Source of the DNA: Marinobacterium iners DSM 11526
Lineage (GTDB): Bacteria > Pseudomonadota > Gammaproteobacteria > Pseudomonadales > Balneatricaceae
Direction of reading: 5' to 3'
DNA length: 64,000 nucleotides
Assembly (NCBI RefSeq): GCF_900107855.1
Contig: NZ_FNRJ01000007.1
Location: forward strand, 62,001-126,000
Part shown: positions 1-64,000 of the stretch, piece after piece
How positions within the stretch are numbered: the first letter of the stretch is position 1
Layout: every line of letters starts with the position of its first letter
Translations under genes and position numbers: made by a program
Notes under the pieces: model-generated
What the model was told of the DNA's origin: nothing
Databases searched by the model: none
The model's input: only the letters and a program-made list of their open reading frames with translations

Positions 1-363
1 GCCTTCCGGCAAAGCATCCAGGTTATCATACTGGTTGCTGACAAAGGCATCGGTAGGCTGTTCACGTACACAGATGACCGGTAGTCCCAGTCCCTGCGGG
101 AACTCCATCGGCACGTCCTTCATGGAGTGTACGGCGATGTCGGCGCGGCCTTCCAGTAAGGCGTTTTCCAGCTCCTTGACGAACAGACCTTTGCCGCCGA
201 TCTTGGCCAGAGGCGTATCGAGAATCTTGTCACCGCGGGATTCGATTTTCAGCAACTCGATATGGATACCGGGGTGGTGGAGCTCCAGTTCTGCCTTGAC
301 GTATTCGGCCTGCCAGAGTGCCAACAGGCTGCGGCGGGTGGCGATGCGAATGGTTCTGCTCAT
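1..363 (-). CDS. hemC: Porphobilinogen deaminase (hydroxymethylbilane synthase), N-terminal part
   Basis: The reading frame starts with ATG at 363 and runs off the left edge, giving about 121 N-terminal residues of a family usually near 310. The enzyme polymerises four porphobilinogens into hydroxymethylbilane in cytoplasmic tetrapyrrole synthesis. The N-terminus carries the family pattern [15 protein letters not shown], a [13 protein letters not shown] segment around residue 55, and HSMKDVP around residues 79-85, which includes the catalytic aspartate (Asp83 here). The cysteine that holds the dipyrromethane cofactor lies outside the window. It is the first gene of a leftward unit, probably followed by hemD as in relatives. 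The identification is certain; only the C-terminal part is unseen. Confidence 0.97.
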
Positions 364-469
364 GATTGAATCCTTGTCAGCAGGCGGAGCCGAGCCGGAG
401 CGGGCTCCACCGGATCGAGTTGAATGATCGGCAGTGTAACAGAAAGTGGCACAGCGGTTGACTGATGCC

Positions 470-1246
470 TCAGCTCTGCTCTGGTACGCTGATTACCTGC
501 TCTAGTTCATGTGCTGCCTGACGCAGCAGCGGCTCGAATTGCAGCAGGTCATCGAGTGAGCTGCGAATCACGGGGGCGTGGGTGAACAGGCAGGCAACCA
601 GGCGACCTTGTGTATCCTTGACTGGAACGGCCACCGCTACCATGCCGTCGATGAACTCTTCATTGTCGACGGCCAATTGTTGTTCGGCGACATGCTTCAG
701 TTCGTCGAGCAGTTCTGCGGGATCGGTCAGGGTGTTGCGCGCAAACTGTTGCATGGGCAGCTTTTCAAGCATCAACTTGCGTTGACTGGCAGGCAGGTTG
801 GACAGGTAAAGCTTGCCGCTGGCGGTGCACCAGGCCGGGGTATGGCTGCCTACCGGCAGGTTGATCTGCAGCGGCCAGTTGGTCTGGACACGATCGAAAT
901 AGAGCATCTCGGTGCCATCGGGAATCGCCAAGCCGATGGTTTCTCGAATCTGGCCGGAGAGCCCTTCCAGAATGGCGCGGCGCTGGGCCTTGTGGCGGCT
1001 GGCGTAGATGATACCAAGCGCAACCTGGTGCAAACGTGCGCCGGGGACGACGAAACCGCGCATGTTGGTCTGCAGAAAACCTTCTTTTTCCAGCGTTTGA
1101 ATCAGACGATGGCCGGTGGCTTTGGGAATATCCAGTTGTTTCGACAGTTCTGCGGCGGTCATCGGATGGCCGGAGCTGGCTACTGTTTCGATGATTTCCA
1201 GAACCCGGAGAATCGAGGAGCCTTTTTCCCTGCGTGTGGTACTCAT
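470..1246 (-). CDS. IclR-family transcriptional regulator
   Basis: A 258-residue protein with an N-terminal winged helix-turn-helix (roughly residues 10-70, with [20 protein letters not shown] as the recognition region) followed by an IclR effector-binding domain to the C-terminus. I chose ATG at 1246; an in-frame TTG at 1264 would add six residues, and neither has a clear ribosome-binding site. A TATACT -10-like hexamer at 1282-1287 on this strand could start its own transcript. It is the last gene of the island, after the dehydrogenase gene mmsA but separated from it by a terminator. It is therefore the obvious local regulator of the transporter and dehydrogenases and the best candidate to bind the paired palindromes near 7345 and 7400. 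The effector is unknown; family members usually sense small carboxylates or aromatics. Confidence 0.92.
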
Positions 1247-1307
1247 AATGTTGGTCAGGTCCAAGGTTGCAATAGGTATTCAGTATATCGTGTTAACGGG
1301 TGGGCAT

Positions 1308-1331
1308 AAAAAAAGCCGCCTCATGGGCGGC
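1308..1331 (-). terminator. Rho-independent terminator after the mmsA operon
   Basis: Read leftward, GCCGCC (1326-1331) pairs with GGCGGC (1315-1320) across a five-base loop and is followed by seven T residues (1308-1314). It lies between the end of mmsA and the start of the IclR gene, so most island transcripts should stop before the regulator. Confidence 0.8.
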
Positions 1332-1415
1332 AAGAGCAGTACCTTGTTGGGACAGGGCAATCCACTTTATGTGTCGTCGTGGCAGGCATATCAGGTTGCA
1401 TGCCTCTGCGGCGAC

Positions 1416-1457
1416 CAGCCAGCCACAGTCTCCCGTCAGAGGCGGTGTGGCTGGCTG
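1416..1457. repeat. 12-bp perfect inverted repeat downstream of mmsA
   Basis: CAGCCAGCCACA (1416-1427) and TGTGGCTGGCTG (1446-1457) form a perfect 12-bp stem with an 18-base loop, starting eight bases past the mmsA stop codon. No T-run follows on either strand, so it is not a classical terminator. A role in mRNA 3'-end stabilisation, or backup to the terminator about 85 bases further on, is inferred. Confidence 0.6.
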
Positions 1458-1464
1458 CAAACGG

Positions 1465-2967
1465 TTACTTCATTGTCGGCATTGAGAACTCGGCGCCGGC
1501 ACGGATGCCGGTGGGCCAGCGGCGGGTCACGGTCTTCATGCGGGTGAAGAAACGTACACCGTCGGAGCCGTGCATGTTCAGGGGGCCGAATACGGAACGT
1601 TTCCAGCCACCGAAGCAGTGGAAGGCCATCGGCACCGGAATCGGCACGTTGATGCCGACCATGCCGACCTTGACGTTCTCCTCGAACTGGCGGGCGGTGT
1701 CGCCGTCGCGGGTAAACAGGGCCGTACCGTTGCCGTATTCGTGATCGTTGATCAGCTGCAGGGCTTCATCGAAACTGTTGACGCGCACGACCACCAGCAC
1801 CGGGCCGAAGATCTCTTCCTGGTAAATGCGCATCTCGGTGGTGACGTTGTCGAAAAGGGTTGGGCCGACAAAGAAGCCGTTCTCGTGGCCGTTTACTGTG
1901 AAGTTGCGACCGTCGGCAACCAGGGTGGCGCCTTCCTCTACGCCGCTATCGATGTAGGCCAGGATTTTCTGCTGATGTTCGCGGCTGACCACCGGGCCCA
2001 TGTGCGGCTCCTGCTCCTGACCCAGTCCGGGACCGACACGCATCTGGCCAATCTCGGTTTTCATCATCTCGACCAGGTTATCGGCTACTTCGTTACCGAC
2101 ACAGACCGCTACCGAGATCGCCATGCAGCGTTCACCGGCGGAGCCGTAGGCGGCACCCATCAGTGAGTTGACCACCTGTTCGGGATCGGCGTCCGGCATG
2201 ACCACCATGTGGTTCTTGGCGCCGCCCAGTGCCTGACAGCGCTTTCCGTGGGCCGATGCGGTGGCATAGATATATTCGGCGATGGGAGTGGAGCCGACGA
2301 AACTGACCGCCTGCACGCGCTCATCGGTGAGCAGCACGTCGACTGCTTCCTTGTCGCCGTTGACCAGGTTGAATACGCCCGCCGGCAGGCCGGCTTCGGC
2401 CAGCATTTCGGCGATGAACAGGGTGGCGCTCGGGTCCTTCTCGGACGGCTTCATAACGAAGGTGTTGCCGCAGGCGATTGCCACCGGGAACATCCACATG
2501 GGTACCATGGCCGGGAAGTTGAACGGGGAGATGCCGGCGCAGACGCCCAGCGGCTGCATCAGCGAGTCGGAGTCGATGTCACGCCCTACGTTGAGCGAGT
2601 GCTCACCCTTCTGCAGGTGGGGAATGCCACAGGCGAATTCGACCACTTCCATGCCGCGGGTGATTTCGCCCTGAGCGTCGGAGAACACTTTGCCGTGTTC
2701 CAGGGTGATTAGCTCGGCCAGCCTGTCCCGGTTTTCGTCCAGCAGCTGCTTGAACTTGAACATGACGCGGGCACGGACCACGGATGGGGTCTTGGACCAG
2801 GCCGGGAAGGCCGCCTCGGCGGCAGTAATCGCGCTGCGCGTCTCGTCGGCGGTGGACAGGGTGACGGTGCCGCTTTGTTCTCCGGTGGCCGGGTTGTAGA
2901 CCGGGGCAGTGCGGCTGGACTCGCTCGGGGTGCGGGTGTTGTTGATAAAGTTGGTCACGTTGGTCAT
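1465..2967 (-). CDS. mmsA: CoA-acylating methylmalonate-semialdehyde dehydrogenase (malonate-semialdehyde dehydrogenase-like)
   Basis: A 500-residue aldehyde dehydrogenase of the MmsA class, which oxidises (methyl)malonate semialdehyde with NAD+ and CoA to propionyl- or acetyl-CoA plus CO2. The start at ATG 2967 is set by an AGGA ribosome site about ten bases upstream; a longer frame to 3030 lacks support. Visible marks are the cofactor segment GISPFNFPAMVPMWM, the class-typical GGAKNHMVVMPDAD replacing the usual glutamate motif, and the catalytic cysteine in GSAGERCMAI (about Cys281). It sits 37 bases after the iron-type alcohol dehydrogenase gene on the same strand, so the alcohol dehydrogenase probably supplies its semialdehyde. 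No valine-degradation genes adjoin it, which favours a dedicated role in this island, such as 3-hydroxypropionate use (a DddC-like function). The enzyme class is certain; the physiological substrate is inferred. Confidence 0.95.
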   Translation of the reverse strand: MTNVTNFINNTRTPSESSRTAPVYNPATGEQSGTVTLSTADETRSAITAAEAAFPAWSKTPSVVRARVMFKFKQLLDENRDRLAELITLEHGKVFSDAQGEITRGMEVVEFACGIPHLQKGEHSLNVGRDIDSDSLMQPLGVCAGISPFNFPAMVPMWMFPVAIACGNTFVMKPSEKDPSATLFIAEMLAEAGLPAGVFNLVNGDKEAVDVLLTDERVQAVSFVGSTPIAEYIYATASAHGKRCQALGGAKNHMVVMPDADPEQVVNSLMGAAYGSAGERCMAISVAVCVGNEVADNLVEMMKTEIGQMRVGPGLGQEQEPHMGPVVSREHQQKILAYIDSGVEEGATLVADGRNFTVNGHENGFFVGPTLFDNVTTEMRIYQEEIFGPVLVVVRVNSFDEALQLINDHEYGNGTALFTRDGDTARQFEENVKVGMVGINVPIPVPMAFHCFGGWKRSVFGPLNMHGSDGVRFFTRMKTVTRRWPTGIRAGAEFSMPTMK

Positions 2968-3004
2968 CTGAGTATATTCCTGAGTCTTGTTATAAAAATT
3001 ATTG

Positions 3005-4171
3005 TTACTGCTGATTCCAGACAGCGGCATAGAGGTCGATCAATTCATCCACGCTGGGCACGCGGGGATTGTTGCCGGGAGAACCGGACGCCAGTGCCTG
3101 TTCGGCCATGGTGGCGCGCAGTTCGAAGTAGCGTGCTTCATCAATGCCGTAGGCGGCGGGGCTCGGCACTTCAAGCTCTTCGTTAAGGGCCCGCAGTTCG
3201 GCTACCAGCTTGGTGTTGGCGGTATCGGTGTCATCACTCTGCAGGGCGGCGCCGATGGCGCGGGCACAGTCGGCGTAGCGCTCCGGCGCGCTGTCCAGCG
3301 AGAAGGCGGTGACGGTGGGCAGCAGCATTGCGTTGGACAGACCGTGCGGCACATGGAAGAAGGCGCCTATAGGTCGGCTCATGCCGTGTACCAGCGCCAC
3401 TGAGGCAGCCGAGAAGGCAATGCCGGCCAGGGTTGAACCAAGCATCATCGCCTCGCGTGCTTCCCGGTTATCCGGTTGGTGATAGGCAGTACGCAGGTTC
3501 GGGCCGAGCAGCTTCATCGCCGCCAGTGCCTGGCTGTCGCTGTACGGGTTGGCCTTGGCACTGACATAGGCTTCGATGGCGTGGGTCAGGGCATCGATGC
3601 CGGTGTCGGCGGTGACGCGGGCCGGTACCGACAGGGTCAGTTCATAGTCGATCAGCGCGGCGGTCGGCATGAAGCCGAGACCGACGCAGAGCATCTTCTC
3701 ATCCTTGTCGGCATCGGTAATGATGGTGAAGCGGGTCGCTTCTGAGCCGGTGCCGGCGGTGGTCGGGATGGCGATGATCGGCAGGCCCTGCTCGCTGACA
3801 TCACGCGGGAACTTGTAGTCGCGCATCTGGCCGCCGAACTTGCCCAGGATCGAGATCGCCTTGGCTGAATCGATCGGGCTGCCGCCACCGAGGGCGATGA
3901 TCGCGTCGTAATTGCCCGCTTTGACTTTATCCACACCGGCCAGAATCGAGGCTTCAGTGGGTTCGGGCAGGGTGTCGGCAAAAAGGTCGCTGGCAACGCC
4001 GGCTTCGCTCAATGCTGCCTGCAGGTTATCCACATAACCCAGCTTGACCATCATCGGATCGGAAATGATCAGTGGGTTGCTGCAGCCCAAAGCCGCCAGT
4101 ACTTCAGGAGCCTTGCGGCTGGCGCCGGCACCTACTTCCATCAGGCGGGGTAGAATGATTCGGTTGCTCAT
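3005..4171 (-). CDS. Iron-containing (group III) alcohol dehydrogenase
   Basis: A 388-residue NAD(P)-dependent dehydrogenase of the FucO/DddB/4-hydroxybutyrate dehydrogenase superfamily. The nucleotide-binding motif GGGSPIDSAKAI lies at 95-106, and the metal ligands are at the expected spacing: Asp193, His197, His262 and His276 (GIDALTHA, VHGMSRP, FHVPHG). The start at ATG 4171 has GGAG upstream. The gene lies between the TRAP permease dctM (18 bases upstream) and mmsA (37 bases downstream), so all are probably co-transcribed. Its product is expected to oxidise a hydroxy-acid or alcohol imported by the transporter to an aldehyde for MmsA. By analogy with DddB of marine DMSP degraders the substrate could be 3-hydroxypropionate; other short hydroxy-acids are possible. 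The family assignment is firm; the substrate is inference. Confidence 0.93.
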   Translation of the reverse strand: MSNRIILPRLMEVGAGASRKAPEVLAALGCSNPLIISDPMMVKLGYVDNLQAALSEAGVASDLFADTLPEPTEASILAGVDKVKAGNYDAIIALGGGSPIDSAKAISILGKFGGQMRDYKFPRDVSEQGLPIIAIPTTAGTGSEATRFTIITDADKDEKMLCVGLGFMPTAALIDYELTLSVPARVTADTGIDALTHAIEAYVSAKANPYSDSQALAAMKLLGPNLRTAYHQPDNREAREAMMLGSTLAGIAFSAASVALVHGMSRPIGAFFHVPHGLSNAMLLPTVTAFSLDSAPERYADCARAIGAALQSDDTDTANTKLVAELRALNEELEVPSPAAYGIDEARYFELRATMAEQALASGSPGNNPRVPSVDELIDLYAAVWNQQ

Positions 4172-4189
4172 TGTTATTCTCCGAAAGGG

Positions 4190-5545
4190 TCAGTTTGAAT
4201 AGGCCATGGAAGGCAGCCAGGTCACGATCTGCTGCCAGTAGAAAACGATCGACAGTCCTACCAATTGCAGTGCGATAAAGGGTAGTACGCCACGGTAGAT
4301 GGTGCCGACGGTGATCCCCTCGGGGGCCACGCCTTTCATGTAAAACAGGGCGAAACCCACCGGCGGGGTCAGGAACGACGTCTGCAGGCAGACAGCGAAC
4401 AGGATGGTGAACCAGACCAGATCGAAACCGAGGCCGGACACCACCGGGGCCACCAGCGGCAGGATGATCAGGGTCAGCTCGATCCAGTCGAGGAAGAAGC
4501 CGAGTACGAAGGTCACCAGCAGAATGCAGATCACGATGCCGGTGGGGCTGAACGGCAGACCGGTCAGCGCCGATTCGATCAGCTCGTCACCACCCAGGCC
4601 GCGAAGTACCAGCGAGAATGCCGTCGCGCCAAGCAACAGAGCGAAGATGAACGCCGTGGTTTTGGTGGTCTCGCGGCAGACTTCATAGAGCACCTGCAGG
4701 TTGACGCGCTTCTTGATTACTGCCAGCAGGGTTGCACCGGCGGCACCGACGCCGGACGCCTCGGTGGGGGTGGCGATACCGGCGAAGATGGAACCCAGCA
4801 CCGCCAGGATCAGACCGGCAGCAGGCAATACGGTGACAAACACCTTTGCAACCAGCAGCGGCGTCACCGGCTCTGCGTCGTCCGGGGCTGGCGCGGCCTG
4901 GGGACGCAGAAGTCCCACGGCAAAGATGTAACCGATATAGAGCGCGGCGAGCAGCAGACCCGGAAAGAGTGCGCCGAGGAAAAGGTCGCCCACCGGCACG
5001 CCCAGCCGGTCGCCCATCATCACCAGCATGATACTGGGCGGAATCAGAATGCCCAGGGTACCGGTGGAACAGACTGTGCCGCAGGCCAGTTCGTGGCTGT
5101 AGCCCTGGCGCATCATCATCGGGATGCCAAGCAGCGCCAGCAACACCACGGACGCACCGATAATGCCGGTAGAGGCCGCCAATAACAGCCCGACGAAGGT
5201 GACGGTGATCGCCAGCCCGCCGCGGACGCGACCGAACAGGCGCACCAGATTGGTCATCAGGTCTTCGGCGATACCGGAGCGGTCCAGCATCAGGCCCATG
5301 AAGACAAACATCGGCAGGGCAACCAGCACCCAGTTGGTCATTACGTTCCAGATGCGGGGGACGGTGATTGAAACGTATTCCCAGTCGATGCCGATCCAGG
5401 CGTCCCACATCTGGTCGGCCATCATGGAGATAATGGCAAAGATCAGTGCCACGCCGCCCAGTACCCAGGCAACCGGGAAACCGGTGAACAGCAGCACAAT
5501 AAAGCTGGCGAACATGGTGATGGCGAGAATTTCATTAATTTCCAC
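4190..5545 (-). CDS. dctM: TRAP transporter large permease subunit (DctM family)
   Basis: A roughly 451-residue, very hydrophobic protein with about a dozen membrane segments and DctM-family blocks, including MFVFMGLMLDRSGIAEDL near the N-terminus, a GTLGILIPPSIMLVMMG re-entrant-type loop, and FLDWIELTLIILPLVAPV near the C-terminus. With DctQ and DctP it forms a sodium-driven secondary transporter for organic acids in the inner membrane. The start is taken as GTG 5545 because AGGAG lies eight bases before it; the longer frame to 5605 lies inside dctQ. It overlaps the end of dctQ by 11 bases, which indicates translational coupling. At about 450 residues it is slightly longer than typical DctM proteins because of an Ala/Pro/Asp-rich cytoplasmic loop in the middle. 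Confidence 0.95.
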   Translation of the reverse strand: MEINEILAITMFASFIVLLFTGFPVAWVLGGVALIFAIISMMADQMWDAWIGIDWEYVSITVPRIWNVMTNWVLVALPMFVFMGLMLDRSGIAEDLMTNLVRLFGRVRGGLAITVTFVGLLLAASTGIIGASVVLLALLGIPMMMRQGYSHELACGTVCSTGTLGILIPPSIMLVMMGDRLGVPVGDLFLGALFPGLLLAALYIGYIFAVGLLRPQAAPAPDDAEPVTPLLVAKVFVTVLPAAGLILAVLGSIFAGIATPTEASGVGAAGATLLAVIKKRVNLQVLYEVCRETTKTTAFIFALLLGATAFSLVLRGLGGDELIESALTGLPFSPTGIVICILLVTFVLGFFLDWIELTLIILPLVAPVVSGLGFDLVWFTILFAVCLQTSFLTPPVGFALFYMKGVAPEGITVGTIYRGVLPFIALQLVGLSIVFYWQQIVTWLPSMAYSN

Positions 5546-6173
5546 GGGCTTTCTCCTCGCTGATTCGTATTGTCCGGGGGAAACCGAACAGTAGCGCGCA
5601 GACACGGCTCAGGCGTGACAGCATGGCAAGCAGCAGCAGCGCAAAGCCGAGCACCAGTACCGCCTTGATCGCCCAGCGGTAGGGCAGCCCGCCCGGTGCC
5701 ATGGAAATTTCGCTCATCTCGAAGGAGTACTGCACAAAGGGGATGGCGTACCAGAGTACGACCAGGGCAAAGGGCAGCAACAGGAACAGGATGCCGAGCA
5801 GCTCTATAACGGCCTGGGTCTTCAGACCAAGGCGTTCATGCAACAGGTCCACCCTGACGTGGTCATCGAGCACATAGCAGAAGGAGAGGCCGACCAGCCA
5901 GCCGATGGAGTAAAGGTGCCACTGCAGCTCCTCCAGCTCGATATGGCCCTCACCGAAGGCGTAGCGCAGCACCACGTTGATCATGATGACCAACATAAGC
6001 AGTGGCCAGCTCCAGTGAGCGATGGCTGAGATTGTGCCTATAACCGCGTCGAAGCTGCGTGACAGACGTGTATGGGGCAGCTCGGTGTGATGGATCAGCT
6101 GTTCCATGTCGAAGTTGTCAGGGCTTGGTGCCTCGTCGGCGTAGACCGGGGCAGGTGTTGTCAGTTGATTCAT
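5535..6173 (-). CDS. dctQ: TRAP transporter small permease subunit (DctQ family)
   Basis: A 212-residue membrane protein with about four hydrophobic segments beginning near residue 50 (SWPLLMLVIMINVVLRY), plus the family-typical LEELQWHLYSIGWLVG and DDHVRVDLLHERL. It partners DctM in the membrane. The start at ATG 6173 follows GGAG. The first 45 or so residues form a hydrophilic, proline- and acid-rich extension not seen in the shortest family members, so the protein is longer than the usual 160-180. Its stop codon overlaps the dctM start. It lies between the binding-protein gene and dctM, the standard P-Q-M order. Confidence 0.92.
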   Translation of the reverse strand: MNQLTTPAPVYADEAPSPDNFDMEQLIHHTELPHTRLSRSFDAVIGTISAIAHWSWPLLMLVIMINVVLRYAFGEGHIELEELQWHLYSIGWLVGLSFCYVLDDHVRVDLLHERLGLKTQAVIELLGILFLLLPFALVVLWYAIPFVQYSFEMSEISMAPGGLPYRWAIKAVLVLGFALLLLAMLSRLSRVCALLFGFPRTIRISEEKARGN

Positions 6174-6250
6174 GTCTGGACTCCGGTGATACCTGAACAG
6201 TAGGAAGGGACGGGCGGCTCCCGCCCCTTCGCTGGCAATTCAGCAGCGCC

Positions 6251-7315
6251 TTACAGCGATCCCAGCTCTTTCCACTGGTCGTATCCCTGACGGAAGTCCT
6301 GAATCGAGGTATACACCTCCTTGAACATCGGGTCGGTGCTCGAAGTTTCCTGCATCACTTCGTTGGTGGCGTTTTCCAGTGCCTCCATCAGTGCAGGGCT
6401 CAAGCGGTGCGGTGTTACACCCTTGGCGCCGAAGCCTGCCAGTTTTTCGCCCTGCAGAGATTCGCTGTAGGCCAGGCCGCGGAAAGTGGCGGCGGTACAG
6501 GCAGTCTCGATCAGGGTCTGGTTCTGTTTGCTCAGGCCGTTCCAGACATCGGTGTTGACCACCAGATGGGACGCGGTAAACGGCTGGTGCCAGCCCGGGA
6601 AGTAGTTGTGTTTGGCGACCTTGTCAAAACCGAGCATCTCGTCGATCGCCGGCGTGGCAAATTCGGTGGCGTCGATGGCACCTTTCTCCAATGCCGGGAA
6701 AATTTCACCGCCAGGGATGACCGTGACCGAGGCGCCCAGTTTCTGCAGTACCTTGCCGCCGATACCTGCAAAACGGATCTTCAGGCCCTGGAGATCTTCT
6801 GGCGTATTGATCTCCTTGCGAAACCAGCCAGCTGTTTCAGCACCGGTGATGGAGCAGAGGATCGGATGGATGTTATGCGGGGCGTAAAGCTTTTCGGCCA
6901 GCTGATGACCACCGCCTTCGTACCACCAGGCGCTGTAGCCCATAGGATCCATGCCGAAAGGCACGGCGGCAAACAGAGCGGCGGCTGGCATCTTGCCCTG
7001 ATCGTAGGCTAGCCAGGCGAAACCGGCGGGAATCTGTTTGTTCTTGACCGCTTCGGTGATTTGAAAGGACGGCACGATTTTGCCCGGCTCGTATACCTTG
7101 ATCTGGGCTTCTCCGCCACTGGCTTCCTTCAGGGACTCCTCGACCAAGCGAATGGGGTTGCCTAAACCCGGCCAGTTGGTATTGAACACCGCCTGAACTT
7201 TCCAGCGCACCTGGTCGTCGGCGGCCTGAATGGCGGTACTGAAACTGGACGCCAGCACGGCGCCGGTTAGCAGGGCGAGTGAGTGTTTGGTCAGGGAGCG
7301 TGTGAACGGTTTCAT
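6251..7315 (-). CDS. dctP: TRAP transporter periplasmic substrate-binding protein (DctP family)
   Basis: A 354-residue protein with a clear Sec signal peptide (positive start MKPFTRSLTK, hydrophobic core, cleavage predicted after Ala31 in AIQA-ADD). The mature part has the DctP/TakP-like signature: a WFRKEI...LQGLKIRFAG region whose arginine usually pairs with a substrate carboxylate, then VIPGGEIFPALEKGAIDATE and NYFPGWHQP. That sub-pattern resembles binding proteins for 2-oxo- or hydroxy-carboxylates, but the ligand cannot be read from sequence. The start at ATG 7315 has AAGGAA upstream. It is the first gene of the island operon, and its promoter region carries two matched palindromes. Confidence 0.94.
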   Translation of the reverse strand: MKPFTRSLTKHSLALLTGAVLASSFSTAIQAADDQVRWKVQAVFNTNWPGLGNPIRLVEESLKEASGGEAQIKVYEPGKIVPSFQITEAVKNKQIPAGFAWLAYDQGKMPAAALFAAVPFGMDPMGYSAWWYEGGGHQLAEKLYAPHNIHPILCSITGAETAGWFRKEINTPEDLQGLKIRFAGIGGKVLQKLGASVTVIPGGEIFPALEKGAIDATEFATPAIDEMLGFDKVAKHNYFPGWHQPFTASHLVVNTDVWNGLSKQNQTLIETACTAATFRGLAYSESLQGEKLAGFGAKGVTPHRLSPALMEALENATNEVMQETSSTDPMFKEVYTSIQDFRQGYDQWKELGSL

Positions 7316-7337
7316 ATCAGTTCCTTTTTGTTATTTT

Positions 7338-7352
7338 GAGACTATAAGTCTC
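7338..7352. promoter_or_regulatory. Proximal palindromic operator of the dctP operon
   Basis: GAGACTATAAGTCTC is a near-perfect 15-bp palindrome 22 bases before the dctP start codon. It covers the predicted transcription start (about 7350), so a bound regulator would be expected to repress. Its flanks (ATTTT before, GTT after) match the distal copy read in the opposite direction. Confidence 0.72.
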
Positions 7353-7356
7353 GTTA

Positions 7357-7385
7357 TTTATGATATTGCCTTGAGGTTATGTCAA
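7357..7385 (-). promoter_or_regulatory. Sigma70 promoter of the dctPQM-adh-mmsA operon
   Basis: On the minus strand, a perfect -35 TTGACA (7380-7385), a 17-base spacer and CATAAA (7357-7362) as the -10. The predicted start near 7350 falls in the proximal palindrome, and the distal palindrome lies just upstream of the -35. The near-consensus -35 suggests a strong promoter held down by repression. Confidence 0.68.
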
Positions 7386-7392
7386 TTAAAAT

Positions 7393-7407
7393 GAGATTTA
7401 AAGTCTC
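7393..7407. promoter_or_regulatory. Distal palindromic operator of the dctP operon
   Basis: GAGATTTAAAGTCTC lies 55 bp centre-to-centre from the proximal palindrome. Read on the other strand it gives GAGACTTTAAATCTC with an ATTTT flank, matching the proximal site at 13 of 15 positions. Paired sites of this kind suit the dimer-of-dimers binding common in IclR regulators. Confidence 0.68.
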
Positions 7408-7566
7408 AAAATAATACTAAAGTATTGTGGTTGGGTGGTTTTGGCTGGCAAGCAACCGGAATCGGTATTGACCATGCTGTTGGTCGGAAAGGGCTGTATA
7501 ATCAACTCATCGACATTCACCGGTCCGCTTGTTTGGGCCGATTCAGCGTCAGCGAGGTAGAGGTGT

Positions 7567-8964
7567 ATGAGCAAAGAGACCAATCAGCAGTGGGGCGGCC
7601 GCTTCAGTGAGCCAACCGATGCATTCGTCGCCCGTTTCACCGCTTCGGTTGATTTCGACAAGCGTCTTTATCGGCACGATATCCAGGGCTCAGTGGCGCA
7701 CGCACGTATGCTGGCGAAGGTGGGGGTGCTGACCGAGGAAGAGCGCGACGCAATCATCCGTGGCCTGGGCGAGATCCGGGTCGAGATTGAGCGTGGCGAG
7801 TTCGAGTGGTCGGTGGAGCTGGAAGATGTTCATATGAACATCGAGGCTGCACTGACGAAGAAGATCGGCATCACCGGCAAGAAACTGCATACCGGTCGTT
7901 CGCGCAATGACCAGGTCGCCACTGACATCCGTCTCTACATGCGCGACGAGATCGACCTGATTCTGGCCGAGGTCAGCCGCCTGCAGCAAGGACTGCTGAA
8001 TCTGGCCGAGCAGGAAGCCGATACCATCATGCCCGGCTTCACGCACCTTCAAACCGCCCAGCCGGTTACCTTCGGCCATCATCTGCTGGCCTGGTTCGAG
8101 ATGCTGAGCCGTGACTATGAGCGCTTTGCCGACTGCCGCAAGCGCGTCAACATCATGCCGCTGGGGGCCGCGGCTCTGGCCGGTACAACTTATCCGATTG
8201 ACCGACACTACACCGCCGAACTGCTGCAGTTTGATGCTCCGGCGGGCAATTCCCTGGATGCAGTGTCCGATCGTGATTTCGGCATCGAGTTCTGCGCTGC
8301 TGCCAGCCTGCTGCTGATGCACATGACCCGGATGTCGGAGGAGTTGGTACTCTGGACATCGGCCCAGTTCAACTTTATCAACCTGCCTGACCGTTTCTGC
8401 ACCGGCTCTTCCATCATGCCGCAGAAAAAGAATCCGGACGTGCCTGAGCTGGTACGAGGCAAGAGCGGCCGCGTTTACGGCCACCTGATCTCACTGCTGA
8501 CGCTGATGAAGTCCCAGCCGCTGGCGTACAACAAGGACAATCAGGAAGACAAGGAGCCGCTGTTTGACGCTGTGGACACGGTGAAGGGCTGCCTGCGTGC
8601 CTTTGGTGACATGGTGCCGGCTATCGAGTCGCGCAAGGATCAGATGCGTGAAGCGGCGCGCCGTGGTTTCTCCACCGCTACCGATCTGGCCGACTATCTG
8701 GTTCGCAAGGGAGTGGCCTTCCGTGATGCCCACGAAATTGTCGGGCTGTCCGTCGCCTACGGCATCAAGACCGGCAAGGACCTGTCCGACATGACACTGG
8801 AAGAACTACAGCAGTTCTCCGATGTGATCGCCGATGATGTGTTTGCAGTGCTGACGCTGGAAGGATCGGTGGCGGCGCGTAACCACATTGGTGGCACGGC
8901 ACCGGATCAGGTGCGGGCAGCGGTGATTCGCGGTCGTGACCTGTTGGCGGCGCGTGCCGACTGA
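7567..8964 (+). CDS. argH: Argininosuccinate lyase
   Basis: A 465-residue enzyme of the fumarase/aspartase superfamily that splits argininosuccinate into arginine and fumarate in the last step of arginine synthesis. The superfamily signature [12 protein letters not shown] lies near residues 280-291, with the catalytic serine in its first loop; THLQTAQP near 160 carries the expected histidine. Length and both ends match the family. A TATAAT hexamer at 7497-7502 is a possible -10, but I see no well-spaced -35. The 159 bases between the distal island operator and argH hold only this and a short AATACT/AGTATT inverted repeat at 7413-7426. Confidence 0.98.
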
Positions 8965-8983
8965 AAATGACGCGGTGGTCGAA

Positions 8984-9004
8984 GAGCCGCCAGTTTGGTG
9001 GCTC
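8984..9004. terminator. Shared terminator hairpin between argH and gcvR
   Basis: GAGCCGCCA (8984-8992) pairs with TGGTGGCTC (8996-9004) over a three-base loop, with one G-T pair. A loose T-rich tract follows on the plus strand. It sits between convergent genes, so it may serve both. The imperfect T-run keeps the confidence moderate. Confidence 0.5.
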
Positions 9005-9021
9005 CAGTCTTGGTTTTGCTG

Positions 9022-9537
9022 TCAGCGCAGGGTGATGTCCACCATCAGATCACCGGCGATCGCTTCCAGTGCCTGCTGCAGATCATCAGGATCCAGGTCT
9101 GCCGGGGCCAACAGTTCTGCCTCGGCCTTGAACAGCTCTTCCGCCGACATTGAGCCAGAGGTCAGCTCGGTGCTCAGTCGTTCTACATTGATGTGTCGTG
9201 CGGCCAGTGCCTGTGAAATCTCGCGCACAATACCCGGTTTGTCATGCCCCACCAGCTCCAGTGTCATCGGCTGCATCTCGGCTACGGGTGGGGCGTCTTC
9301 GCTGCGCTCCGCCGTGACTCTGAGTCCCTGTGTTTGCAGCGCTTCCAGTGCGCTGATCAGTGCCTCGGCCTGTTCGTTGGGCACTTGAGTGATCAGAATG
9401 CCGGCGAACTTGCCACCCAGGCGTGACATGCCCGACTCCAGCCAGTTACCCTGATGCTCGGCAATGGTGCGGGACAGCAGTCCGACCAGCCCCGGCTTAT
9501 CCGGTCCGATGACCGTAAGAACCAATGATGTCAGCAT
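9022..9537 (-). CDS. gcvR: ACT-domain protein, GcvR-like glycine cleavage system regulator
   Basis: A 171-residue protein with two ACT domains: the first starts at LVLTVIGPDKPGLVGLLSRT (about residues 4-80) and the second at MTLELVGHDKPGIVREISQ (about 92-168). This two-ACT layout is that of GcvR, which in E. coli binds GcvA and represses gcvTHP when glycine is low. The start at ATG 9537 is preferred over 9570 because it begins at the first ACT strand and has AAGG upstream. gcvT and gcvH lie 8 kb away in the same window, but no gcvA is seen. Orthology to GcvR is likely rather than proven; related two-ACT proteins exist with unknown targets. Confidence 0.78.
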   Translation of the reverse strand: MLTSLVLTVIGPDKPGLVGLLSRTIAEHQGNWLESGMSRLGGKFAGILITQVPNEQAEALISALEALQTQGLRVTAERSEDAPPVAEMQPMTLELVGHDKPGIVREISQALAARHINVERLSTELTSGSMSAEELFKAEAELLAPADLDPDDLQQALEAIAGDLMVDITLR

Positions 9538-9607
9538 TATATGCAGCCTTTGTTGGTAATGGTTGAGCAACCTGTGTTGCCGTCTCTTGTAGGGGAATGT
9601 ATATCAG

Positions 9608-10516
9608 ATGCAGCCGATAATCATCGCCCTCTGGCCTGTTTTTGCGCTCCTGCTGCTCGGCTTTCTGGCTCGTCGCAGTGGATTTCCAGGTGAAGGTTTC
9701 TGGCAGCCGGCAGAAAAGGCGACCTATTATGTGCTGTTTCCGGCTTTGCTGGTGGAGCGTCTGGCCAATGCCCAGCTGGCAGGTGACGATTCTATTCGGC
9801 TGGCGGCACTGGTTGTGGTTGTGTTGGTTATGGCCGCTCTGTTCTGTTGTGCCTGCAAACCGCTGTTGCGTCTGACGGTACCTGCCTTCACCTCTTTTTT
9901 TCAGGGCAGTGTACGCTTCAATACCTATGTTGCGCTTGCTGTCACTGCGGCGCTGCACGGGTCAGAGGGCATCGTGCTGGCGGCGGTGATAACGGCCGTG
10001 ATGATTCCGCTGCTGAACCTGTTCAGCGTCCTGGCTTTTGCACTGACTTCCGAGCAGGCGTTTTCGCCGCGTCAACTGCTGATGACACTGGCTCGAAATC
10101 CGTTGATTCTGGCTTGTCTGCTGGGTATTGCGTTGAGCCTTTCGGGCGCTGCTTTGCCTTTGGGTGTAACTTCGGTGCTGGAGCTGTTGGGGCGTATGGC
10201 GTTGCCAATGGGGCTGCTGGCGGTGGGAGCCGGATTGGACTTGCGGGCCTTGCGTGGCGGCGGCAGGGCACTGGTCGCGGCCAGTCTGATCAAGCTTCTG
10301 TTTTTGCCGCTGCTGGCGTTTGCGCTGGCCGGGTTGTGGCAGCTGGACCTGCTGACAACCAGTGTAGTAGTGATATTTGCGGCCGTACCGACGGCCACTT
10401 CGGCCTATATTCTGGCCCGGCAGATGGGCGGTGATGCCGAGTTGATGGCGGGCATCATTACGGCACAGACGATGATTTCAATGCTGACGCTGCCCGTAGT
10501 TTTGATTCTTCTTTAA
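9608..10516 (+). CDS. AEC-family (auxin efflux carrier-like) permease
   Basis: A 302-residue inner-membrane protein with about ten hydrophobic segments in two halves, typical of the AEC (malonate/auxin carrier) family of secondary transporters. It starts directly with a membrane segment (MQPIIIALWPVFALLLLGFL) and ends with a hydrophobic helix. ATG 9608 has GGGGA about 13 bases upstream. It is divergent from gcvR with 70 bases between start codons. Bacterial members move malate, malonate or similar acids, but the substrate here is not evident. No partner enzyme gene is adjacent. Confidence 0.88.
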   Translation: MQPIIIALWPVFALLLLGFLARRSGFPGEGFWQPAEKATYYVLFPALLVERLANAQLAGDDSIRLAALVVVVLVMAALFCCACKPLLRLTVPAFTSFFQGSVRFNTYVALAVTAALHGSEGIVLAAVITAVMIPLLNLFSVLAFALTSEQAFSPRQLLMTLARNPLILACLLGIALSLSGAALPLGVTSVLELLGRMALPMGLLAVGAGLDLRALRGGGRALVAASLIKLLFLPLLAFALAGLWQLDLLTTSVVVIFAAVPTATSAYILARQMGGDAELMAGIITAQTMISMLTLPVVLILL

Positions 10517-10623
10517 AAGTGTCGCCAAAAAATACCTTATTTCATACATTTTTCGGCACGTTTGGCGACATATCCCTGAAGATATAAAAAATAGAGGTTA
10601 AAATCCGGAAAAGTGCCGCCAAA
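10515..10623. repeat. Three copies of a GTGYCGCCAAA element
   Basis: AAAAGTGTCGCCAAA (10515-10529) and AAAAGTGCCGCCAAA (10609-10623) are direct copies with one mismatch. TTTGGCGACA (10561-10570) is an inverted copy that can pair perfectly with 10520-10529 over a 31-base loop. The cluster lies in the 213-base gap between the AEC permease and a small membrane ORF. It could be a regulatory site array or a structured RNA; no known family is recognised. Confidence 0.55.
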
Positions 10624-10729
10624 GGGGTTGAAAAAAAAGCTGCGTGTGAAAGACTAGCGTTTGTCACATGATTATGCTGACACTTAAAGCATAACTTTAA
10701 CTGCAACCATCGGATAACTGCTGACGATC

Positions 10730-10855
10730 ATGAATAAAAGCCCGGATCTGGTATTGGTACTCGTGATTGTGTTCATAGTAGGTGCCGTAATGACTGGCAT
10801 CTCACAGAGCGATCTCCAACTGGCCGCCATGGTGCAGCAGGTTTTCAACAGTTGA
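10730..10855 (+). CDS. Small single-pass membrane protein, 41 residues, function unknown
   Basis: ATG 10730 to TGA 10855 encodes 41 residues. After the start MNKSPD there is a clean 18-residue hydrophobic helix (LVLVLVIVFIVGAVMTGI), then a polar tail ending QQVFNS, so an N-in single-pass inner-membrane topology is plausible. The ribosome site is weak. Upstream are a TTAAAG/CTTTAA inverted repeat (10684-10700) and the GTGYCGCCAAA cluster. The last 11 bases overlap the 3' end of ygfA on the other strand. The strongly biased hydrophobic stretch supports real coding, but no homologue is recognised. Confidence 0.55.
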   Translation: MNKSPDLVLVLVIVFIVGAVMTGISQSDLQLAAMVQQVFNS

Positions 10856-11438
10856 TGGCGTAAACCCGCGAGTCTGTCGCGATCGCGTCCAGCGGAACGT
10901 CCCACCTTTCTATCGGTAGCTGATTTACTCGTTGCAACTCGTGTGCAAGTCCCACTAGTTTTGGTCCGCGCATGCCATTGCCTTTCAGGCGGAAGGCAAA
11001 CGTCCGGTCATAATAGCCTCCTCCCATGCCCATGCGGCCACCATCGGCTGAAAACGCCACCAGCGGCAGCAGTACCAGATCCAGTGCTACAGCAGGGCGA
11101 ACAGGCTTGCCCTGAAGTACAGGCTCCAGAATACGGTAGCGATTGAGCTGCATCCGGGTCGTTGTGGCGTAGGGGGTAAACCAGAGTCGGTTGTGCCGGA
11201 TCGGGTGCAGTACCGGTAGATAGAGCGTTTTGCCAAGCGTGCGGCAAAGGGTTATCAGTGGTCGGGTATCGATTTCGCCATCGTTGGGCAGATAGATTGC
11301 CACATGGCGAGCCTTGGCAAACCAGAGTTGTCGGGCGAGGTTTCGAGCAAGGCAGCGACCGGCTGTGCGCTGTTGCTGGGGGGTAAGTGCCCGTCTTCGG
11401 GCCCGCATTTCGCGGCGGAGTGTTTTGCGATCCTGCAT
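10845..11438 (-). CDS. ygfA: 5-formyltetrahydrofolate cyclo-ligase
   Basis: A 197-residue enzyme (YgfA/Fau, MTHFS) that uses ATP to convert 5-formyl-THF to 5,10-methenyl-THF in one-carbon metabolism. The basic N-terminus (LRREMRARRRALTP) and the family signature FSADGGRMGMGGGYYDRT near residue 130 are both visible. The start at ATG 11438 lies 9 bases after the end of 6S RNA, the ssrS-ygfA arrangement known from E. coli where the two are co-transcribed. There is no good ribosome site, which fits a leader shared with the RNA. It converges on the small membrane ORF with an 11-base overlap. Confidence 0.96.
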   Translation of the reverse strand: MQDRKTLRREMRARRRALTPQQQRTAGRCLARNLARQLWFAKARHVAIYLPNDGEIDTRPLITLCRTLGKTLYLPVLHPIRHNRLWFTPYATTTRMQLNRYRILEPVLQGKPVRPAVALDLVLLPLVAFSADGGRMGMGGGYYDRTFAFRLKGNGMRGPKLVGLAHELQRVNQLPIERWDVPLDAIATDSRVYAINC

Positions 11439-11447
11439 GATGTAAAA

Positions 11448-11626
11448 GGCTTCCCGGAGTGCCGGTGTCGGTCGTGGCCCTGAACCCTAAGGTTCAGAGT
11501 GGAAGCGCTTACTGATATATCAGGCTTTCCGTCAAGCGGACATGCTCACAATACCAGTTGAGCGCTGCCGGGGTATTGCTTATCGGCTCGAGGGACTTGA
11601 CCGACTGTCGAACACTCCAGGAACCT
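11448..11626 (-). ncRNA. ssrS: 6S RNA
   Basis: About 179 nt. The minus-strand sequence contains the conserved 6S blocks in order: TCAAGTCCCTCGAGCCGATA on the 5' side, GTGAGCATGTCCGCTTGACG and GAAAGCCTGATAT near the apical region, CCACTCTGAACCTTAGGGTTC, then ACACCGGCACTCCGGGAAGC closing the terminal stem. These match the gammaproteobacterial 6S consensus. The gene lies between zapA and ygfA, its standard place. 6S RNA mimics an open promoter and sequesters sigma70 RNA polymerase in stationary phase. The exact ends are estimated from the promoter and from the pairing of the terminal helix. Confidence 0.93.
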
Positions 11627-11632
11627 GATTTC

Positions 11633-11660
11633 ATTATACGCGTGCTTGTCTGAATGTCAG
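11633..11660 (-). promoter_or_regulatory. ssrS: Sigma70 promoter of 6S RNA
   Basis: On the minus strand, CTGACA (11655-11660), a 16-base spacer and a perfect TATAAT (11633-11638) place the transcription start near 11626, at the expected 5' end of the RNA. Confidence 0.72.
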
Positions 11661-11719
11661 CTCTTGTAATTCTTTCTGCTTCTGCTAAGGATGCTTAAAA
11701 TTATGAAAATAAAGTGTTT

Positions 11720-12046
11720 TCAGGATGATGAAGAGTTTTCATTCGCTTTGGAGGTGTTGTTGCGTGCCAGGCTCTGGTCAATTTTCTGCCCCAATCGGCG
11801 CAGGTTGACCTCTACTGCCTGACGCTGTTCCTCTCGGCTTTTGATCAGCTCGTGCGACATATTCAATGCGGCCATAACAGCGATCCGCTCAAGGCCGATG
11901 ATCTTGCCTGAGTGACGTATATCGAGCATTTTCTGGTTCAGGTAGTCGGCAGAGGCCAGTAACTCCGCTTCGGCTCCGTCCGGGCAGCTGATGGTATATT
12001 CCTTGTCGAGCAACTTGACGGTGACAGTGCGTGCGTCTGCGCTCAT
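11720..12046 (-). CDS. zapA: Cell division protein ZapA
   Basis: A 108-residue cytoplasmic protein. ZapA binds and bundles FtsZ protofilaments at midcell. The N-terminal globular part (VTVKLLDKEYTISCPDG, DYLNQKMLDIR, ERIAVMAALNMSHEL) matches the family and is followed by a C-terminal coiled coil with a Ser/Asn-rich tail. The start ATG at 12046 overlaps the stop of the upstream coiled-coil gene by four bases (ATGA), so the two are translationally coupled. 6S RNA follows on the same strand. Confidence 0.95.
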   Translation of the reverse strand: MSADARTVTVKLLDKEYTISCPDGAEAELLASADYLNQKMLDIRHSGKIIGLERIAVMAALNMSHELIKSREEQRQAVEVNLRRLGQKIDQSLARNNTSKANENSSSS

Positions 12047-12252
12047 GAGTTCTGCTCCAGTGCCTTGAGTCGCTGTATCATGCCTTCAACCTTGCTGCGG
12101 GTCTGGTCATTCAGCTGGATCAATTGAGCACGTTCTTCGCGCAGACGGGTGTCCTGTTCGCGCAGCGTGCTGTTTTCAAGCTCAAGCTGTTCTACCCGCG
12201 CAAGAAGCAGGTCAATCTTGTGTTCCAGTGCGTTGAAATAATGTTCGGTCAT
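12043..12252 (-). CDS. Coiled-coil protein, TIGR02449 family (ZapB-like)
   Basis: A 69-residue, almost entirely helical protein with heptad leucines (LEHKIDLLLARVEQLELENSTL) and many Glu, Gln and Arg residues, matching the small TIGR02449 family always found before zapA. By length, coiled-coil character and coupling to zapA it is inferred to act in the divisome in a ZapB-like way, but that role is not shown by sequence. I placed the start at ATG 12252, where the helix begins; the longer frame to 12318 has an unrelated N-terminus. Confidence 0.82.
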   Translation of the reverse strand: MTEHYFNALEHKIDLLLARVEQLELENSTLREQDTRLREERAQLIQLNDQTRSKVEGMIQRLKALEQNS

Positions 12253-12417
12253 GCCAGGCCCCATGCAGTATGCGCTGACTATAAACAGCCGTTGCGACAG
12301 GGTCAATCTGACACGCATGGCCCTGTATAGGGCTAAATGCTAGCATAGAGATCAATGCAGTGCCGGCCCTCTCCGGATACCCTCTGTAAAAACATGACCC
12401 GAACCGGATAGATCAAT

Positions 12418-13026
12418 ATGACAGATGAACAGGCCCCCGTAATCGAGCTGCCGGATTTTGACACTTTGGCTGACCTGCTGGTGGAAGAGGGATTGCTGAC
12501 CCTTTCCCCCGCTGAGCTGCACGGACTGCTGTGCGGCCAGGTAGCGGCCGGTGCCCGGTTTGATCCGGTCACCCTGTTTGCCCGTATCGGCGAGCTGCTG
12601 GATCTGGAGCCGTTCAGCCGAGAGCTGACGCGTACTGGCATCATGCAGCTGTATCTGGCCACGCTGCAGCAGCTGCAGGCCCCGGACTTCAGCTTTGAAC
12701 TGGTCCTGCCGGATGATGACCAGCCACTGGCGGGGCGTGCAGATGCGTTGGGTTTGTGGTGCAGCGGTTTTCTCAGCGGTTTCGGCCTGCAGGAACGCAA
12801 GGGTAGCCAGGGGTTGTCGATCGAAGGCCAGGAAACCCTGCGAGACCTGGCTCAGATCGTTCAGATCACAACGGCTGCCGATGCCGAAGCGGAAGAAGAC
12901 GAAAATGACCTGATGGAAGTGCAGGAATACGTACGCATGGCGGCATTACTGGTGTTCAGTGAATGCAATGAGCCGGATGGGCAGCCGAGCGATGCTGCAG
13001 CCGAAACAGCGCCTGTTCTGCACTGA
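12418..13026 (+). CDS. ygfB: UPF0149 family protein YgfB
   Basis: A 202-residue acidic cytoplasmic protein with family blocks LSPAELHGLLCGQVAAGA near residue 35 and LGLWCSGFLSGFGL near 115, then an acidic stretch (DAEAEEDENDLMEVQEYVRM). YgfB precedes pepP in many gammaproteobacteria, as here. In Pseudomonas aeruginosa it has been linked to antagonism of AlpA-dependent gene control and beta-lactam resistance; whether that holds here is unknown. ATG 12418 is divergent from the zapA unit. Confidence 0.93.
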   Translation: MTDEQAPVIELPDFDTLADLLVEEGLLTLSPAELHGLLCGQVAAGARFDPVTLFARIGELLDLEPFSRELTRTGIMQLYLATLQQLQAPDFSFELVLPDDDQPLAGRADALGLWCSGFLSGFGLQERKGSQGLSIEGQETLRDLAQIVQITTAADAEAEEDENDLMEVQEYVRMAALLVFSECNEPDGQPSDAAAETAPVLH

Positions 13027-13042
13027 GCGGAGGAAAGCCAGC

Positions 13043-14359
13043 ATGAAAATTGCTCAATCTGAATTTGCCCGTCGCCGCCAAAGGTTGCTGGAAAAGTTGC
13101 CGGCCGGCAGTGTGGCGCTGGTCTGTGCAGCCCATCTGAAAACGCGCAACCGCGATGCCGAGTACAGCTTTCGCCAGGACAGCGATTTTTATTACCTGAC
13201 CGGTTTTAATGAGCCGGACGCCTTGTTGCTCCTGATTCCCGGTCGAGTCGAGGGTGAGTTTGTGCTTTTCTGTCCGCCGCGCGACCCGCAGATGGAGATC
13301 TGGACCGGCTACCGCGCCGGCCCCGAGGGCTGTGTACGTGATTTTGGCGCGGACCAGGCGTTCTCGCTGACAGAGCTTGAGCAGACAGTGCCGAGCCTGT
13401 TGGATGGTGCCAGCCGGCTCTACTATGCACTGGGCAGCGATGAAGCCCTGGATGGTCGGGTACGCGGCTGGCTCAACGAGATTCGCGGCCGAGCCCGTCA
13501 GGGTGCGCAGGCGCCGGAAGAGCTGGTGCTGTTGGATAATTTGCTGCATGAGCTGCGCCTGTTCAAGTCTGAAGCCGAGCAGGAGGTGATGCGTCGTGCC
13601 GCCGAAATCTCGGCTGAAGCGCATTGCCGCGCCATGCGCGCAGCAAACCCCGGGATGCATGAATACCAGCTGGAGGCCGAGATTACCGGCTACTGCATGC
13701 AGCAGGGCGCCCGCTTTCAAGCCTACTCACCGATTGTGGGCGCCGGCGCCAACGCCTGCATTCTGCACTACATCGAAAACAGCGCTCAGATGCAGGATGG
13801 TGATCTGGTGCTGATCGATGCCGGTTGTGAGCTGGACAACTATGCCAGCGATATTACCCGTACCTTTCCGGTCAATGGCCGCTTCAGTGACGAACAAAAG
13901 GCGCTGTATCAGCTGGTACTGGATACCCAGGAAGCCTGCATCGCGGCGATGAAGCCTGGTGTCCCCTGGAACAAGATTCACGATCTGTCGGTTGAGTGTC
14001 TGACCGATGGGCTGATTAAGCTGGGTCTGCTTGTGGGCGAGCGTGATGCGTTGATTGAGGAAGGTGCCTATCGTCGTTTCTACATGCATCGCATCGGTCA
14101 CTGGCTGGGGATGGATGTGCATGATGTGGGCCAGTACAAATTGAAGAGCGAGTGGCGACCGCTTGAGCCGGGTATGGTGATGACCGTGGAGCCGGGGCTG
14201 TATATCGCACCGGATGATGACAGTGTTGAGCCTCGCTGGCGCGGAATCGGTATCCGTATAGAAGATGATGTGCTGGTCACGCCTGCGGGCTGCGAGGTGC
14301 TTACTTCGGCCGTACCCAAAACCGTTGCCGCCATCGAAGAGCTGATGGCTCGCCGCTGA
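13043..14359 (+). CDS. pepP: Xaa-Pro aminopeptidase (aminopeptidase P II)
   Basis: A 438-residue dimetal peptidase that removes N-terminal residues preceding proline. The N-terminal creatinase-like domain covers about residues 1-175, and the pita-bread catalytic domain follows. Manganese ligands are visible in LVLIDAGCELDNYASDITR (two Asp), HRIGHWLGMDVHD (His), MTVEPGLYI (Glu) and GIRIEDDVLV (Glu). The start at ATG 13043 is set by GGAGG ten bases upstream; the longer frame to 12959 lies within ygfB. It sits in the classical ygfB-pepP-ubiH-ubiI run, 17 bases before ubiH. Confidence 0.97.
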   Translation: MKIAQSEFARRRQRLLEKLPAGSVALVCAAHLKTRNRDAEYSFRQDSDFYYLTGFNEPDALLLLIPGRVEGEFVLFCPPRDPQMEIWTGYRAGPEGCVRDFGADQAFSLTELEQTVPSLLDGASRLYYALGSDEALDGRVRGWLNEIRGRARQGAQAPEELVLLDNLLHELRLFKSEAEQEVMRRAAEISAEAHCRAMRAANPGMHEYQLEAEITGYCMQQGARFQAYSPIVGAGANACILHYIENSAQMQDGDLVLIDAGCELDNYASDITRTFPVNGRFSDEQKALYQLVLDTQEACIAAMKPGVPWNKIHDLSVECLTDGLIKLGLLVGERDALIEEGAYRRFYMHRIGHWLGMDVHDVGQYKLKSEWRPLEPGMVMTVEPGLYIAPDDDSVEPRWRGIGIRIEDDVLVTPAGCEVLTSAVPKTVAAIEELMARR

Positions 14360-14376
14360 CTCAGTGAGGAACGCGC

Positions 14377-15621
14377 ATGCAGCAGTATGATCTGGTCATA
14401 ATTGGTGGCGGCATGGTCGGGGCGAGTCTGGCCTGCGCCCTGCTGCCAACGGCAAAAGCGCTCAATCTGCGGATGGCACTGGTCGAAGCCCAGCCTTTGC
14501 CGGGTGCGGATGAGCCGATTTTCACCCCAAGTTACGACAATCGCTCAACGGCGCTGGCTCAGGGTGTGCGCACCCTGTATGAGCGTATGGGGCTTTGGCA
14601 GGCGCTGCAGGCTCATCTGACGCCGATCAATACCATACACGTGTCCGAGCGCGGGCGTTTCGGCACCACCCGGCTACAGGCCGAGGATGAGGCCGTCCCG
14701 GCGCTGGGCTATGTGGTAGAAAACCATTGGCTGGGTCAGGTGTTGAATAGCCAGCTACAGCGCAATGTCGGTCCGTGGCTGACTCTGATGGCGCCGGTCG
14801 AGGTGACTGCGCTGGAGCAGCGTGCCGGCGGCAACAGGCTGCAGCTGCAGGTCAACGGCGAGCAGCAGAGACTGCAGGCTGACCTGGTGGTCATGGCTGA
14901 CGGTGGTCGCTCGTCCCTGCGCGAACAGCTGGGAATTGGCTACAGCGTACAGTCCTATGATCAGCATGCACTGGTTGCCAATGTGTCACTGGATCGGCCG
15001 CACCGCAACATAGCCTATGAGCGCTTCACTCAGGATGGCCCGCTGGCGCTGCTGCCCGGCGAATCGATCAACGGCCACAACCGTTGCGGTCTGGTCTGGA
15101 CTCTGGGTGATGACGAGCTGGACGGGGTTCTGGCGCTGGATGACGCGGCGTTTCTGGCGCGCCTGCAGGAGCGCTTCGGTTACCGTGCCGGCCGTTTTAC
15201 CGCGGTGGGTGAGCGCTATCATTACCCGCTGAAGCTGTCGCTGGCAGAAGAGCAGGTGCGTGCCGGGCTGGTGGTGCTGGGTAACGCCGCGCACGCCCTG
15301 CATCCGATTGCCGGACAGGGCTACAATCTTGCCCTGCGCGGCGCCGTTGCGCTGGCAGACTTGATCATCGCGCGCAAGCGTGCCGACCTTGCGCTGGGTG
15401 ACCTGACTGCGCTGCAGGAGTTTGTTGAGCAGCGGCGTCAGGATCAGTTTCGTACCATTCAGTTCAGTGATCGAACCATGAAACTGTTTACCAGCCACAA
15501 TCCACTGCTGCGGGCCCTGCGTGGCAGCGGGCTGCAGCTGCTTGAAAGTTGTCCTCCTGCCAAAACCCTGTTTGCCCGTGCCGCCATGGGGCTTGACCAG
15601 CCCGCCGCACGGCTTCGCTGA
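14377..15621 (+). CDS. ubiH: 2-octaprenyl-6-methoxyphenol hydroxylase UbiH
   Basis: A 414-residue FAD-dependent monooxygenase of ubiquinone synthesis. The N-terminal dinucleotide fold is VIIGGGMVGASLACAL (residues 7-22). A DG motif (VVMADGGRSSLREQLG) lies mid-protein, and the second FAD motif GNAAHALHPIAGQGYNLALR near residue 305 is typical of the UbiH/UbiF/UbiI group. UbiH is assigned over its paralogues by position: second after pepP and directly before ubiI. AGTGAGGA precedes ATG 14377. It likely acts in the soluble Ubi complex at the inner membrane. Confidence 0.93.
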   Translation: MQQYDLVIIGGGMVGASLACALLPTAKALNLRMALVEAQPLPGADEPIFTPSYDNRSTALAQGVRTLYERMGLWQALQAHLTPINTIHVSERGRFGTTRLQAEDEAVPALGYVVENHWLGQVLNSQLQRNVGPWLTLMAPVEVTALEQRAGGNRLQLQVNGEQQRLQADLVVMADGGRSSLREQLGIGYSVQSYDQHALVANVSLDRPHRNIAYERFTQDGPLALLPGESINGHNRCGLVWTLGDDELDGVLALDDAAFLARLQERFGYRAGRFTAVGERYHYPLKLSLAEEQVRAGLVVLGNAAHALHPIAGQGYNLALRGAVALADLIIARKRADLALGDLTALQEFVEQRRQDQFRTIQFSDRTMKLFTSHNPLLRALRGSGLQLLESCPPAKTLFARAAMGLDQPAARLR

Positions 15622-15645
15622 CCCTCTTTCCTGTCGGAGCTGAAC

Positions 15646-16911
15646 ATGACCTCATCCTCTATGACCGATATTGTGATCAGTGGCGCCGGCATGGTGGGCG
15701 CCGCACTGGCCTGTGCGCTGGCACCTTCAGGTGTCAGGATTCAGCTGCTTGAGCAGCGTCCCGGATCGTTGCAGCAGTGGTTGGCAGAAGCCGACGCTGC
15801 CATGACTCTGGGCAGGCATGACGCCCGCGTCAGTGCTCTCAATCTGGCATCTGTTCAACTGCTGACCTCTTTGTTCGCCTGGAGCGGTGTGCAGGCAAGG
15901 CGTGCCGCAGCCTATACCGATATGGAGGTTTGGGATGGCGAGGGCAGTGGCCGTATCCATTTCAGTGCCGATGCCCTGCATGAAAACTGCCTGGGCTATA
16001 TTGTTGAGAACAGTGTGATATTGGCGGCGCTGCATGAGCAGCTCAATCGGTTTGATAATGTGGAATTGATCAGCGATGTATCCCTGAGGCAGTTGTCGGC
16101 TCCTGATACCGATGGTCACCGCGAGCTGGTGTTGAGTAATGGTCGTCGCATTGAGACTCGGTTGCTGGTAGGGGCTGATGGAGCGGAATCCCTGACGCGA
16201 CAGTTGTCAGGCATTGGTGCCACTGAGTGGGACTATGGTCATCACGCCATTGTCACCACTGTTCACACCGAACAGTCACACGCGGATACCTGCTGGCAGC
16301 GCTTTACCGAAGATGGCCCGCTGGCACTGCTGCCGCTGGCCGCGAAGAATGATCGTACCCTGTCAATTGTCTGGTCGACTTCACCCGAGCATGCTGCCAG
16401 CTTGATGGCGTTGGATGAAGCTGACTTCTGCACCGCCCTTGGGCGCGCTTTTGAACACCGCCTGGGGCGCATCGAGGGCTGTGACGAACGCCGCTCGATT
16501 GTGCTGCGCCAGCGCCACGCACACCGCTATGCCGAGACGGGACTTGCACTGGTGGGTGATGCCGCCCATACCATCCACCCCTTGGCCGGGCAGGGCGTAA
16601 ATCTCGGTTTTATGGATGCCGCCGCGTTGGCTGAAGTGCTGCTGGCAGCCAAGGCGCGAGGTGAAAGCTGGACCGATGAAGCAGTGTTGCGCCGCTTCCA
16701 GCGTCAGCGTCGTAGCGCCAATCTGACCATGGCTGCTGCCATGGAAGGGTTTCGTCGCCTGTTTGCACCCCGGCCGCCGGTTGTGCGTCTGTTACGCAGC
16801 TGTGGCATGAATCTAACCGACCGGTTGGAGCCGCTTAAGCAACACTTGGTGCTGCAGGCGATGGGGCTTTCGGGTGAGCGACCGGCGCTGGCGTGGCGTC
16901 CAACTATTTGA
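15646..16911 (+). CDS. ubiI: UbiI/VisC-type FAD-dependent ubiquinone hydroxylase
   Basis: A 421-residue paralogue of the preceding gene product with the same layout: VISGAGMVGAALACALAPSG at the N-terminus, LLVGADGAES mid-protein, and VGDAAHTIHPLAGQGVNLGF near residue 305. UbiI hydroxylates C5 of the ubiquinone ring; UbiF has a similar sequence. The pepP-ubiH-X-gcvT context is that of visC/ubiI, so I use that name. ATG 15646 has GGAG seven bases upstream; an internal ATG at 15661 is possible. The pair probably arose by an ancient duplication. Confidence 0.88.
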   Translation: MTSSSMTDIVISGAGMVGAALACALAPSGVRIQLLEQRPGSLQQWLAEADAAMTLGRHDARVSALNLASVQLLTSLFAWSGVQARRAAAYTDMEVWDGEGSGRIHFSADALHENCLGYIVENSVILAALHEQLNRFDNVELISDVSLRQLSAPDTDGHRELVLSNGRRIETRLLVGADGAESLTRQLSGIGATEWDYGHHAIVTTVHTEQSHADTCWQRFTEDGPLALLPLAAKNDRTLSIVWSTSPEHAASLMALDEADFCTALGRAFEHRLGRIEGCDERRSIVLRQRHAHRYAETGLALVGDAAHTIHPLAGQGVNLGFMDAAALAEVLLAAKARGESWTDEAVLRRFQRQRRSANLTMAAAMEGFRRLFAPRPPVVRLLRSCGMNLTDRLEPLKQHLVLQAMGLSGERPALAWRPTI

Positions 16912-17025
16912 CGGGCGGTTAAAGATTGAACTGCGGCGTAAATGCCGATACATTGTCTTCCCTTTTTTTGTGTTAACCGGTTGCGACGTGGCTGTTGAAG
17001 CTGCAAATTCCGAACACTGCTGCAG

Positions 17026-18141
17026 ATGAGTTTGCCGATGGGACATAAGACCGCACTCTACGAACAACATCATGCGCTGGGCGCCAAGCTGGTTGATTTC
17101 AGTGGTTGGGACATGCCACTGCATTACGGATCCCAGGTTGAAGAACATCATAAGGTACGTCAGAGCGCAGGCATGTTCGATGTGTCCCACATGACAGTGG
17201 TGGATGTGTCCGGAGCTCAGGCACGCAGTTACCTGCGCCACCTGCTGGCGAACGATGTGGCACTGTTGCGGCAGAAGGGTAAGGCGCTTTACAGCGGCAT
17301 GTTGAACGAAAAGGGCGGCGTGATCGATGATCTGATCGTCTATTTGATGACCGAACCGGATTCATCCGGTGAATGGTATCGGGTAGTGGTCAACTGTGGT
17401 ACCCGTGACAAGGATCTGCTCTGGATGGCTGATCAGGCCGTGCGCTTTGACGTTACGCTGACCGAGCAGCCCGACCTGGCCATGATTGCTGTACAGGGCC
17501 CGAAAGCGCGTCAGCGTGTGGAGCAGGTGGTAAGCGAGTCTCGTGCCCGCCTGATTTCCGAGCTGAAGCCCTTTGTGGGCCAGGAATCGGAAGGCTGGTT
17601 TATTGCGCGTACCGGCTATACTGGTGAGGACGGTCTGGAAATCATGCTGCCCGAAGAAGAGGCGGCAGACTTCTGGCAGCACTTGCTGGACGCGGGTGTC
17701 GCTCCTTGTGGTCTGGGCGCTCGTGATACCCTGCGACTGGAAGCGGGCATGAACCTGTACGGCTCCGATATGGATGAAAGTGTATCACCACTGGCCGCTG
17801 GTATGGGCTGGACCATCGCCTGGGAACCGGCAGAGCGCGACTTTGTCGGTCGAGCAGCGCTGGAAGCACAGAAGGCTGACGGGGTTGCCGAACGCCAGGT
17901 AGGCTTGGTCCTGACTGAACGTGGGGTGCTGCGCTCCCACCAGAAAGTGGTGGTCGATGGGCTGGGTGAAGGTGAAATTACCAGCGGCAGTTTCTCACCT
18001 ACCCTGGGACACTCCATTGCGCTGGCGCGGGTGCCGGCAGGTATCGGCAGTGACGCCGAAGTCGAAGTGCGTGGCAAGCGTGTGCGCGTGCAGGTGGTGA
18101 AACCGCCGTTCGTACGCCATGGTGAAAAAGTTTTTTCCTGA
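17026..18141 (+). CDS. gcvT: Glycine cleavage system T protein (aminomethyltransferase)
   Basis: A 371-residue, THF-dependent enzyme that releases ammonia from the aminomethyl-lipoyl H protein and forms 5,10-methylene-THF. Family motifs include [16 protein letters not shown] and [13 protein letters not shown] at the N-terminus, [12 protein letters not shown] near 200 and [17 protein letters not shown] near 235. The start is ATG 17026 or ATG 17038; neither has a clear ribosome site, and homologues start close to the second. The 114-base upstream gap shows no glycine riboswitch core. gcvH follows after 29 bases. Confidence 0.96.
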
Positions 18142-18170
18142 ATCCTGAACAAGACCGATAGGAAGCCCAG

Positions 18171-18563
18171 ATGAGCAACATCCCCAATGAACTGAAATAT
18201 GTCGCCAGCCACGAGTGGATCCGCGAAGAGGGTGAAGGTGTCGTGACCATCGGTATTACCGAGCACGCTCAGGACCTGCTGGGTGATGTGGTGTTTGTCG
18301 AATTGCCGGATGTGGGTGATGAAGTTTCAGCCGGGGATGATGCCGGTGTGGTGGAATCCGTCAAGGCCGCTTCCGATGTCTATGCTCCTCTCAGTGGTGA
18401 GGTCGTGGAAATCAATGAAGCACTTGAAGATTCTCCAGAACTGGTCAACTCTGATCCCTATGGTGATGGCTGGTTCTTCAAACTCAAGCTGACGGACCCA
18501 GCAGAGCTCGATGATCTGCTGGATGCCGACGGATACGCAGCGCACTGCGAGTCCGAAAGCTGA
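18171..18563 (+). CDS. gcvH: Glycine cleavage system H protein
   Basis: A 130-residue lipoyl carrier that shuttles the aminomethyl group between the P, T and L proteins. The lipoylated lysine is Lys65 in [19 protein letters not shown]. The start at ATG 18171 follows AGGA. It pairs with gcvT, but gcvP is not downstream: a hairpin ends the unit and rlmI follows. The P protein must be encoded elsewhere. Confidence 0.97.
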
Positions 18564-18590
18564 ACCCGGCCGTTGGGCCTGCATAATTCC

Positions 18591-18616
18591 ACTGTCCCGG
18601 CTCAGGCCGGGACAGT
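18591..18616. terminator. Strong terminator-like hairpin after gcvH
   Basis: ACTGTCCCGGC (18591-18601) and GCCGGGACAGT (18606-18616) form a perfect 11-bp GC-rich stem with a four-base TCAG loop. Only a short ATTT tract follows, so termination is likely but not textbook. It closes the ubi-gcv run 22 bases before rlmI. Confidence 0.62.
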
Positions 18617-18638
18617 CATTTCAGAGCATGTGAATACG

Positions 18639-19835
18639 ATGAATCTCAGACCCCTCCAGCTTCAGAACAATGCAGACCGCCGCCTTAGGGCTGGCCATCT
18701 TTGGATCTACAGCAACGAAGTGGACAACCAGGCCACACCGCTGAAGGCTTTCGAGCCCGGTGAGCAGGTGGTGGTACAGGATGCCCGTGGCAAAGCGCTG
18801 GGTATTGCCTCGGTAAACCCCAATACACTGATCTGTGGCCGAATGCTGAGCCGGGATCTGCGTTATCCGCTGGATCGCTCGCTGCTGGTACATCGCTTCA
18901 AGGTGGCCCAGTCACTGCGTGAAATGTGCTTTGATCAGCCCTGTTACCGGTTGATCTTTGGCGATGCCGATCTTTTGCCCGGGCTGGTGGTGGACCGTTT
19001 CTACGACATCTTTGTGGTGCAGATTTCCAGTGCCGGCATGGAACAGCTGCAGCAGGAAATCGTGGATGCGCTTAACAAAGTGTTCCAGCCGCAGGCGATT
19101 GTGTTCCGCAATGACGGCAAGATGCGTGCAACCGAAGGCTTGGAGACCTATGTCGAAGTGGTGCAGGGCGAAGTGCCGGAGCTTGCCCCGCTGATGGAAA
19201 ACGGGGTGAACCTGCTGGCGCCGATTCTGACTGGACAGAAAACCGGCTGGTTTTATGACCACCGTGAGAACCGGGCGCGCATGCAGACGCTGGTCAAGGG
19301 CAAGCGGGTGCTGGATCTGTTCAGTTACGTTGGCGGCTGGGGGGCGCAGGCACTGGCCGCCGGTGCCCGCGAAGTGGTGTGTGTGGATGCTTCGGTGACG
19401 GCGCTGGAAGTGGCAGCCGAAAATGCGCGCATCAATGAGGGTGAAACCCGCTTCCGGGGCCTGCAGGGCGATGCCTTTGACCTGTGCAAGGCACTGGTCG
19501 CCGACAAGGAGCGCTTTGATGTAGTGATTGTGGACCCGCCGGCCTTTATCGCCCGGCGCAAGGATATCCGCAACGGCGAGCGTGCCTATGCCCGTATCAA
19601 TAATCTGGCCATGCGGCTGCTGGAAAAGGACGGCACACTGATATCCGCGTCCTGTTCCATGCATCTGGAAAAGAGCCGTCTGGTAGATATTCTGCGCGCG
19701 AACAGCCGCGAGCTGGATCGTAACGGCCAGATCTTCGCGCAGGGCAGCCAGGGCTCGGATCACCCGATCCATCCGGCCATTCCCGAAACCGAATACCTGA
19801 AAGCCTACTTTATGCGCGTGCTGCCTTCAGGTTAA
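18639..19835 (+). CDS. rlmI: 23S rRNA m5C1962 methyltransferase RlmI
   Basis: A 398-residue SAM-dependent methyltransferase. It has an N-terminal PUA domain (about 1-80, with RRLRAGHLWIYSNEV and VVVQDARGKALGIASVNP), a central EEHEAD-type region, and a C-terminal Rossmann domain with VLDLFSYVGGWGAQALAAGA near residue 225, VDPPAF, and the catalytic cysteine region SASCSMHLEK. The start at ATG 18639 begins at the conserved PUA strand; the frame extends to 18573 without support. It is a single gene after the gcvH hairpin. Confidence 0.92.
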   Translation: MNLRPLQLQNNADRRLRAGHLWIYSNEVDNQATPLKAFEPGEQVVVQDARGKALGIASVNPNTLICGRMLSRDLRYPLDRSLLVHRFKVAQSLREMCFDQPCYRLIFGDADLLPGLVVDRFYDIFVVQISSAGMEQLQQEIVDALNKVFQPQAIVFRNDGKMRATEGLETYVEVVQGEVPELAPLMENGVNLLAPILTGQKTGWFYDHRENRARMQTLVKGKRVLDLFSYVGGWGAQALAAGAREVVCVDASVTALEVAAENARINEGETRFRGLQGDAFDLCKALVADKERFDVVIVDPPAFIARRKDIRNGERAYARINNLAMRLLEKDGTLISASCSMHLEKSRLVDILRANSRELDRNGQIFAQGSQGSDHPIHPAIPETEYLKAYFMRVLPSG

Positions 19836-19862
19836 ACAGGTCTAAAGTCAGAGGAGAGCGCA

Positions 19863-20900
19863 ATGCAGTATCAAATGCTGGGACAGTCCGAGCTGAATGT
19901 CAGCCGTATCGCACTGGGGACCATGACCTTCGGGCGTCAGAACAGTGAGGCAGAAGCGTTCGAACAGCTCGATTATGCCTTGGCTCAGGGCGTGAACCTG
20001 ATCGATGCCGCCGAGATGTATCCGGTGCCCACCGCTGCAGAGTTTCAGGGGCGTACGGAGCAGTATATCGGCAATTGGATGCAACAACGCGGTTGTCGGG
20101 ATCAGGTCGTACTGGCCACCAAGGCAGCCGGTCCTGGCGAAATGGTTAGCTATTTGCGTCCTGATCTGCACCATGACGAGGCCAATCTGCGTGCGGCAAT
20201 CGAAGGCAGCCTTACCCGTTTGCAAACGGATTATATCGACCTGTATCAGCTGCACTGGCCCGATCGCAAGACCAACTTCTTTGGCCAGCTGGGCTATCAG
20301 CACGACCCTTCAGCCGATGGCACGCCATTGGCTGAAACATTGCGTGTACTGGGGGACCTGGTAAGCGAGGGCAAGGTCCGCTACATCGGTCTGTCCAACG
20401 AAACCCCCTGGGGTACCATGAAGTGCCTTCAGCTGGCCGAGCAGCTGGGTCTGCCTCGGATCATCTCGGTACAGAATCCCTACAGCCTGCTCAACCGCAC
20501 GACCGAGGTAGGGCTTGCCGAGGTGCTGCTGCGTGAAAAGGTGGGTCTGTTGGCCTACTCACCGCTGGGATTTGGCGTGCTCAGCGGCAAATACGCAGGA
20601 GGGGCCCGCCCTGAGGGATCGCGTCTGGCGCTGTTTCCCGAGTACAAGCGCTATATTACCGAGCAGGGACTTGCGGCCACCGATGCTTATTTGGCGCTGG
20701 CGGCCGAGCAGGGCATGGACCCGGCACAAATGGCGCTGGCCTATGTGAACAGCAGGCCTTTCCTGGGCAGTAATATCATTGGCGCGACTCGCATGACCCA
20801 GCTGCGCAGTAACCTCGCGTCCCTGCAGCTGACCCTGACTTCCGACCTGTTGGCAGAAATTGAAGCGATCCATCAACGCTACCCCAACCCCTGTCCCTGA
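19863..20900 (+). CDS. tas: NADP(H)-dependent aldo/keto reductase, Tas family
   Basis: A 345-residue TIM-barrel oxidoreductase. The Tas-type N-terminus (LGQSELNVSRIALGTMTFG), an ANY-to-AEM catalytic tetrad variant (LIDAAEMYPVP, with the catalytic Tyr), and LYQLHWPDRKTNFFG, which is characteristic of Tas, are visible. VQNPYSLLNRTTEVGLAEV and GATRMTQLRSNL fit the cofactor region. The E. coli protein can suppress tyrosine auxotrophy in starving cells, but its natural substrate is unknown. AGAGGAGAG precedes ATG 19863. Confidence 0.88.
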   Translation: MQYQMLGQSELNVSRIALGTMTFGRQNSEAEAFEQLDYALAQGVNLIDAAEMYPVPTAAEFQGRTEQYIGNWMQQRGCRDQVVLATKAAGPGEMVSYLRPDLHHDEANLRAAIEGSLTRLQTDYIDLYQLHWPDRKTNFFGQLGYQHDPSADGTPLAETLRVLGDLVSEGKVRYIGLSNETPWGTMKCLQLAEQLGLPRIISVQNPYSLLNRTTEVGLAEVLLREKVGLLAYSPLGFGVLSGKYAGGARPEGSRLALFPEYKRYITEQGLAATDAYLALAAEQGMDPAQMALAYVNSRPFLGSNIIGATRMTQLRSNLASLQLTLTSDLLAEIEAIHQRYPNPCP

Positions 20901-20977
20901 CTATAATCAAGACAGAAGCAGGCAACGATCTGAGATAATAGCCGCAAAAGACGACCGGTGACCCAAGGAGAGTCAAT

Positions 20978-21397
20978 ATGATTCATCAGCAACGCGTAGA
21001 GGATTTGATGCAGCCTGTACCCCATCCGCTGCACGTGGAGATGACGCTGGCCGAGGCGGTGGATCTGGTACTGCAGTCTGGCCAGAGCGGTTTGCCCGTG
21101 GTTGATGATGAGCATCGGGTGTGTGGCTTTGTGTCCGAGCATGATTGTGTCGGTTATCTAATCAGTGGCAGTTACCACTGTGATAGCCGGATTCAGGTGC
21201 GCGATATCATGTTCAGCGAGCCGCTGTGTGCCAGCCCCGGAGAGAACATTATTGATCAGGTGCAGAAAATGGGCGGTGATAAACCCAAAACCTGGCCGGT
21301 CGTGGGCAAGGACGGTCGGCTGGCGGGGGTGATTAGCCGTCGTTCCATCATGCGTGCGCTTAATGCCAGCATGAAAGCCTGCCGCACGCGCCTCTGA
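20978..21397 (+). CDS. CBS-domain pair protein
   Basis: A 139-residue stand-alone Bateman module with two CBS repeats: VEDLMQPVPHPLHVEMTLAEAV...SGLPVVDDEHRVCGFVSEHD and VRDIMFSEPLCASPGENI...WPVVGKDGRLAGVISRR. Such proteins bind adenosine nucleotides and act as energy sensors, but the partner is unknown. Coding starts at ATG 20978 after AAGGAGAG. The tail is basic (KACRTRL). It converges on the HAD hydrolase gene. Confidence 0.9.
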   Translation: MIHQQRVEDLMQPVPHPLHVEMTLAEAVDLVLQSGQSGLPVVDDEHRVCGFVSEHDCVGYLISGSYHCDSRIQVRDIMFSEPLCASPGENIIDQVQKMGGDKPKTWPVVGKDGRLAGVISRRSIMRALNASMKACRTRL

Positions 21398-21446
21398 TGG
21401 GGAATGGCCGCGCCGAAACAGAGTCACCCCGGCGCAGCCATCGATA

Positions 21447-22103
21447 TCACTCCATCAACTGCAGGATCGGCCAGCCACGTGCCTCTGCCGTTGTGAGCAG
21501 GCGTTCACCCGGGTTGGTAGCTACCGGGTTGTCCACTACTTCCAGCAGTGGCAGGTCGTTATTGGAGTCGCTGTAGAACCAGCTGTCTTTCAGGCTGTGG
21601 CCGGTCTGTTTCAGCCACTGCTGGAGGCGTATCACCTTGCCACTCTGGAAACACGGCGTACCGGCGACCTTACCGGTGAAACGGCCGTTGATCATCTCTG
21701 GATCGGTGGCCAGCAGATCATCGACACCCAGCCGTTGGGCAATGGGTGCCGTTACGAAGCGGTTTGTTGCAGTGATGATCAGCAGAAAGTCGCCCTGTTC
21801 TCGGTGCTGTTGCAGCAATGCTTCCGCTTTGGGCAGGATGATCGGCTCGATGCACTCCTGCATGAATTCTGCGTGCCATCTGTCCAGTTGTTCCGGTGAG
21901 TGCTGAGCCAGTGGATTCAGCGCAAAATTCAGAAACTGGTGGATATCCATCTCGCCGCGCAGGTACTCTTCATAGAAGCGGTCATTGGCAGCGCGGTATT
22001 CCGTTTCGTCTACCACGCCCTTGCGGCACAAAAATTCGCCCCAGGCATGGTCGCTGTCGCCGCCGATCAGGGTATGGTCCAGATCAAAAATCGCCAGGCT
22101 CAC
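21447..22103 (-). CDS. HAD-superfamily subfamily IB hydrolase (SerB-like)
   Basis: A 218-residue phosphatase-like protein. The catalytic DxD motif FDLDHTLIGGDSDHAWGEF is at the very N-terminus, motif II is LLIITATNRF near residue 105, and the final acidic motif is FYSDSNNDLPLLEVVDNPVATNPGE. The subfamily IB pattern resembles phosphoserine phosphatase and lipid or nucleotide phosphatases; the substrate is unknown. The start is taken as GTG 22103, preceded by GGGAG and matching where HAD-IB proteins begin; ATG 22157 would add 18 basic residues unlike the family. Confidence 0.88.
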   Translation of the reverse strand: MSLAIFDLDHTLIGGDSDHAWGEFLCRKGVVDETEYRAANDRFYEEYLRGEMDIHQFLNFALNPLAQHSPEQLDRWHAEFMQECIEPIILPKAEALLQQHREQGDFLLIITATNRFVTAPIAQRLGVDDLLATDPEMINGRFTGKVAGTPCFQSGKVIRLQQWLKQTGHSLKDSWFYSDSNNDLPLLEVVDNPVATNPGERLLTTAEARGWPILQLME

Positions 22104-22268
22104 GGCTAACTCCCTCAGTGTCGGTTGCCGGCGGAGCCGGCTGAAAATAAAGCGCAAGCATAGACGGGCCTGGAGGTACGTGCAATTGCCGAGAAGCGGT
22201 GGCTATTTGCCAAATCACGGATCTGTGGAACAATAAAACTAAAACGTATATTGATCGGGATCAGAATT

Positions 22269-22745
22269 GTGATTGATACAGATGGATTCAGGCCCAATGT
22301 CGGAATCATTCTGGTTAATTCGCAGGGTCAGGTTCTTTGGGCAAGACGCATCGGGCAGAACGCCTGGCAGTTCCCGCAGGGGGGCATACAGTCGAACGAA
22401 ACGCCGGAGCAGGCAATGTATCGTGAACTGAGCGAAGAGATCGGTTTGTCGCCCCATGATGTTGAAATCATGGCGGTGACGAGAGGCTGGCTGCGCTACC
22501 GTTTGCCCAAACGCATGATCAGGCGCCACTCACACCCTGTGTGTGTAGGCCAGAAGCAGAAATGGTTCCTGTTGCGGATGCTCAGTGAAGACAGTGCCGT
22601 GCGGATCGACCATACCGACTCTCCCGAGTTTGATGGCTGGGAGTGGGTAAGTTATTGGTACCCTCTGGGGCAGGTGGTGTCCTTCAAGCGCGAGGTGTAT
22701 CGGAAAGCGATGAAGGAGTTGTCACCGCGGTTGGCACGTTTATAG
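22269..22745 (+). CDS. rppH: RNA pyrophosphohydrolase RppH
   Basis: A 158-residue Nudix hydrolase that removes pyrophosphate from 5'-triphosphate mRNA ends and so triggers RNase E decay. The conserved start [14 protein letters not shown] indicates GTG 22269 as initiator, with GGGA upstream, rather than ATG 22251. The Nudix box spans residues 38-60 ([20 protein letters not shown] and the following IGL). The C-terminal [14 protein letters not shown] also fits. It directly precedes ptsP, a common gammaproteobacterial pairing. Confidence 0.95.
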
Positions 22746-22777
22746 GCCGTGGTCTGATGCAGAGATAGGAGCGCTCC

Positions 22778-25114
22778 ATGAGCATGTTGAGTGTACTGCG
22801 CAAAATCGTACAGGAAGTCAGTACTGCCCCGGACCTGGAGTCTGTGCTGGACCTGATTGTGCGCCGTATTCAGCGTGCCATGCGGACGGAGGTGTGCTCT
22901 ATTTTTTTGCTGGACTCAGTGCAGAAGCGCTATGTACTGCGAGCAACCCAGGGGCTGAATCAGGAAGCGGTCGGCAAGGTCAGCCTGTCCATGACAGAGG
23001 GTATCGTGGGGCTTGTGGGACAGCGAGCCGAGCCGATCAACCTGGAAGATGCCTTCAGTCACCCGGCGTTTCACTACCTCCAGTCAACCGGAGAAGAGCG
23101 CTTTCATGCCTTCCTGGGGGTGCCGATCATCCATCACCGCAGTGTACTGGGGGTACTGGTCGTACAGCAGCATGATCTGCGCCGCTTTGATGAAAGTGAA
23201 GAGGCTTTTCTGGTAACGGTGTCGGCCCAGTTGGCGGGGGTTATCGCCCATGCAGAGGCGACCGGTTCAATCAACTCGGAGCAGCACCCCCAGGCCGAGG
23301 CGAAGGCGGTGCATGATCGTCGCTTCGATGGTGTGGCTGCCGCGTCGGGAGTGGCGATTGGAACTGTGGTCGTGGCAACCATCGACGCCGAGCTGGAAAC
23401 CGTTCCAGACAAGACTCCACACGATGTCGAGCAGGAGCTGCACAGTCTGGAGATGGCGATGGAAGCGGTACGGGATGATATCCGCACCGCGGGACGCAGT
23501 CTGGCACAGCGGCTGAAGTCCGAAGAACAGGCGCTGTTTGACGTTTACCTGCGGATGCTGGATGACCCGGCGCTCAAGACTGAAATTGAGGCGCACATTC
23601 GTGCCGGCAACTGGGTTCAGGGCGCGCTGCGCGAAGTTATCCTTGGCCATGTGAAGCAGTTCAACGCCATGGAAGACGCCTACCTGCGTGAGCGGGCTAC
23701 CGATGTGCGCGACCTTGGCCGGCGCATTCTCAGCTATCTGCAGGAAAGTGCAGGCCCGATGGAGGTAGATTATCCCGATGACAGTATCCTGATCGCAGAT
23801 GAACTGTCGCCGGCGATGCTGGGCATGGTGCCGGAGAACAAGCTGGTCGGACTGGTATCGGTGACCGGCTCGGGCAATTCCCATGCAGCGATCATGGCAC
23901 GCTCAATCGGCATACCCACCGTGATGGGGGTGGTCGACCTGCCCTTTACCCGCCTTGAAGGGCGCAAGGTGATAGTGGACGGTTACTCCGGTCGCATCTA
24001 TGTGAACCCTTCGGAACAGTTGCTGGAAGCCTTCCGTGAAGTGATGCGTGAAGAGCGGTTGGTGGCAGCCGGGCTGGAAGGTCTCCGGGACCTGCCGGCT
24101 GAAACAACGGACGGTTATCGCATGCCGCTGTGGGTCAACACCGGGCTGGTGGCGGATGTGACCCGCTCACTGGAGCGTGGTGCCGAAGGGATCGGTCTGT
24201 ATCGTACTGAAATTCCCTTCATGATCCGTGATTTCTTCCCCAGCGAACAGGAGCAGCTGCAGAGTTATCGCAGTCAGATGGAAGCGTTTGCACCACGGCC
24301 CGTGACCATGCGAACACTGGATATCGGCGGCGACAAGGCGCTGCCCTACTTCCCGATCGAGGAAGACAATCCCTTCCTGGGCTGGCGCGGTATCCGAGTA
24401 ACCCTGGACCACCCCGAAATATTTCTGGTACAGGTGCGGGCCATGTTGCGCGCCTCCGAGGGGCTCAACAATCTGCGCATCATGCTGCCGATGGTGACCA
24501 GTGTGCACGAAGTCGAAGAGGCGATGCGCCAGATCGACCGTGCGTTGGCCGAGCTGCAGGATGAAGGTTACGCGGTTGAGCGCCCGATGGTCGGCGTGAT
24601 GGTAGAGGTTCCGGCCGCGGTGTACCAGGTGCGCCGCTTTGCACGCATAGTCGATTTCATCTCAGTGGGGTCCAACGATTTGACCCAGTACCTGCTGGCG
24701 GTGGACCGCAACAACCCGCGCGTGGCCGGCTTGTATGCACCCTATCATCCCGCTGTATTGCGCGCGCTGCAGTACATTGCCCGTGAAACCCGCAAGGAGG
24801 GCAAGCCGGTTTCCATTTGTGGCGAGATGGCAGCTGACCCCGGCGGAGCTCTGCTGTTGATGGCGATGGGGTATGAAGTGCTGTCAATGAACTCCAACAA
24901 CCTTCCACGGGTCAAGTCCGCCATTCGTGGTGTAAGCCTGGCCAGAGCGCAGTCACTGCTCAGCCAAGTGCTGCGCATGGATGATGCCGAAGAGATCCAC
25001 CGGTATTTGCGTCGTACCCTCAAGCATCTCGGCCTGGGGCAGCTGACCCGGCCACGCCTTCCCAATCAACAGGAACCAGCAGAGGACGATCCAGACTGTA
25101 GCGGCGCAGACTGA
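22778..25114 (+). CDS. ptsP: Phosphoenolpyruvate-protein phosphotransferase EI-Ntr (PtsP)
   Basis: A 778-residue cytoplasmic first kinase of the nitrogen PTS, which passes phosphate from PEP to NPr and IIA-Ntr. An N-terminal GAF sensor domain (about 1-165, with MRTEVCSIFLLD) is followed by the EI N-terminal domain with the phosphorylated histidine in GNSHAAIMARS (His369), and a PEP-binding barrel with GLYRTEIPFM, VEVPAA, SVGSNDLTQYLLAVDRNN and the catalytic cysteine in SICGEMAADP (Cys681). The start at ATG 22778 follows AGGAG. The last 95 bases overlap the 3' end of the convergent NRDE gene. Confidence 0.97.
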   Translation: MSMLSVLRKIVQEVSTAPDLESVLDLIVRRIQRAMRTEVCSIFLLDSVQKRYVLRATQGLNQEAVGKVSLSMTEGIVGLVGQRAEPINLEDAFSHPAFHYLQSTGEERFHAFLGVPIIHHRSVLGVLVVQQHDLRRFDESEEAFLVTVSAQLAGVIAHAEATGSINSEQHPQAEAKAVHDRRFDGVAAASGVAIGTVVVATIDAELETVPDKTPHDVEQELHSLEMAMEAVRDDIRTAGRSLAQRLKSEEQALFDVYLRMLDDPALKTEIEAHIRAGNWVQGALREVILGHVKQFNAMEDAYLRERATDVRDLGRRILSYLQESAGPMEVDYPDDSILIADELSPAMLGMVPENKLVGLVSVTGSGNSHAAIMARSIGIPTVMGVVDLPFTRLEGRKVIVDGYSGRIYVNPSEQLLEAFREVMREERLVAAGLEGLRDLPAETTDGYRMPLWVNTGLVADVTRSLERGAEGIGLYRTEIPFMIRDFFPSEQEQLQSYRSQMEAFAPRPVTMRTLDIGGDKALPYFPIEEDNPFLGWRGIRVTLDHPEIFLVQVRAMLRASEGLNNLRIMLPMVTSVHEVEEAMRQIDRALAELQDEGYAVERPMVGVMVEVPAAVYQVRRFARIVDFISVGSNDLTQYLLAVDRNNPRVAGLYAPYHPAVLRALQYIARETRKEGKPVSICGEMAADPGGALLLMAMGYEVLSMNSNNLPRVKSAIRGVSLARAQSLLSQVLRMDDAEEIHRYLRRTLKHLGLGQLTRPRLPNQQEPAEDDPDCSGAD

Positions 25115-25835
25115 GTGCGCGGCCATCCCGGTCGTATCCCTCCTCCAAAAACAGCATGCGGCCGCTGCGGTGCTGCAGCAAAAGAGTGCTGGCGCGGGTA
25201 CCATAATCCGGCGAACGGATGAAGCAGGATGACAGCAGCCGTTCCCGTTCCAGCCGGATACCGGTATCCGGCAGTGCCTCATCACTGGGGCGATGCTCAT
25301 CGTGCAGCAATCGCAGTAGCTGGGTTTCGCTCAGCTCACAGTTATCCATGGCGCGTGCCAGGGTTGCCCTGGCACGCAGTGCCTTTGGCCAGGGTGTATC
25401 CAACAGCGCGTTGCTTAATGCATGGATGCCGGGCATGACCGGCTGACACAGACCGTTGACGTTGCTGTAATGCCAAAGTCCCTTGCCATCGGCCAGCAGC
25501 AGGTTGAAGCCGGCACGTGCGGCTGTAAGGCTTTGGCAGAAATCCTGTGCCGATTGCTGAGAGAGAATGAACTCCGTAACCAGCGTCCCGCGGCTGGGGG
25601 CTTCCTCGGGTGGCTGGCGCCGTGCATCGCGGTGATTGGTAACCAGTGCAAAGCGATTGTTGTTCCCCAGTGCCATCCAGCTGCCGCCTGCCTGCAGATC
25701 CCGACCGCCCAAAATGGGCAGGTCTGGCCAGGGGGCGACGGGTGCGGTGGGGCGCGCATGAAATTCATCACGGTTGGCAACCAGCAGCAGCGGCCATTCC
25801 GGATCGGCATTAACGGCAATAGTGAGCAGACACAC
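25020..25835 (-). CDS. NRDE (TANGO2-like) family protein
   Basis: A 271-residue protein with the family-naming segment LLVANRDEFHARPTAP at residues 17-32, preceded by CLLTIAVNADPEWP and followed by GGRDLQAGGSWMALG. The family is homologous to eukaryotic TANGO2; an N-terminal cysteine right after the initiator, seen here as Cys2, is typical and has been linked to Ntn-hydrolase-like folding and haem handling, but the bacterial role is unsettled. The start is taken as GTG 25835, directly after GGAGG, because Cys2 then falls in register; ATG 25862 would hide it. The C-terminus overlaps ptsP on the opposite strand by 95 bases. Confidence 0.9.
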   Translation of the reverse strand: MCLLTIAVNADPEWPLLLVANRDEFHARPTAPVAPWPDLPILGGRDLQAGGSWMALGNNNRFALVTNHRDARRQPPEEAPSRGTLVTEFILSQQSAQDFCQSLTAARAGFNLLLADGKGLWHYSNVNGLCQPVMPGIHALSNALLDTPWPKALRARATLARAMDNCELSETQLLRLLHDEHRPSDEALPDTGIRLERERLLSSCFIRSPDYGTRASTLLLQHRSGRMLFLEEGYDRDGRALSLRRYSLDRPLLVPVDWEGVAGSAAPGRDA

Positions 25836-25905
25836 ATCCCCTCCGGTTTCATCTGTGGGCAACAGTCACTAATATAATCGACTTTTTCGTACCAGGATTG
25901 AAACC

Positions 25906-26706
25906 ATGTTAACAACTTTGGCGCTGTATCTGTTGCTGGGTGCGCTGGCTGGTGTCGTTGCCGGCCTGTTTGGAATCGGTGGCGGTCTGCTGATCGTGCC
26001 GGTGCTGATCGTTACCTTTGAGCTGCAGGGAATATCCGCTGCTGTACTGACCCATATGGCGGTGGCAACCTCGCTGGCAACCATCGTAGTCACGTCGATC
26101 AGCTCTGTTCGGGCGCATCACGGGCGTCGGGCGGTGCGCTGGGAACTGTTCCGGCCGCTGGGGGCGGGCATTCTGTTTGGCGCTCTGCTCGGCGTGAATA
26201 CGGCAGTACAACTGCCTGGCCCGGTGTTGCAGCTGACCATCGGCATTTTTGTGCTGTTGGTAGCCATCCAGATGGCCCTGAATCTCAAGCCTTCTGCAGG
26301 TGATGCGCAGCCATCAAAACCTGAGCTTGGGGTAGCAGGGGCAGGGATTGGCTGGGCGTCTGCGATTTTCGGTATCGGTGGCGGTACCCTGACGGTGCCT
26401 TATCTGAACTGGCGTCGGATCGATATGCAGCAGGCAGTTGCGACTTCAGCGGCCTGTGGTCTTCCAATCGCACTGATGGGGGCCGGCACCAATATCTGGC
26501 TCGGCTGGGGTGAACAGCAGCTGCCAGCGTGGAGTCTGGGGTATGTTTACCTGCCGGCGTTTGCCGGTATTGTCGTGGCCAGCTATCTGACGGCGCCGAT
26601 CGGTGCGCGGCTGGCACACAGTCTGCCGCAGGCGAAGCTGAAAAAGGTTTTTGCCCTGTTTTTGCTCGCGGTATCGCTGCGTTTTATTCTCGGTAATCTC
26701 TGGTGA
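25906..26706 (+). CDS. TauE/SafE-family anion permease
   Basis: A 266-residue inner-membrane protein with about eight hydrophobic segments in two pseudo-repeats, each opening with the family glycine motif (GLFGIGGGLLIVPVL near residue 22 and IFGIGGGTLTVPYL near 155). TauE/SafE proteins export sulfite, sulfoacetate or related anions; the substrate here is not evident, since no sulfonate genes adjoin it. The ATG at 25906 lies 6 bases after an imperfect ribosome site. It is 6 bases upstream of lgt and probably co-transcribed with it. Confidence 0.9.
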   Translation: MLTTLALYLLLGALAGVVAGLFGIGGGLLIVPVLIVTFELQGISAAVLTHMAVATSLATIVVTSISSVRAHHGRRAVRWELFRPLGAGILFGALLGVNTAVQLPGPVLQLTIGIFVLLVAIQMALNLKPSAGDAQPSKPELGVAGAGIGWASAIFGIGGGTLTVPYLNWRRIDMQQAVATSAACGLPIALMGAGTNIWLGWGEQQLPAWSLGYVYLPAFAGIVVASYLTAPIGARLAHSLPQAKLKKVFALFLLAVSLRFILGNLW

Positions 26707-26712
26707 GGCTTT

Positions 26713-27495
26713 ATGTGGATTCATAATATCAACCCGCTGGCGCTGGAGCTGGGCCCGCTGCAAATTCACTGGTATGGACTGATGTATCTGATCGGTTTTG
26801 GCGGTGCCTGGTGGCTGGGCAATAGGCGTGCCCGTCAACCAGGTTCAGGCTGGACCGAGCAGCAGGTGTCGGATCTGGTATTCTGGGGCGCGGTCGGCGT
26901 GATCGTCGGTGGGCGTGCAGGCTACGTCCTGTTCTACAATTCTGACTATTTTCTGCAGGACCCGCTCTGGCTGTTCGCCGTGTGGGAGGGGGGCATGTCT
27001 TTCCACGGGGGCTTGCTGGGCGTGCTCGCGGTGGCATGGCTGTTTGCTAGGCGACAAGGGAAAACCTTCTTCGAAATCGGGGATTTCATTGCGCCACTGG
27101 TGCCGATCGGGCTCGGCGCTGGCCGGTTGGGCAACTTTATCGGCGGGGAGGTCTGGGGACGGCCAACGGATCAGTCTTGGGGCGTCATCTTCCCCCGTGC
27201 CGGTGACATGTTGGCACGACACCCGTCACAGCTGTATCAGATGCTGTTGGAGGGTGTTGTCCTGTTTGTATTGCTGTGGTGGTTTTCATCCCGTCCTCGC
27301 CCGCGCATGGCAGTGTCGGGCCTGTTTTTGATGGCGTATGGCAGTTTCCGCTTTCTGGTTGAATTTGTGCGTGAGCCGGACGGGCATCTCGGCTTTATCG
27401 CGTTTGACTGGCTGACCATGGGGCAGTTGTTGTCGCTGCCAATGCTGCTGCTGGGAGGGTTGCTGATGCTGCTGGCTTACCGCCGCAAAACATAG
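26713..27495 (+). CDS. lgt: Prolipoprotein diacylglyceryl transferase
   Basis: A 260-residue, seven-helix inner-membrane enzyme that attaches diacylglycerol to the lipobox cysteine of prolipoproteins. [11 protein letters not shown] near the N-terminus, [11 protein letters not shown] near residue 97 (with the essential-type His) and the signature [15 protein letters not shown] near 137 are present. In the signature the usual second asparagine (NFING) is replaced by glycine. The start at ATG 26713 is 6 bases after the permease stop. thyA follows, an arrangement common in proteobacteria. Confidence 0.96.
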
Positions 27496-27562
27496 ATCGA
27501 TCTGGTCTACACAACCCAAACGCCCTAGAATGAAGTCCATTTGTTTTTGGAGCGGGGCGCAT

Positions 27563-28405
27563 ATGCAGCAGTATCTGGATCTGATGCGTGAGATCAAGGA
27601 GCAGGGCACTGACAAGGGTGATCGCACAGGTACAGGTACACGTTCCCTGTTCGGGCGCCAGATGCGGTTTGATCTGAGTGAAGGTTTTCCACTGTTGACC
27701 ACTAAAAAGGTGCACCTGAAGTCGGTGATCTACGAGTTGCTCTGGTTTCTCTCAGGCAGCACCGACAACACCTGGCTGCAGCAGCGCGGGGTTAGTATCT
27801 GGAATGAATGGGCGCTGGAAAACGGTGAGCTGGGGCCGGTCTACGGCAAGCAGTGGCGTTCATGGGCCTGTCCGGATGGGTCCAGTATCGACCAGATCGC
27901 CACTGTTGTTGAACAGATCAAGCGCACCCCCAACTCACGCCGCCTGATCGTCAGTGGCTGGAACCCGGCGGATCTGCCGGATGAGTCGCTCAGCCCGCAA
28001 GAGAATGCCCGGCACGGCAAGGCAGCTCTCCCTCCCTGCCACACTCTGTTCCAGTTTTATGTGGCAAACGGTCGGCTGAGTTGCCAGCTGTATCAGCGCA
28101 GTGCCGATTTCTTTCTGGGGGTGCCATTCAATATAGCCTCCTATGCGCTACTGACCCACATGATCGCACAGCAATGTGATCTTGAGGTGGGGGAGTTTGT
28201 GCATACCTTTGGCGATCTGCACCTGTATGCAAATCATCTGAGTGATCCGGCCATTGTGGACGAACAGTTGTCGCGTACGCCCAAGCGCTTGCCTCAGCTG
28301 CAGATAAAGCGCCGCCCGGCGGATATCTTCAGCTATGAATACGATGATTTCGAGGTGATCGGCTATGCGCCTGATCCTGCCATTCGAGCCCCTATCGCTG
28401 TCTGA
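27563..28405 (+). CDS. thyA: Thymidylate synthase
   Basis: A 280-residue enzyme converting dUMP to dTMP with methylene-THF. It begins with the conserved [11 protein letters not shown] at ATG 27563 (GGAGCGGGG upstream); the longer frame from 27530 is not needed. The catalytic cysteine is Cys159 in [13 protein letters not shown], and [16 protein letters not shown] and [16 protein letters not shown] are intact. It carries a 13-residue insertion ([13 protein letters not shown]) before the active site that the 264-residue E. coli enzyme lacks but other ThyA proteins share. folA follows 15 bases later, coupling dTMP and folate recycling. Confidence 0.98.
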
Positions 28406-28420
28406 ATCCGAGGAGATCTC

Positions 28421-28945
28421 ATGCGTCTGGCGATGATTGCTGCCCAGTCTCAAAACCGAGTAATTGGTAATAACAATAAGCTGCCCTGGTATCTGCCGGA
28501 GGATCTGAAGTACTTCAAGCGGGTGACTTTGGGTAAGCCGATCATCATGGGGCGCAAAACCTTCGAGTCGATTGGTCGACCGCTGCCGGGACGCACCAAC
28601 ATCGTCATCACGCGCAATCCGGACTGGACTCATGATGGTGCAGGGGTCCGGGTTGTCCACAGTCTGCAACAGGCGATTGAGCTGGCGGAGAGCCTGGCAC
28701 TCGTCAATGGCTTTGAGGAGTCGCTGGTCATTGGTGGTGCCGAGATATATGCACTTGCCCTGCCGCAGGCTGATCGCCTTTATTTGACTCAGGTTCATGC
28801 CGAGGTGCAGGGTGATGCGCATTTTCCGCCGCTCGACCCCACGCAGTGGCAAGAGATGGCTCGGGAAGACTTCAGTGCCATTGAGCCCAATCCTTATGAT
28901 TACAGTTTTATCGTGCTGGATCGTGCTGGAGGCAAGACTGCATGA
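28421..28945 (+). CDS. folA: Dihydrofolate reductase
   Basis: A 174-residue NADPH-dependent enzyme regenerating THF. The N-terminus MIAAQSQNRVIGNNNKLPWY contains the Met20-loop and substrate region, with the catalytic acid in LPEDLKYFKR. GRKTFESIGRPLPGR and VIGGAEIYALALPQADRLYL carry the NADPH-binding motifs. It follows thyA and overlaps the start of birA by four bases, so thyA-folA-birA-coaX looks like one transcript. Confidence 0.97.
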   Translation: MRLAMIAAQSQNRVIGNNNKLPWYLPEDLKYFKRVTLGKPIIMGRKTFESIGRPLPGRTNIVITRNPDWTHDGAGVRVVHSLQQAIELAESLALVNGFEESLVIGGAEIYALALPQADRLYLTQVHAEVQGDAHFPPLDPTQWQEMAREDFSAIEPNPYDYSFIVLDRAGGKTA

Positions 28946-29907
28946 TGCTGGATAACCTGTTGCGGGTTCTGGCTGATGGTGCATTCCATTCCGGCAGTGA
29001 ACTTGGTCGAACCCTGGGCATCAGTCGCAGTGCTGTCTGGAAGCACATGCAGCGGCTGCAGGAGCTGGGTGTTGAGGTGTATAGCGTGAAGGGACGGGGA
29101 TATCGTATTCCCGGAGGCCTGGATCTGCTGGATGAAGCTGACCTGCAGCAGCAGCTGCCGCAACCTGTGCGAGACCGGCTTGGGCAGTTGGTGCTGACGG
29201 TGGAAACGGATTCAACCAATACGCGTGCACTGGATGCCATGCAGGCGGGGCTCACGACTGGGCTGTTCGCTTCCGAGTATCAGCACTCGGGACGGGGGCG
29301 ACGTGGGCGGCAATGGGTCAGCCCGCTGGGCTCAAGTCTTTGTTTCTCTCTGGCCTGGCGCTTTAACAGTGGTGCTGCCGCCCTTGAGGGGCTCAGTCTT
29401 GCTGTCGGGTTGGCACTGCAGCAGGCGTTGGCACAGGAGGGGCTAGTGAATATCGGTCTCAAGTGGCCCAATGATCTGCTGGTGAATGATGCCAAGTTGG
29501 GTGGAATTCTGATTGAACTCAGTGGCGATGCGGCGGGTGAATGTCAGGTGGCTATTGGTATAGGTCTCAATGTCCAATTGCCTGAAGCAATGGTTGAGCA
29601 GCTGGATCAACCCTGTGTGGACCTGACTCAGCTGGGATATTCCGGTTCAAAAACACAGCTGCTTGCGACTGTGGTGAGTGAGCTGATCCACATGCTGGAG
29701 CGCTTTGAAACCAGTGGCTTTGCGCCACTGCGTTCCGCCTGGGAGGAGGCCAACGCCTTTCGTGGGCGCGAGGTGGCGCTGACCTCAGGGCCACGCCGGT
29801 ATGAAGGGGTCTGTTTGGGGGTGACTGATCAAGGTGGGTTGCGGCTGCAAACGAGTGCCGGACAGGAAGTGTTCCATGGTGGCGAAATGAGCGTGCGACT
29901 GCAATGA
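28942..29907 (+). CDS. birA: Bifunctional biotin-protein ligase and biotin operon repressor
   Basis: A 321-residue protein. An N-terminal winged helix (about 1-60, SGSELGRTLGISRSAVWKHM) gives DNA binding, so this is the repressor-type BirA. The central ligase has the biotinyl-AMP loop GRGRRGRQWVSPLG near residue 114 and KWPNDLLVNDAKLGGILIEL near 174, and a C-terminal SH3-like domain follows. The ATG at 28942 overlaps the folA stop. Its own stop overlaps the coaX start (ATGA), indicating coupling. Confidence 0.96.
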   Translation: MMLDNLLRVLADGAFHSGSELGRTLGISRSAVWKHMQRLQELGVEVYSVKGRGYRIPGGLDLLDEADLQQQLPQPVRDRLGQLVLTVETDSTNTRALDAMQAGLTTGLFASEYQHSGRGRRGRQWVSPLGSSLCFSLAWRFNSGAAALEGLSLAVGLALQQALAQEGLVNIGLKWPNDLLVNDAKLGGILIELSGDAAGECQVAIGIGLNVQLPEAMVEQLDQPCVDLTQLGYSGSKTQLLATVVSELIHMLERFETSGFAPLRSAWEEANAFRGREVALTSGPRRYEGVCLGVTDQGGLRLQTSAGQEVFHGGEMSVRLQ

Positions 29908-30629
29908 TACTTGAGGTCGATGCGGGTAATACGTTCATCAAATGGCGCTACAGACAGGGGAATGACGCTGCAGCGGCAAGCGGGCGCTGGCTGACGCGCG
30001 ACTTCAGTGCTGCGAGTCTGGCTGACTGCCCTGAGGTGCCGCAACAGGTGCTGGCAGGCTCGGTTGCCGGTGTCGCTTTCGAGCAGGCGTTGTCTGCATC
30101 AGTTGCAGCGGTTTGGGGTGTGCCGGTGCGATTTGCGCGAACGGCTACAGCGGCTGCCGGTGTGCGTAACAGTTATGCTGATCCGGCCAGAATGGGGGTT
30201 GATCGCTGGTTGGTGATGTTGGCAGCCTGGCAGCGTTGCGGGCAGGCCTGCTGCATCATTGATTGTGGCAGTGCAATTACAATCGATCTGCTCGGTGCCG
30301 AAGGTGAACATCTCGGCGGCTATATACTACCGGGCCTGCGCTTGATGCGTCAGGTGTTGACCGGCTCTACGGCCGGCATACTGGTCGATCGTGACATCGA
30401 GGTGTTCAGTCTTGAACCGGGTTGTGATACCAGCAGTGCTGTGGCTCATGGAACAAATCTGATGTTCAGCTCGCTGGCACAAATGCTGCCGCGTTGGCTG
30501 GAACAGCAGCAGACAGGTGCGCCCTTGCTGGTGACCGGGGGTGATGGTGCTCTGTTTTGCGAACTTATGGGTATGGGAGAGCTTGTGCCTGATCTGGTCC
30601 TTGAAGGACTGCGTTGGGCGCTGGAGTAA
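29904..30629 (+). CDS. coaX: Type III pantothenate kinase
   Basis: A 241-residue ASKHA-fold kinase that phosphorylates pantothenate in the first step of CoA synthesis. The P-loop-like EVDAGNTFIKWRY at the N-terminus, DPARMGVDRWLVMLAAW near residue 90, and CIIDCGSAITIDLLGAEGEHLGGYILPGL near 117 are the three family motifs. Type III enzymes need a monovalent cation and resist feedback by CoA. It starts at ATG 29904, overlapping the birA stop. Confidence 0.95.
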   Translation: MILEVDAGNTFIKWRYRQGNDAAAASGRWLTRDFSAASLADCPEVPQQVLAGSVAGVAFEQALSASVAAVWGVPVRFARTATAAAGVRNSYADPARMGVDRWLVMLAAWQRCGQACCIIDCGSAITIDLLGAEGEHLGGYILPGLRLMRQVLTGSTAGILVDRDIEVFSLEPGCDTSSAVAHGTNLMFSSLAQMLPRWLEQQQTGAPLLVTGGDGALFCELMGMGELVPDLVLEGLRWALE

Positions 30630-30632
30630 GGC

Positions 30633-31286
30633 ATGCTGCGTTGGTTGTTGCTGATTCTGCTGTTGTGCAATGCGCTGCTTTTTTTGTGGTACGCGCAGCG
30701 TGAGCAGACGGCAACTGCCAGCAGTGCCTTCAGTCAGGATCAGGTAACCAGGTTACGGCTGTTGCATGAGTTGTCCGGAGGGGAGGTTGTACGCCCGCTT
30801 CAGCTCGAGTGTTATCAGGTGGGCGTTTTTGCAACGGAGAATGAAGCTGGGCAGGCCGCCCAACTGCTGGCGCCGATCGCAATGGCCGTTGCACAGTTCC
30901 CCGCCCCGGAAGAGGTGGTGGGTTATCAGCTGGCGGTTGAGATTCCATCACAGGCTCAGGCGCAACGTGAGTTGCTTGACCGGCTGGCGATTGCGGGGTG
31001 GGTACCGCAAACCCGTCAGGGGCGCTTCCTGCTGGGGCCGTTCACCGGTAATCGTGCCCGTGCAGAAGCAGCGGTTGAGCAGCGTGCGCTGAAGGAAGGC
31101 TTGGGACTTAACAGTGAATTGCAGCCGGTCATGCAGCCAGGTACGGGTGTTCTGCTTGAAGTTGAGGTGTCAGCGGGAACGGAAATTGGCCTTGCCCCCA
31201 GTCAGTTGTTACTGCGAGGATGGCCGGGTATAAAAATTGAAAAAAAATTATGTTCTGGGCTTGCACAGTCCCAGTCGGATCAGTAA
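30633..31286 (+). CDS. SPOR-like membrane-anchored protein
   Basis: A 217-residue protein with an N-terminal signal-anchor (LLLILLLCNALLFLWYA, residues 5-21) and a presumably periplasmic remainder. The segment CYQVGVFATENEAGQAAQLL near residue 68, and QGRFLLGPFTGNRARAEAAVEQ near 128, resemble a SPOR peptidoglycan-binding repeat, though divergent. A SPOR-domain gene after coaX and before the tRNA-tuf cluster is a known order in pseudomonads. The last bases overlap the -35 and spacer of the tRNA operon promoter. The SPOR assignment rests on pattern and context. Confidence 0.75.
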   Translation: MLRWLLLILLLCNALLFLWYAQREQTATASSAFSQDQVTRLRLLHELSGGEVVRPLQLECYQVGVFATENEAGQAAQLLAPIAMAVAQFPAPEEVVGYQLAVEIPSQAQAQRELLDRLAIAGWVPQTRQGRFLLGPFTGNRARAEAAVEQRALKEGLGLNSELQPVMQPGTGVLLEVEVSAGTEIGLAPSQLLLRGWPGIKIEKKLCSGLAQSQSDQ

Positions 31287-31289
31287 GAT
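31261..31289 (+). promoter_or_regulatory. Sigma70 promoter of the Thr-Tyr-Gly-Thr tRNA operon
   Basis: TTGCAC (31261-31266), a 17-base spacer and TAAGAT (31284-31289) predict a start near 31296, about 16 bases before the first tRNA. The -35 is identical to that of the tRNA-Trp promoter at 32929. Confidence 0.7.
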
Positions 31290-31311
31290 ACGCACCACTT
31301 CGAGAGACAAG

Positions 31312-31387
<76 letters not shown>

Positions 31388-31411
31388 TCTCGACGAAGTG
31401 TTTGAAAGGCT

Positions 31412-31495
31412 GGTGGGGTTCCCGAGTGGCCAAAGGGATCAGACTGTAAATCTGACGCGCGAGCTTCGGTGGTTCGAATCCACCTCCCACCACCA
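31412..31495 (+). tRNA. tyrU: tRNA-Tyr (anticodon GTA)
   Basis: An 84-nt class II tRNA with a long variable arm. The acceptor GGTGGGG pairs with CCCACC, the anticodon region is AGACTGTAAATCT, and CCA is encoded. It is second in the array. Confidence 0.97.
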
Positions 31496-31506
31496 TCTCC
31501 GTTCAA

Positions 31507-31581
31507 GCGGGTATGGTATAGTGGCTATTACCTCAGCCTTCCAAGCTGAAGAGGCGGGTTCGATTCCCGCTACCCGCTCCA
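31507..31581 (+). tRNA. glyT: tRNA-Gly (anticodon TCC)
   Basis: A 75-nt tRNA with acceptor GCGGGTA, anticodon loop CTTCCAA and T-arm GCGGGTTCGATTCCCGC, with CCA encoded. It is third in the array. Confidence 0.97.
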
Positions 31582-31600
31582 ACGAAGATGTACCGAATAT

Positions 31601-31675
31601 GCTCATGTAGCTCAGGGGTAGAGCACACCCTTGGTAAGGGTGAGGTCGGCGGTTCAAATCCGCCCATGAGCTCCA
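31601..31675 (+). tRNA. thrT: tRNA-Thr (anticodon GGT)
   Basis: A 75-nt tRNA with acceptor GCTCATG pairing with CATGAGC, anticodon loop TTGGTAA and T-loop TTCAAAT, with CCA encoded. It is the last tRNA before the damaged tuf copy, the place thrT holds before tufB in E. coli. Confidence 0.97.
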
Positions 31676-31684
31676 GTTTTGTCG

Positions 31685-31718
31685 CAAAGGGTAGATATAG
31701 AGATATGTCTACCCTTTG
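31685..31718 (+). terminator. 11-bp hairpin after thrT, terminator or processing stem
   Basis: CAAAGGGTAGA (31685-31695) pairs perfectly with TCTACCCTTTG (31708-31718) over a 12-base loop. Only TTGT follows, so termination may be partial. It lies inside the 96 bases of sequence that replace the normal tuf start. Confidence 0.45.
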
Positions 31719-31771
31719 TTGTATTTGCGTCCTTGAAACGACTTGATCAGGTTGACTCGCGAACGAAAAAA

Positions 31772-32911
31772 GGCCACGTTGACCACGGCAAAACGACACT
31801 GACCGCTGCACTGACTCGCGTCTGTGCAGAAGTATGGGGCGGCGCAGCCGTTGCCTTCGACGGTATCGACAACGCACCGGAAGAGCGTGAGCGTGGTATC
31901 ACCATCTCTACTTCACACGTAGAGTATGAATCACCGACTCGCCACTACGCGCACGTAGATTGCCCGGGACACGCTGACTACGTTAAGAACATGATCACCG
32001 GTGCTGCCCAGATGGACGGCGCGATCCTGGTATGTTCTGCTGCTGACGGCCCCATGCCGCAGACCCGTGAGCACATCCTGCTGTCACGTCAGGTAGGTGT
32101 ACCTTACATCGTCGTGTTCCTGAACAAAGCGGACATGGTAGACGATGAAGAGCTGCTGGAACTGGTGGAGATGGAAGTTCGCGAACTTCTGGATCAGTAC
32201 GACTTCCCGGGCGACGACACTCCGATCGTTGTAGGTTCTGCGCTGATGGCGCTGAACGGTGAAGACGACAACGGCTTCGGCACCTCTGCTGTTAAGAAGC
32301 TGGTTGAGACTCTGGACGAGTACATTCCTGAGCCTGAGCGTGCAATTGACCTGCCGTTCCTGATGCCGATCGAGGACGTATTCTCCATCTCCGGTCGTGG
32401 TACCGTAGTAACCGGTCGTATCGAGCGTGGCATCCTGAACGTGGGTGACGAAGTGGAAATCGTGGGTATCCGCGACACCACCAAGACCACCTGTACTGGT
32501 GTTGAGATGTTCCGCAAGCTGCTGGATCAGGGCCGTGCCGGTGAGAACGTTGGTGCGCTGCTGCGTGGTACCAAGCGTGACGACGTTGAGCGTGGTCAGG
32601 TACTGTGCAAGCCGGGCTCAATCAAGCCGCATACTCAGTTCGAAGGCGAAGTGTACGTGCTGAGCAAAGAAGAAGGCGGTCGTCATACTCCGTTCTTCAA
32701 GGGCTACCGTCCGCAGTTCTACTTCCGTACCACTGACATCACTGGCGCATGTGAACTGCCGGAAGGTGTTGAAATGGTAATGCCGGGTGACAACGTTCAG
32801 ATGTCCGTTACCCTGATCAACCCGATCGCGATGGAAGAAGGCCTGCGCTTCGCTATCCGTGAAGGTGGTCGTACTGTTGGCGCAGGTGTGGTAGCCAAGA
32901 TTATCGAATAA
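31772..32911 (+). pseudogene. tuf: Elongation factor Tu, first copy, missing its 5' end
   Basis: From 31772 the sequence encodes EF-Tu residues 19 to the end ([14 protein letters not shown] onward) without a break and is nearly identical to the second copy at 48245. The start codon and the first 18 codons (including the first beta strand, HVNVGTI) are absent. The 96 bases between thrT and 31772 are unrelated to tuf and hold a hairpin but no ATG or GTG in frame with a ribosome site; in-frame TTG codons at 31679 and 31733 would give unrelated N-termini. The P-loop GHVDHGKT is kept, but loss of the first strand should destroy GTP-domain folding. Either a true 5' deletion kept similar by gene conversion, or an assembly join between tuf repeats, would explain it. 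If a start upstream is used, this would be an odd but expressed EF-Tu. Confidence 0.72.
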
Positions 32912-32928
32912 AATTCGGTAATTACCTG

Positions 32929-32957
32929 TTGCACCTGTGTGGGGAGGTGCATATAAT
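32929..32957 (+). promoter_or_regulatory. Sigma70 promoter of tRNA-Trp, secE and nusG
   Basis: TTGCAC (32929-32934), a 17-base spacer and a perfect TATAAT (32952-32957) predict a start near 32964, 14 bases before tRNA-Trp. The GC-rich stretch after the -10 fits a stringently controlled stable-RNA promoter. Confidence 0.8.
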
Positions 32958-32977
32958 GTGCCTCCCTGTTACGCAAC

Positions 32978-33053
<76 letters not shown>

Positions 33054-33112
33054 TTCCTAATCGGGAATGGCGTCACACAAAGCGCAAGCTTTCATTTTTC
33101 CGAGGCCCTGGC

Positions 33113-33481
33113 GTGAACTCTAAAGTGACTTCCGAAGGATCTAAACTCGACGGCCTGAAGTGGCTTGTCGTTGTAGCATTGGTTGCAGCTGGTGTGGTAG
33201 GGAACTCCATGTTCGCTGGCGAGTCACTGCTGTACCGTGTTTTGGCGCTGTTGGCGCTGGCGGTGATTGCAGGGCTGGTTGCACTGCAGACCGCGAAAGG
33301 AAAGGCATTCTTCAGGCTGTTCAAAGAAGCCAAGAATGAGATTCGCAGGGTTGTCTGGCCGACGCGCCAGGAAACGCTGCAGACAACTGCAATTGTAGTG
33401 ATTGCTGTACTGTTGGTCGGGCTGGCGCTCTGGGGGCTTGATTCCCTGTTGGGTTGGCTGGTGTCCGGCGCCATCGGATAA
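33113..33481 (+). CDS. secE: Preprotein translocase subunit SecE
   Basis: A 122-residue inner-membrane protein with three hydrophobic helices (about residues 17-32, 40-60 and 92-118) and the conserved cytoplasmic hinge [22 protein letters not shown] near residue 66. It clamps SecY in the Sec channel. The start is GTG 33113, eight bases after GAGG. nusG follows 11 bases later, the usual pair. Confidence 0.95.
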
Positions 33482-33492
33482 GAGGTGTGAGC

Positions 33493-34035
33493 ATGGACAT
33501 GGACAAGAAGCGCTGGTATGTCGTGCATGCCTACTCCGGCTACGAAAAGCGCGTCATGAATGCACTGAAAGAACGGATTGAACTGCATGGCATGCAGGAT
33601 CTGTTCGGCGAAGTGCTGGTTCCCACCGAAGAGGTGGTTGAGATTCGTGACGGCAAAAAGCGTAAGTCCGAGCGCAAGTTTTACCCCGGTTACGTGCTGG
33701 TGCAGATGGCCATGAATGATGAGACCTGGCATCTGGTGAAGAATACTCCCCGCGTAATGGGTTTCATTGGTGGTACGGCTGATAAGCCTGCACCGATTAC
33801 TGAAAAAGAGGCTCAGGAAATTCTGCAGCGTGTTGAAAGCGGTGCAGACAAGCCAAGGCCCAAGACTGTATTTGAACCCGGTGAGATGGTGCGTGTCATC
33901 GACGGTCCCTTTGCTGACTTCAACGGCGTGGTCGAAGAGGTTAACTACGAGAAGAACCGTTTGCAGGTGGCTGTTCTCATCTTCGGGCGCTCGACACCGG
34001 TCGAGCTTGAATTTACTCAGGTCGAAAAGGCCTGA
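33493..34035 (+). CDS. nusG: Transcription termination/antitermination factor NusG
   Basis: A 180-residue protein. The N-terminal NGN domain (about 1-120) begins [15 protein letters not shown] and includes [20 protein letters not shown]; the C-terminal KOW domain has [19 protein letters not shown]. NusG couples RNA polymerase to ribosomes and to Rho. The start at ATG 33493 follows AGAGG; the frame from 33454 lies inside secE. Confidence 0.97.
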
Positions 34036-34051
34036 GATTCTGGTAACGAAG

Positions 34052-34069
34052 CCGCCATCAGGCGGTTTT
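34052..34069 (+). terminator. Hairpin with T-run between nusG and rplK
   Basis: CCGCC (34052-34056) pairs with GGCGG (34061-34065) around ATCA and is followed by TTTT. The stem is short, so partial termination or a leader element is more likely than a full stop. The remaining leader (34070-34124) holds an AAGGAG ribosome site; I see no certain L1 operator. Confidence 0.5.
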
Positions 34070-34124
34070 CGTTGTTGTGGAAATGGGGAGCCCTCAGGGC
34101 GTTTGAACCCAAAGGAGTAGCTTA

Positions 34125-34559
34125 ATGGCTAAGAAAATCAACGCTTATATCAAGCTGCAGGTAAAAGCAGGTCAGGCTAACCCGAGTCCTCCAGTAGGTC
34201 CGGCTCTGGGTCAGCACGGTGTTAACATCATGGAGTTCTGTAAGGCGTTCAACGCCCAGACTCAGGGTATCGAGCCTGGTCTGCCGACTCCGGTTGTTAT
34301 TACTGTATACAGCGACCGCAGCTTTACGTTCATCACCAAGACTCCGCCGGCTGCCATTCTGTTGAAGAAGGCTGCAGGTCTGAAGAGTGGTTCTGCGCGT
34401 CCGAACACTGAAAAAGTGGGTACTGTTACCCGCGCTCAGCTGGAAGAGATTGCAACCACCAAGATGCCTGATCTGACCGCGGCTGACATGGATGCGGCTG
34501 TCCGCACCATCGCCGGAAGCGCGCGCTCCATGGGCCTTGTTGTAGAGGGTGATGAATAA
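34125..34559 (+). CDS. rplK: 50S ribosomal protein L11
   Basis: 144 residues. The N-terminal domain has the proline-rich [25 protein letters not shown] and the C-terminal rRNA-binding domain ends the protein. L11 forms the GTPase-associated centre with 23S rRNA and is needed for RelA activation. AAGGAG precedes ATG 34125. It shares one base with the rplA start (TAATG). Confidence 0.98.
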
Positions 34560-35254
34560 TGGCTAAGCTGACAAAGCGCCAGAAGGCGATTCGTGAAAAA
34601 ATCGAGAGCGGCAAGCTGTACGCAGTAACAGATGCTGTATCTCTGCTGGGCGAAGTTTCCGCTGTCAAGTTCACCGAGTCTGTCGACGTTGCGGTGAACC
34701 TGGGTGTTGACCCGCGTAAATCTGATCAGGTTGTACGTGGCTCCAGCGTACTGCCGAACGGTACCGGCAAGGATGTTCGTGTTGCGGTTTTCGCGCAGGG
34801 CGAAAATGCCGAGAAGGCAAAAGCAGCTGGTGCAGACATCGTTGGTTTCGATGATCTGGCTGAGCAGGTAAAAGCCGGTAACCTGGATTTTGACGTTGTG
34901 ATCGCGACTCCGGACGCTATGCGCGTTGTTGGTCAGTTGGGTCAGATTCTGGGTCCGCGCGGTCTGATGCCGAACCCGAAGGTTGGTACTGTAACTCCCG
35001 ACGTGGCGACTGCCGTTAACAACGCCAAAGCTGGTCAGGTGCGCTTCCGTACTGACAAGAACGGTATCATTCACTGTTCAGTTGGCAAGCTGGGCTTCGA
35101 AGCTCAGGCTATCCAGCAGAACGTTGAAGCATTGTTGGCTGAACTGAAGAAGCTGAAGCCTTCTTCCGCCAAGGGTGTTTACGTCAAGAAAGTGACCCTG
35201 TCCACTACCATGGGCCCGGGTCTGGCGATCGATCAGTCCTCTCTGAGCTTCTGA
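34559..35254 (+). CDS. rplA: 50S ribosomal protein L1
   Basis: 231 residues forming the mobile L1 stalk next to the E site. [21 protein letters not shown] and the signature region [19 protein letters not shown] are present. L1 is the autoregulator of the rplKA mRNA in relatives. Translation is coupled to rplK by the shared base at 34559. Confidence 0.98.
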
Positions 35255-35299
35255 TCGACGTAAAGGTTTTTTGAGGGTCTTCGTGACCTGTAATACAGA

Positions 35300-35392
35300 G
35301 ACGAAGGCCGTCAAAGACCGCAGGTGATGTCGTCACTTCGGTTGCGGCATCTTAATGGAAACACCAGCCTGCGCAGACGGTGCGATTCACAT
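35300..35392 (+). promoter_or_regulatory. L10 leader (rplJL autoregulatory mRNA element)
   Basis: The 216 bases between rplA and rplJ contain the conserved L10-leader blocks TCAAAGACCGCAGG (35311-35324), CTTAAT, and CCTGCGCAGACGGTG (35368-35382); CGCAGG pairs with CCTGCG. In E. coli the L10-(L12)4 complex binds this kink-turn structure to repress rplJL translation. The core layout is the same here, with the ribosome site CAGGAG just before rplJ. The rest of the gap holds no gene. Confidence 0.82.
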
Positions 35393-35470
35393 GAATCAAA
35401 ACCACCGTACTCAGAAGCCCCGCAGGGGGTGGTTGGTAAACAGTCGCAAGACTATATCCAGGAGTAAATC

Positions 35471-35965
35471 GTGGCATTAGGACTCGAAGACAAAAAAGCG
35501 ATCGTCGCTGAAGTCCAGGAAGCTGCCAAGTCTGCTCTGTCTGCAGTTGTAGCCGATTCACGCGGTGTAACTGTAGAAGACATGACTGCTCTGCGTAAAG
35601 AAGCCCGTGCAAACGGCGTATGGCTGAAAGTCGTACGTAATACACTGGCTCGTCGCGCAGTAGATGGCACTGACTACGCATGTCTGCAGGACAGCTTTGT
35701 AGGTCCGACCATTATCGCCTTCTCCACCGAGCACCCGGGTGCCGGTGCGCGTATCCTCAAGGATTTCGCGAAAAAGAACGAGAAGTTCGAGCTGAAAACA
35801 GCCGCCTTCGAAGGTGAACTGGTCGATATCACAATGCTGGCAAGCCTGCCGACTTACGACGAAGCAATCGCTAAGCTGATGAGCGTCTTGAAAGAAGCTT
35901 CAGCCGGCAAGCTGGTTCGTACCATTGCGGCCATTCGCGACCAGAAAGAGCAGGAAGCTGCCTGA
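35471..35965 (+). CDS. rplJ: 50S ribosomal protein L10
   Basis: 164 residues. The base of the L7/L12 stalk: an N-terminal rRNA-binding domain ([24 protein letters not shown]) and a C-terminal helix that carries L12 dimers. The start is GTG 35471, eight bases after CAGGAG. The leader upstream is its autoregulatory site. Confidence 0.98.
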
Positions 35966-36035
35966 GATTCGTTCTCGGCTGTTTCTTGAAAGTTTTAACG
36001 AGCTATTGCTCTACCCAATTATCAGGATTTGAATC

Positions 36036-36407
36036 ATGTCTCTGACTCACGAAGATATCATCAACGCAATCTCTGAAATGTCTGTTAAGGACGTTGTTAC
36101 TCTGATCGAAGCCATGGAAGAGAAGTTCGGCGTAACTGCCGCTGCTGCTGTTATGGCTGGTCCGGCTGGTGATGCCGGCGCTGCTGCTGAAGAGCAGACT
36201 GAGTTCAACGTTGTTCTGGCTGCTGCCGGCGACAAGAAAGTAAACGTCATCAAGGCTGTCCGTGGCGCTACCGGCCTGGGCCTGAAAGAAGCCAAAGAGC
36301 TGGTTGACGGCGCTCCGTCTACCATCAAAGAAGGCGTTTCCAAAGATGAAGCTGAAGAGCTGAAAAAGGCTCTGGAAGAAGCTGGCGCGACTGTTGAGCT
36401 CAAGTAA
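36036..36407 (+). CDS. rplL: 50S ribosomal protein L7/L12
   Basis: 123 residues: an N-terminal dimerisation domain, an Ala/Gly-rich hinge ([19 protein letters not shown]), and a C-terminal domain with [20 protein letters not shown] that contacts translation factors. It is acidic and at the usual place after rplJ. Confidence 0.98.
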
Positions 36408-36453
36408 TCGCGTTGATGCGCAAAAAGCGGCTTAAAACTGCTTGAAAGCGTAT

Positions 36454-36483
36454 GGCTGGTGGCGAAACGCCACCGGCCTTTTT
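36454..36483 (+). terminator. Attenuator between rplL and rpoB
   Basis: GGTGGCG (36458-36464) pairs with CGCCACC (36468-36474) over AAA, extended by GGC/GCC around a bulge, and is followed by five T residues. In E. coli a partial terminator at this junction lowers rpoBC expression relative to rplJL; this hairpin can do the same. Confidence 0.75.
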
Positions 36484-36584
36484 CCGTTATTTATAGACAG
36501 CAAATAAATAATGGCTACACAGCCCGATCGCAGGCATGCGACGGACTGGCTTCTCAACCTGGGTGCAGATGCTGGGGAACACTG

Positions 36585-39500
36585 ATGGCTTATTCATATA
36601 CTGAGAAGAAACGCATTCGCAAGAATTTCGCCAAGTTGCGACAGGTTATGGATGTGCCATACCTGCTGGCGATTCAGCTCGACTCTTATCGTCGCTTCCT
36701 GCAGGATGGCAACGCAAGCGATGGACGTCGTGACGAAGGCTTGCACGCTGCGTTCAATTCCGTATTTCCAATTGTCTCTTACTCTGGCAACGCAGCCCTC
36801 GAGTACGCCGGTTACCGTCTGGGCGAACCCGTATTCGACGTGAAAGAGTGTCAGCAGCGTGGTATCACCTACGCAGCGCCTCTGCGCGTCAAAGTGCGCC
36901 TGATCATCTATGATCGCGACTCTTCTACGAAGGCGGTCAAGGATATCAAGGAGCAGGAAGTTTACATGGGCGAAATGCCCCTGATGACCGAGAACGGTAC
37001 CTTTGTTGTTAATGGTACCGAGCGTGTCATCGTATCTCAGCTGCACCGCTCTCCGGGTGTGTTCTTTGACCACGACAAGGGTAAGACACACTCTTCAGGC
37101 AAGCTGCTCTATTCTGCCCGCATCATTCCTTACCGTGGCTCATGGCTCGACTTCGAGTTCGATCCGAAGGACAGTCTGTTCGTGCGTATCGACCGTCGCC
37201 GCAAGTTGCCGGCGACCATTCTGCTGCGTGCGTTGGGCCTTGAAGCGGAAGAAATTCTCGAAACCTTCTTTGAAACCACCGGCTGGACCCTCGAGCAGGA
37301 TGCCATCTGGATGGACCTGATCCCGGAGCGTCTGCGTGGCGAGACCATGTCGTTCGAGATCAAGGACCCTGAAGGCAGCGTGATTGTTGAAGCGGGTCGC
37401 CGTATTACCCCGCGTCACATCCGCCAGATGGCCAAGGCAGGCATGCAGCAGCTGAACGTGCCGGCCGAATACCTGATCGGCAAGGCATTGGCGCGCAACC
37501 TGGTCGATCCGAGTACCGGTGAACTGGTTGCCAACTGCAACGCCGAGATCACCGAAGAACTGATCGGTAAGATGCAGGTGCTGGGTATTGATCGCATCGA
37601 GACACTGTACACCAACGACCTGGATTGTGGTCCGTTCGTGTCTGACACTCTGCGTATCGACCCGACTCGCAGTCAGCTGGAAGCGCTGGTTGAAATCTAT
37701 CGCATGATGCGTCCCGGCGAGCCGCCTACCAAGGAATCGGCTGAAGGTCTGTTCGAGAACCTGTTCTTCTCTGAAGAGCGCTATGACCTGTCCGGCGTTG
37801 GTCGCATGAAGTTCAACCGTCGACTGGGCCGTGAAGAAGTAACCGGTTCCGGTGTGCTCGACAAGAGCGACATTCTGGACGTCATGAAGACCTTGATCGA
37901 GATTCGCAACGGTCGTGGCACCGTAGATGACATCGATCACCTGGGCAACCGTCGTATCCGTTCCGTCGGTGAAATGGCCGAGAACCAGTTCCGTGTCGGC
38001 TTGGTGCGTGTTGAACGCGCCGTACGTGAGCGCCTCTCAATGGCCGAATCCGACAACCTGATGCCGCAGGATCTGATCAACGCCAAGCCAGTGGCCGCCG
38101 CGATCAAGGAATTCTTTGGCTCCAGCCAGTTGTCGCAGTTCATGGACCAGAACAACCCGCTGTCGGAAATCACCCACAAGCGTCGTGTTTCCGCACTGGG
38201 CCCGGGTGGTTTGACCCGCGAACGTGCCGGCTTCGAAGTCCGTGACGTGCATCCGACCCACTACGGTCGTGTCTGCCCGATCGAGACCCCTGAAGGCCCG
38301 AACATCGGTCTGATCAACTCGCTGGCCGTTTTTGCCCGCACCAACGACTACGGCTTCCTTGAAACGCCGTACCGTCGTGTGCTGGACGGTCAGGTAACCG
38401 ACGAAATCGATTACCTGTCAGCGATTGAAGAAAATAAGTACGTTATCGCCCAGGCTTCAGCGGCCATGGATGATAACGGTCGTCTGACTGACGATCTGGT
38501 GGCAGTGCGTCACCTCAACGAATTTACCGTAATGCCGCCAGAACGTATCCAGTACATGGATGTGTCTCCGCGTCAGGTGGTATCCGTTGCAGCGGCACTG
38601 ATTCCGTTCCTGGAACACGATGACGCCAACCGAGCGCTCATGGGCTCCAACATGCAGCGTCAGGCTGTGCCGACTCTCCGTGCCGAGAAGCCGCTGGTCG
38701 GTACCGGTATTGAGCGTAATGTGGCGCAGGACTCCGGTGTCTGCGTGGTTGCGCGTCGCGGTGGTGTGATCGAGTCGGTCGATGCTGCTCGCGTTGTGGT
38801 ACGTGTACATGACGATGAAGTTCAGGCGGGCGATGCCGGTGTGGATATCTACAACCTCACCAAGTATGTTCGTTCCAACCAGAACACCTGCATCAACCAG
38901 CGTTCCATCGTCCGTCCGGGCGAAGTGGTACAGCGTGGCGATATCATGGCTGACGGCCCGTCCGTTGACCTGGGTGAGTTGGCACTGGGCCAGAACATGC
39001 GCATCGCGTTCATGCCCTGGAACGGTTACAACTTTGAGGACTCCATTCTCATCTCCGAGCGTGTGGTGCAGGAAGATCGCTTTACCACCATCCACATTCA
39101 GGAACTGACCTGTGTGGCGCGTGATACCAAGCTGGGGCCGGAAGAGATTACCTCCGATATTCCCAACGTGGGCGAATCTGCACTCTCCAAACTGGATGAG
39201 GCCGGCATTGTTCACATCGGTGCTGAAGTGGGCCCGGGCGACATTCTGGTAGGCAAGGTAACGCCGAAAGGCGAAACCCAGTTGACGCCGGAAGAAAAAC
39301 TGCTGCGTGCGATCTTCGGTGAAAAGGCGTCCGATGTTAAGGATACCTCCTTGCGCGTTAAGACCGGTACTATCGGCAAGGTTATCGATGTTCAGGTATT
39401 CACCCGTGACGGCGTGCAGAAGGATGAGCGTTCACTCTCGATCGAAAAATCAGAGCTGGATGGCATTCGCAAGGATTTGAACGAAGAGTTCCGTATCGTT

Positions 39501-40685
39501 GAGCAGGCAACCTTCGAACGTCTGCAGCGTAAGCTGGTCGGTCTGTCCGCTGAAGGCGGTGCAGGTCTGAAGAAAGGCGAAGAGATCAGCGAAGAGTTCC
39601 TCTCCGGACTGAAAAAGTCCGAATGGTTCAAGATTCGTGTGGCTGATGAATCGGTAGCAGAAGAACTGGAGCTGGCACGCAAGCACCTGGAAGAACGTCG
39701 CGAGAACCTGGACAAGCGTTTTGAAGACAAGAAACGCAAACTGCAGACCGGCGATGATCTGGCTCCGGGCGTACTCAAGATCGTCAAGGTATACGTTGCC
39801 ACCAAGCGCCGCGTGCAGCCGGGTGACAAGATGGCGGGTCGTCACGGTAACAAGGGTGTTATCTCGGTTATCATGCCGGTTGAAGACATGCCATACGATG
39901 CCAATGGCGAACCGGTCGATATCGTGCTCAACCCGCTGGGCGTACCGTCACGTATGAACGTGGGTCAGATTCTGGAAACGCACTTCGGTGCTGCTGCCAA
40001 GGGTCTGGGTCGCAAGATCAACGGTATCCTGGAACAGGAGCAGGCCAAGGCTGAGAAGGTCAAGGCGCTGCGTACCTTCCTGGGACAGATCTACAATGAT
40101 GACCACGGCGGTCTGACTGCGGGTCGTCAGGAAGAGCTGGACAGCTTCAGCGATGCTGAAATCCTGGAGCTGGCTGCTAATCTGAAAGGCGGTGTACCGC
40201 TGGCAACGCCGGTATTTGATGGCGCCAAGGAAAGCGAAATCAAGGCACTGCTGCGTCTGGCTGATATGGATGACAGTGGTCAGGTACGTCTGTATGACGG
40301 CCGCACCGGCGACCTGTTTGACCGTCCGGTAACCGTTGGCTACATGTACATGCTGAAGTTGAACCACTTGGTTGACGATAAAATGCATGCCCGTTCCACC
40401 GGCTCCTACAGCCTCGTTACTCAGCAGCCGCTGGGTGGTAAGGCTCAGTTCGGTGGTCAGCGCTTCGGTGAGATGGAGGTCTGGGCGCTGGAAGCCTATG
40501 GTGCCGCCTACACCCTGCAGGAGATGCTGACCGTGAAGTCGGACGATGTGAACGGTCGTACCAAGATGTACAAGAACATCGTCGATGGCGATCACCGTAT
40601 GGAACCGGGTATGCCCGAATCGTTCAACGTGTTGATCAAGGAAATCCGTTCTCTCGGCATCGATATCGAGCTTGAGAGCGAGTAA
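36585..40685 (+). CDS. rpoB: DNA-directed RNA polymerase subunit beta
   Basis: 1366 residues. The start at ATG 36585 ([18 protein letters not shown]) follows GGGGAA; the open frame back to 36459 covers the attenuator and is not coding. The rifampicin-binding cluster reads [20 protein letters not shown] with the usual Asp, His and Ser residues, so it looks drug-sensitive. The conserved [26 protein letters not shown] and [19 protein letters not shown] near the C-terminus carry catalytic and clamp functions. rpoC follows 69 bases later. Confidence 0.99.
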
Positions 40686-40754
40686 GACCTGAATGATCAC
40701 CAGGCCGGGATCCGCGGGTCCCGGCGCAGAGAACTCCGCGAGGAGCTATAGACA

Positions 40755-43700
40755 ATGAAAGATTTGCTGAATCTGCTGAAGTCCCAGGGGCAGTCCGAAG
40801 AGTTCGACTCCATTCGTGTGTCCCTGGCATCACCGGATATGATCCGTTCCTGGTCTTACGGTGAAGTCAAAAAGCCGGAAACCATCAACTACCGTACCTT
40901 CAAGCCGGAACGTGATGGTCTGTTCTGTGCCAAGATTTTTGGTCCGGTCAAGGACTACGAGTGCCTGTGCGGCAAGTACAAGCGCATGAAGCACCGTGGT
41001 GTCATCTGCGAGAAGTGTGGTGTCGAAGTCACTCAAACCAAGGTGCGTCGTGAGCGCATGGCTCATATTGAGCTTGCATCACCCGTTGCACATATCTGGT
41101 TCCTGAAGTCACTGCCGTCTCGTATCGGCCTGATGCTTGACATGACCCTGCGTGATATCGAGCGTGTACTCTACTTCGAATCTTTCGTAGTGATCGATCC
41201 GGGTATGACCACGCTTGAGCGCGGTCAGATGATGAACGACGAGCAGTACTTTGAAGCACTGGAAGAGTTCGGTGACGACTTCGATGCCCGTATGGGTGCG
41301 GAAGCGATTAAAGAACTGCTGGCTTCAATCGACCTGGAAGAAGAGTGCCAACAGCTGCGTGAAGAACTGCCGCAGACCAACTCTGAAACCAAGATCAAGA
41401 AGCTGTCCAAGCGTCTCAAACTGATGGAAGCCTTCCTGAAGTCGGGCAATGATCCCGGCTGGATGATCATGGAAGTGCTGCCGGTATTGCCGCCGGATCT
41501 GCGTCCGCTGGTACCACTGGATGGTGGTCGTTTCGCGACCTCCGACCTGAACGATCTATACCGTCGTGTGATCAACCGTAACAATCGTCTGAAGCGCCTG
41601 CTCGACCTGAACGCGCCGGATATCATCGTGCGCAACGAGAAGCGCATGCTGCAGGAATCCGTTGACGCATTGCTGGACAACGGTCGTCGCGGTCGTGCCA
41701 TTACCGGTTCCAACAAACGTCCGCTGAAATCCCTGGCCGATATGATCAAGGGCAAGCAGGGTCGTTTCCGTCAGAACCTGCTCGGCAAGCGTGTTGACTA
41801 CTCCGGTCGTTCCGTAATCGTGGTAGGTCCGTATCTGCGTCTGCATCAGTGCGGTCTGCCGAAGAAAATGGCACTGGAGCTGTTTAAGCCATTCATCTTC
41901 TCCAAGCTGGAGCTGCGTGGCCATGCGACCACCATCAAAGCGGCCAAGAAGATGGTTGAGCGCGAAGAACCGCTGGTATGGGATATCCTCGACGAGGTCA
42001 TCCGTGAGCATCCGGTCCTGCTGAACCGTGCGCCGACTCTGCACCGTCTGGGTATTCAGGCGTTCGAACCGGTTCTGATCGAAGGCAAGGCGATTCAGCT
42101 GCACCCGCTGGTGTGTGCGGCATACAACGCTGACTTCGACGGTGACCAGATGGCGGTGCACGTACCGCTGACCATCGAGGCTCAGCTTGAAGCCCGCGCT
42201 CTGATGATGTCCACCAACAACATCCTGTCACCGGCAAACGGCGAGCCGATCATTGTACCGTCTCAGGACGTGGTACTGGGCCTGTACTACATGACCCGTG
42301 AGCGTATCAACGCCAAGGGTGAAGGCATGATCTTCTCCGACATCAAAGAAGTGCAGCGCGCTCACGGTGCCGGTCAGGTTCATCTTCAGGCACGTATCAA
42401 GGTACGTATTCCTGAAGTGATCCGTGACATTGAAGGTAATGTGGAAGAGCGTCATGAGCTGCAGGATACGACTGTAGGTCGTGCCATGCTGTTCGATATC
42501 GTGCCTGATGGCCTTCCGTTCGAACTGGTCGACCAGGCGATGAAGAAGAAGTCGATCTCACGCCTGTTGAACGAAGCCTATCGCCGTTGTGGTCTTAAGG
42601 ACACGGTAATCTTCGCTGACCAGTTGATGTACATGGGCTTCCGTCAGGCGACCATGTCTGGCGCCTCCATCGGTGTGAACGACTTTGAAATCCCGGCCGA
42701 GAAGGTCGAGATCATTGCCGAGGCCGATAAAGAAGTTAAAGAGATCGAGCGTCAGTTCGCTGATGGTCTCGTAACTCAGGGCGAAAAATACAACAAGGTT
42801 ATCGACATCTGGTCTCGTGCCAACGAACTGCTGGCCAAGAAGATGATGGATAACCTGAAAGTCGACGTTGTCACCGATGCCGAAGGCAACAAGGTCGAGC
42901 AGGAGTCCTTCAACTCCGTTTACATGATGGCCGACTCTGGTGCTCGAGGCAGTGCCGCACAGATTCGTCAGCTGTCCGGTATGCGTGGCTTGATGGCCAA
43001 GCCGGATGGTTCCATCATCGAAACACCGATCGTGGCTAACTTCCGTGAAGGTCTGAACGTACTTCAGTACTTCATCTCAACCCACGGTGCGCGTAAGGGT
43101 CTTGCGGATACCGCTCTGAAAACCGCAAACTCTGGTTATCTGACTCGACGTCTGGTTGACGTGGCACAGGATGTTGTAATCACCGAGCCGGACTGTGGTA
43201 CCGACAAGGGTGTACTGGTACAGCCGATGATCGAGGGTGGCGATGTGATCGTGACTCTGGGTGAGCGTGTACTGGGGCGTGTCGTGGCTCAGGATGTGCT
43301 TGACCCGAGCGGCAAGGAAACGCTGATCGAAGCCGGTACGCTGATTGACGAAACCTGGGTTTATCGTCTGGAAAATGACGAGAAATACAGCGGCATTGAC
43401 GAGATTCTGGTGCGCTCCGCGATCACCTGTGAAGCTCAGGTCGGCATCTGTTCCAACTGCTATGGCCGTGACTTGGGTCGTGGACATCTGGTCAACCGTG
43501 GCGAAGCGGTCGGTGTTATTGCCGCCCAGTCGATCGGTGAGCCGGGTACACAGCTGACCATGCGTACCTTCCACATCGGTGGTGCTGCATCGCGAGCTGC
43601 TGCTGTGGATAACATTCAGGTCAAGAACGGTGGTGAAATCCGCCTGCACAACTTGAAATACGTTGAGCGTACTGACGGCAACCTGGTGGCGACCTCCCGT

Positions 43701-44984
43701 TCCGGTGAAGTCGGTGTAACCGATGAGCATGGTCGTGAGCGTGAGCGTTACAAGCTGCCGTATGGTGCCATTATCAAGGTACGTGACGGATCCAAGGTTG
43801 ATGCCGGTGCTGTTGTTGCCAACTGGGACCCGCACACCCATCCGATCGTGACCGAAGTGGCGGGCCGCATCCAGTACGTGGGTATGGAAGATGGTATCAC
43901 CATCAAACGTCAGACCGACGAACTGACAGGCCTCTCAACCATTGAGATCCTGGATGGCAAGGATCGTCCGCAGGCTGGCAAAGACATTCGTCCGATGGTC
44001 AAACTGGTAGACGAGCAGGGCAACGACGTGTTCCACCCGGGCACTGAAATGCCGGCCCAGTACCTGTTGCCGGCCAAGGCGATCGTAAACCTGAACGACG
44101 GTGCTGATGTTCAGATCGGTGACATTCTTGCGCGTATTCCGCAGGAAGGTTCGGTCAACAAGGACATCACCGGTGGTCTGCCGCGTGTTGCCGACCTGTT
44201 TGAGGCGCGTAAGCCGAAAGAGTCTGCCGTACTGGCAGAGGTTTCAGGTACCGTAACCTTCGGCAAGGAAACCAAGGGCAAGCGTCGCATCGTGATCACC
44301 CCGCTGGATGGTTCTGATCCGGTTGAGATCATGATCCAGAAGTGGCGTAACCTGAACGTGTTTGAGGGTGAAACGGTTGAGAAGGGTGAGGTCATCTCTG
44401 ATGGTCCGTCCAACGCTCATGACATCCTGCGAATCCTGGGTGTAGCCGAACTGGCCAAGTACATTGTCAGCGAGATCCAGGAGGTTTATCGCCTCCAGGG
44501 TGTGGCAATCAACGACAAGCACATTGAAGTAATTGTGCGTCAGATGCTGCGCAAGGCCGAGATTAATGAAACCGGCGATTCCGACTTCATCCCGGGTGAC
44601 CAGGTTGAGTATGCCGCGATCATTGATCAGAACAAGCGCCTTGATGCTGAAGGCAAAATTCCGGCCAAGTACGAGCGCGTACTGCTGGGTATTACCAAAG
44701 CCTCTCTGGCAACAGAGTCGTTCATCTCCGCGGCCTCCTTCCAGGAGACAACCCGCGTATTGACCGAAGGTGCGGTAACCGGCAAGCGTGACTTCCTGCG
44801 CGGCCTGAAAGAAAACGTGGTGGTAGGTCGACTGATCCCGGCGGGTACGGGTCTGGCATACCACAGCGAGCGTAAGCGTAAACGTCAGATGGCAACAGAA
44901 GGTATGACCGTGAGTGCAGAAGATGTGCAGCAGGCACTGACCGAAGCACTCAATGCATCCATGTCTTCGCCGGACGCTGAGTAA
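40755..44984 (+). CDS. rpoC: DNA-directed RNA polymerase subunit beta'
   Basis: 1409 residues with the catalytic magnesium motif [14 protein letters not shown], the N-terminal zinc-binding cysteines ([19 protein letters not shown]), the second zinc site ([19 protein letters not shown]), and bridge and trigger elements ([18 protein letters not shown]). The ATG at 40755 has GAGGAG upstream. A strong terminator follows at 45008. Confidence 0.99.
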
Positions 44985-44998
44985 ATATTGCTCAATAA

Positions 44999-45028
44999 TT
45001 GACGTCAGGGGCCGGAATTGATTAAAAT
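44999..45028 (+). promoter_or_regulatory. Candidate str-operon promoter inside the rpoC terminator
   Basis: TTGACG (44999-45004), an 18-base spacer and TAAAAT (45023-45028) lie within the terminator palindrome. The two hexamers are identical to those of the S10 promoter at 49529-49557, which supports them, although the 18-base spacing is slightly long. Confidence 0.5.
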
Positions 45029-45039
45029 TCCGGCCCCTT
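45008..45039 (+). terminator. Terminator of the rpoBC transcription unit
   Basis: GGGGCCGGAATT (45008-45019) and AATTCCGGCCCC (45026-45037) form a perfect 12-bp stem with a six-base loop. Only TT follows, so the strength comes from the stem. Confidence 0.78.
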
Positions 45040-45100
45040 CGTGCTGGACTCAAAGTTCAGCTCATAAAGATGGTAAAAAACCAAACGTGGAGTTTGCTTA

Positions 45101-45475
45101 ATGGCAACGATTAACCAGTTGGTACGCCAGCCACGTAAGCGCAAGGTGCAGCAGAGCGACGTTCGCGCGCTCGAAGCATGTCCGCAGCGTCGTGGCGTGT
45201 GTACCCGTGTTTACACTACTACACCGAAGAAGCCGAACTCGGCTCTGCGTAAAGTATGTCGTGTGCGTCTGACCAACGGCTTTGAAGTGTCTTCCTACAT
45301 CGGTGGTGAAGGTCACAACCTGCAGGAACACTCAGTTGTTCTGATCCGTGGTGGTCGTGTAAAAGACCTCCCGGGTGTTCGTTACCACACTGTACGCGGT
45401 TCTCTGGACTGCTCTGGTGTTAACGATCGCAAACAGGGTCGTTCCAAGTACGGTACCAAGCGTCCCAAGTCCTGA
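45101..45475 (+). CDS. rpsL: 30S ribosomal protein S12
   Basis: 124 residues, a decoding-centre protein. [13 protein letters not shown] and [15 protein letters not shown] contain the lysines whose change gives streptomycin resistance; both are the wild-type residues. It is the first gene of the str operon. The upstream gap holds the rpoC terminator and a nested promoter candidate. Confidence 0.98.
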
Positions 45476-46099
<624 letters not shown>

Positions 46100-46118
46100 A
46101 CATCAGAGGAATTGAGTC

Positions 46119-48212
46119 GTGGCTCGAACTACCCCACTTGCACGATATCGTAACATCGGTATCTGTGCGCACGTTGATGCCGGCAAGACTACCACCACTG
46201 AGCGTGTTCTGTTTTACACAGGCCGTAGCCACAAGATGGGTGAAACCCATGACGGTGCATCCACTACCGACTGGATGGAGCAGGAGCAGGAGCGCGGTAT
46301 CACCATTACTTCTGCAGCCGTTACCTGTTTCTGGAGCGGCATGCAGAAACAGTTTGAAGAGCATCGCGTTAATATCATCGATACTCCGGGGCACGTTGAC
46401 TTCACAATTGAAGTTGAGCGTTCGCTGCGTGTACTGGATGGTGCCGTGGTTGTACTGTGTGCCTCCTCAGGCGTACAGCCGCAGACCGAGACTGTATGGC
46501 GTCAGGCCAACAAGTATGAAGTCCCCCGCATGGTGTTCGTCAACAAGATGGACCGCGCCGGTGCAGACTTCTACATGGTCGAATCTCAGTTGAAAAAGCG
46601 TCTTGGCGCGACCCCTGTTCCAATCAATCTGCCGATTGGTGCGGAAGATGAATTCAAGGGTGTTGTCGACTTGCTGCGCGGCAAAGCGATCCTATGGAAC
46701 GAAGAAGATATGGGTATGACCTTCGAAGAAGGTGATATTCCAGCTGACATGCAGGATACCGTCGATCAGTACTACGAGCAGATGGTCGAGGCTGCTGCTG
46801 AAGGCTCTGAAGAGTTGATGGACAAGTATCTCAACGAAGGTGAGCTCACCGTTGAAGAGATCAAGGCAGGCCTGCGTGCACGTACTTTGAACAATGAGAT
46901 CATCCTGATGCAGGCTGGTTCGGCGTTCAAAAACAAGGGTGTACAGGCTGTACTGGATGCCGTCATTGAATACCTGCCGTCACCGACAGAAGTTAAGGCG
47001 ATCGAAGGTACTCTCGACGACAAGGCTGAGACCGTTGAAACACGTGAAGCGGATGATGATGCCCCGTTTGCGGCGTTGGCATTCAAGATCGCAACTGACC
47101 CGTTTGTTGGTACGCTGACGTTCGTACGTGTTTACTCCGGTGTGCTGAATTCTGGTGACAGTGTGTACAACTCTGTCAAACAGAAGAAAGAACGTATCGG
47201 TCGTATGGTGCAGATGCATGCCAACAGCCGTGAAGAGATCAAGGAAGTACGCGCTGGTGACATCGCGGCGATGATCGGTCTGAAGGATGTAACCACGGGT
47301 GACACTTTGTGCGACCTGGACAAGAAGATTGTTCTGGAACGCATGGAATTCCCTGAGCCGGTTATCTCCGTTGCAGTAGAACCGAAGTCGAAGGCTGACC
47401 AGGAGAAAATGGGCATCGCACTGAGCAAGTTGGCTCAGGAAGACCCGTCTTTCCGCGTCGAAACCGATGAAGAAACAGGTCAGACCATTATCTCCGGTAT
47501 GGGTGAGCTTCACCTTGATATCATCGTTGACCGCATGCGTCGCGAATTCAAGGTTGAGGCTAATATCGGTAAACCGCAGGTTGCCTACCGCGAAAAAATC
47601 CGTAAGCCTGTTGTGGCAAACCACAAGTTTGCTCGCCAGTCTGGTGGTCGCGGTCAGTACGGTCACGTTGTTGTAGAGTTCAGCCCGAGTGATGAAGAAG
47701 GACTGGAATTCGTCAACGAGATCGTGGGTGGTGCGATTCCGAAGGAATACATCCCGGCGGTACAGAAAGGTATCGAAGAGCAGATGAAGAACGGTGTTAT
47801 CGCCGGTTATCCGCTCATCGGTTTGAAGGCACGTCTGTACGACGGTTCCTTCCACGAAGTTGACTCCAACGAAATGGCGTTTAAAATCGCCGCATCACAG
47901 GCACTTAAGAAGTATGCACAGGAAGCCAGTCCGTGTCTGCTCGAGCCGATGATGAAAGTTGAAGTCGTAACCCCTGAAGAGTACATGGGCGATGTGATGG
48001 GTGACCTGAACCGTCGTCGTGGTCTGGTGCAGGGTATGGAAGACAGCACATCCGGCAAGGTGATCAACGCTGAAGTACCGCTGGGTGAAATGTTCGGTTA
48101 CGCTACTGACCTGCGCTCTGCGTCTCAGGGTCGTGCGACCTATTCTATGGAGTTCAAGGGTTATTCCGAAGCTCCGCAGAATATTGCCGAAGCCGTTATT
48201 AAGCAGAACTGA
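46119..48212 (+). CDS. fusA: Elongation factor G
   Basis: 697 residues, the translocation GTPase. G1 is AHVDAGKT (residues 17-24), G3 DTPGHVDF, G4 NKMDR; domain IV has [13 protein letters not shown] near residue 505. The start is GTG 46119 with AGAGGA upstream. Third gene of the str operon. Confidence 0.99.
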
Positions 48213-48244
48213 TAAGCCAATTGCTGAATTAAGAGGATATAACC

Positions 48245-49438
48245 GTGGCTAAGCAATCATTTGAACGTAACAAGCCGCACGTTAACGTAGGTACTATCGG
48301 CCACGTTGACCACGGCAAAACGACACTGACCGCTGCACTGACTCGCGTCTGTGCAGAAGTATGGGGCGGCGCAGCCGTTGCCTTCGACGGTATCGACAAC
48401 GCACCGGAAGAGCGTGAGCGTGGTATCACCATCTCTACTTCACACGTAGAGTACGAATCACCGACTCGCCACTACGCGCACGTAGACTGCCCGGGACACG
48501 CTGACTACGTTAAGAACATGATCACCGGTGCTGCCCAGATGGACGGCGCGATCCTGGTATGTTCTGCTGCTGACGGCCCCATGCCGCAGACCCGTGAGCA
48601 CATCCTGCTGTCGCGTCAGGTAGGCGTACCTTACATCGTCGTGTTCCTGAACAAAGCGGACATGGTAGACGATGAAGAGCTGCTGGAACTGGTAGAGATG
48701 GAAGTTCGCGAACTTCTGGATCAGTACGACTTCCCGGGCGACGACACTCCGATCGTTGTAGGTTCTGCGCTGATGGCGCTGAACGGTGAAGACGACAACG
48801 GCTTCGGCACCTCTGCCGTTAAGAAGCTGGTTGAGACTCTGGACGAGTACATTCCTGAGCCTGAGCGTGCAATTGACCTGCCGTTCCTGATGCCGATCGA
48901 GGACGTATTCTCCATCTCCGGTCGTGGTACCGTAGTAACCGGTCGTATCGAGCGTGGCATCCTGAACGTGGGTGACGAAGTGGAAATCGTGGGTATCCGC
49001 GACACCACCAAGACTACCTGTACTGGCGTTGAGATGTTCCGCAAGCTGCTGGATCAGGGTCGTGCCGGTGAGAACGTTGGTGCGCTGCTGCGTGGTACCA
49101 AGCGTGACGACGTTGAGCGTGGTCAGGTACTGTGCAAGCCGGGCTCAATCAAGCCGCATACTCAGTTCGAAGGCGAAGTGTACGTACTGAGCAAAGAAGA
49201 AGGCGGTCGTCATACTCCGTTCTTCAAGGGCTACCGTCCGCAGTTCTACTTCCGTACCACTGACATCACTGGCGCATGTGAACTGCCGGAAGGTGTTGAA
49301 ATGGTAATGCCGGGTGACAACGTTCAGATGTCCGTTACCCTGATCAACCCGATCGCGATGGAAGAAGGCCTGCGCTTCGCTATCCGTGAAGGTGGTCGTA
49401 CCGTTGGTGCGGGTGTTGTTGCCAAAATCATTGCGTAA
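48245..49438 (+). CDS. tuf: Elongation factor Tu, intact copy
   Basis: 397 residues, delivers aminoacyl-tRNA to the ribosome. It is complete, with the usual N-terminus ([20 protein letters not shown]), P-loop GHVDHGKT at 19-26, [15 protein letters not shown] and the C-terminal [12 protein letters not shown]. The start is GTG 48245 after AGAGGA. Codons 19 to about 386 are almost identical to the truncated copy at 31772, with about ten synonymous differences, whereas the last 37 bases differ at ten positions. It is followed by a strong terminator. This is the only full EF-Tu gene in the window. Confidence 0.99.
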
Positions 49439-49462
49439 TCCTTGTTGATTACAGCATGAGTC

Positions 49463-49489
49463 AAAAAGCCCTCCTCGGAGGGCTTTTTT
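49463..49489 (+). terminator. Terminator of the str operon
   Basis: GCCCTCC (49468-49474) pairs with GGAGGGC (49477-49483), flanked by A5 before and T6 after. This is a textbook intrinsic terminator that would also work in reverse. Confidence 0.9.
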
Positions 49490-49528
49490 GTAGCTGTTAC
49501 CATGGTTGGTCAAAAAGTAAACTTTCGG

Positions 49529-49557
49529 TTGACGATGGTGGCTCCACTGGGTAAAAT
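49529..49557 (+). promoter_or_regulatory. S10 operon promoter
   Basis: TTGACG (49529-49534), a 17-base spacer and TAAAAT (49552-49557) predict a start near 49564. The leader to rpsJ is then about 64 bases with one small CCCCT/AGGGG hairpin, far shorter than the L4-controlled E. coli leader. Confidence 0.78.
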
Positions 49558-49600
49558 TTGCGTCCCCTTTATCCGAGGGGAGGTCGGCTATTGCCGTTAA

Positions 49601-49939
<339 letters not shown>

Positions 49940-50049
49940 TAAGCACTGCGCTAATTATTCAATTAATGAAGCGCTATTTGTGGAATGCGCCTGAAAAGGG
50001 CAGCCATAGCGGGTGACAGCCCCGTACACAACTGGCAAGAGGTATAAAC

Positions 50050-50688
50050 ATGTCTGTAGGACTTATCGGACGTAAAGCGGGTATGACCCGTATCTTCACA
50101 GAAGATGGCGTGTCCGTGCCAGTCACCGTCATCGAAATGGAACCGAACCGTGTTACCAGCATCAAGACCGTCGAAACTGACGGTTATGCAGCGGTACAGG
50201 TGACCACCGGAAGCAAGAAGGCCAATCGCCTGAGCAAGCCGGAAGCGGGTCACTTTGCCAAGGCAGGTGTCGAAGCCGGCCGCGGTTTGTGGGAGTTCCG
50301 TCTGAATGGTGACGAGGAAATCAACGTTGGTGATTCGCTGACGGTTGAGCGCTTCGAAGCAGGTCAGAAGATCGATGTTACCGGTCAATCCAAGGGTAAA
50401 GGTTTCCAGGGCGGTGTTAAGCGCTGGAATTTCCGCACTCAGGATATGACTCACGGTAACTCCGTTTCTCACCGTGCTCCGGGTTCCATTGGTCAGTGCC
50501 AGACCCCGGGTCGTGTCTTCAAGGGTAAAAAGATGGCCGGTCACATGGGTGACGAGCGTTGCACCGTACAGACTCTTGAAGTCGTACGTGTTGACGCAGA
50601 GCGCAACCTGCTGATCGTCAAGGGAGCAATCCCGGGCGCCACTGGTGGCGATGTCATCGTTAAACCTGCTGTTAAAGCACGCGCCTGA
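50050..50688 (+). CDS. rplC: 50S ribosomal protein L3
   Basis: 212 residues with the N-terminal [13 protein letters not shown] and the central loop [19 protein letters not shown] that reaches the peptidyl-transferase centre. The glutamine methylated by PrmB in relatives falls in [23 protein letters not shown] precedes ATG 50050. Confidence 0.98.
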
Positions 50689-50699
50689 GGAGGATTGTT

Positions 50700-51305
50700 A
50701 TGAATCTGAATCTGACTGGAGCCAACGGATCGGTTGAAGTTTCCGATCTGGCTTTTGGTAAAGAGTTCAATGAGGCGCTGGTTCACCAGGTTGTCACTGC
50801 CTATATGGCAGCTGGCCGTCAGGGTACCAAAGCGCAGAAAAATCGTTCAGCTGTATCCGGCGGTGGTGCCAAGCCCTTCCGTCAGAAGGGAACTGGCCGT
50901 GCCCGTGCCGGTACCAGTCGCTCGCCGCTGTGGCGCTCGGGTGGTGTTACCTTCGCTGCGCAGCCGCGTAGCTTTGCTCAGAAAGTAAACAAGAAGATGT
51001 ATCGTGCTGCAATGCGTTGCATCCTGTCTGAGCTGGTGCGTCAGGAACGTCTGGTTGTTGTTGAAGACTTCCAGCTTGAAGCACCCAAAACCAAGCAGTT
51101 CATTGCCAAGCTCGGTGAGCTGAAGCTGGACAATGCCCTGCTGATTACCGAAAACGTCGAGCAGAATCTGTATCTGGCTGCGCGCAACGTTCCGCACGTT
51201 GATGTACGCGACGCTGCAGGTATCGACCCGGTTAGCCTGGTTGGTTTCGAGAAGGTCCTGGTAACAGTCCCTGCTCTGAAGAAAATTGAGGAGGTGCTGG
51301 CATGA
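50700..51305 (+). CDS. rplD: 50S ribosomal protein L4
   Basis: 201 residues. The extended tunnel loop includes [22 protein letters not shown]4 also represses the S10 operon in enterobacteria. GGAGG lies just before the ATG at 50700. The last bases overlap the rplW start (ATGA). Confidence 0.98.
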
Positions 51306-51598
51306 ACCCGGAACGCATTTATAAAGTGCTGCTCGGACCGCACATCTCTGAAAAAGCCACAATCGTAGCAGAAGGCAGCGAACAGGTTGTCTTCCGTGTG
51401 GCCAAAGATGCAACCAAGCCGGAAATCAAGCGAGCCGTTGAAGAACTCTTCAATGTTAAGGTCGCGGGCGTCAGCGTTCTGAACATCAAGGGCAAAACCA
51501 AGCGCACTCAGCGTGGTCTTGGCAAGCGTAACGATGTTCGTAAAGCGTATGTCCGTCTGGCCGAAGGCTCCGAAATCGATTTCCTGGCAGGCGAATAA
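51302..51598 (+). CDS. rplW: 50S ribosomal protein L23
   Basis: 98 residues, at the tunnel exit where trigger factor and SRP dock. [16 protein letters not shown] and the basic loop [16 protein letters not shown] are present. It overlaps rplD by four bases. Confidence 0.98.
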
Positions 51599-51612
51599 CG
51601 AGGGGTTGAACA

Positions 51613-52440
51613 ATGGCAGTTATTAAAGCAAAGCCGACCTCTGCTGGACGTCGTCATCTCGTAAAGGTGGTCAGCGCTGATCTGCATAAGGGTAAGCCTT
51701 TTTCCGCACTGGTCGAGAAGAAGAGCAAGTCCGGTGGTCGTAACAACAACGGCCGTATCACCACCCGTCATATCGGTGGTGGTCACAAGCAGCATTACCG
51801 TATCGTCGATTTTCGTCGCAACAAGGATGGTATCCCCGCTGTAATCGAGCGTGTGGAATACGATCCGAACCGTTCTGCGCACATCGCTCTGGTGAAGTAC
51901 GCAGATGGTGAGCGTCGTTATATTATTGCGGCTAAAGGTTTGACTGCGGGTTCCAAAATCCAGTCTGGTGATGATGCCGATATCAAAATCGGTAACACTC
52001 TGCCGCTGCGTAACATTCCGCTGGGTAGTACTGTTCACTGTGTCGAACTGAAGCCGGGTAAGGGCGCTCAGATCGCACGTTCAGCAGGAACTTCAGCACA
52101 GCTGGTAGCCCGTGAGGGAACCTACGCGACACTGCGTTTGCGTTCAGGTGAAACTCGCAAGGTGCTGTCCGAATGCCGCGCGACCCTGGGTGAAGTGAGC
52201 AACTCTGAGCACAGCCTGCGTCAGCTGGGTAAAGCTGGTGCCAAGCGCTGGCGTGGTGTTCGTCCGACCGTTCGCGGTGTGGCGATGAACCCGGTTGATC
52301 ACCCGCACGGTGGTGGTGAGGGTCGTACCTCTGGTGGTCGTCACCCGGTTACACCGTGGGGCGTGCCGACCAAGGGTCACAAAACCCGTTCGAACAAGCG
52401 TACTGATAAACTGATCGTACGCCGTCGTCAGGCTAAATAA
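51613..52440 (+). CDS. rplB: 50S ribosomal protein L2
   Basis: 275 residues. The conserved C-terminal [20 protein letters not shown] holds the histidine region required for peptidyl transfer, and [19 protein letters not shown] the rRNA-binding N-terminal part. A standard ribosome site precedes ATG 51613. Confidence 0.99.
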
Positions 52441-52452
52441 GAGGATACAGCT

Positions 52453-52731
52453 GTGCCACGTTCACTGAAGAAAGGTCCGTTCATTGACCTTCACCTGTTG
52501 AAGAAGGTAGAGGCTGCAATCGAGGCTAACGAGCGTCGTCCGATCAAGACCTGGTCACGTCGTTCAACTGTGTTCCCACAGTTTGTAGGTCTCACTATTG
52601 CAGTACATAACGGTCGTCAGCATGTTCCGGTTTTTATTACCGAGGACATGGTAGGCCATAAACTGGGCGAGTTCGCTGCGACACGTACATACCGCGGTCA
52701 TGCAGCCGACAAGAAGGCCAAGAAGAAGTAA
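52453..52731 (+). CDS. rpsS: 30S ribosomal protein S19
   Basis: 92 residues starting at GTG 52453 ([19 protein letters not shown]). The signature [16 protein letters not shown] is near residue 70. It forms part of the 30S head beside S13. Confidence 0.98.
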
Positions 52732-52742
52732 GGGGGTTGATG

Positions 52743-53072
52743 ATGGAAGTTATCGCCAAGCATGTAGGCGCCAACATCTCCGCCCAGAAGGCCCGACTGG
52801 TCGCTGATCAGATCCGTGGTAAGTCTGTGGGCGAAGCTCTGAATATCCTGGCGTTCAGCACGAAGAAAGGTGCACACCTGGTCAAGAAAGTACTCGAGTC
52901 TGCTATCGCGAATGCGGAGCATAACGAAGGTGCTGATGTTGACGAGCTGCGTGTATCAACGATCTTCGTTGATGAAGGGATGACCATGAAGCGTATCCGG
53001 CCGCGTGCCAAGGGTCGCGCTGATCGCATCCTGAAGCGTACGTCACATATCACCGTCAAGGTGGCCGACTAA
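52743..53072 (+). CDS. rplV: 50S ribosomal protein L22
   Basis: 109 residues; lines the exit tunnel. The C-terminal beta hairpin is [20 protein letters not shown]. Of tandem ATGs at 52740 and 52743 I chose the second, matching the family start (MEVIAKH) and giving six bases after the GGGGG site. Confidence 0.97.
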
Positions 53073-53097
53073 GAGCTGACTGCTAGGAGAGTTCAAT

Positions 53098-53781
53098 ATG
53101 GGTCAGAAAGTAAATCCGACCGGTATTCGGCTTGGTATCGTTAAAGACCACACCTCTGTGTGGTACGCGGACAAGTCTGAATACTCTGCACGGCTGCTGA
53201 ACGATCTCCAGGTTCGCAAGTACCTGGATCAGCAGCTGAAAAATGCATCTGTGAGCCGCATCGAAATCGAGCGTCCGGCACAGAATGCCAAGATCACCAT
53301 CTACACGGCTCGTCCGGGTATTGTGATCGGCAAGAAGGGCGAAGATGTCGAGAAGCTGCGTAACGCCGTTTCCCAGATGATGGGTGTGCCTGTTCACATC
53401 AACATCGAAGAAGTACGCAAGCCGGATCTGGATGCAAAACTGGTTGCACAGAGCGTCGCCAGTCAGCTGGAACGTCGCGTAATGTTCCGTCGCGCCATGA
53501 AGCGTGCGGTTCAGAACGCCATGCGTCAGGGCGCGAAAGGCATCAAAATTCAGGTTGGCGGACGTCTCGGCGGTGCCGAGATTGCACGTACTGAATGGTA
53601 TCGCGAAGGTCGTGTTCCTCTGCACACTCTGCGTGCAGACATCGATTACGCTACCTACGAAGCCCACACTACATATGGTGTGATTGGCGTTAAAGTCTGG
53701 ATCTTCAAGGGTGAGATCCTCGGCGGTATCGAACAGGTACGTGCCGAGAAGAACGCGCCCAAGAAGAAAGGTTCTAAGTGA
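53098..53781 (+). CDS. rpsC: 30S ribosomal protein S3
   Basis: 227 residues with the KH domain ([17 protein letters not shown]) near residue 65 and the mRNA-entry helicase arginines in [20 protein letters not shown]. The C-terminal tail is basic. AGGAGAG precedes ATG 53098. Confidence 0.98.
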
Positions 53782-53792
53782 GGTAGACGTCA

Positions 53793-54206
53793 ATGCTGCA
53801 ACCGAAACGACTGAAATACCGCAAGGTAATGAAAGGTCGCAACCGCGGCCTGGCACAGCGCGGCAGCAAGGTCAGCTTTGGTGAGTTTGCACTGAAAGCG
53901 ACCGGTCGTGGCCGCATCACTGCTCGCCAGATCGAAGCGGCCCGTCGTACCATGACCCGTCACGTAAAGCGTGGTGGCAAGATCTGGATTCGGGTTTTCC
54001 CGGATAAGCCGATCACCACCAAGCCGCTTGAAGTACGTATGGGTAAAGGTAAGGGTAGCGTGGAATACTGGGTCGCTCAGATTCAGCCCGGCAAGGTGCT
54101 GTTTGAAATGAGCGGTGTTCCCGAAGAGCTGGCTGCAGAAGCCTTCGCTCTGGCTGCTGCCAAGCTGCCGGTATCAACCACTTTTGTTAAACGGACGGTG
54201 ATGTAA
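53793..54206 (+). CDS. rplP: 50S ribosomal protein L16
   Basis: 137 residues, positions A-site t[22 protein letters not shown] and the signature [17 protein letters not shown] match. It shares one base with rpmC (TAATG). Confidence 0.98.
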
Positions 54207-54400
54207 TGAAAGCTACTGAACTGCGTGACAAGTCCGTTGAAGAGCTTCAGCAGGCTCTGCTGGGCCTTCTGAAGGACCAGTTTAACCTGCGTATGCAGAA
54301 AGCTACTGGCCAGCTGGCGCAGACTCACCTGCTTGGTCAGGTTCGTCGCGACATCGCTCGCGTTAAGACAGTACTTAACGAAATGCAGGTGACCAAATGA
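54206..54400 (+). CDS. rpmC: 50S ribosomal protein L29
   Basis: 64 residues, all helical; [20 protein letters not shown] at the start and [12 protein letters not shown] near the end are family-typical. It overlaps both neighbours by one and four bases. Confidence 0.98.
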
Positions 54401-54660
54401 GCGCGGAAAAACGTACTCGGACTGTGACCGGTAAGGTCGTCAGTGACAAGATGGATAAAACCATCACAGTTCTGGTTGAGCGTAAGGAAAAACACCCGAT
54501 CTACGGTAAGTTTGTAAAGCGCTCCACCAAACTGCATGCTCACGATGAGAAGAATGAGTGTCAGATGGGTGATCTGGTAACTATTGCCGAATCCCGTCCG
54601 CTTTCAAAGACCAAAACCTGGTCGCTTATTCGCATTGAAGAGCGTGCAGCAAAGGTGTAA
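54397..54660 (+). CDS. rpsQ: 30S ribosomal protein S17
   Basis: 87 residues with an OB fold: [20 protein letters not shown] and the signature [18 protein letters not shown]. It is the last gene of the classical S10 operon, and an imperfect hairpin follows. Confidence 0.98.
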
Positions 54661-54690
54661 ACTAGTGCGCCTTTGCTCCATTATGCCTGC

Positions 54691-54721
54691 TCACCTCAGC
54701 TGCTAATGGCAGTTGTGGTGA
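54691..54721 (+). promoter_or_regulatory. Imperfect 13-bp hairpin between rpsQ and rplN
   Basis: TCACCTCAGCTGC (54691-54703) pairs with GCAGTTGTGGTGA (54709-54721) with one T-T mismatch and one G-T pair, over a five-base loop. No T-run follows. It lies at the S10/spc operon boundary and may be a processing or translational control site. Confidence 0.5.
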
Positions 54722-54748
54722 CGGTTTATACAGTTTGTGGAGTAGACC

Positions 54749-55117
54749 ATGATTCAGACTGAAACGATGCTTGATGTTGCTGACAACAGCGGCGCCAAGC
54801 GTGTGCAGTGTATTAAGGTCCTGGGTGGTTCCCACCGCCGCTACGCATCCGTTGGCGACATCATCAAGGTGACCGTCAAGGAAGCAATTCCGCGTGGCAA
54901 GGTGAAGAAAGGCCAGGTACTTAAGGCTGTCGTAGTACGTACCCGTAAAGGTGTTCGTCGTCCAGATGGTTCACTGATCCGCTTTGATACCAACTCTGCG
55001 GTTCTGCTGAACAACAACGACGCTCCGATTGGAACGCGTATCTTCGGGCCAGTAACGCGTGAGCTTCGTAATGAGAAGTTCATGAAGATCATTTCCCTGG
55101 CGCCTGAAGTGCTCTAA
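54749..55117 (+). CDS. rplN: 50S ribosomal protein L14
   Basis: 122 residues, starting the spc group. [20 protein letters not shown] and the L14 signature [20 protein letters not shown] are present. TGTGGAG lies before ATG 54749. Confidence 0.98.
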
Positions 55118-55144
55118 GACTCTGTTTATTAACAGTGTCTTGTT

Positions 55145-55178
55145 AAAAACGCCACTCCCAGTAGGGTTTGGCGTTTTT
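55145..55178 (+). terminator. Terminator-like hairpin between rplN and rplX
   Basis: AAAAACGCCA (55145-55154) and TGGCGTTTTT (55169-55178) pair perfectly, with CCC/GGG stacking inside the loop and a closing T5. It looks like an intrinsic terminator inside the spc operon, so it probably acts as a partial attenuator. Confidence 0.68.
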
Positions 55179-55216
55179 GAGCATGAGAGGGTAGCAGGAA
55201 AAGACAAGGTAAAATA

Positions 55217-55540
55217 ATGCGTAAGATTCGTCGCGACGATGAAGTCATCGTTATCGCAGGTAAAGATAAGGGCAAGCGCGGCAAGGTTATGCGCGTGCTT
55301 CAGGACGATCGTCTGATCGTTTCTGGCATCAACATGATCAAGAAGCACCAGAAGCCCAATCCGATGCTGGGTCGTCAGGGTGGCATTGTTGAGAAGGAAG
55401 CGGCTATCGCGACCTCCAACGTGGCTATCTTTAACGCGCAGACCGGAAAAGGCGATCGTGTAGGCTTCAAGCTGCTCGAAGACGGCACCAAGGTCCGCTT
55501 CTACAAGTCTACCGGCGAAACCATCGTTGGTGCTAAGTAA
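55217..55540 (+). CDS. rplX: 50S ribosomal protein L24
   Basis: 107 residues, early assembly protein with the KOW motif [20 protein letters not shown]. No good ribosome site is close; AAGGTAAAATA precedes ATG 55217. Confidence 0.98.
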
Positions 55541-55555
55541 GAGAGGTTGGTGCAA

Positions 55556-56095
55556 ATGTCCAGATTGAAAGCGCTTTACGCAAACGAAATCAAGCAGAAG
55601 CTCAAAGAAGAGCTGAACTGCCCGAACGTCATGGCCGTTCCCCGTGTTACCAAAATCACCCTGAACATGGGTGTTGGTGAAGCATTGGGCGACAAGAAAC
55701 AGCTCGAAAACGCTGTTGCTGACATGACTGCAATCGCTGGTCAGAAACCGGTCGTAACCAATGCTCGCAAGTCAATTGCAGGCTTTAAGGTTCGTGAAGG
55801 TTGGCCTATCGGTTGCAAAGTCACTCTGCGTGGTCAGCAGATGTGGGAGTTCCTGGATCGTCTGGTTGACGTTTCCATCCCGCGTATCCGCGACTTCCGT
55901 GGACTGAACCCGAAGTCCTTCGATGGCCGTGGTAACTATAGCATGGGCGTCAAAGAGCAGATTATCTTCCCGGAAATCGACTATGACAAAGTCGACAAGC
56001 TGCGTGGTCTCGATATTACGATCACCACTACCGCGAAGAATAACGACGAAGGTCGTGCGCTGCTGTCCGCTCTGCAGTTCCCGTTCAAGAAATAA
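55556..56095 (+). CDS. rplE: 50S ribosomal protein L5
   Basis: 179 residues, binds 5S rRNA and P-site tRNA. The start at ATG 55556 ([12 protein letters not shown]) follows GAGAGG; an earlier in-frame start at 55547 is unlikely. [16 protein letters not shown] and GYNFGV-like [19 protein letters not shown] are present. Confidence 0.98.
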
Positions 56096-56110
56096 GGCAG
56101 GGGTTGAATA

Positions 56111-56416
56111 ATGGCCAAGGTTTCCATGATCAATCGTGAGCTCAAGCGCGAGAATCTCGTGAACAAGTACGCCGCAAAGCGTGCTGAGCTCAAAGCAATT
56201 ATTGCAAGCCCGAACAGCTCAGAAGATGAGGTGTGGGATGCACAGGTCGCGCTGCAGAAATTGCCGCGTGATGCTAGCCCGGTGCGTAAGCAGCGTCGCT
56301 GTCAGGTTACAGGTCGTCCGCACGGCGTATATCGCAAGTTCGGACTGTGCCGTATCAAGCTGCGTGAAGCAGCTATGCGTGGCGATGTTCCGGGTCTGAA
56401 GAAGGCAAGCTGGTAA
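56111..56416 (+). CDS. rpsN: 30S ribosomal protein S14
   Basis: 101 residues, the long zinc-free form (no CxxC pairs). The C-terminal [20 protein letters not shown] is the signature. GGGGTTGAATA precedes the ATG. Confidence 0.98.
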
Positions 56417-56499
56417 GCTTGTCATTGGTAAGCTCAGTGGTCAGGGCAGGCAATTTGCCTGCTACCGCACTGCGCTGCACTTAAGAGGACGTTAATAGC

Positions 56500-56892
56500 A
56501 TGAGTATGCAAGACACCCTCGCGGATATGTTTACCCGTATCCGCAACGGACACATGGCTGAAAAAGCCCATGTTGCCATGCCGTCTTCCAAACAGAAGAT
56601 TGCAGTGGCAAATCTTCTGAAGGATGAAGGCTACATCACCGACTTCTCCGTTGAAGGTGATGTTAAGCCGGTCCTGTCCATCGAACTGAAATATTTCGAA
56701 GGCAAGCCGGTTATCGAAGAGATCAAGCGTGTAAGCCGTCCCAGTCTGCGTATCTACAAGAGCGCGTCTGAGCTGCCGAAAGTGGCAGATGGTCTTGGTA
56801 TCGCAATTGTCTCTACCAGCAAAGGCGTCATGACCGATCGCGCTGCCCGTAAGGCCGGCATCGGTGGTGAAGTTATCTGCACGGTATTCTAA
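56500..56892 (+). CDS. rpsH: 30S ribosomal protein S8
   Basis: 130 residues, central 16S binder and spc operon autoregulator in relatives. [20 protein letters not shown] and the signature [20 protein letters not shown] are visible. AGAGGA precedes ATG 56500. Confidence 0.98.
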
Positions 56893-56903
56893 GAGGTATT
56901 CCA

Positions 56904-57437
56904 ATGTCACGAATTGCGAAGAAACCCGTAGTAGTACCGGCAGGCGTGGAGATTAAACTGGCGGGTCAGTCTCTGACAGCCAAAGGTAAAAACGGTCAGC
57001 TGAGCCTGGATGTTCATGCTTCAGTTGCTGTAGAGCAGGCTGAAGGTCAGCTCGTTTTTGCTCCGCGTGATGGCGCCAAACAGTCCATGGCACTGGCTGG
57101 TACTACACGTGCACTGGTCAACAATATGGTGGTTGGTGTAAGTGAAGGCTTTTCCAAGACCCTGAATTTGCTGGGTGTTGGTTACCGTGCGCAGGCTAAA
57201 GGTAAAGTTCTGAACCTGACGCTTGGCTTCTCTCATCCGATCGATTACGAACTGCCCGAAGGTGTTACAGCTGAAACACCGAACAACACCACGATCGTTA
57301 TCAGCGGTGCTGATAAGCAGCGTGTTGGTCAGGTGGCTGCAGAAGTTCGCGCATTCCGTCCGCCTGAACCTTATAAAGGTAAGGGTGTTCGTTATGTTGA
57401 CGAATATGTACGCCGTAAAGAGGCTAAGAAGAAGTAA
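56904..57437 (+). CDS. rplF: 50S ribosomal protein L6
   Basis: 177 residues with two similar domains; the C-terminal signature [20 protein letters not shown] binds the sarcin-ricin region. AGAGG precedes the ATG at 56904. Confidence 0.98.
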
Positions 57438-57446
57438 GGCAGGGTC

Positions 57447-57797
57447 ATGAACGTTAAGAAACAAGCTCGTATCCGTCGTGCGCGTCGGTCGCGCATGCAA
57501 ATGCGCGAGCAGAGTGCTGTTCGCCTTTGCGTGAACCGCTCTCCGCGTCACATTTACGCGCAGGTTATCTCTGCTGATGGCAGCCAGGTTCTGGCCTCTG
57601 CTTCCACAGTAGAAAAAGATCTGCGTGAAGGTGCTACCGGAAATATCGAAGCAGCCAAGAAAGTGGGTGCTCTGATCGCCAGCCGTGCTAAAGAAGCAGG
57701 CGTTTCCAAGGTAGCGTTTGACCGCTCCGGTTTTAAATACCACGGTCGTGTTGCAGCTCTTGCTGATGCTGCTCGCGAAGGCGGCCTGGAATTCTAA
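57447..57797 (+). CDS. rplR: 50S ribosomal protein L18
   Basis: 116 residues, 5S rRNA binder. The very basic start ([20 protein letters not shown]) and [20 protein letters not shown] match the family. It follows rplF by nine bases. Confidence 0.98.
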
Positions 57798-57808
57798 AGG
57801 TTTCTATT

Positions 57809-58312
57809 ATGGCAAATCACGAACAGAAAGACGGTGAACTGCAAGAGAAGCTGGTTCAGGTAAACCGCGTCGCCAAGGTGGTAAAAGGCGGTCGTATCTT
57901 CGGTTTCACAGCGCTGACTGTCGTTGGTGACGGTAACGGACGTGTGGGCTTCGGCCGCGGTAAAGCACGTGAAGTTCCTGTTGCGATCCAGAAAGCGATG
58001 GAGCAGGCGCGCCGTAACATGGTTAGCGTCCAGCTCAATGGCCACACTCTGCAGTACCCGGTTAAAGCCCGTCACGGTGCTTCCCGTGTTTACATGCAGC
58101 CCGCTTCAGAAGGTACCGGTGTAATTGCCGGTGGTGCAATGCGCGCCGTTCTGGAATTGGCAGGCGTTCACAACGTACTGGCCAAGTGCTACGGCTCTAC
58201 CAACCCGGTAAACGTAGTACGTGCAACTATCAACGGCCTGAAAGTCATGAAGGCGCCTGAAGATGTTGCAGCCAAGCGTGGCAAGTCCGTTGAAGAGATT
58301 CTGGAGAGCTAA
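57809..58312 (+). CDS. rpsE: 30S ribosomal protein S5
   Basis: 167 residues; [20 protein letters not shown] and [20 protein letters not shown] form the double-stranded RNA-binding domain, and the C-terminal domain is of the S5D2 type. It supports decoding fidelity. Confidence 0.98.
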
Positions 58313-58315
58313 GCG

Positions 58316-58498
58316 ATGGCGAATACTATCAAGGTAACTCTGACTCGTAGCACCATCGGTCGGCTGCCCAAGCACATTCAGTGTGTGAAGGGTCTGGGTC
58401 TGCGCCGTATCGGCCACACCGTAGAAGTGGAAGATACTCCGGCTGTGCGCGGGATGATCAACAAGGTCAACTACATGGTTAGTGTAGAAGGCGAATAA
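58316..58498 (+). CDS. rpmD: 50S ribosomal protein L30
   Basis: 60 residues; [20 protein letters not shown] and [21 protein letters not shown] match L30. It lies three bases after rpsE. Confidence 0.98.
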
Positions 58499-58511
58499 AA
58501 GGAGTCACCCA

Positions 58512-58946
58512 ATGCGTTTGAATTCTCTGCGCCCGGGCGCCGGTTCCAAGCATGCTCCCAAGCGTGTAGGTCGCGGTATCGGTTCCGGACTGGGTAAAAC
58601 TGGTGGCCGTGGCCACAAGGGCCAGAAGTCCCGTTCTGGCGGTAGCGTGAACCCGGGCTTCGAAGGTGGTCAGATGCCAATCCAGCGTCGTCTGCCGAAG
58701 TTTGGTTTTACCTCTCGTCAGGCGCGCTATGTAGCTGAAGTTCGTTTGAACGAACTGGCTGCTGCCGGTGTTGACGTTGTCGACCTGGCTGCGCTGAAAC
58801 AGGCTGATATCATCCGTGAAGAGATCAAGTCTGCACGCGTGATACTGTCTGGTGAGATCAAAAAGGCAGTCACCGTTAAAGGTCTTAAAGTGACCAAAGG
58901 TGCACAGGCTGCGATCGAGGCTGCTGGCGGCAAAGTCGAGGCGTAA
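58512..58946 (+). CDS. rplO: 50S ribosomal protein L15
   Basis: 144 residues. The N-terminal glycine-rich tail ([20 protein letters not shown]) threads into 23S rRNA. AGGAG precedes ATG 58512. The secY start codon begins immediately after its stop. Confidence 0.98.
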
Positions 58947-60272
58947 ATGGCTAAGCAAGGACAAATACCGGCAGGCATGCAGAGTGGACTGAAAGAGCTT
59001 TGGGCTCGTCTCAGATTCGTTCTGATTGCGATCATCGTATACCGCATCGGGGCTCATATTCCGGTGCCGGGTATCAACCCTGATCGTCTTGCTGCGCTGT
59101 TTGATCAGAATCAGGGAACCATTCTCAGTCTGTTCAACATGTTCTCAGGTGGTGCGCTGGAAAGGATGTCAATCCTGGCGCTGGGGATCATGCCCTACAT
59201 CTCTGCATCCATAATCATGCAGTTGATGACAGTGGTCAGTCCGCACCTGGAGCAGTTGAAGAAGGAAGGAGAGGCGGGTCGTCGCAAGATCAGCCAGTAC
59301 ACCCGCTACGGTACAGTCATTCTCGCGACTGTACAGGGGCTTGGTATGGCAGTTGGTCTGGCCAGTCAGGGCGTTGCCTTCGCAGCCGATATGAGCTTCT
59401 ACTTTGTAGCAGTCGTAACGCTGGTTGCAGGGGCTGTATTCCTGATGTGGCTGGGTGAGCAGATCACTGAGCACGGCATTGGCAACGGCATCTCGATTCT
59501 GATCTTTGCCGGTATTGTGGCTGGTTTGCCGGGTGCGATCGGTCAGTCCTTCGAATCAGCGCGCCAGGGTGATCTCAATATCCTGGCGCTGCTGGCGATT
59601 GCTGTCATGGCCATTGCTACTGTTGGTTTTGTTGTGTTCATGGAGCGTGGCCAACGCCGCATTACCATTAACTATGCAAAACGTCAGCAGGGACGTCGTG
59701 TCTATGCCGCGCAGTCAAGTCATCTGCCTTTGAAGGTCAATATGGCTGGGGTTATCCCGCCGATCTTCGCGTCCAGCATCCTGCTCTTCCCGGCTTCGGT
59801 TGGCCAATGGTTTGGTCAGTCTGAAGGGATGGAGTGGCTGCAGGATGTGGCACTGGCTCTTGGGCCAGGACAGCCGCTGTACATTCTGCTGTTTGCGATG
59901 GCAATTGTGTTCTTCTGCTACTTCTACACTGCGATTGTTTTCAATCCACGTGATGTAGCAGATAACCTGAAGAAATCAGGTGCCTTTATTCCAGGGATTC
60001 GTCCTGGTGATCAGTCCGCACGGTATATCGACTCCGTGCTGAGTCGCCTGACATTGTTTGGTGCACTCTATATCACGGCCGTTTCGCTGATGCCCCAGTT
60101 TCTGGTGGTAGCTTGGAACGTGCCATTCTACTTCGGCGGTACATCGTTGCTGATCGTGGTGGTAGTGGTTATGGACTTTATGGCGCAGGTGCAGTCGCAT
60201 CTGATGTCACATCAGTATGAGTCCCTGATGAAAAAATCGAATCTTAAAGGCGGCGCAGGTCTGCTGCGCTAA
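58947..60272 (+). CDS. secY: Protein translocase subunit SecY
   Basis: 441 residues with ten membrane helices, forming the Sec channel with SecE and SecG. The plug region follows helix 1; [39 protein letters not shown]-type residues near 170, and the C-terminal [20 protein letters not shown] carry family signatures. Translation follows directly on rplO. Confidence 0.98.
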
Positions 60273-60289
60273 GCCTAATGAGGTGGATC

Positions 60290-60406
60290 ATGAAAGTACG
60301 TGCATCTGTTAAAAAGATTTGCCGTAACTGCAAGATCGTACGACGCAACGGTTCCGTGCGCGTGATCTGCAAAGTGGAGCCCCGACACAAGCAGCGCCAG
60401 GGTTAA
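60290..60406 (+). CDS. rpmJ: 50S ribosomal protein L36
   Basis: 38 residues with Cys11, Cys14, Cys27 and His33 as zinc ligands ([28 protein letters not shown]), the C+ zinc-binding form, so it is not the zinc-independent paralogue. The ATG at 60290 follows GAGGTGG. It closes the spc group after secY. Confidence 0.96.
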
Positions 60407-60439
60407 TCCACAGCTGGCCGGGAGTGGAGGTGCGTAGCC

Positions 60440-60468
60440 TTGATTTATTTTTGATCAGGGTGTAACAT
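60440..60468 (+). promoter_or_regulatory. Candidate alpha operon promoter
   Basis: TTGATT (60440-60445), a 17-base spacer and TAACAT (60463-60468) with a TG just before the -10 predict a start near 60475, 70 bases before rpsM. Each hexamer departs from consensus at two positions or fewer. Confidence 0.45.
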
Positions 60469-60499
60469 TGCGCGCCTTCCACGAACTAAAGAATGATTG

Positions 60500-60570
60500 G
60501 TTCTGGTGAGCATTTCTCCCAGGACATAAATATGGAGTACATTGAATGGCCCGTATAGCTGGCGTCAATA
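60500..60570 (+). promoter_or_regulatory. Candidate S4-binding alpha-operon leader
   Basis: ATAAATATGGAGTACATTGA followed by ATGGCCCGTATAGCTGGC resembles the end of the E. coli alpha-operon leader, where S4 binds a pseudoknot spanning the rpsM start. Part of the likeness is simply the conserved rpsM coding start, and the full pseudoknot pairing is not verified. Confidence 0.3.
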
Positions 60571-60902
60571 TTCCTGACAATAAGCATGCGGTAATTTCTC
60601 TGACTTACATTTACGGGATAGGCCGCACGACTGCACAACAGATCTGTGATGCTACTGGCATTGCGCCTAGCACCAAGATTGGTGATCTGTCTGAAGAGCA
60701 GCTCGATAATGTTCGTGGTGAAATTGCCAAGTTGACCGTTGAAGGCGACTTGCGTCGTGAAGTCAACATGAACATCAAGCGCCTTATGGACCTCGGTTGC
60801 TACCGTGGCCTGCGTCACCGTCGTAATTTGCCGGTGCGTGGTCAGCGCAGCAAGACCAATGCGCGTACCCGTAAAGGGCCGCGTAAGCCGATCCGTAAGT
60901 AA
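60546..60902 (+). CDS. rpsM: 30S ribosomal protein S13
   Basis: 118 residues. [20 protein letters not shown] at the start and the C-terminal [20 protein letters not shown] contact tRNA and 16S rRNA. First gene of the alpha operon. Confidence 0.98.
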
Positions 60903-60921
60903 GCGATAGGAATTTCCGAAT

Positions 60922-61311
60922 ATGGCTAAGCCAGGTAATCGCACTCGTAAAAAGGTTAAAAAGCAGGTAGCGGATGGGCTCGCGCACATCCACGCCTCTT
61001 TTAACAACACTATCATCACTATTACCGATCGCCAGGGTAATGCTCTGAGCTGGGCAACTTCAGGTGGCTCCGGCTTCCGTGGTTCCCGCAAGAGCACCCC
61101 GTTTGCCGCCCAGGTGGCAGCTGAGCGTGCCGGTCAGGCAGCTCTGGAATACGGTCTGAAAAACCTCGACGTGTTTGTGAAAGGCCCGGGACCGGGTCGT
61201 GAGTCAGCAGTCCGTGCACTGAACGGCTGTGGCTACAAAATCACAAACATCACGGACGTGACCCCGATTCCGCACAACGGTTGTCGTCCGCCGAAGAAGC
61301 GTCGCGTTTAA
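60922..61311 (+). CDS. rpsK: 30S ribosomal protein S11
   Basis: 129 residues; [20 protein letters not shown] and the signature [20 protein letters not shown], ending [13 protein letters not shown]. It shapes the platform around the E-site mRNA. Confidence 0.98.
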
Positions 61312-61326
61312 TCTGGAGACGGTAAT

Positions 61327-61947
61327 ATGGCTCGTTATCTTGGACCAAAGTGCAAGCTGTCCCGTCGTGAAGGCACCGATCTCTTCCTGAAGAGTGGTGT
61401 CCGCGCGCTTGACAGCAAGTGCAAAGCAGAAACAGTACCCGGTGTTCACGGTGCCCGTCGCGGTCGCCTGTCTGAATACGGTCTGCAGCTGCGTGAAAAG
61501 CAAAAAGTACGTCGCATTTACGGCGTGCTGGAACGTCAGTTCCGTGGTTATTACAAAGAAGCAGCACGCCGCAAGGGTGCTACAGGTGAAAACCTGCTTC
61601 AGCTTCTCGAAGGCCGTCTGGACAACGTTGTATACCGCATGGGTTATGGTTCTACCCGTGCTGAAGCACGTCAGGTTGTGTCTCACCGTCAGATCACTGT
61701 CAATGGTCAGGTAGTTAATATTCCTTCCTACCAGGTACAGGCTGGCGACGTAGTAGCAGTTCGCGAAAAAGCCAAAAACCAGCTGCGTATCAAACACGCA
61801 CTGGATCTGGCTGCTCAGCGTGCTCCCGTTGAATGGATTGAAGTTGATGCTTCGAAGATGGAAGGTACTTTCAAGTCCCTGCCGGAACGTAGCGATCTTT
61901 CAGCCGACATCAACGAGCACCTGATCGTCGAGCTCTACTCGAAGTAA
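61327..61947 (+). CDS. rpsD: 30S ribosomal protein S4
   Basis: 206 residues. Primary 16S binder and alpha-operon repressor in relatives. [20 protein letters not shown] begins it, and the S4 domain reads [19 protein letters not shown]. No zinc cysteine cluster is present. Confidence 0.98.
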
Positions 61948-61973
61948 TTCTTGAACTCTTGACTGGTGGAACT

Positions 61974-62978
61974 ATGCAGCGTTCAGTAAACGAGTTTCTT
62001 TACCCGCGTCACATTGACGTGCAGGAGATTAGCAAAACCCGCGCCAAGGTGACTCTTGAGCCACTGGAGCGAGGGTTCGGCCATACCCTGGGCAATGCGC
62101 TGCGCCGTATCCTGCTCTCTTCCATGCCGGGTTGTGCAATTTCGGAAGTTGAGATTGAGGGTGTGTTGCACGAGTACAGCAGCATAGAAGGGGTGCAGGA
62201 GGATGTCATCGAGATCCTGCTGAACCTCAAAGGTGTTGCCATTGCTCTGCACAACGGTGATGAGGCGCTTCTGACACTCTCCAAGTCAGAGGCAGGTTCT
62301 GTCACGGCTGGCGATATTCAGCTGACTCAGGACGTTGAAATTGCCAATCCCGAACATGTGATTGCTCACCTGAATCCGGGTGCTGCACTGAACATGCAGC
62401 TGCGCGTGACACGCGGCCGTGGCTATGTGCCGGCTGACTCACGTAACAGCGACGAGGATGAAACTCGTGCCATCGGACGTCTGCAGCTGGATGCCAGCTA
62501 CAGCCCTGTTCTGCGCGTGTCCTATGCAGTTGAAAGTGCACGTGTAGAACAGCGCACCGACCTGGACAAGCTCGTGATCGATATCGAATCCAACGGTACT
62601 ATCGATCCGGAAGAGTGCATCCGTCGTGCGGCTACCATACTGCAGCAGCAGCTGGTCGTGTTTGTTGATCTGGAAGACGCGGGTGAACAGACTCGCGCCG
62701 AGCCGAATGAGCCGGAGATTGATCCTGTTCTTCTGCGCCCGGTCGACGACCTGGAGCTGACTGTACGTTCCGCGAACTGTCTGAAAGCAGAGCAGATCTA
62801 TTATATTGGTGATCTGATCCAGCGCACCGAAGTAGAGCTGCTGAAGACTCCTAACTTGGGCAAGAAGTCTCTGACCGAGATCAAAGATGTGCTGGCATCT
62901 AAAGGTCTGTCGCTTGGCATGCGTCTGGAAAACTGGCCCCCGGCCAGTCTGAAAGGCGATGACAAGGTTGCCTCTTGA
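61974..62978 (+). CDS. rpoA: DNA-directed RNA polymerase subunit alpha
   Basis: 334 residues. The start at ATG 61974 ([16 protein letters not shown]) follows GGTGGA. The N-terminal dimerisation domain has [20 protein letters not shown], and the C-terminal domain has [20 protein letters not shown] for UP-element and activator contact. The frame from 61959 adds five unneeded residues. Confidence 0.99.
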
Positions 62979-63016
62979 GTCTGACTTCTAACCCTAAGTT
63001 GCAAAGGATTTAGAAA

Positions 63017-63412
63017 ATGCGTCATCGTAAATCTGGTCGACACTTAAATCGTACAAGTGCTCACCGCAAAGCGATGTTCAAAAATATGGCAGTGTCTCTG
63101 TTCGAACACGAACTGATCAAGACTACTCTGCCTAAAGCTAAAGAACTGCGCCGCTTTGCTGAGCCGCTGATCACTCTGGCCAAGATCGATTCGGTTGCTA
63201 ACCGTCGTCTGGCGTTCTCCCGTACCCGCAGCAACGATGCTGTAGGTAAACTGTTCAACGAACTGGGTCCGCGTTACGCGGCTCGTCCCGGTGGCTATAT
63301 CCGCATTCTCAAGTGCGGATACCGTGCCGGCGACAAGGCTCCCATGGCCTACGTTGAACTGGTAGATCGTCCGGTTGGTCAGACTGTTGCAGATGAGAGT
63401 GCAGAAGATTAA
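63017..63412 (+). CDS. rplQ: 50S ribosomal protein L17
   Basis: 131 residues; [20 protein letters not shown] and [20 protein letters not shown] match. It is the last gene of the alpha operon, followed by a strong terminator. Confidence 0.98.
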
Positions 63413-63429
63413 TACTCTTCTGAACTGTT

Positions 63430-63466
63430 AAAAAAACCCGGTGCCTTTGGTTACCGGGTTTTTTTT
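63430..63466. terminator. Bidirectional terminator between rplQ and uvrA
   Basis: AACCCGGT (63435-63442) pairs with ACCGGGTT (63453-63460), flanked by A-run and T8, so it can end transcripts from both sides of these convergent genes. Confidence 0.88.
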
Positions 63467-63519
63467 CGCCTGTAATTTAGTGAAGGCGGGCTGTAGTGTT
63501 GGTGACAGCCCGCACAAGG

Positions 63520-64000
63520 TCAGACAGGTTTCAACATGGGTTTCAGGAAGCGTCCGGTATGTGACTGTGGCACGTTTGCAACGGTCTCGGGTGTGCCGGT
63601 GGCAATGATTTCGCCACCACCGCTGCCACCTTCCGGGCCCAGGTCTATGATCCAGTCGGCGGTCTTGATTACGTCCAGGTTGTGTTCAATCACTACGATG
63701 GTATTGCCGTGGTCCCGTAGGCGATCAAGGACATTGAGCAGCTGCTGTATGTCATAGAAATGCAGTCCGGTGGTGGGCTCGTCAAGAATATACAGGGTCT
63801 TGCCGGTGTCACGCTTGCTTAATTCGCGTGCAAGTTTGACACGTTGGGCTTCGCCGCCAGACAGCGTGGTGGCGGCCTGCCCGAGGCGGATATAACTGAG
63901 ACCGACATCGATCAGCGTCTGCAATCGTCGAGCCAGCGCCGGTATGGCGTCGAAGAATTCACGCGCATCCTCAACCGTCAGCTGTAACACCTCATCAATG
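63520..64000 (-). CDS. uvrA: Excinuclease ABC subunit A, C-terminal part
   Basis: The frame enters from beyond the right edge and ends at 63520, giving about 160 C-terminal residues of a protein usually near 940. [20 protein letters not shown] is the ABC signature of the second ATPase, [15 protein letters not shown] its Walker B, and [20 protein letters not shown] the switch histidine region. UvrA recognises damaged DNA with UvrB in nucleotide excision repair. The start codon is outside the window. Confidence 0.97.

Follow-up and report, generated by a model that had tools for sequence, protein, structure and literature searches.

How can one short gap end the transcript of one operon and start that of the next? 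In the window (the whole 64,000-nucleotide stretch analysed here), rpoC is followed by the str operon in the order rpsL-rpsG-fusA, with tuf next by our reading of the open reading frame list, and the 116 bp from the rpoC stop to the rpsL start at 45101 contain both promoter hexamers and an inverted repeat. A preliminary description had proposed that a promoter is nested inside the rpoC terminator palindrome. Our analysis leads us to favour, with somewhat better than even confidence, a reading in which the palindrome would form a 3′-end hairpin in rpoBC RNA and overlies the putative promoter of the str operon (rpsL-rpsG-fusA-tuf) that follows. The features on which this reading is built, all on the forward strand, are as follows.

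40755..44984, + strand: rpoC, the upstream gene, called as an open reading frame and by NCBIfam TIGR02386 above its cut-off; stop codon at 44982-44984.
44999..45004, + strand: −35 hexamer TTGACG of the putative rpsL (str operon) promoter, assigned from sequence and lying outside the stem.
45005..45022, + strand: 18-nt spacer, taken up from 45007 on by the 5′ arm plus one half of the loop.
45007..45019, + strand: 5′ arm of hairpin 1, identified by inverted repeat, fold and covariation, upstream of the predicted start.
45023..45028, + strand: −10 hexamer TAAAAT, bases 1-3 in the loop and bases 4-6 in the 3′ arm.
45026..45038, + strand: 3′ arm of hairpin 1, covering the last three −10 bases, a GC-rich discriminator and the predicted start zone, identified by inverted repeat and fold.
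45043..45061, + strand: hairpin 2, within the leader of rpsL, with an 8-bp stem and a 3-nt loop, identified by folding.
45087..45092, + strand: probable ribosome-binding site GTGGAG, from reading of the sequence.
45101..45475, + strand: rpsL (30S protein S12), called as an open reading frame and by NCBIfam.

The palindrome is present as first described, though its stem is 13 bp long (45007-45019 with 45026-45038) rather than 12, with fully (100%) complementary arms and a loop of 6 nt. Its RNA fold of −25.9 kcal/mol (z −5.2) was equalled by none of 200 shuffles, and the 13 bp form a stable, GC-rich stem-loop of the kind that belongs to an intrinsic terminator. The hexamers had been placed in and across this stem, which is half right: three bases of the −10 do lie in the 3′ arm, but TTGACG ends 2 nt before the stem begins. 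The word "nested" thus describes the spacer, the −10 and the discriminator, but not the promoter as a whole.

The stated identity with the S10 promoter was borne out, as both hexamers recur at 49529, where the spacer is 17 nt. The rpsL promoter, TTGACG-18-TAAAAT, matches 10 of 12 sigma-70 hexamer positions with a spacer inside the 16-18 nt range, and we infer that it is used, with a start site at about 45034-45040 placed from spacing. The hexamers alone are little proof, because a promoter scan over 16 kb returned 6 sites vs 8.8 in shuffles, that is, no excess. Within the gap, a TTGAC/TAnnnT pair arises in 0.8% of mononucleotide shuffles and a perfect stem of at least 10 bp in 0.1%, and among the 17 promoter-like sites in the window (at least 9/12, both strands), the rpsL promoter has a dyad score of 13 and the runner-up 6. 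As far as sequence can supply it, proof comes from conservation at the rpoC-rpsL position rather than from the hexamers. The site at 47860-47887, TTGACT-16-TAAAAT within the 3′ part of fusA and ~360 bp upstream of tuf, may be an internal tuf promoter and has no palindrome over it.

Conservation was examined in the rpsL upstream regions of 146 loci from 94 genera and 44 families of one order, which we take to be the Pseudomonadales of GTDB; rpoC lies directly upstream in 125 of them, and the 21 loci in which rpsL stands away from rpoC (L028, L030, L032, L200, L213, L214, L270 and others) served as natural controls. A further 109 loci (sets of 80 and 28, plus one from E. coli) include additional members of the order, among them Pseudomonas and Marinobacter. 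Matching genomes were sampled in part: one set represents 30 loci of 158 matching genomes, and a second, drawn from 138 matching genomes, comprises new loci and 71 hand-chosen stretches, from which same-genus copies and truncated contigs were excluded. Three loci, L134, L211 and L215, duplicated L034, L031 and L033, respectively, and were removed. Two adjacent loci without a promoter call (L253, L264) reduced the adjacent genera from 80 to 78 and the adjacent loci from 125 to 123, and two others (L190, L192) reduced the S10 loci from 30 to 28. Each genus is represented by the first of its loci in the list. Across the 78 adjacent genera, rpsL promoter spacers are 17 nt in 59 and 18 nt in 19, and TTGAC is present in 77, although the scan itself required 4 of those 5 letters.

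We asked of each promoter whether its spacer pairs better than chance by shuffling the spacer 1000 times with hexamers and discriminator held fixed and refolding the segment, a pass being p ≤ 0.05. With one locus per genus, 43 of the 78 rpoC-adjacent genera of the order passed (34 at p ≤ 0.01), and with one locus per family 20 of 38 did so. In the window's own family, the pass rate rose to 13 of 15 genera and to 31 of the 33 rpsL loci behind rpoC. Among rpsL promoters away from rpoC, only 2 of 15 genera (L039, L249) and 4 of 21 loci passed (Fisher 0.0027 for adjacent vs non-adjacent genera), and the own-family genus with rpsL in such a position (L030, L032) failed with p values of 1.0 and 0.11. 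S10 promoters, all from the window's family, passed in 1 of 28 cases (Fisher 4e-7 vs adjacent genera); the single pass is L178, one of two S10 calls (with L191) that lie far from the gene and are probably wrong. Among named loci, nesting was found in 8 of 9 Pseudomonas, in 1 of 2 Marinobacter and in Amphritea (L054), whose gap is nearly identical to those of two members of the window's family (L020, L023) and which therefore probably belongs to that family, while the single Chromohalobacter failed. Nesting over the −10 is absent from 35 of the 78 adjacent genera.

A second test, a dyad score counting Watson-Crick pairs only with a cut-off of at least 6, gave a similar division: 42 of 78 adjacent genera reached it, compared with 0 of 15 non-adjacent genera and 2 of 28 S10 promoters, where shuffled spacers led us to expect 8.4%, 5.4% and 4.8%, respectively. 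Since nesting tracks rpoC adjacency, hairpin 1 would serve RNA arriving from rpoC. These results also bear on the possibility that the hairpin is a functionless by-product, a C-rich discriminator pairing by chance with a G-rich spacer. Discriminators are indeed strongly C-rich in all four promoter sets compared (nested, non-nested, non-adjacent and S10). Shuffled spacers, however, do not reproduce the nesting, which is rare at S10 promoters with similar discriminators and absent from most non-adjacent rpsL promoters, and both the own-family spacer shuffles and the covariation described below speak against chance pairing. We find this explanation hardly credible.

A perfect dyad over a −10 might instead be a site for a dyad-symmetric binding protein that controls the str promoter, that is, a DNA operator. 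A repressor site is commonly found over the −10. In an alignment of 26 own-family segments, six pairs show double-sided change, amounting to 17 cells, and none of 500 shuffles gave as many, although these shuffles do not keep relatedness and the use of genus representatives removes kinship only partly. Pairing is preserved in 90% of cells, vs 32-65% in slid registers, which hold only 0-3 double-changed cells. The outermost two of the 13 pairs are not conserved, being unpaired in 12 and 11 of the 26 segments. The stems of 42 genera, chosen by Watson-Crick score and so blind to G-U (a selection by RNA folding would have favoured it), contain 361 Watson-Crick pairs and 30 others, of which 23 are G-U, 0 are A-C and 7 are of other kinds, where permuting the arms predicted a G-U share of 0.59. 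An A-C mismatch is what G-U looks like from the opposite strand, so the preference for G-U marks RNA transcribed in the direction of rpoC. Compensatory changes, together with G-U pairs and no A-C mismatches on the + strand, are what an RNA element should display.

The register of the hairpin is also informative. The dyad centre shifts among genera by −2 to +2.5 nt with respect to the start of the −10, meaning that the hairpin is kept and its register is not, which fits an RNA hairpin, unlike a fixed operator. Arm letters differ between families, and dyad scores stay below 6 in all 15 non-adjacent genera, which also tells against an operator of this promoter. We therefore rejected the operator, on the G-U vs A-C counts and the sliding register, and consider it very improbable; the pattern points to selection on RNA read from rpoC rather than on a DNA site. 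The proposal that the end of rpoBC and the start of the str operon share about 40 bases is accordingly upheld in one respect, as the double use of these bases as RNA hairpin and promoter is conserved with covariation, but termination itself is left unsupported by a poor U-tract.

The weakness of that U-tract is the main difficulty in calling hairpin 1 a terminator, a name that its stable stem would justify. Downstream of base 45037 the sequence reads TTCGTGCT, whose first T is itself the outermost stem base of hairpin 1, and this falls short of the T run of an intrinsic terminator. A simple terminator scan did not list hairpin 1, though this is weak evidence, as the clear-cut terminator of tuf escapes it too. 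In 14 of the 42 nested genera, the stem is followed by a T-rich 8-nt stretch, with 5 or more T, that begins no more than 3 nt away. Counted at a set distance beyond the −10, T residues per 8 nt average 3.29 in nested and 2.89 in non-nested promoters, vs 3.60 in non-adjacent and 3.39 in S10 promoters, so nested promoters are not clearly richer in T after the stem than the controls. On these counts, a canonical terminator in every lineage was rejected as a generality. The position of the hairpin just past the stop codon and the T-rich stretch in a third of genera nonetheless make a 3′-end element the simplest reading, and the role of hairpin 1 as a 3′-end element of the rpoBC mRNA is moderately supported, with 3′-end formation as the presumed outcome.

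As control promoters are equally T-rich at the start, the promoter would supply the 3′ arm and the Ts, and only the 5′ arm would be new. A str-type promoter, in which the start region is rich in T and the discriminator before it rich in C, could thus provide a 3′ arm and U-tract, the latter part of a terminator, ready made. The spacer, little constrained by promoter function, may have evolved complementarity to the discriminator in many lineages where rpoC lies directly upstream. RNA reaching the promoter from rpoC would contain both arms and fold, while promoter-born RNA would lack the 5′ arm and stay unfolded, leaving str transcripts unharmed. Hairpin 1 would then mark or make the 3′ end of the rpoBC mRNA, by intrinsic termination where a U-tract follows and, where none does, by blocking 3′ exonucleases once transcription has ended at a later point (at hairpin 2 or through Rho, for instance).

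Nesting would suit a gap with too little room for a second element, and the distances are in keeping with this: the median interval from rpoC stop to −35 is 36 nt in nested genera vs 46 nt in non-nested ones. Upstream hairpins separate from the promoter, with a fold of −12 kcal/mol or stronger, are found at 31 of 46 non-nested loci vs 29 of 77 nested loci, though counted per genus the difference (22 of 35 vs 20 of 43) is not significant (Fisher 0.18). Against the favoured reading, 15 of the 123 adjacent loci have neither −10 nesting nor such an upstream hairpin, and 7 of these 15 have a hairpin over the −35. By folding, this alternative register, which places the −35 in the loop, occurs in 11 of 35 non-nested, 2 of 43 nested and 1 of 15 non-adjacent genera of the order, at further adjacent loci in 9 of 25 (28-locus set) and 5 of 39 (80-locus set), and among controls at 0 of 23 other non-adjacent loci and 2 of 28 S10 promoters. 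Watson-Crick dyads of at least 7 in this register number 6 in 78 order genera (null 3.8%) and 14 in 64 further adjacent loci (5.0%), compared with 1 in 15 (null 5.3%) and 3 in 23 (null 7.6%) at non-adjacent controls and 1 in 28 at S10 promoters. The −35 register is thus a lead, strong by folding and weaker by Watson-Crick dyads. In other gammaproteobacterial orders, nine loci (L140, L144, L146, L150, L152, L153, L160, L161, L162) have rpoC-rpsL hairpins that span the −35, with the 3′ arm in the spacer; a U-tract is unlikely in such hairpins because the −10 follows the 3′ arm.

The preliminary description had gone further and suggested that polymerase recycling couples the two operons, such that an RNA polymerase ending rpoBC would be released on the str promoter and reinitiate there, coupling synthesis of RNA polymerase to that of the translation apparatus. 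The geometry fits, as the stem ends in the predicted start region, and in the passages cited from PMC6978380 and PMC6978322, RNA polymerase after intrinsic termination in vitro mostly stays on the DNA, slides and can reinitiate nearby, including on a downstream promoter (PMC6978380). The restarts described in the cited part of PMC6978322 are, however, usually in the reverse direction. No feature of the sequence requires a hand-off, the U-tract is weak, a polymerase crossing the promoter ahead of termination should also occlude it, and the 35 of 78 genera without nesting indicate that exact overlap is inessential. Moreover, because nested genera have less room upstream, economy of space suffices to account for the overlap and coupling is unneeded as an explanation. 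We regard such recycling as improbable, and a wider version, in which a hand-off in one register or another would couple RNA polymerase subunits in cis with S12, S7, EF-G and EF-Tu across many gammaproteobacteria, as quite improbable.

Another alternative is that hairpins 1 and 2 are both parts of a regulated rpsL leader RNA, with hairpin 1 as an antiterminator or ligand-binding part of an attenuator. The Rfam model RF01773 (rpsL_pseudo), which presumably originates from Naville and Gautheret 2010, takes in both hairpins and matches 5 of 14 loci searched (L034, L055, L061, L063, L064: four Pseudomonas and one relative). At these Pseudomonas loci, the model shares the rpoC-rpsL position, its helix two is the promoter hairpin and its helix three is hairpin 2. 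Hairpin 2 is followed by at least 4 T in 8 nt at 23 of 33 own-family loci (hand count), and E. coli (L288) has a similar hairpin. In the window itself, the gap has no RF01773 match at the Rfam threshold, nor does L002 up to an E value of 0.1, and TCATAAAG after hairpin 2 is poor in T, with no T run. In 4 of 6 other members of the window's genus, at least three Ts directly follow hairpin 2.

Counted by one criterion (at most −7 kcal/mol with at least 4 T of 8), hairpin 2 occurs in 46 of 78 adjacent genera, in 3 of 15 non-adjacent genera of the order and at 13 of 23 non-adjacent loci beyond the order sample; with counts this mixed, a strict tie to rpsL regardless of the upstream gene was rejected. 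Hairpin 1, for its part, holds the −35 to −10 interval, so that it cannot be in RNA made from the rpsL promoter, and it follows rpoC adjacency. For these reasons, we consider an attenuator role for hairpin 1 unlikely. A strong terminator-like hairpin with TTTTT also lies at 36454-36478, between rplL and rpoB, in what is presumably the position of the known rpoB attenuator of E. coli.

The favoured reading of hairpin 1, as a 3′-end element of the rpoBC mRNA, also alters how RF01773 may be read. Its consensus has CuuGAC and CUUUaGAcu at the −35 and −10 places, and its second helix runs from spacer to discriminator; since the model spans both promoter elements, its first two helices are probably absent from promoter-born rpsL mRNA, and the 5′ part of this "leader" is probably promoter, not leader RNA. 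Naville and Gautheret differ in presenting the element as leader RNA and attenuator, and their rpsL section (section 8 of PMC2965389), which treats rpsL leaders as attenuators, is silent on rpoC and on any promoter in the element.

The rpoC-rpsL junction would represent a conserved case, at a textbook locus, of a single DNA stretch under two selections, as a promoter and as the RNA hairpin of a neighbouring operon. It suggests an easy evolutionary route, as the promoter would already be half a terminator and a complementary spacer the sole addition, and it may offer a natural test bed for the reuse of overlapping promoters by terminator-released polymerase. Open-licence literature on overlapping terminators and promoters or on the rpoC-rpsL junction yielded no description of the nested arrangement and, among the papers listed, no start-site or 3′-end data for this junction. 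The promoter-nested hairpin thus appears to be a variant form for which we found no earlier description, with overlap at the RNA level that is well supported by the comparative sequence evidence.

Three known arrangements help to place it. The ordinary terminator-then-promoter order is found in the window at the tuf-rpsJ junction, where a terminator likewise parts two co-directional operons; there, however, the terminator (about 49463-49489, with a T run) and the S10 promoter (49529 on) stand apart. In this junction (49463-49580), the S10 transcript opens with a C-rich segment able to pair with GAGGGG further along, mirroring what is seen at rpsL, but shuffling yields folds just as good (z 0.6). 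In the read-through protection of pIN in IS10/Tn10, a hairpin hides the transposase ribosome-binding site. As proposed here, read-through RNA with both arms folds and RNA from the inner promoter, lacking one arm, escapes, but hairpin 1 sits ahead of a core operon's leader, and its target would be the 3′ ends of RNAs. At the E. coli frd-ampC junction, the ampC attenuator doubles as the frd terminator, so that there, too, one hairpin is shared between the end of an operon and the region where its neighbour begins. That hairpin lies downstream of the ampC start and is contained in ampC transcripts, whereas the 5′ arm of hairpin 1 lies upstream of the predicted str start, and the closer parallel to the frd-ampC hairpin is hairpin 2.
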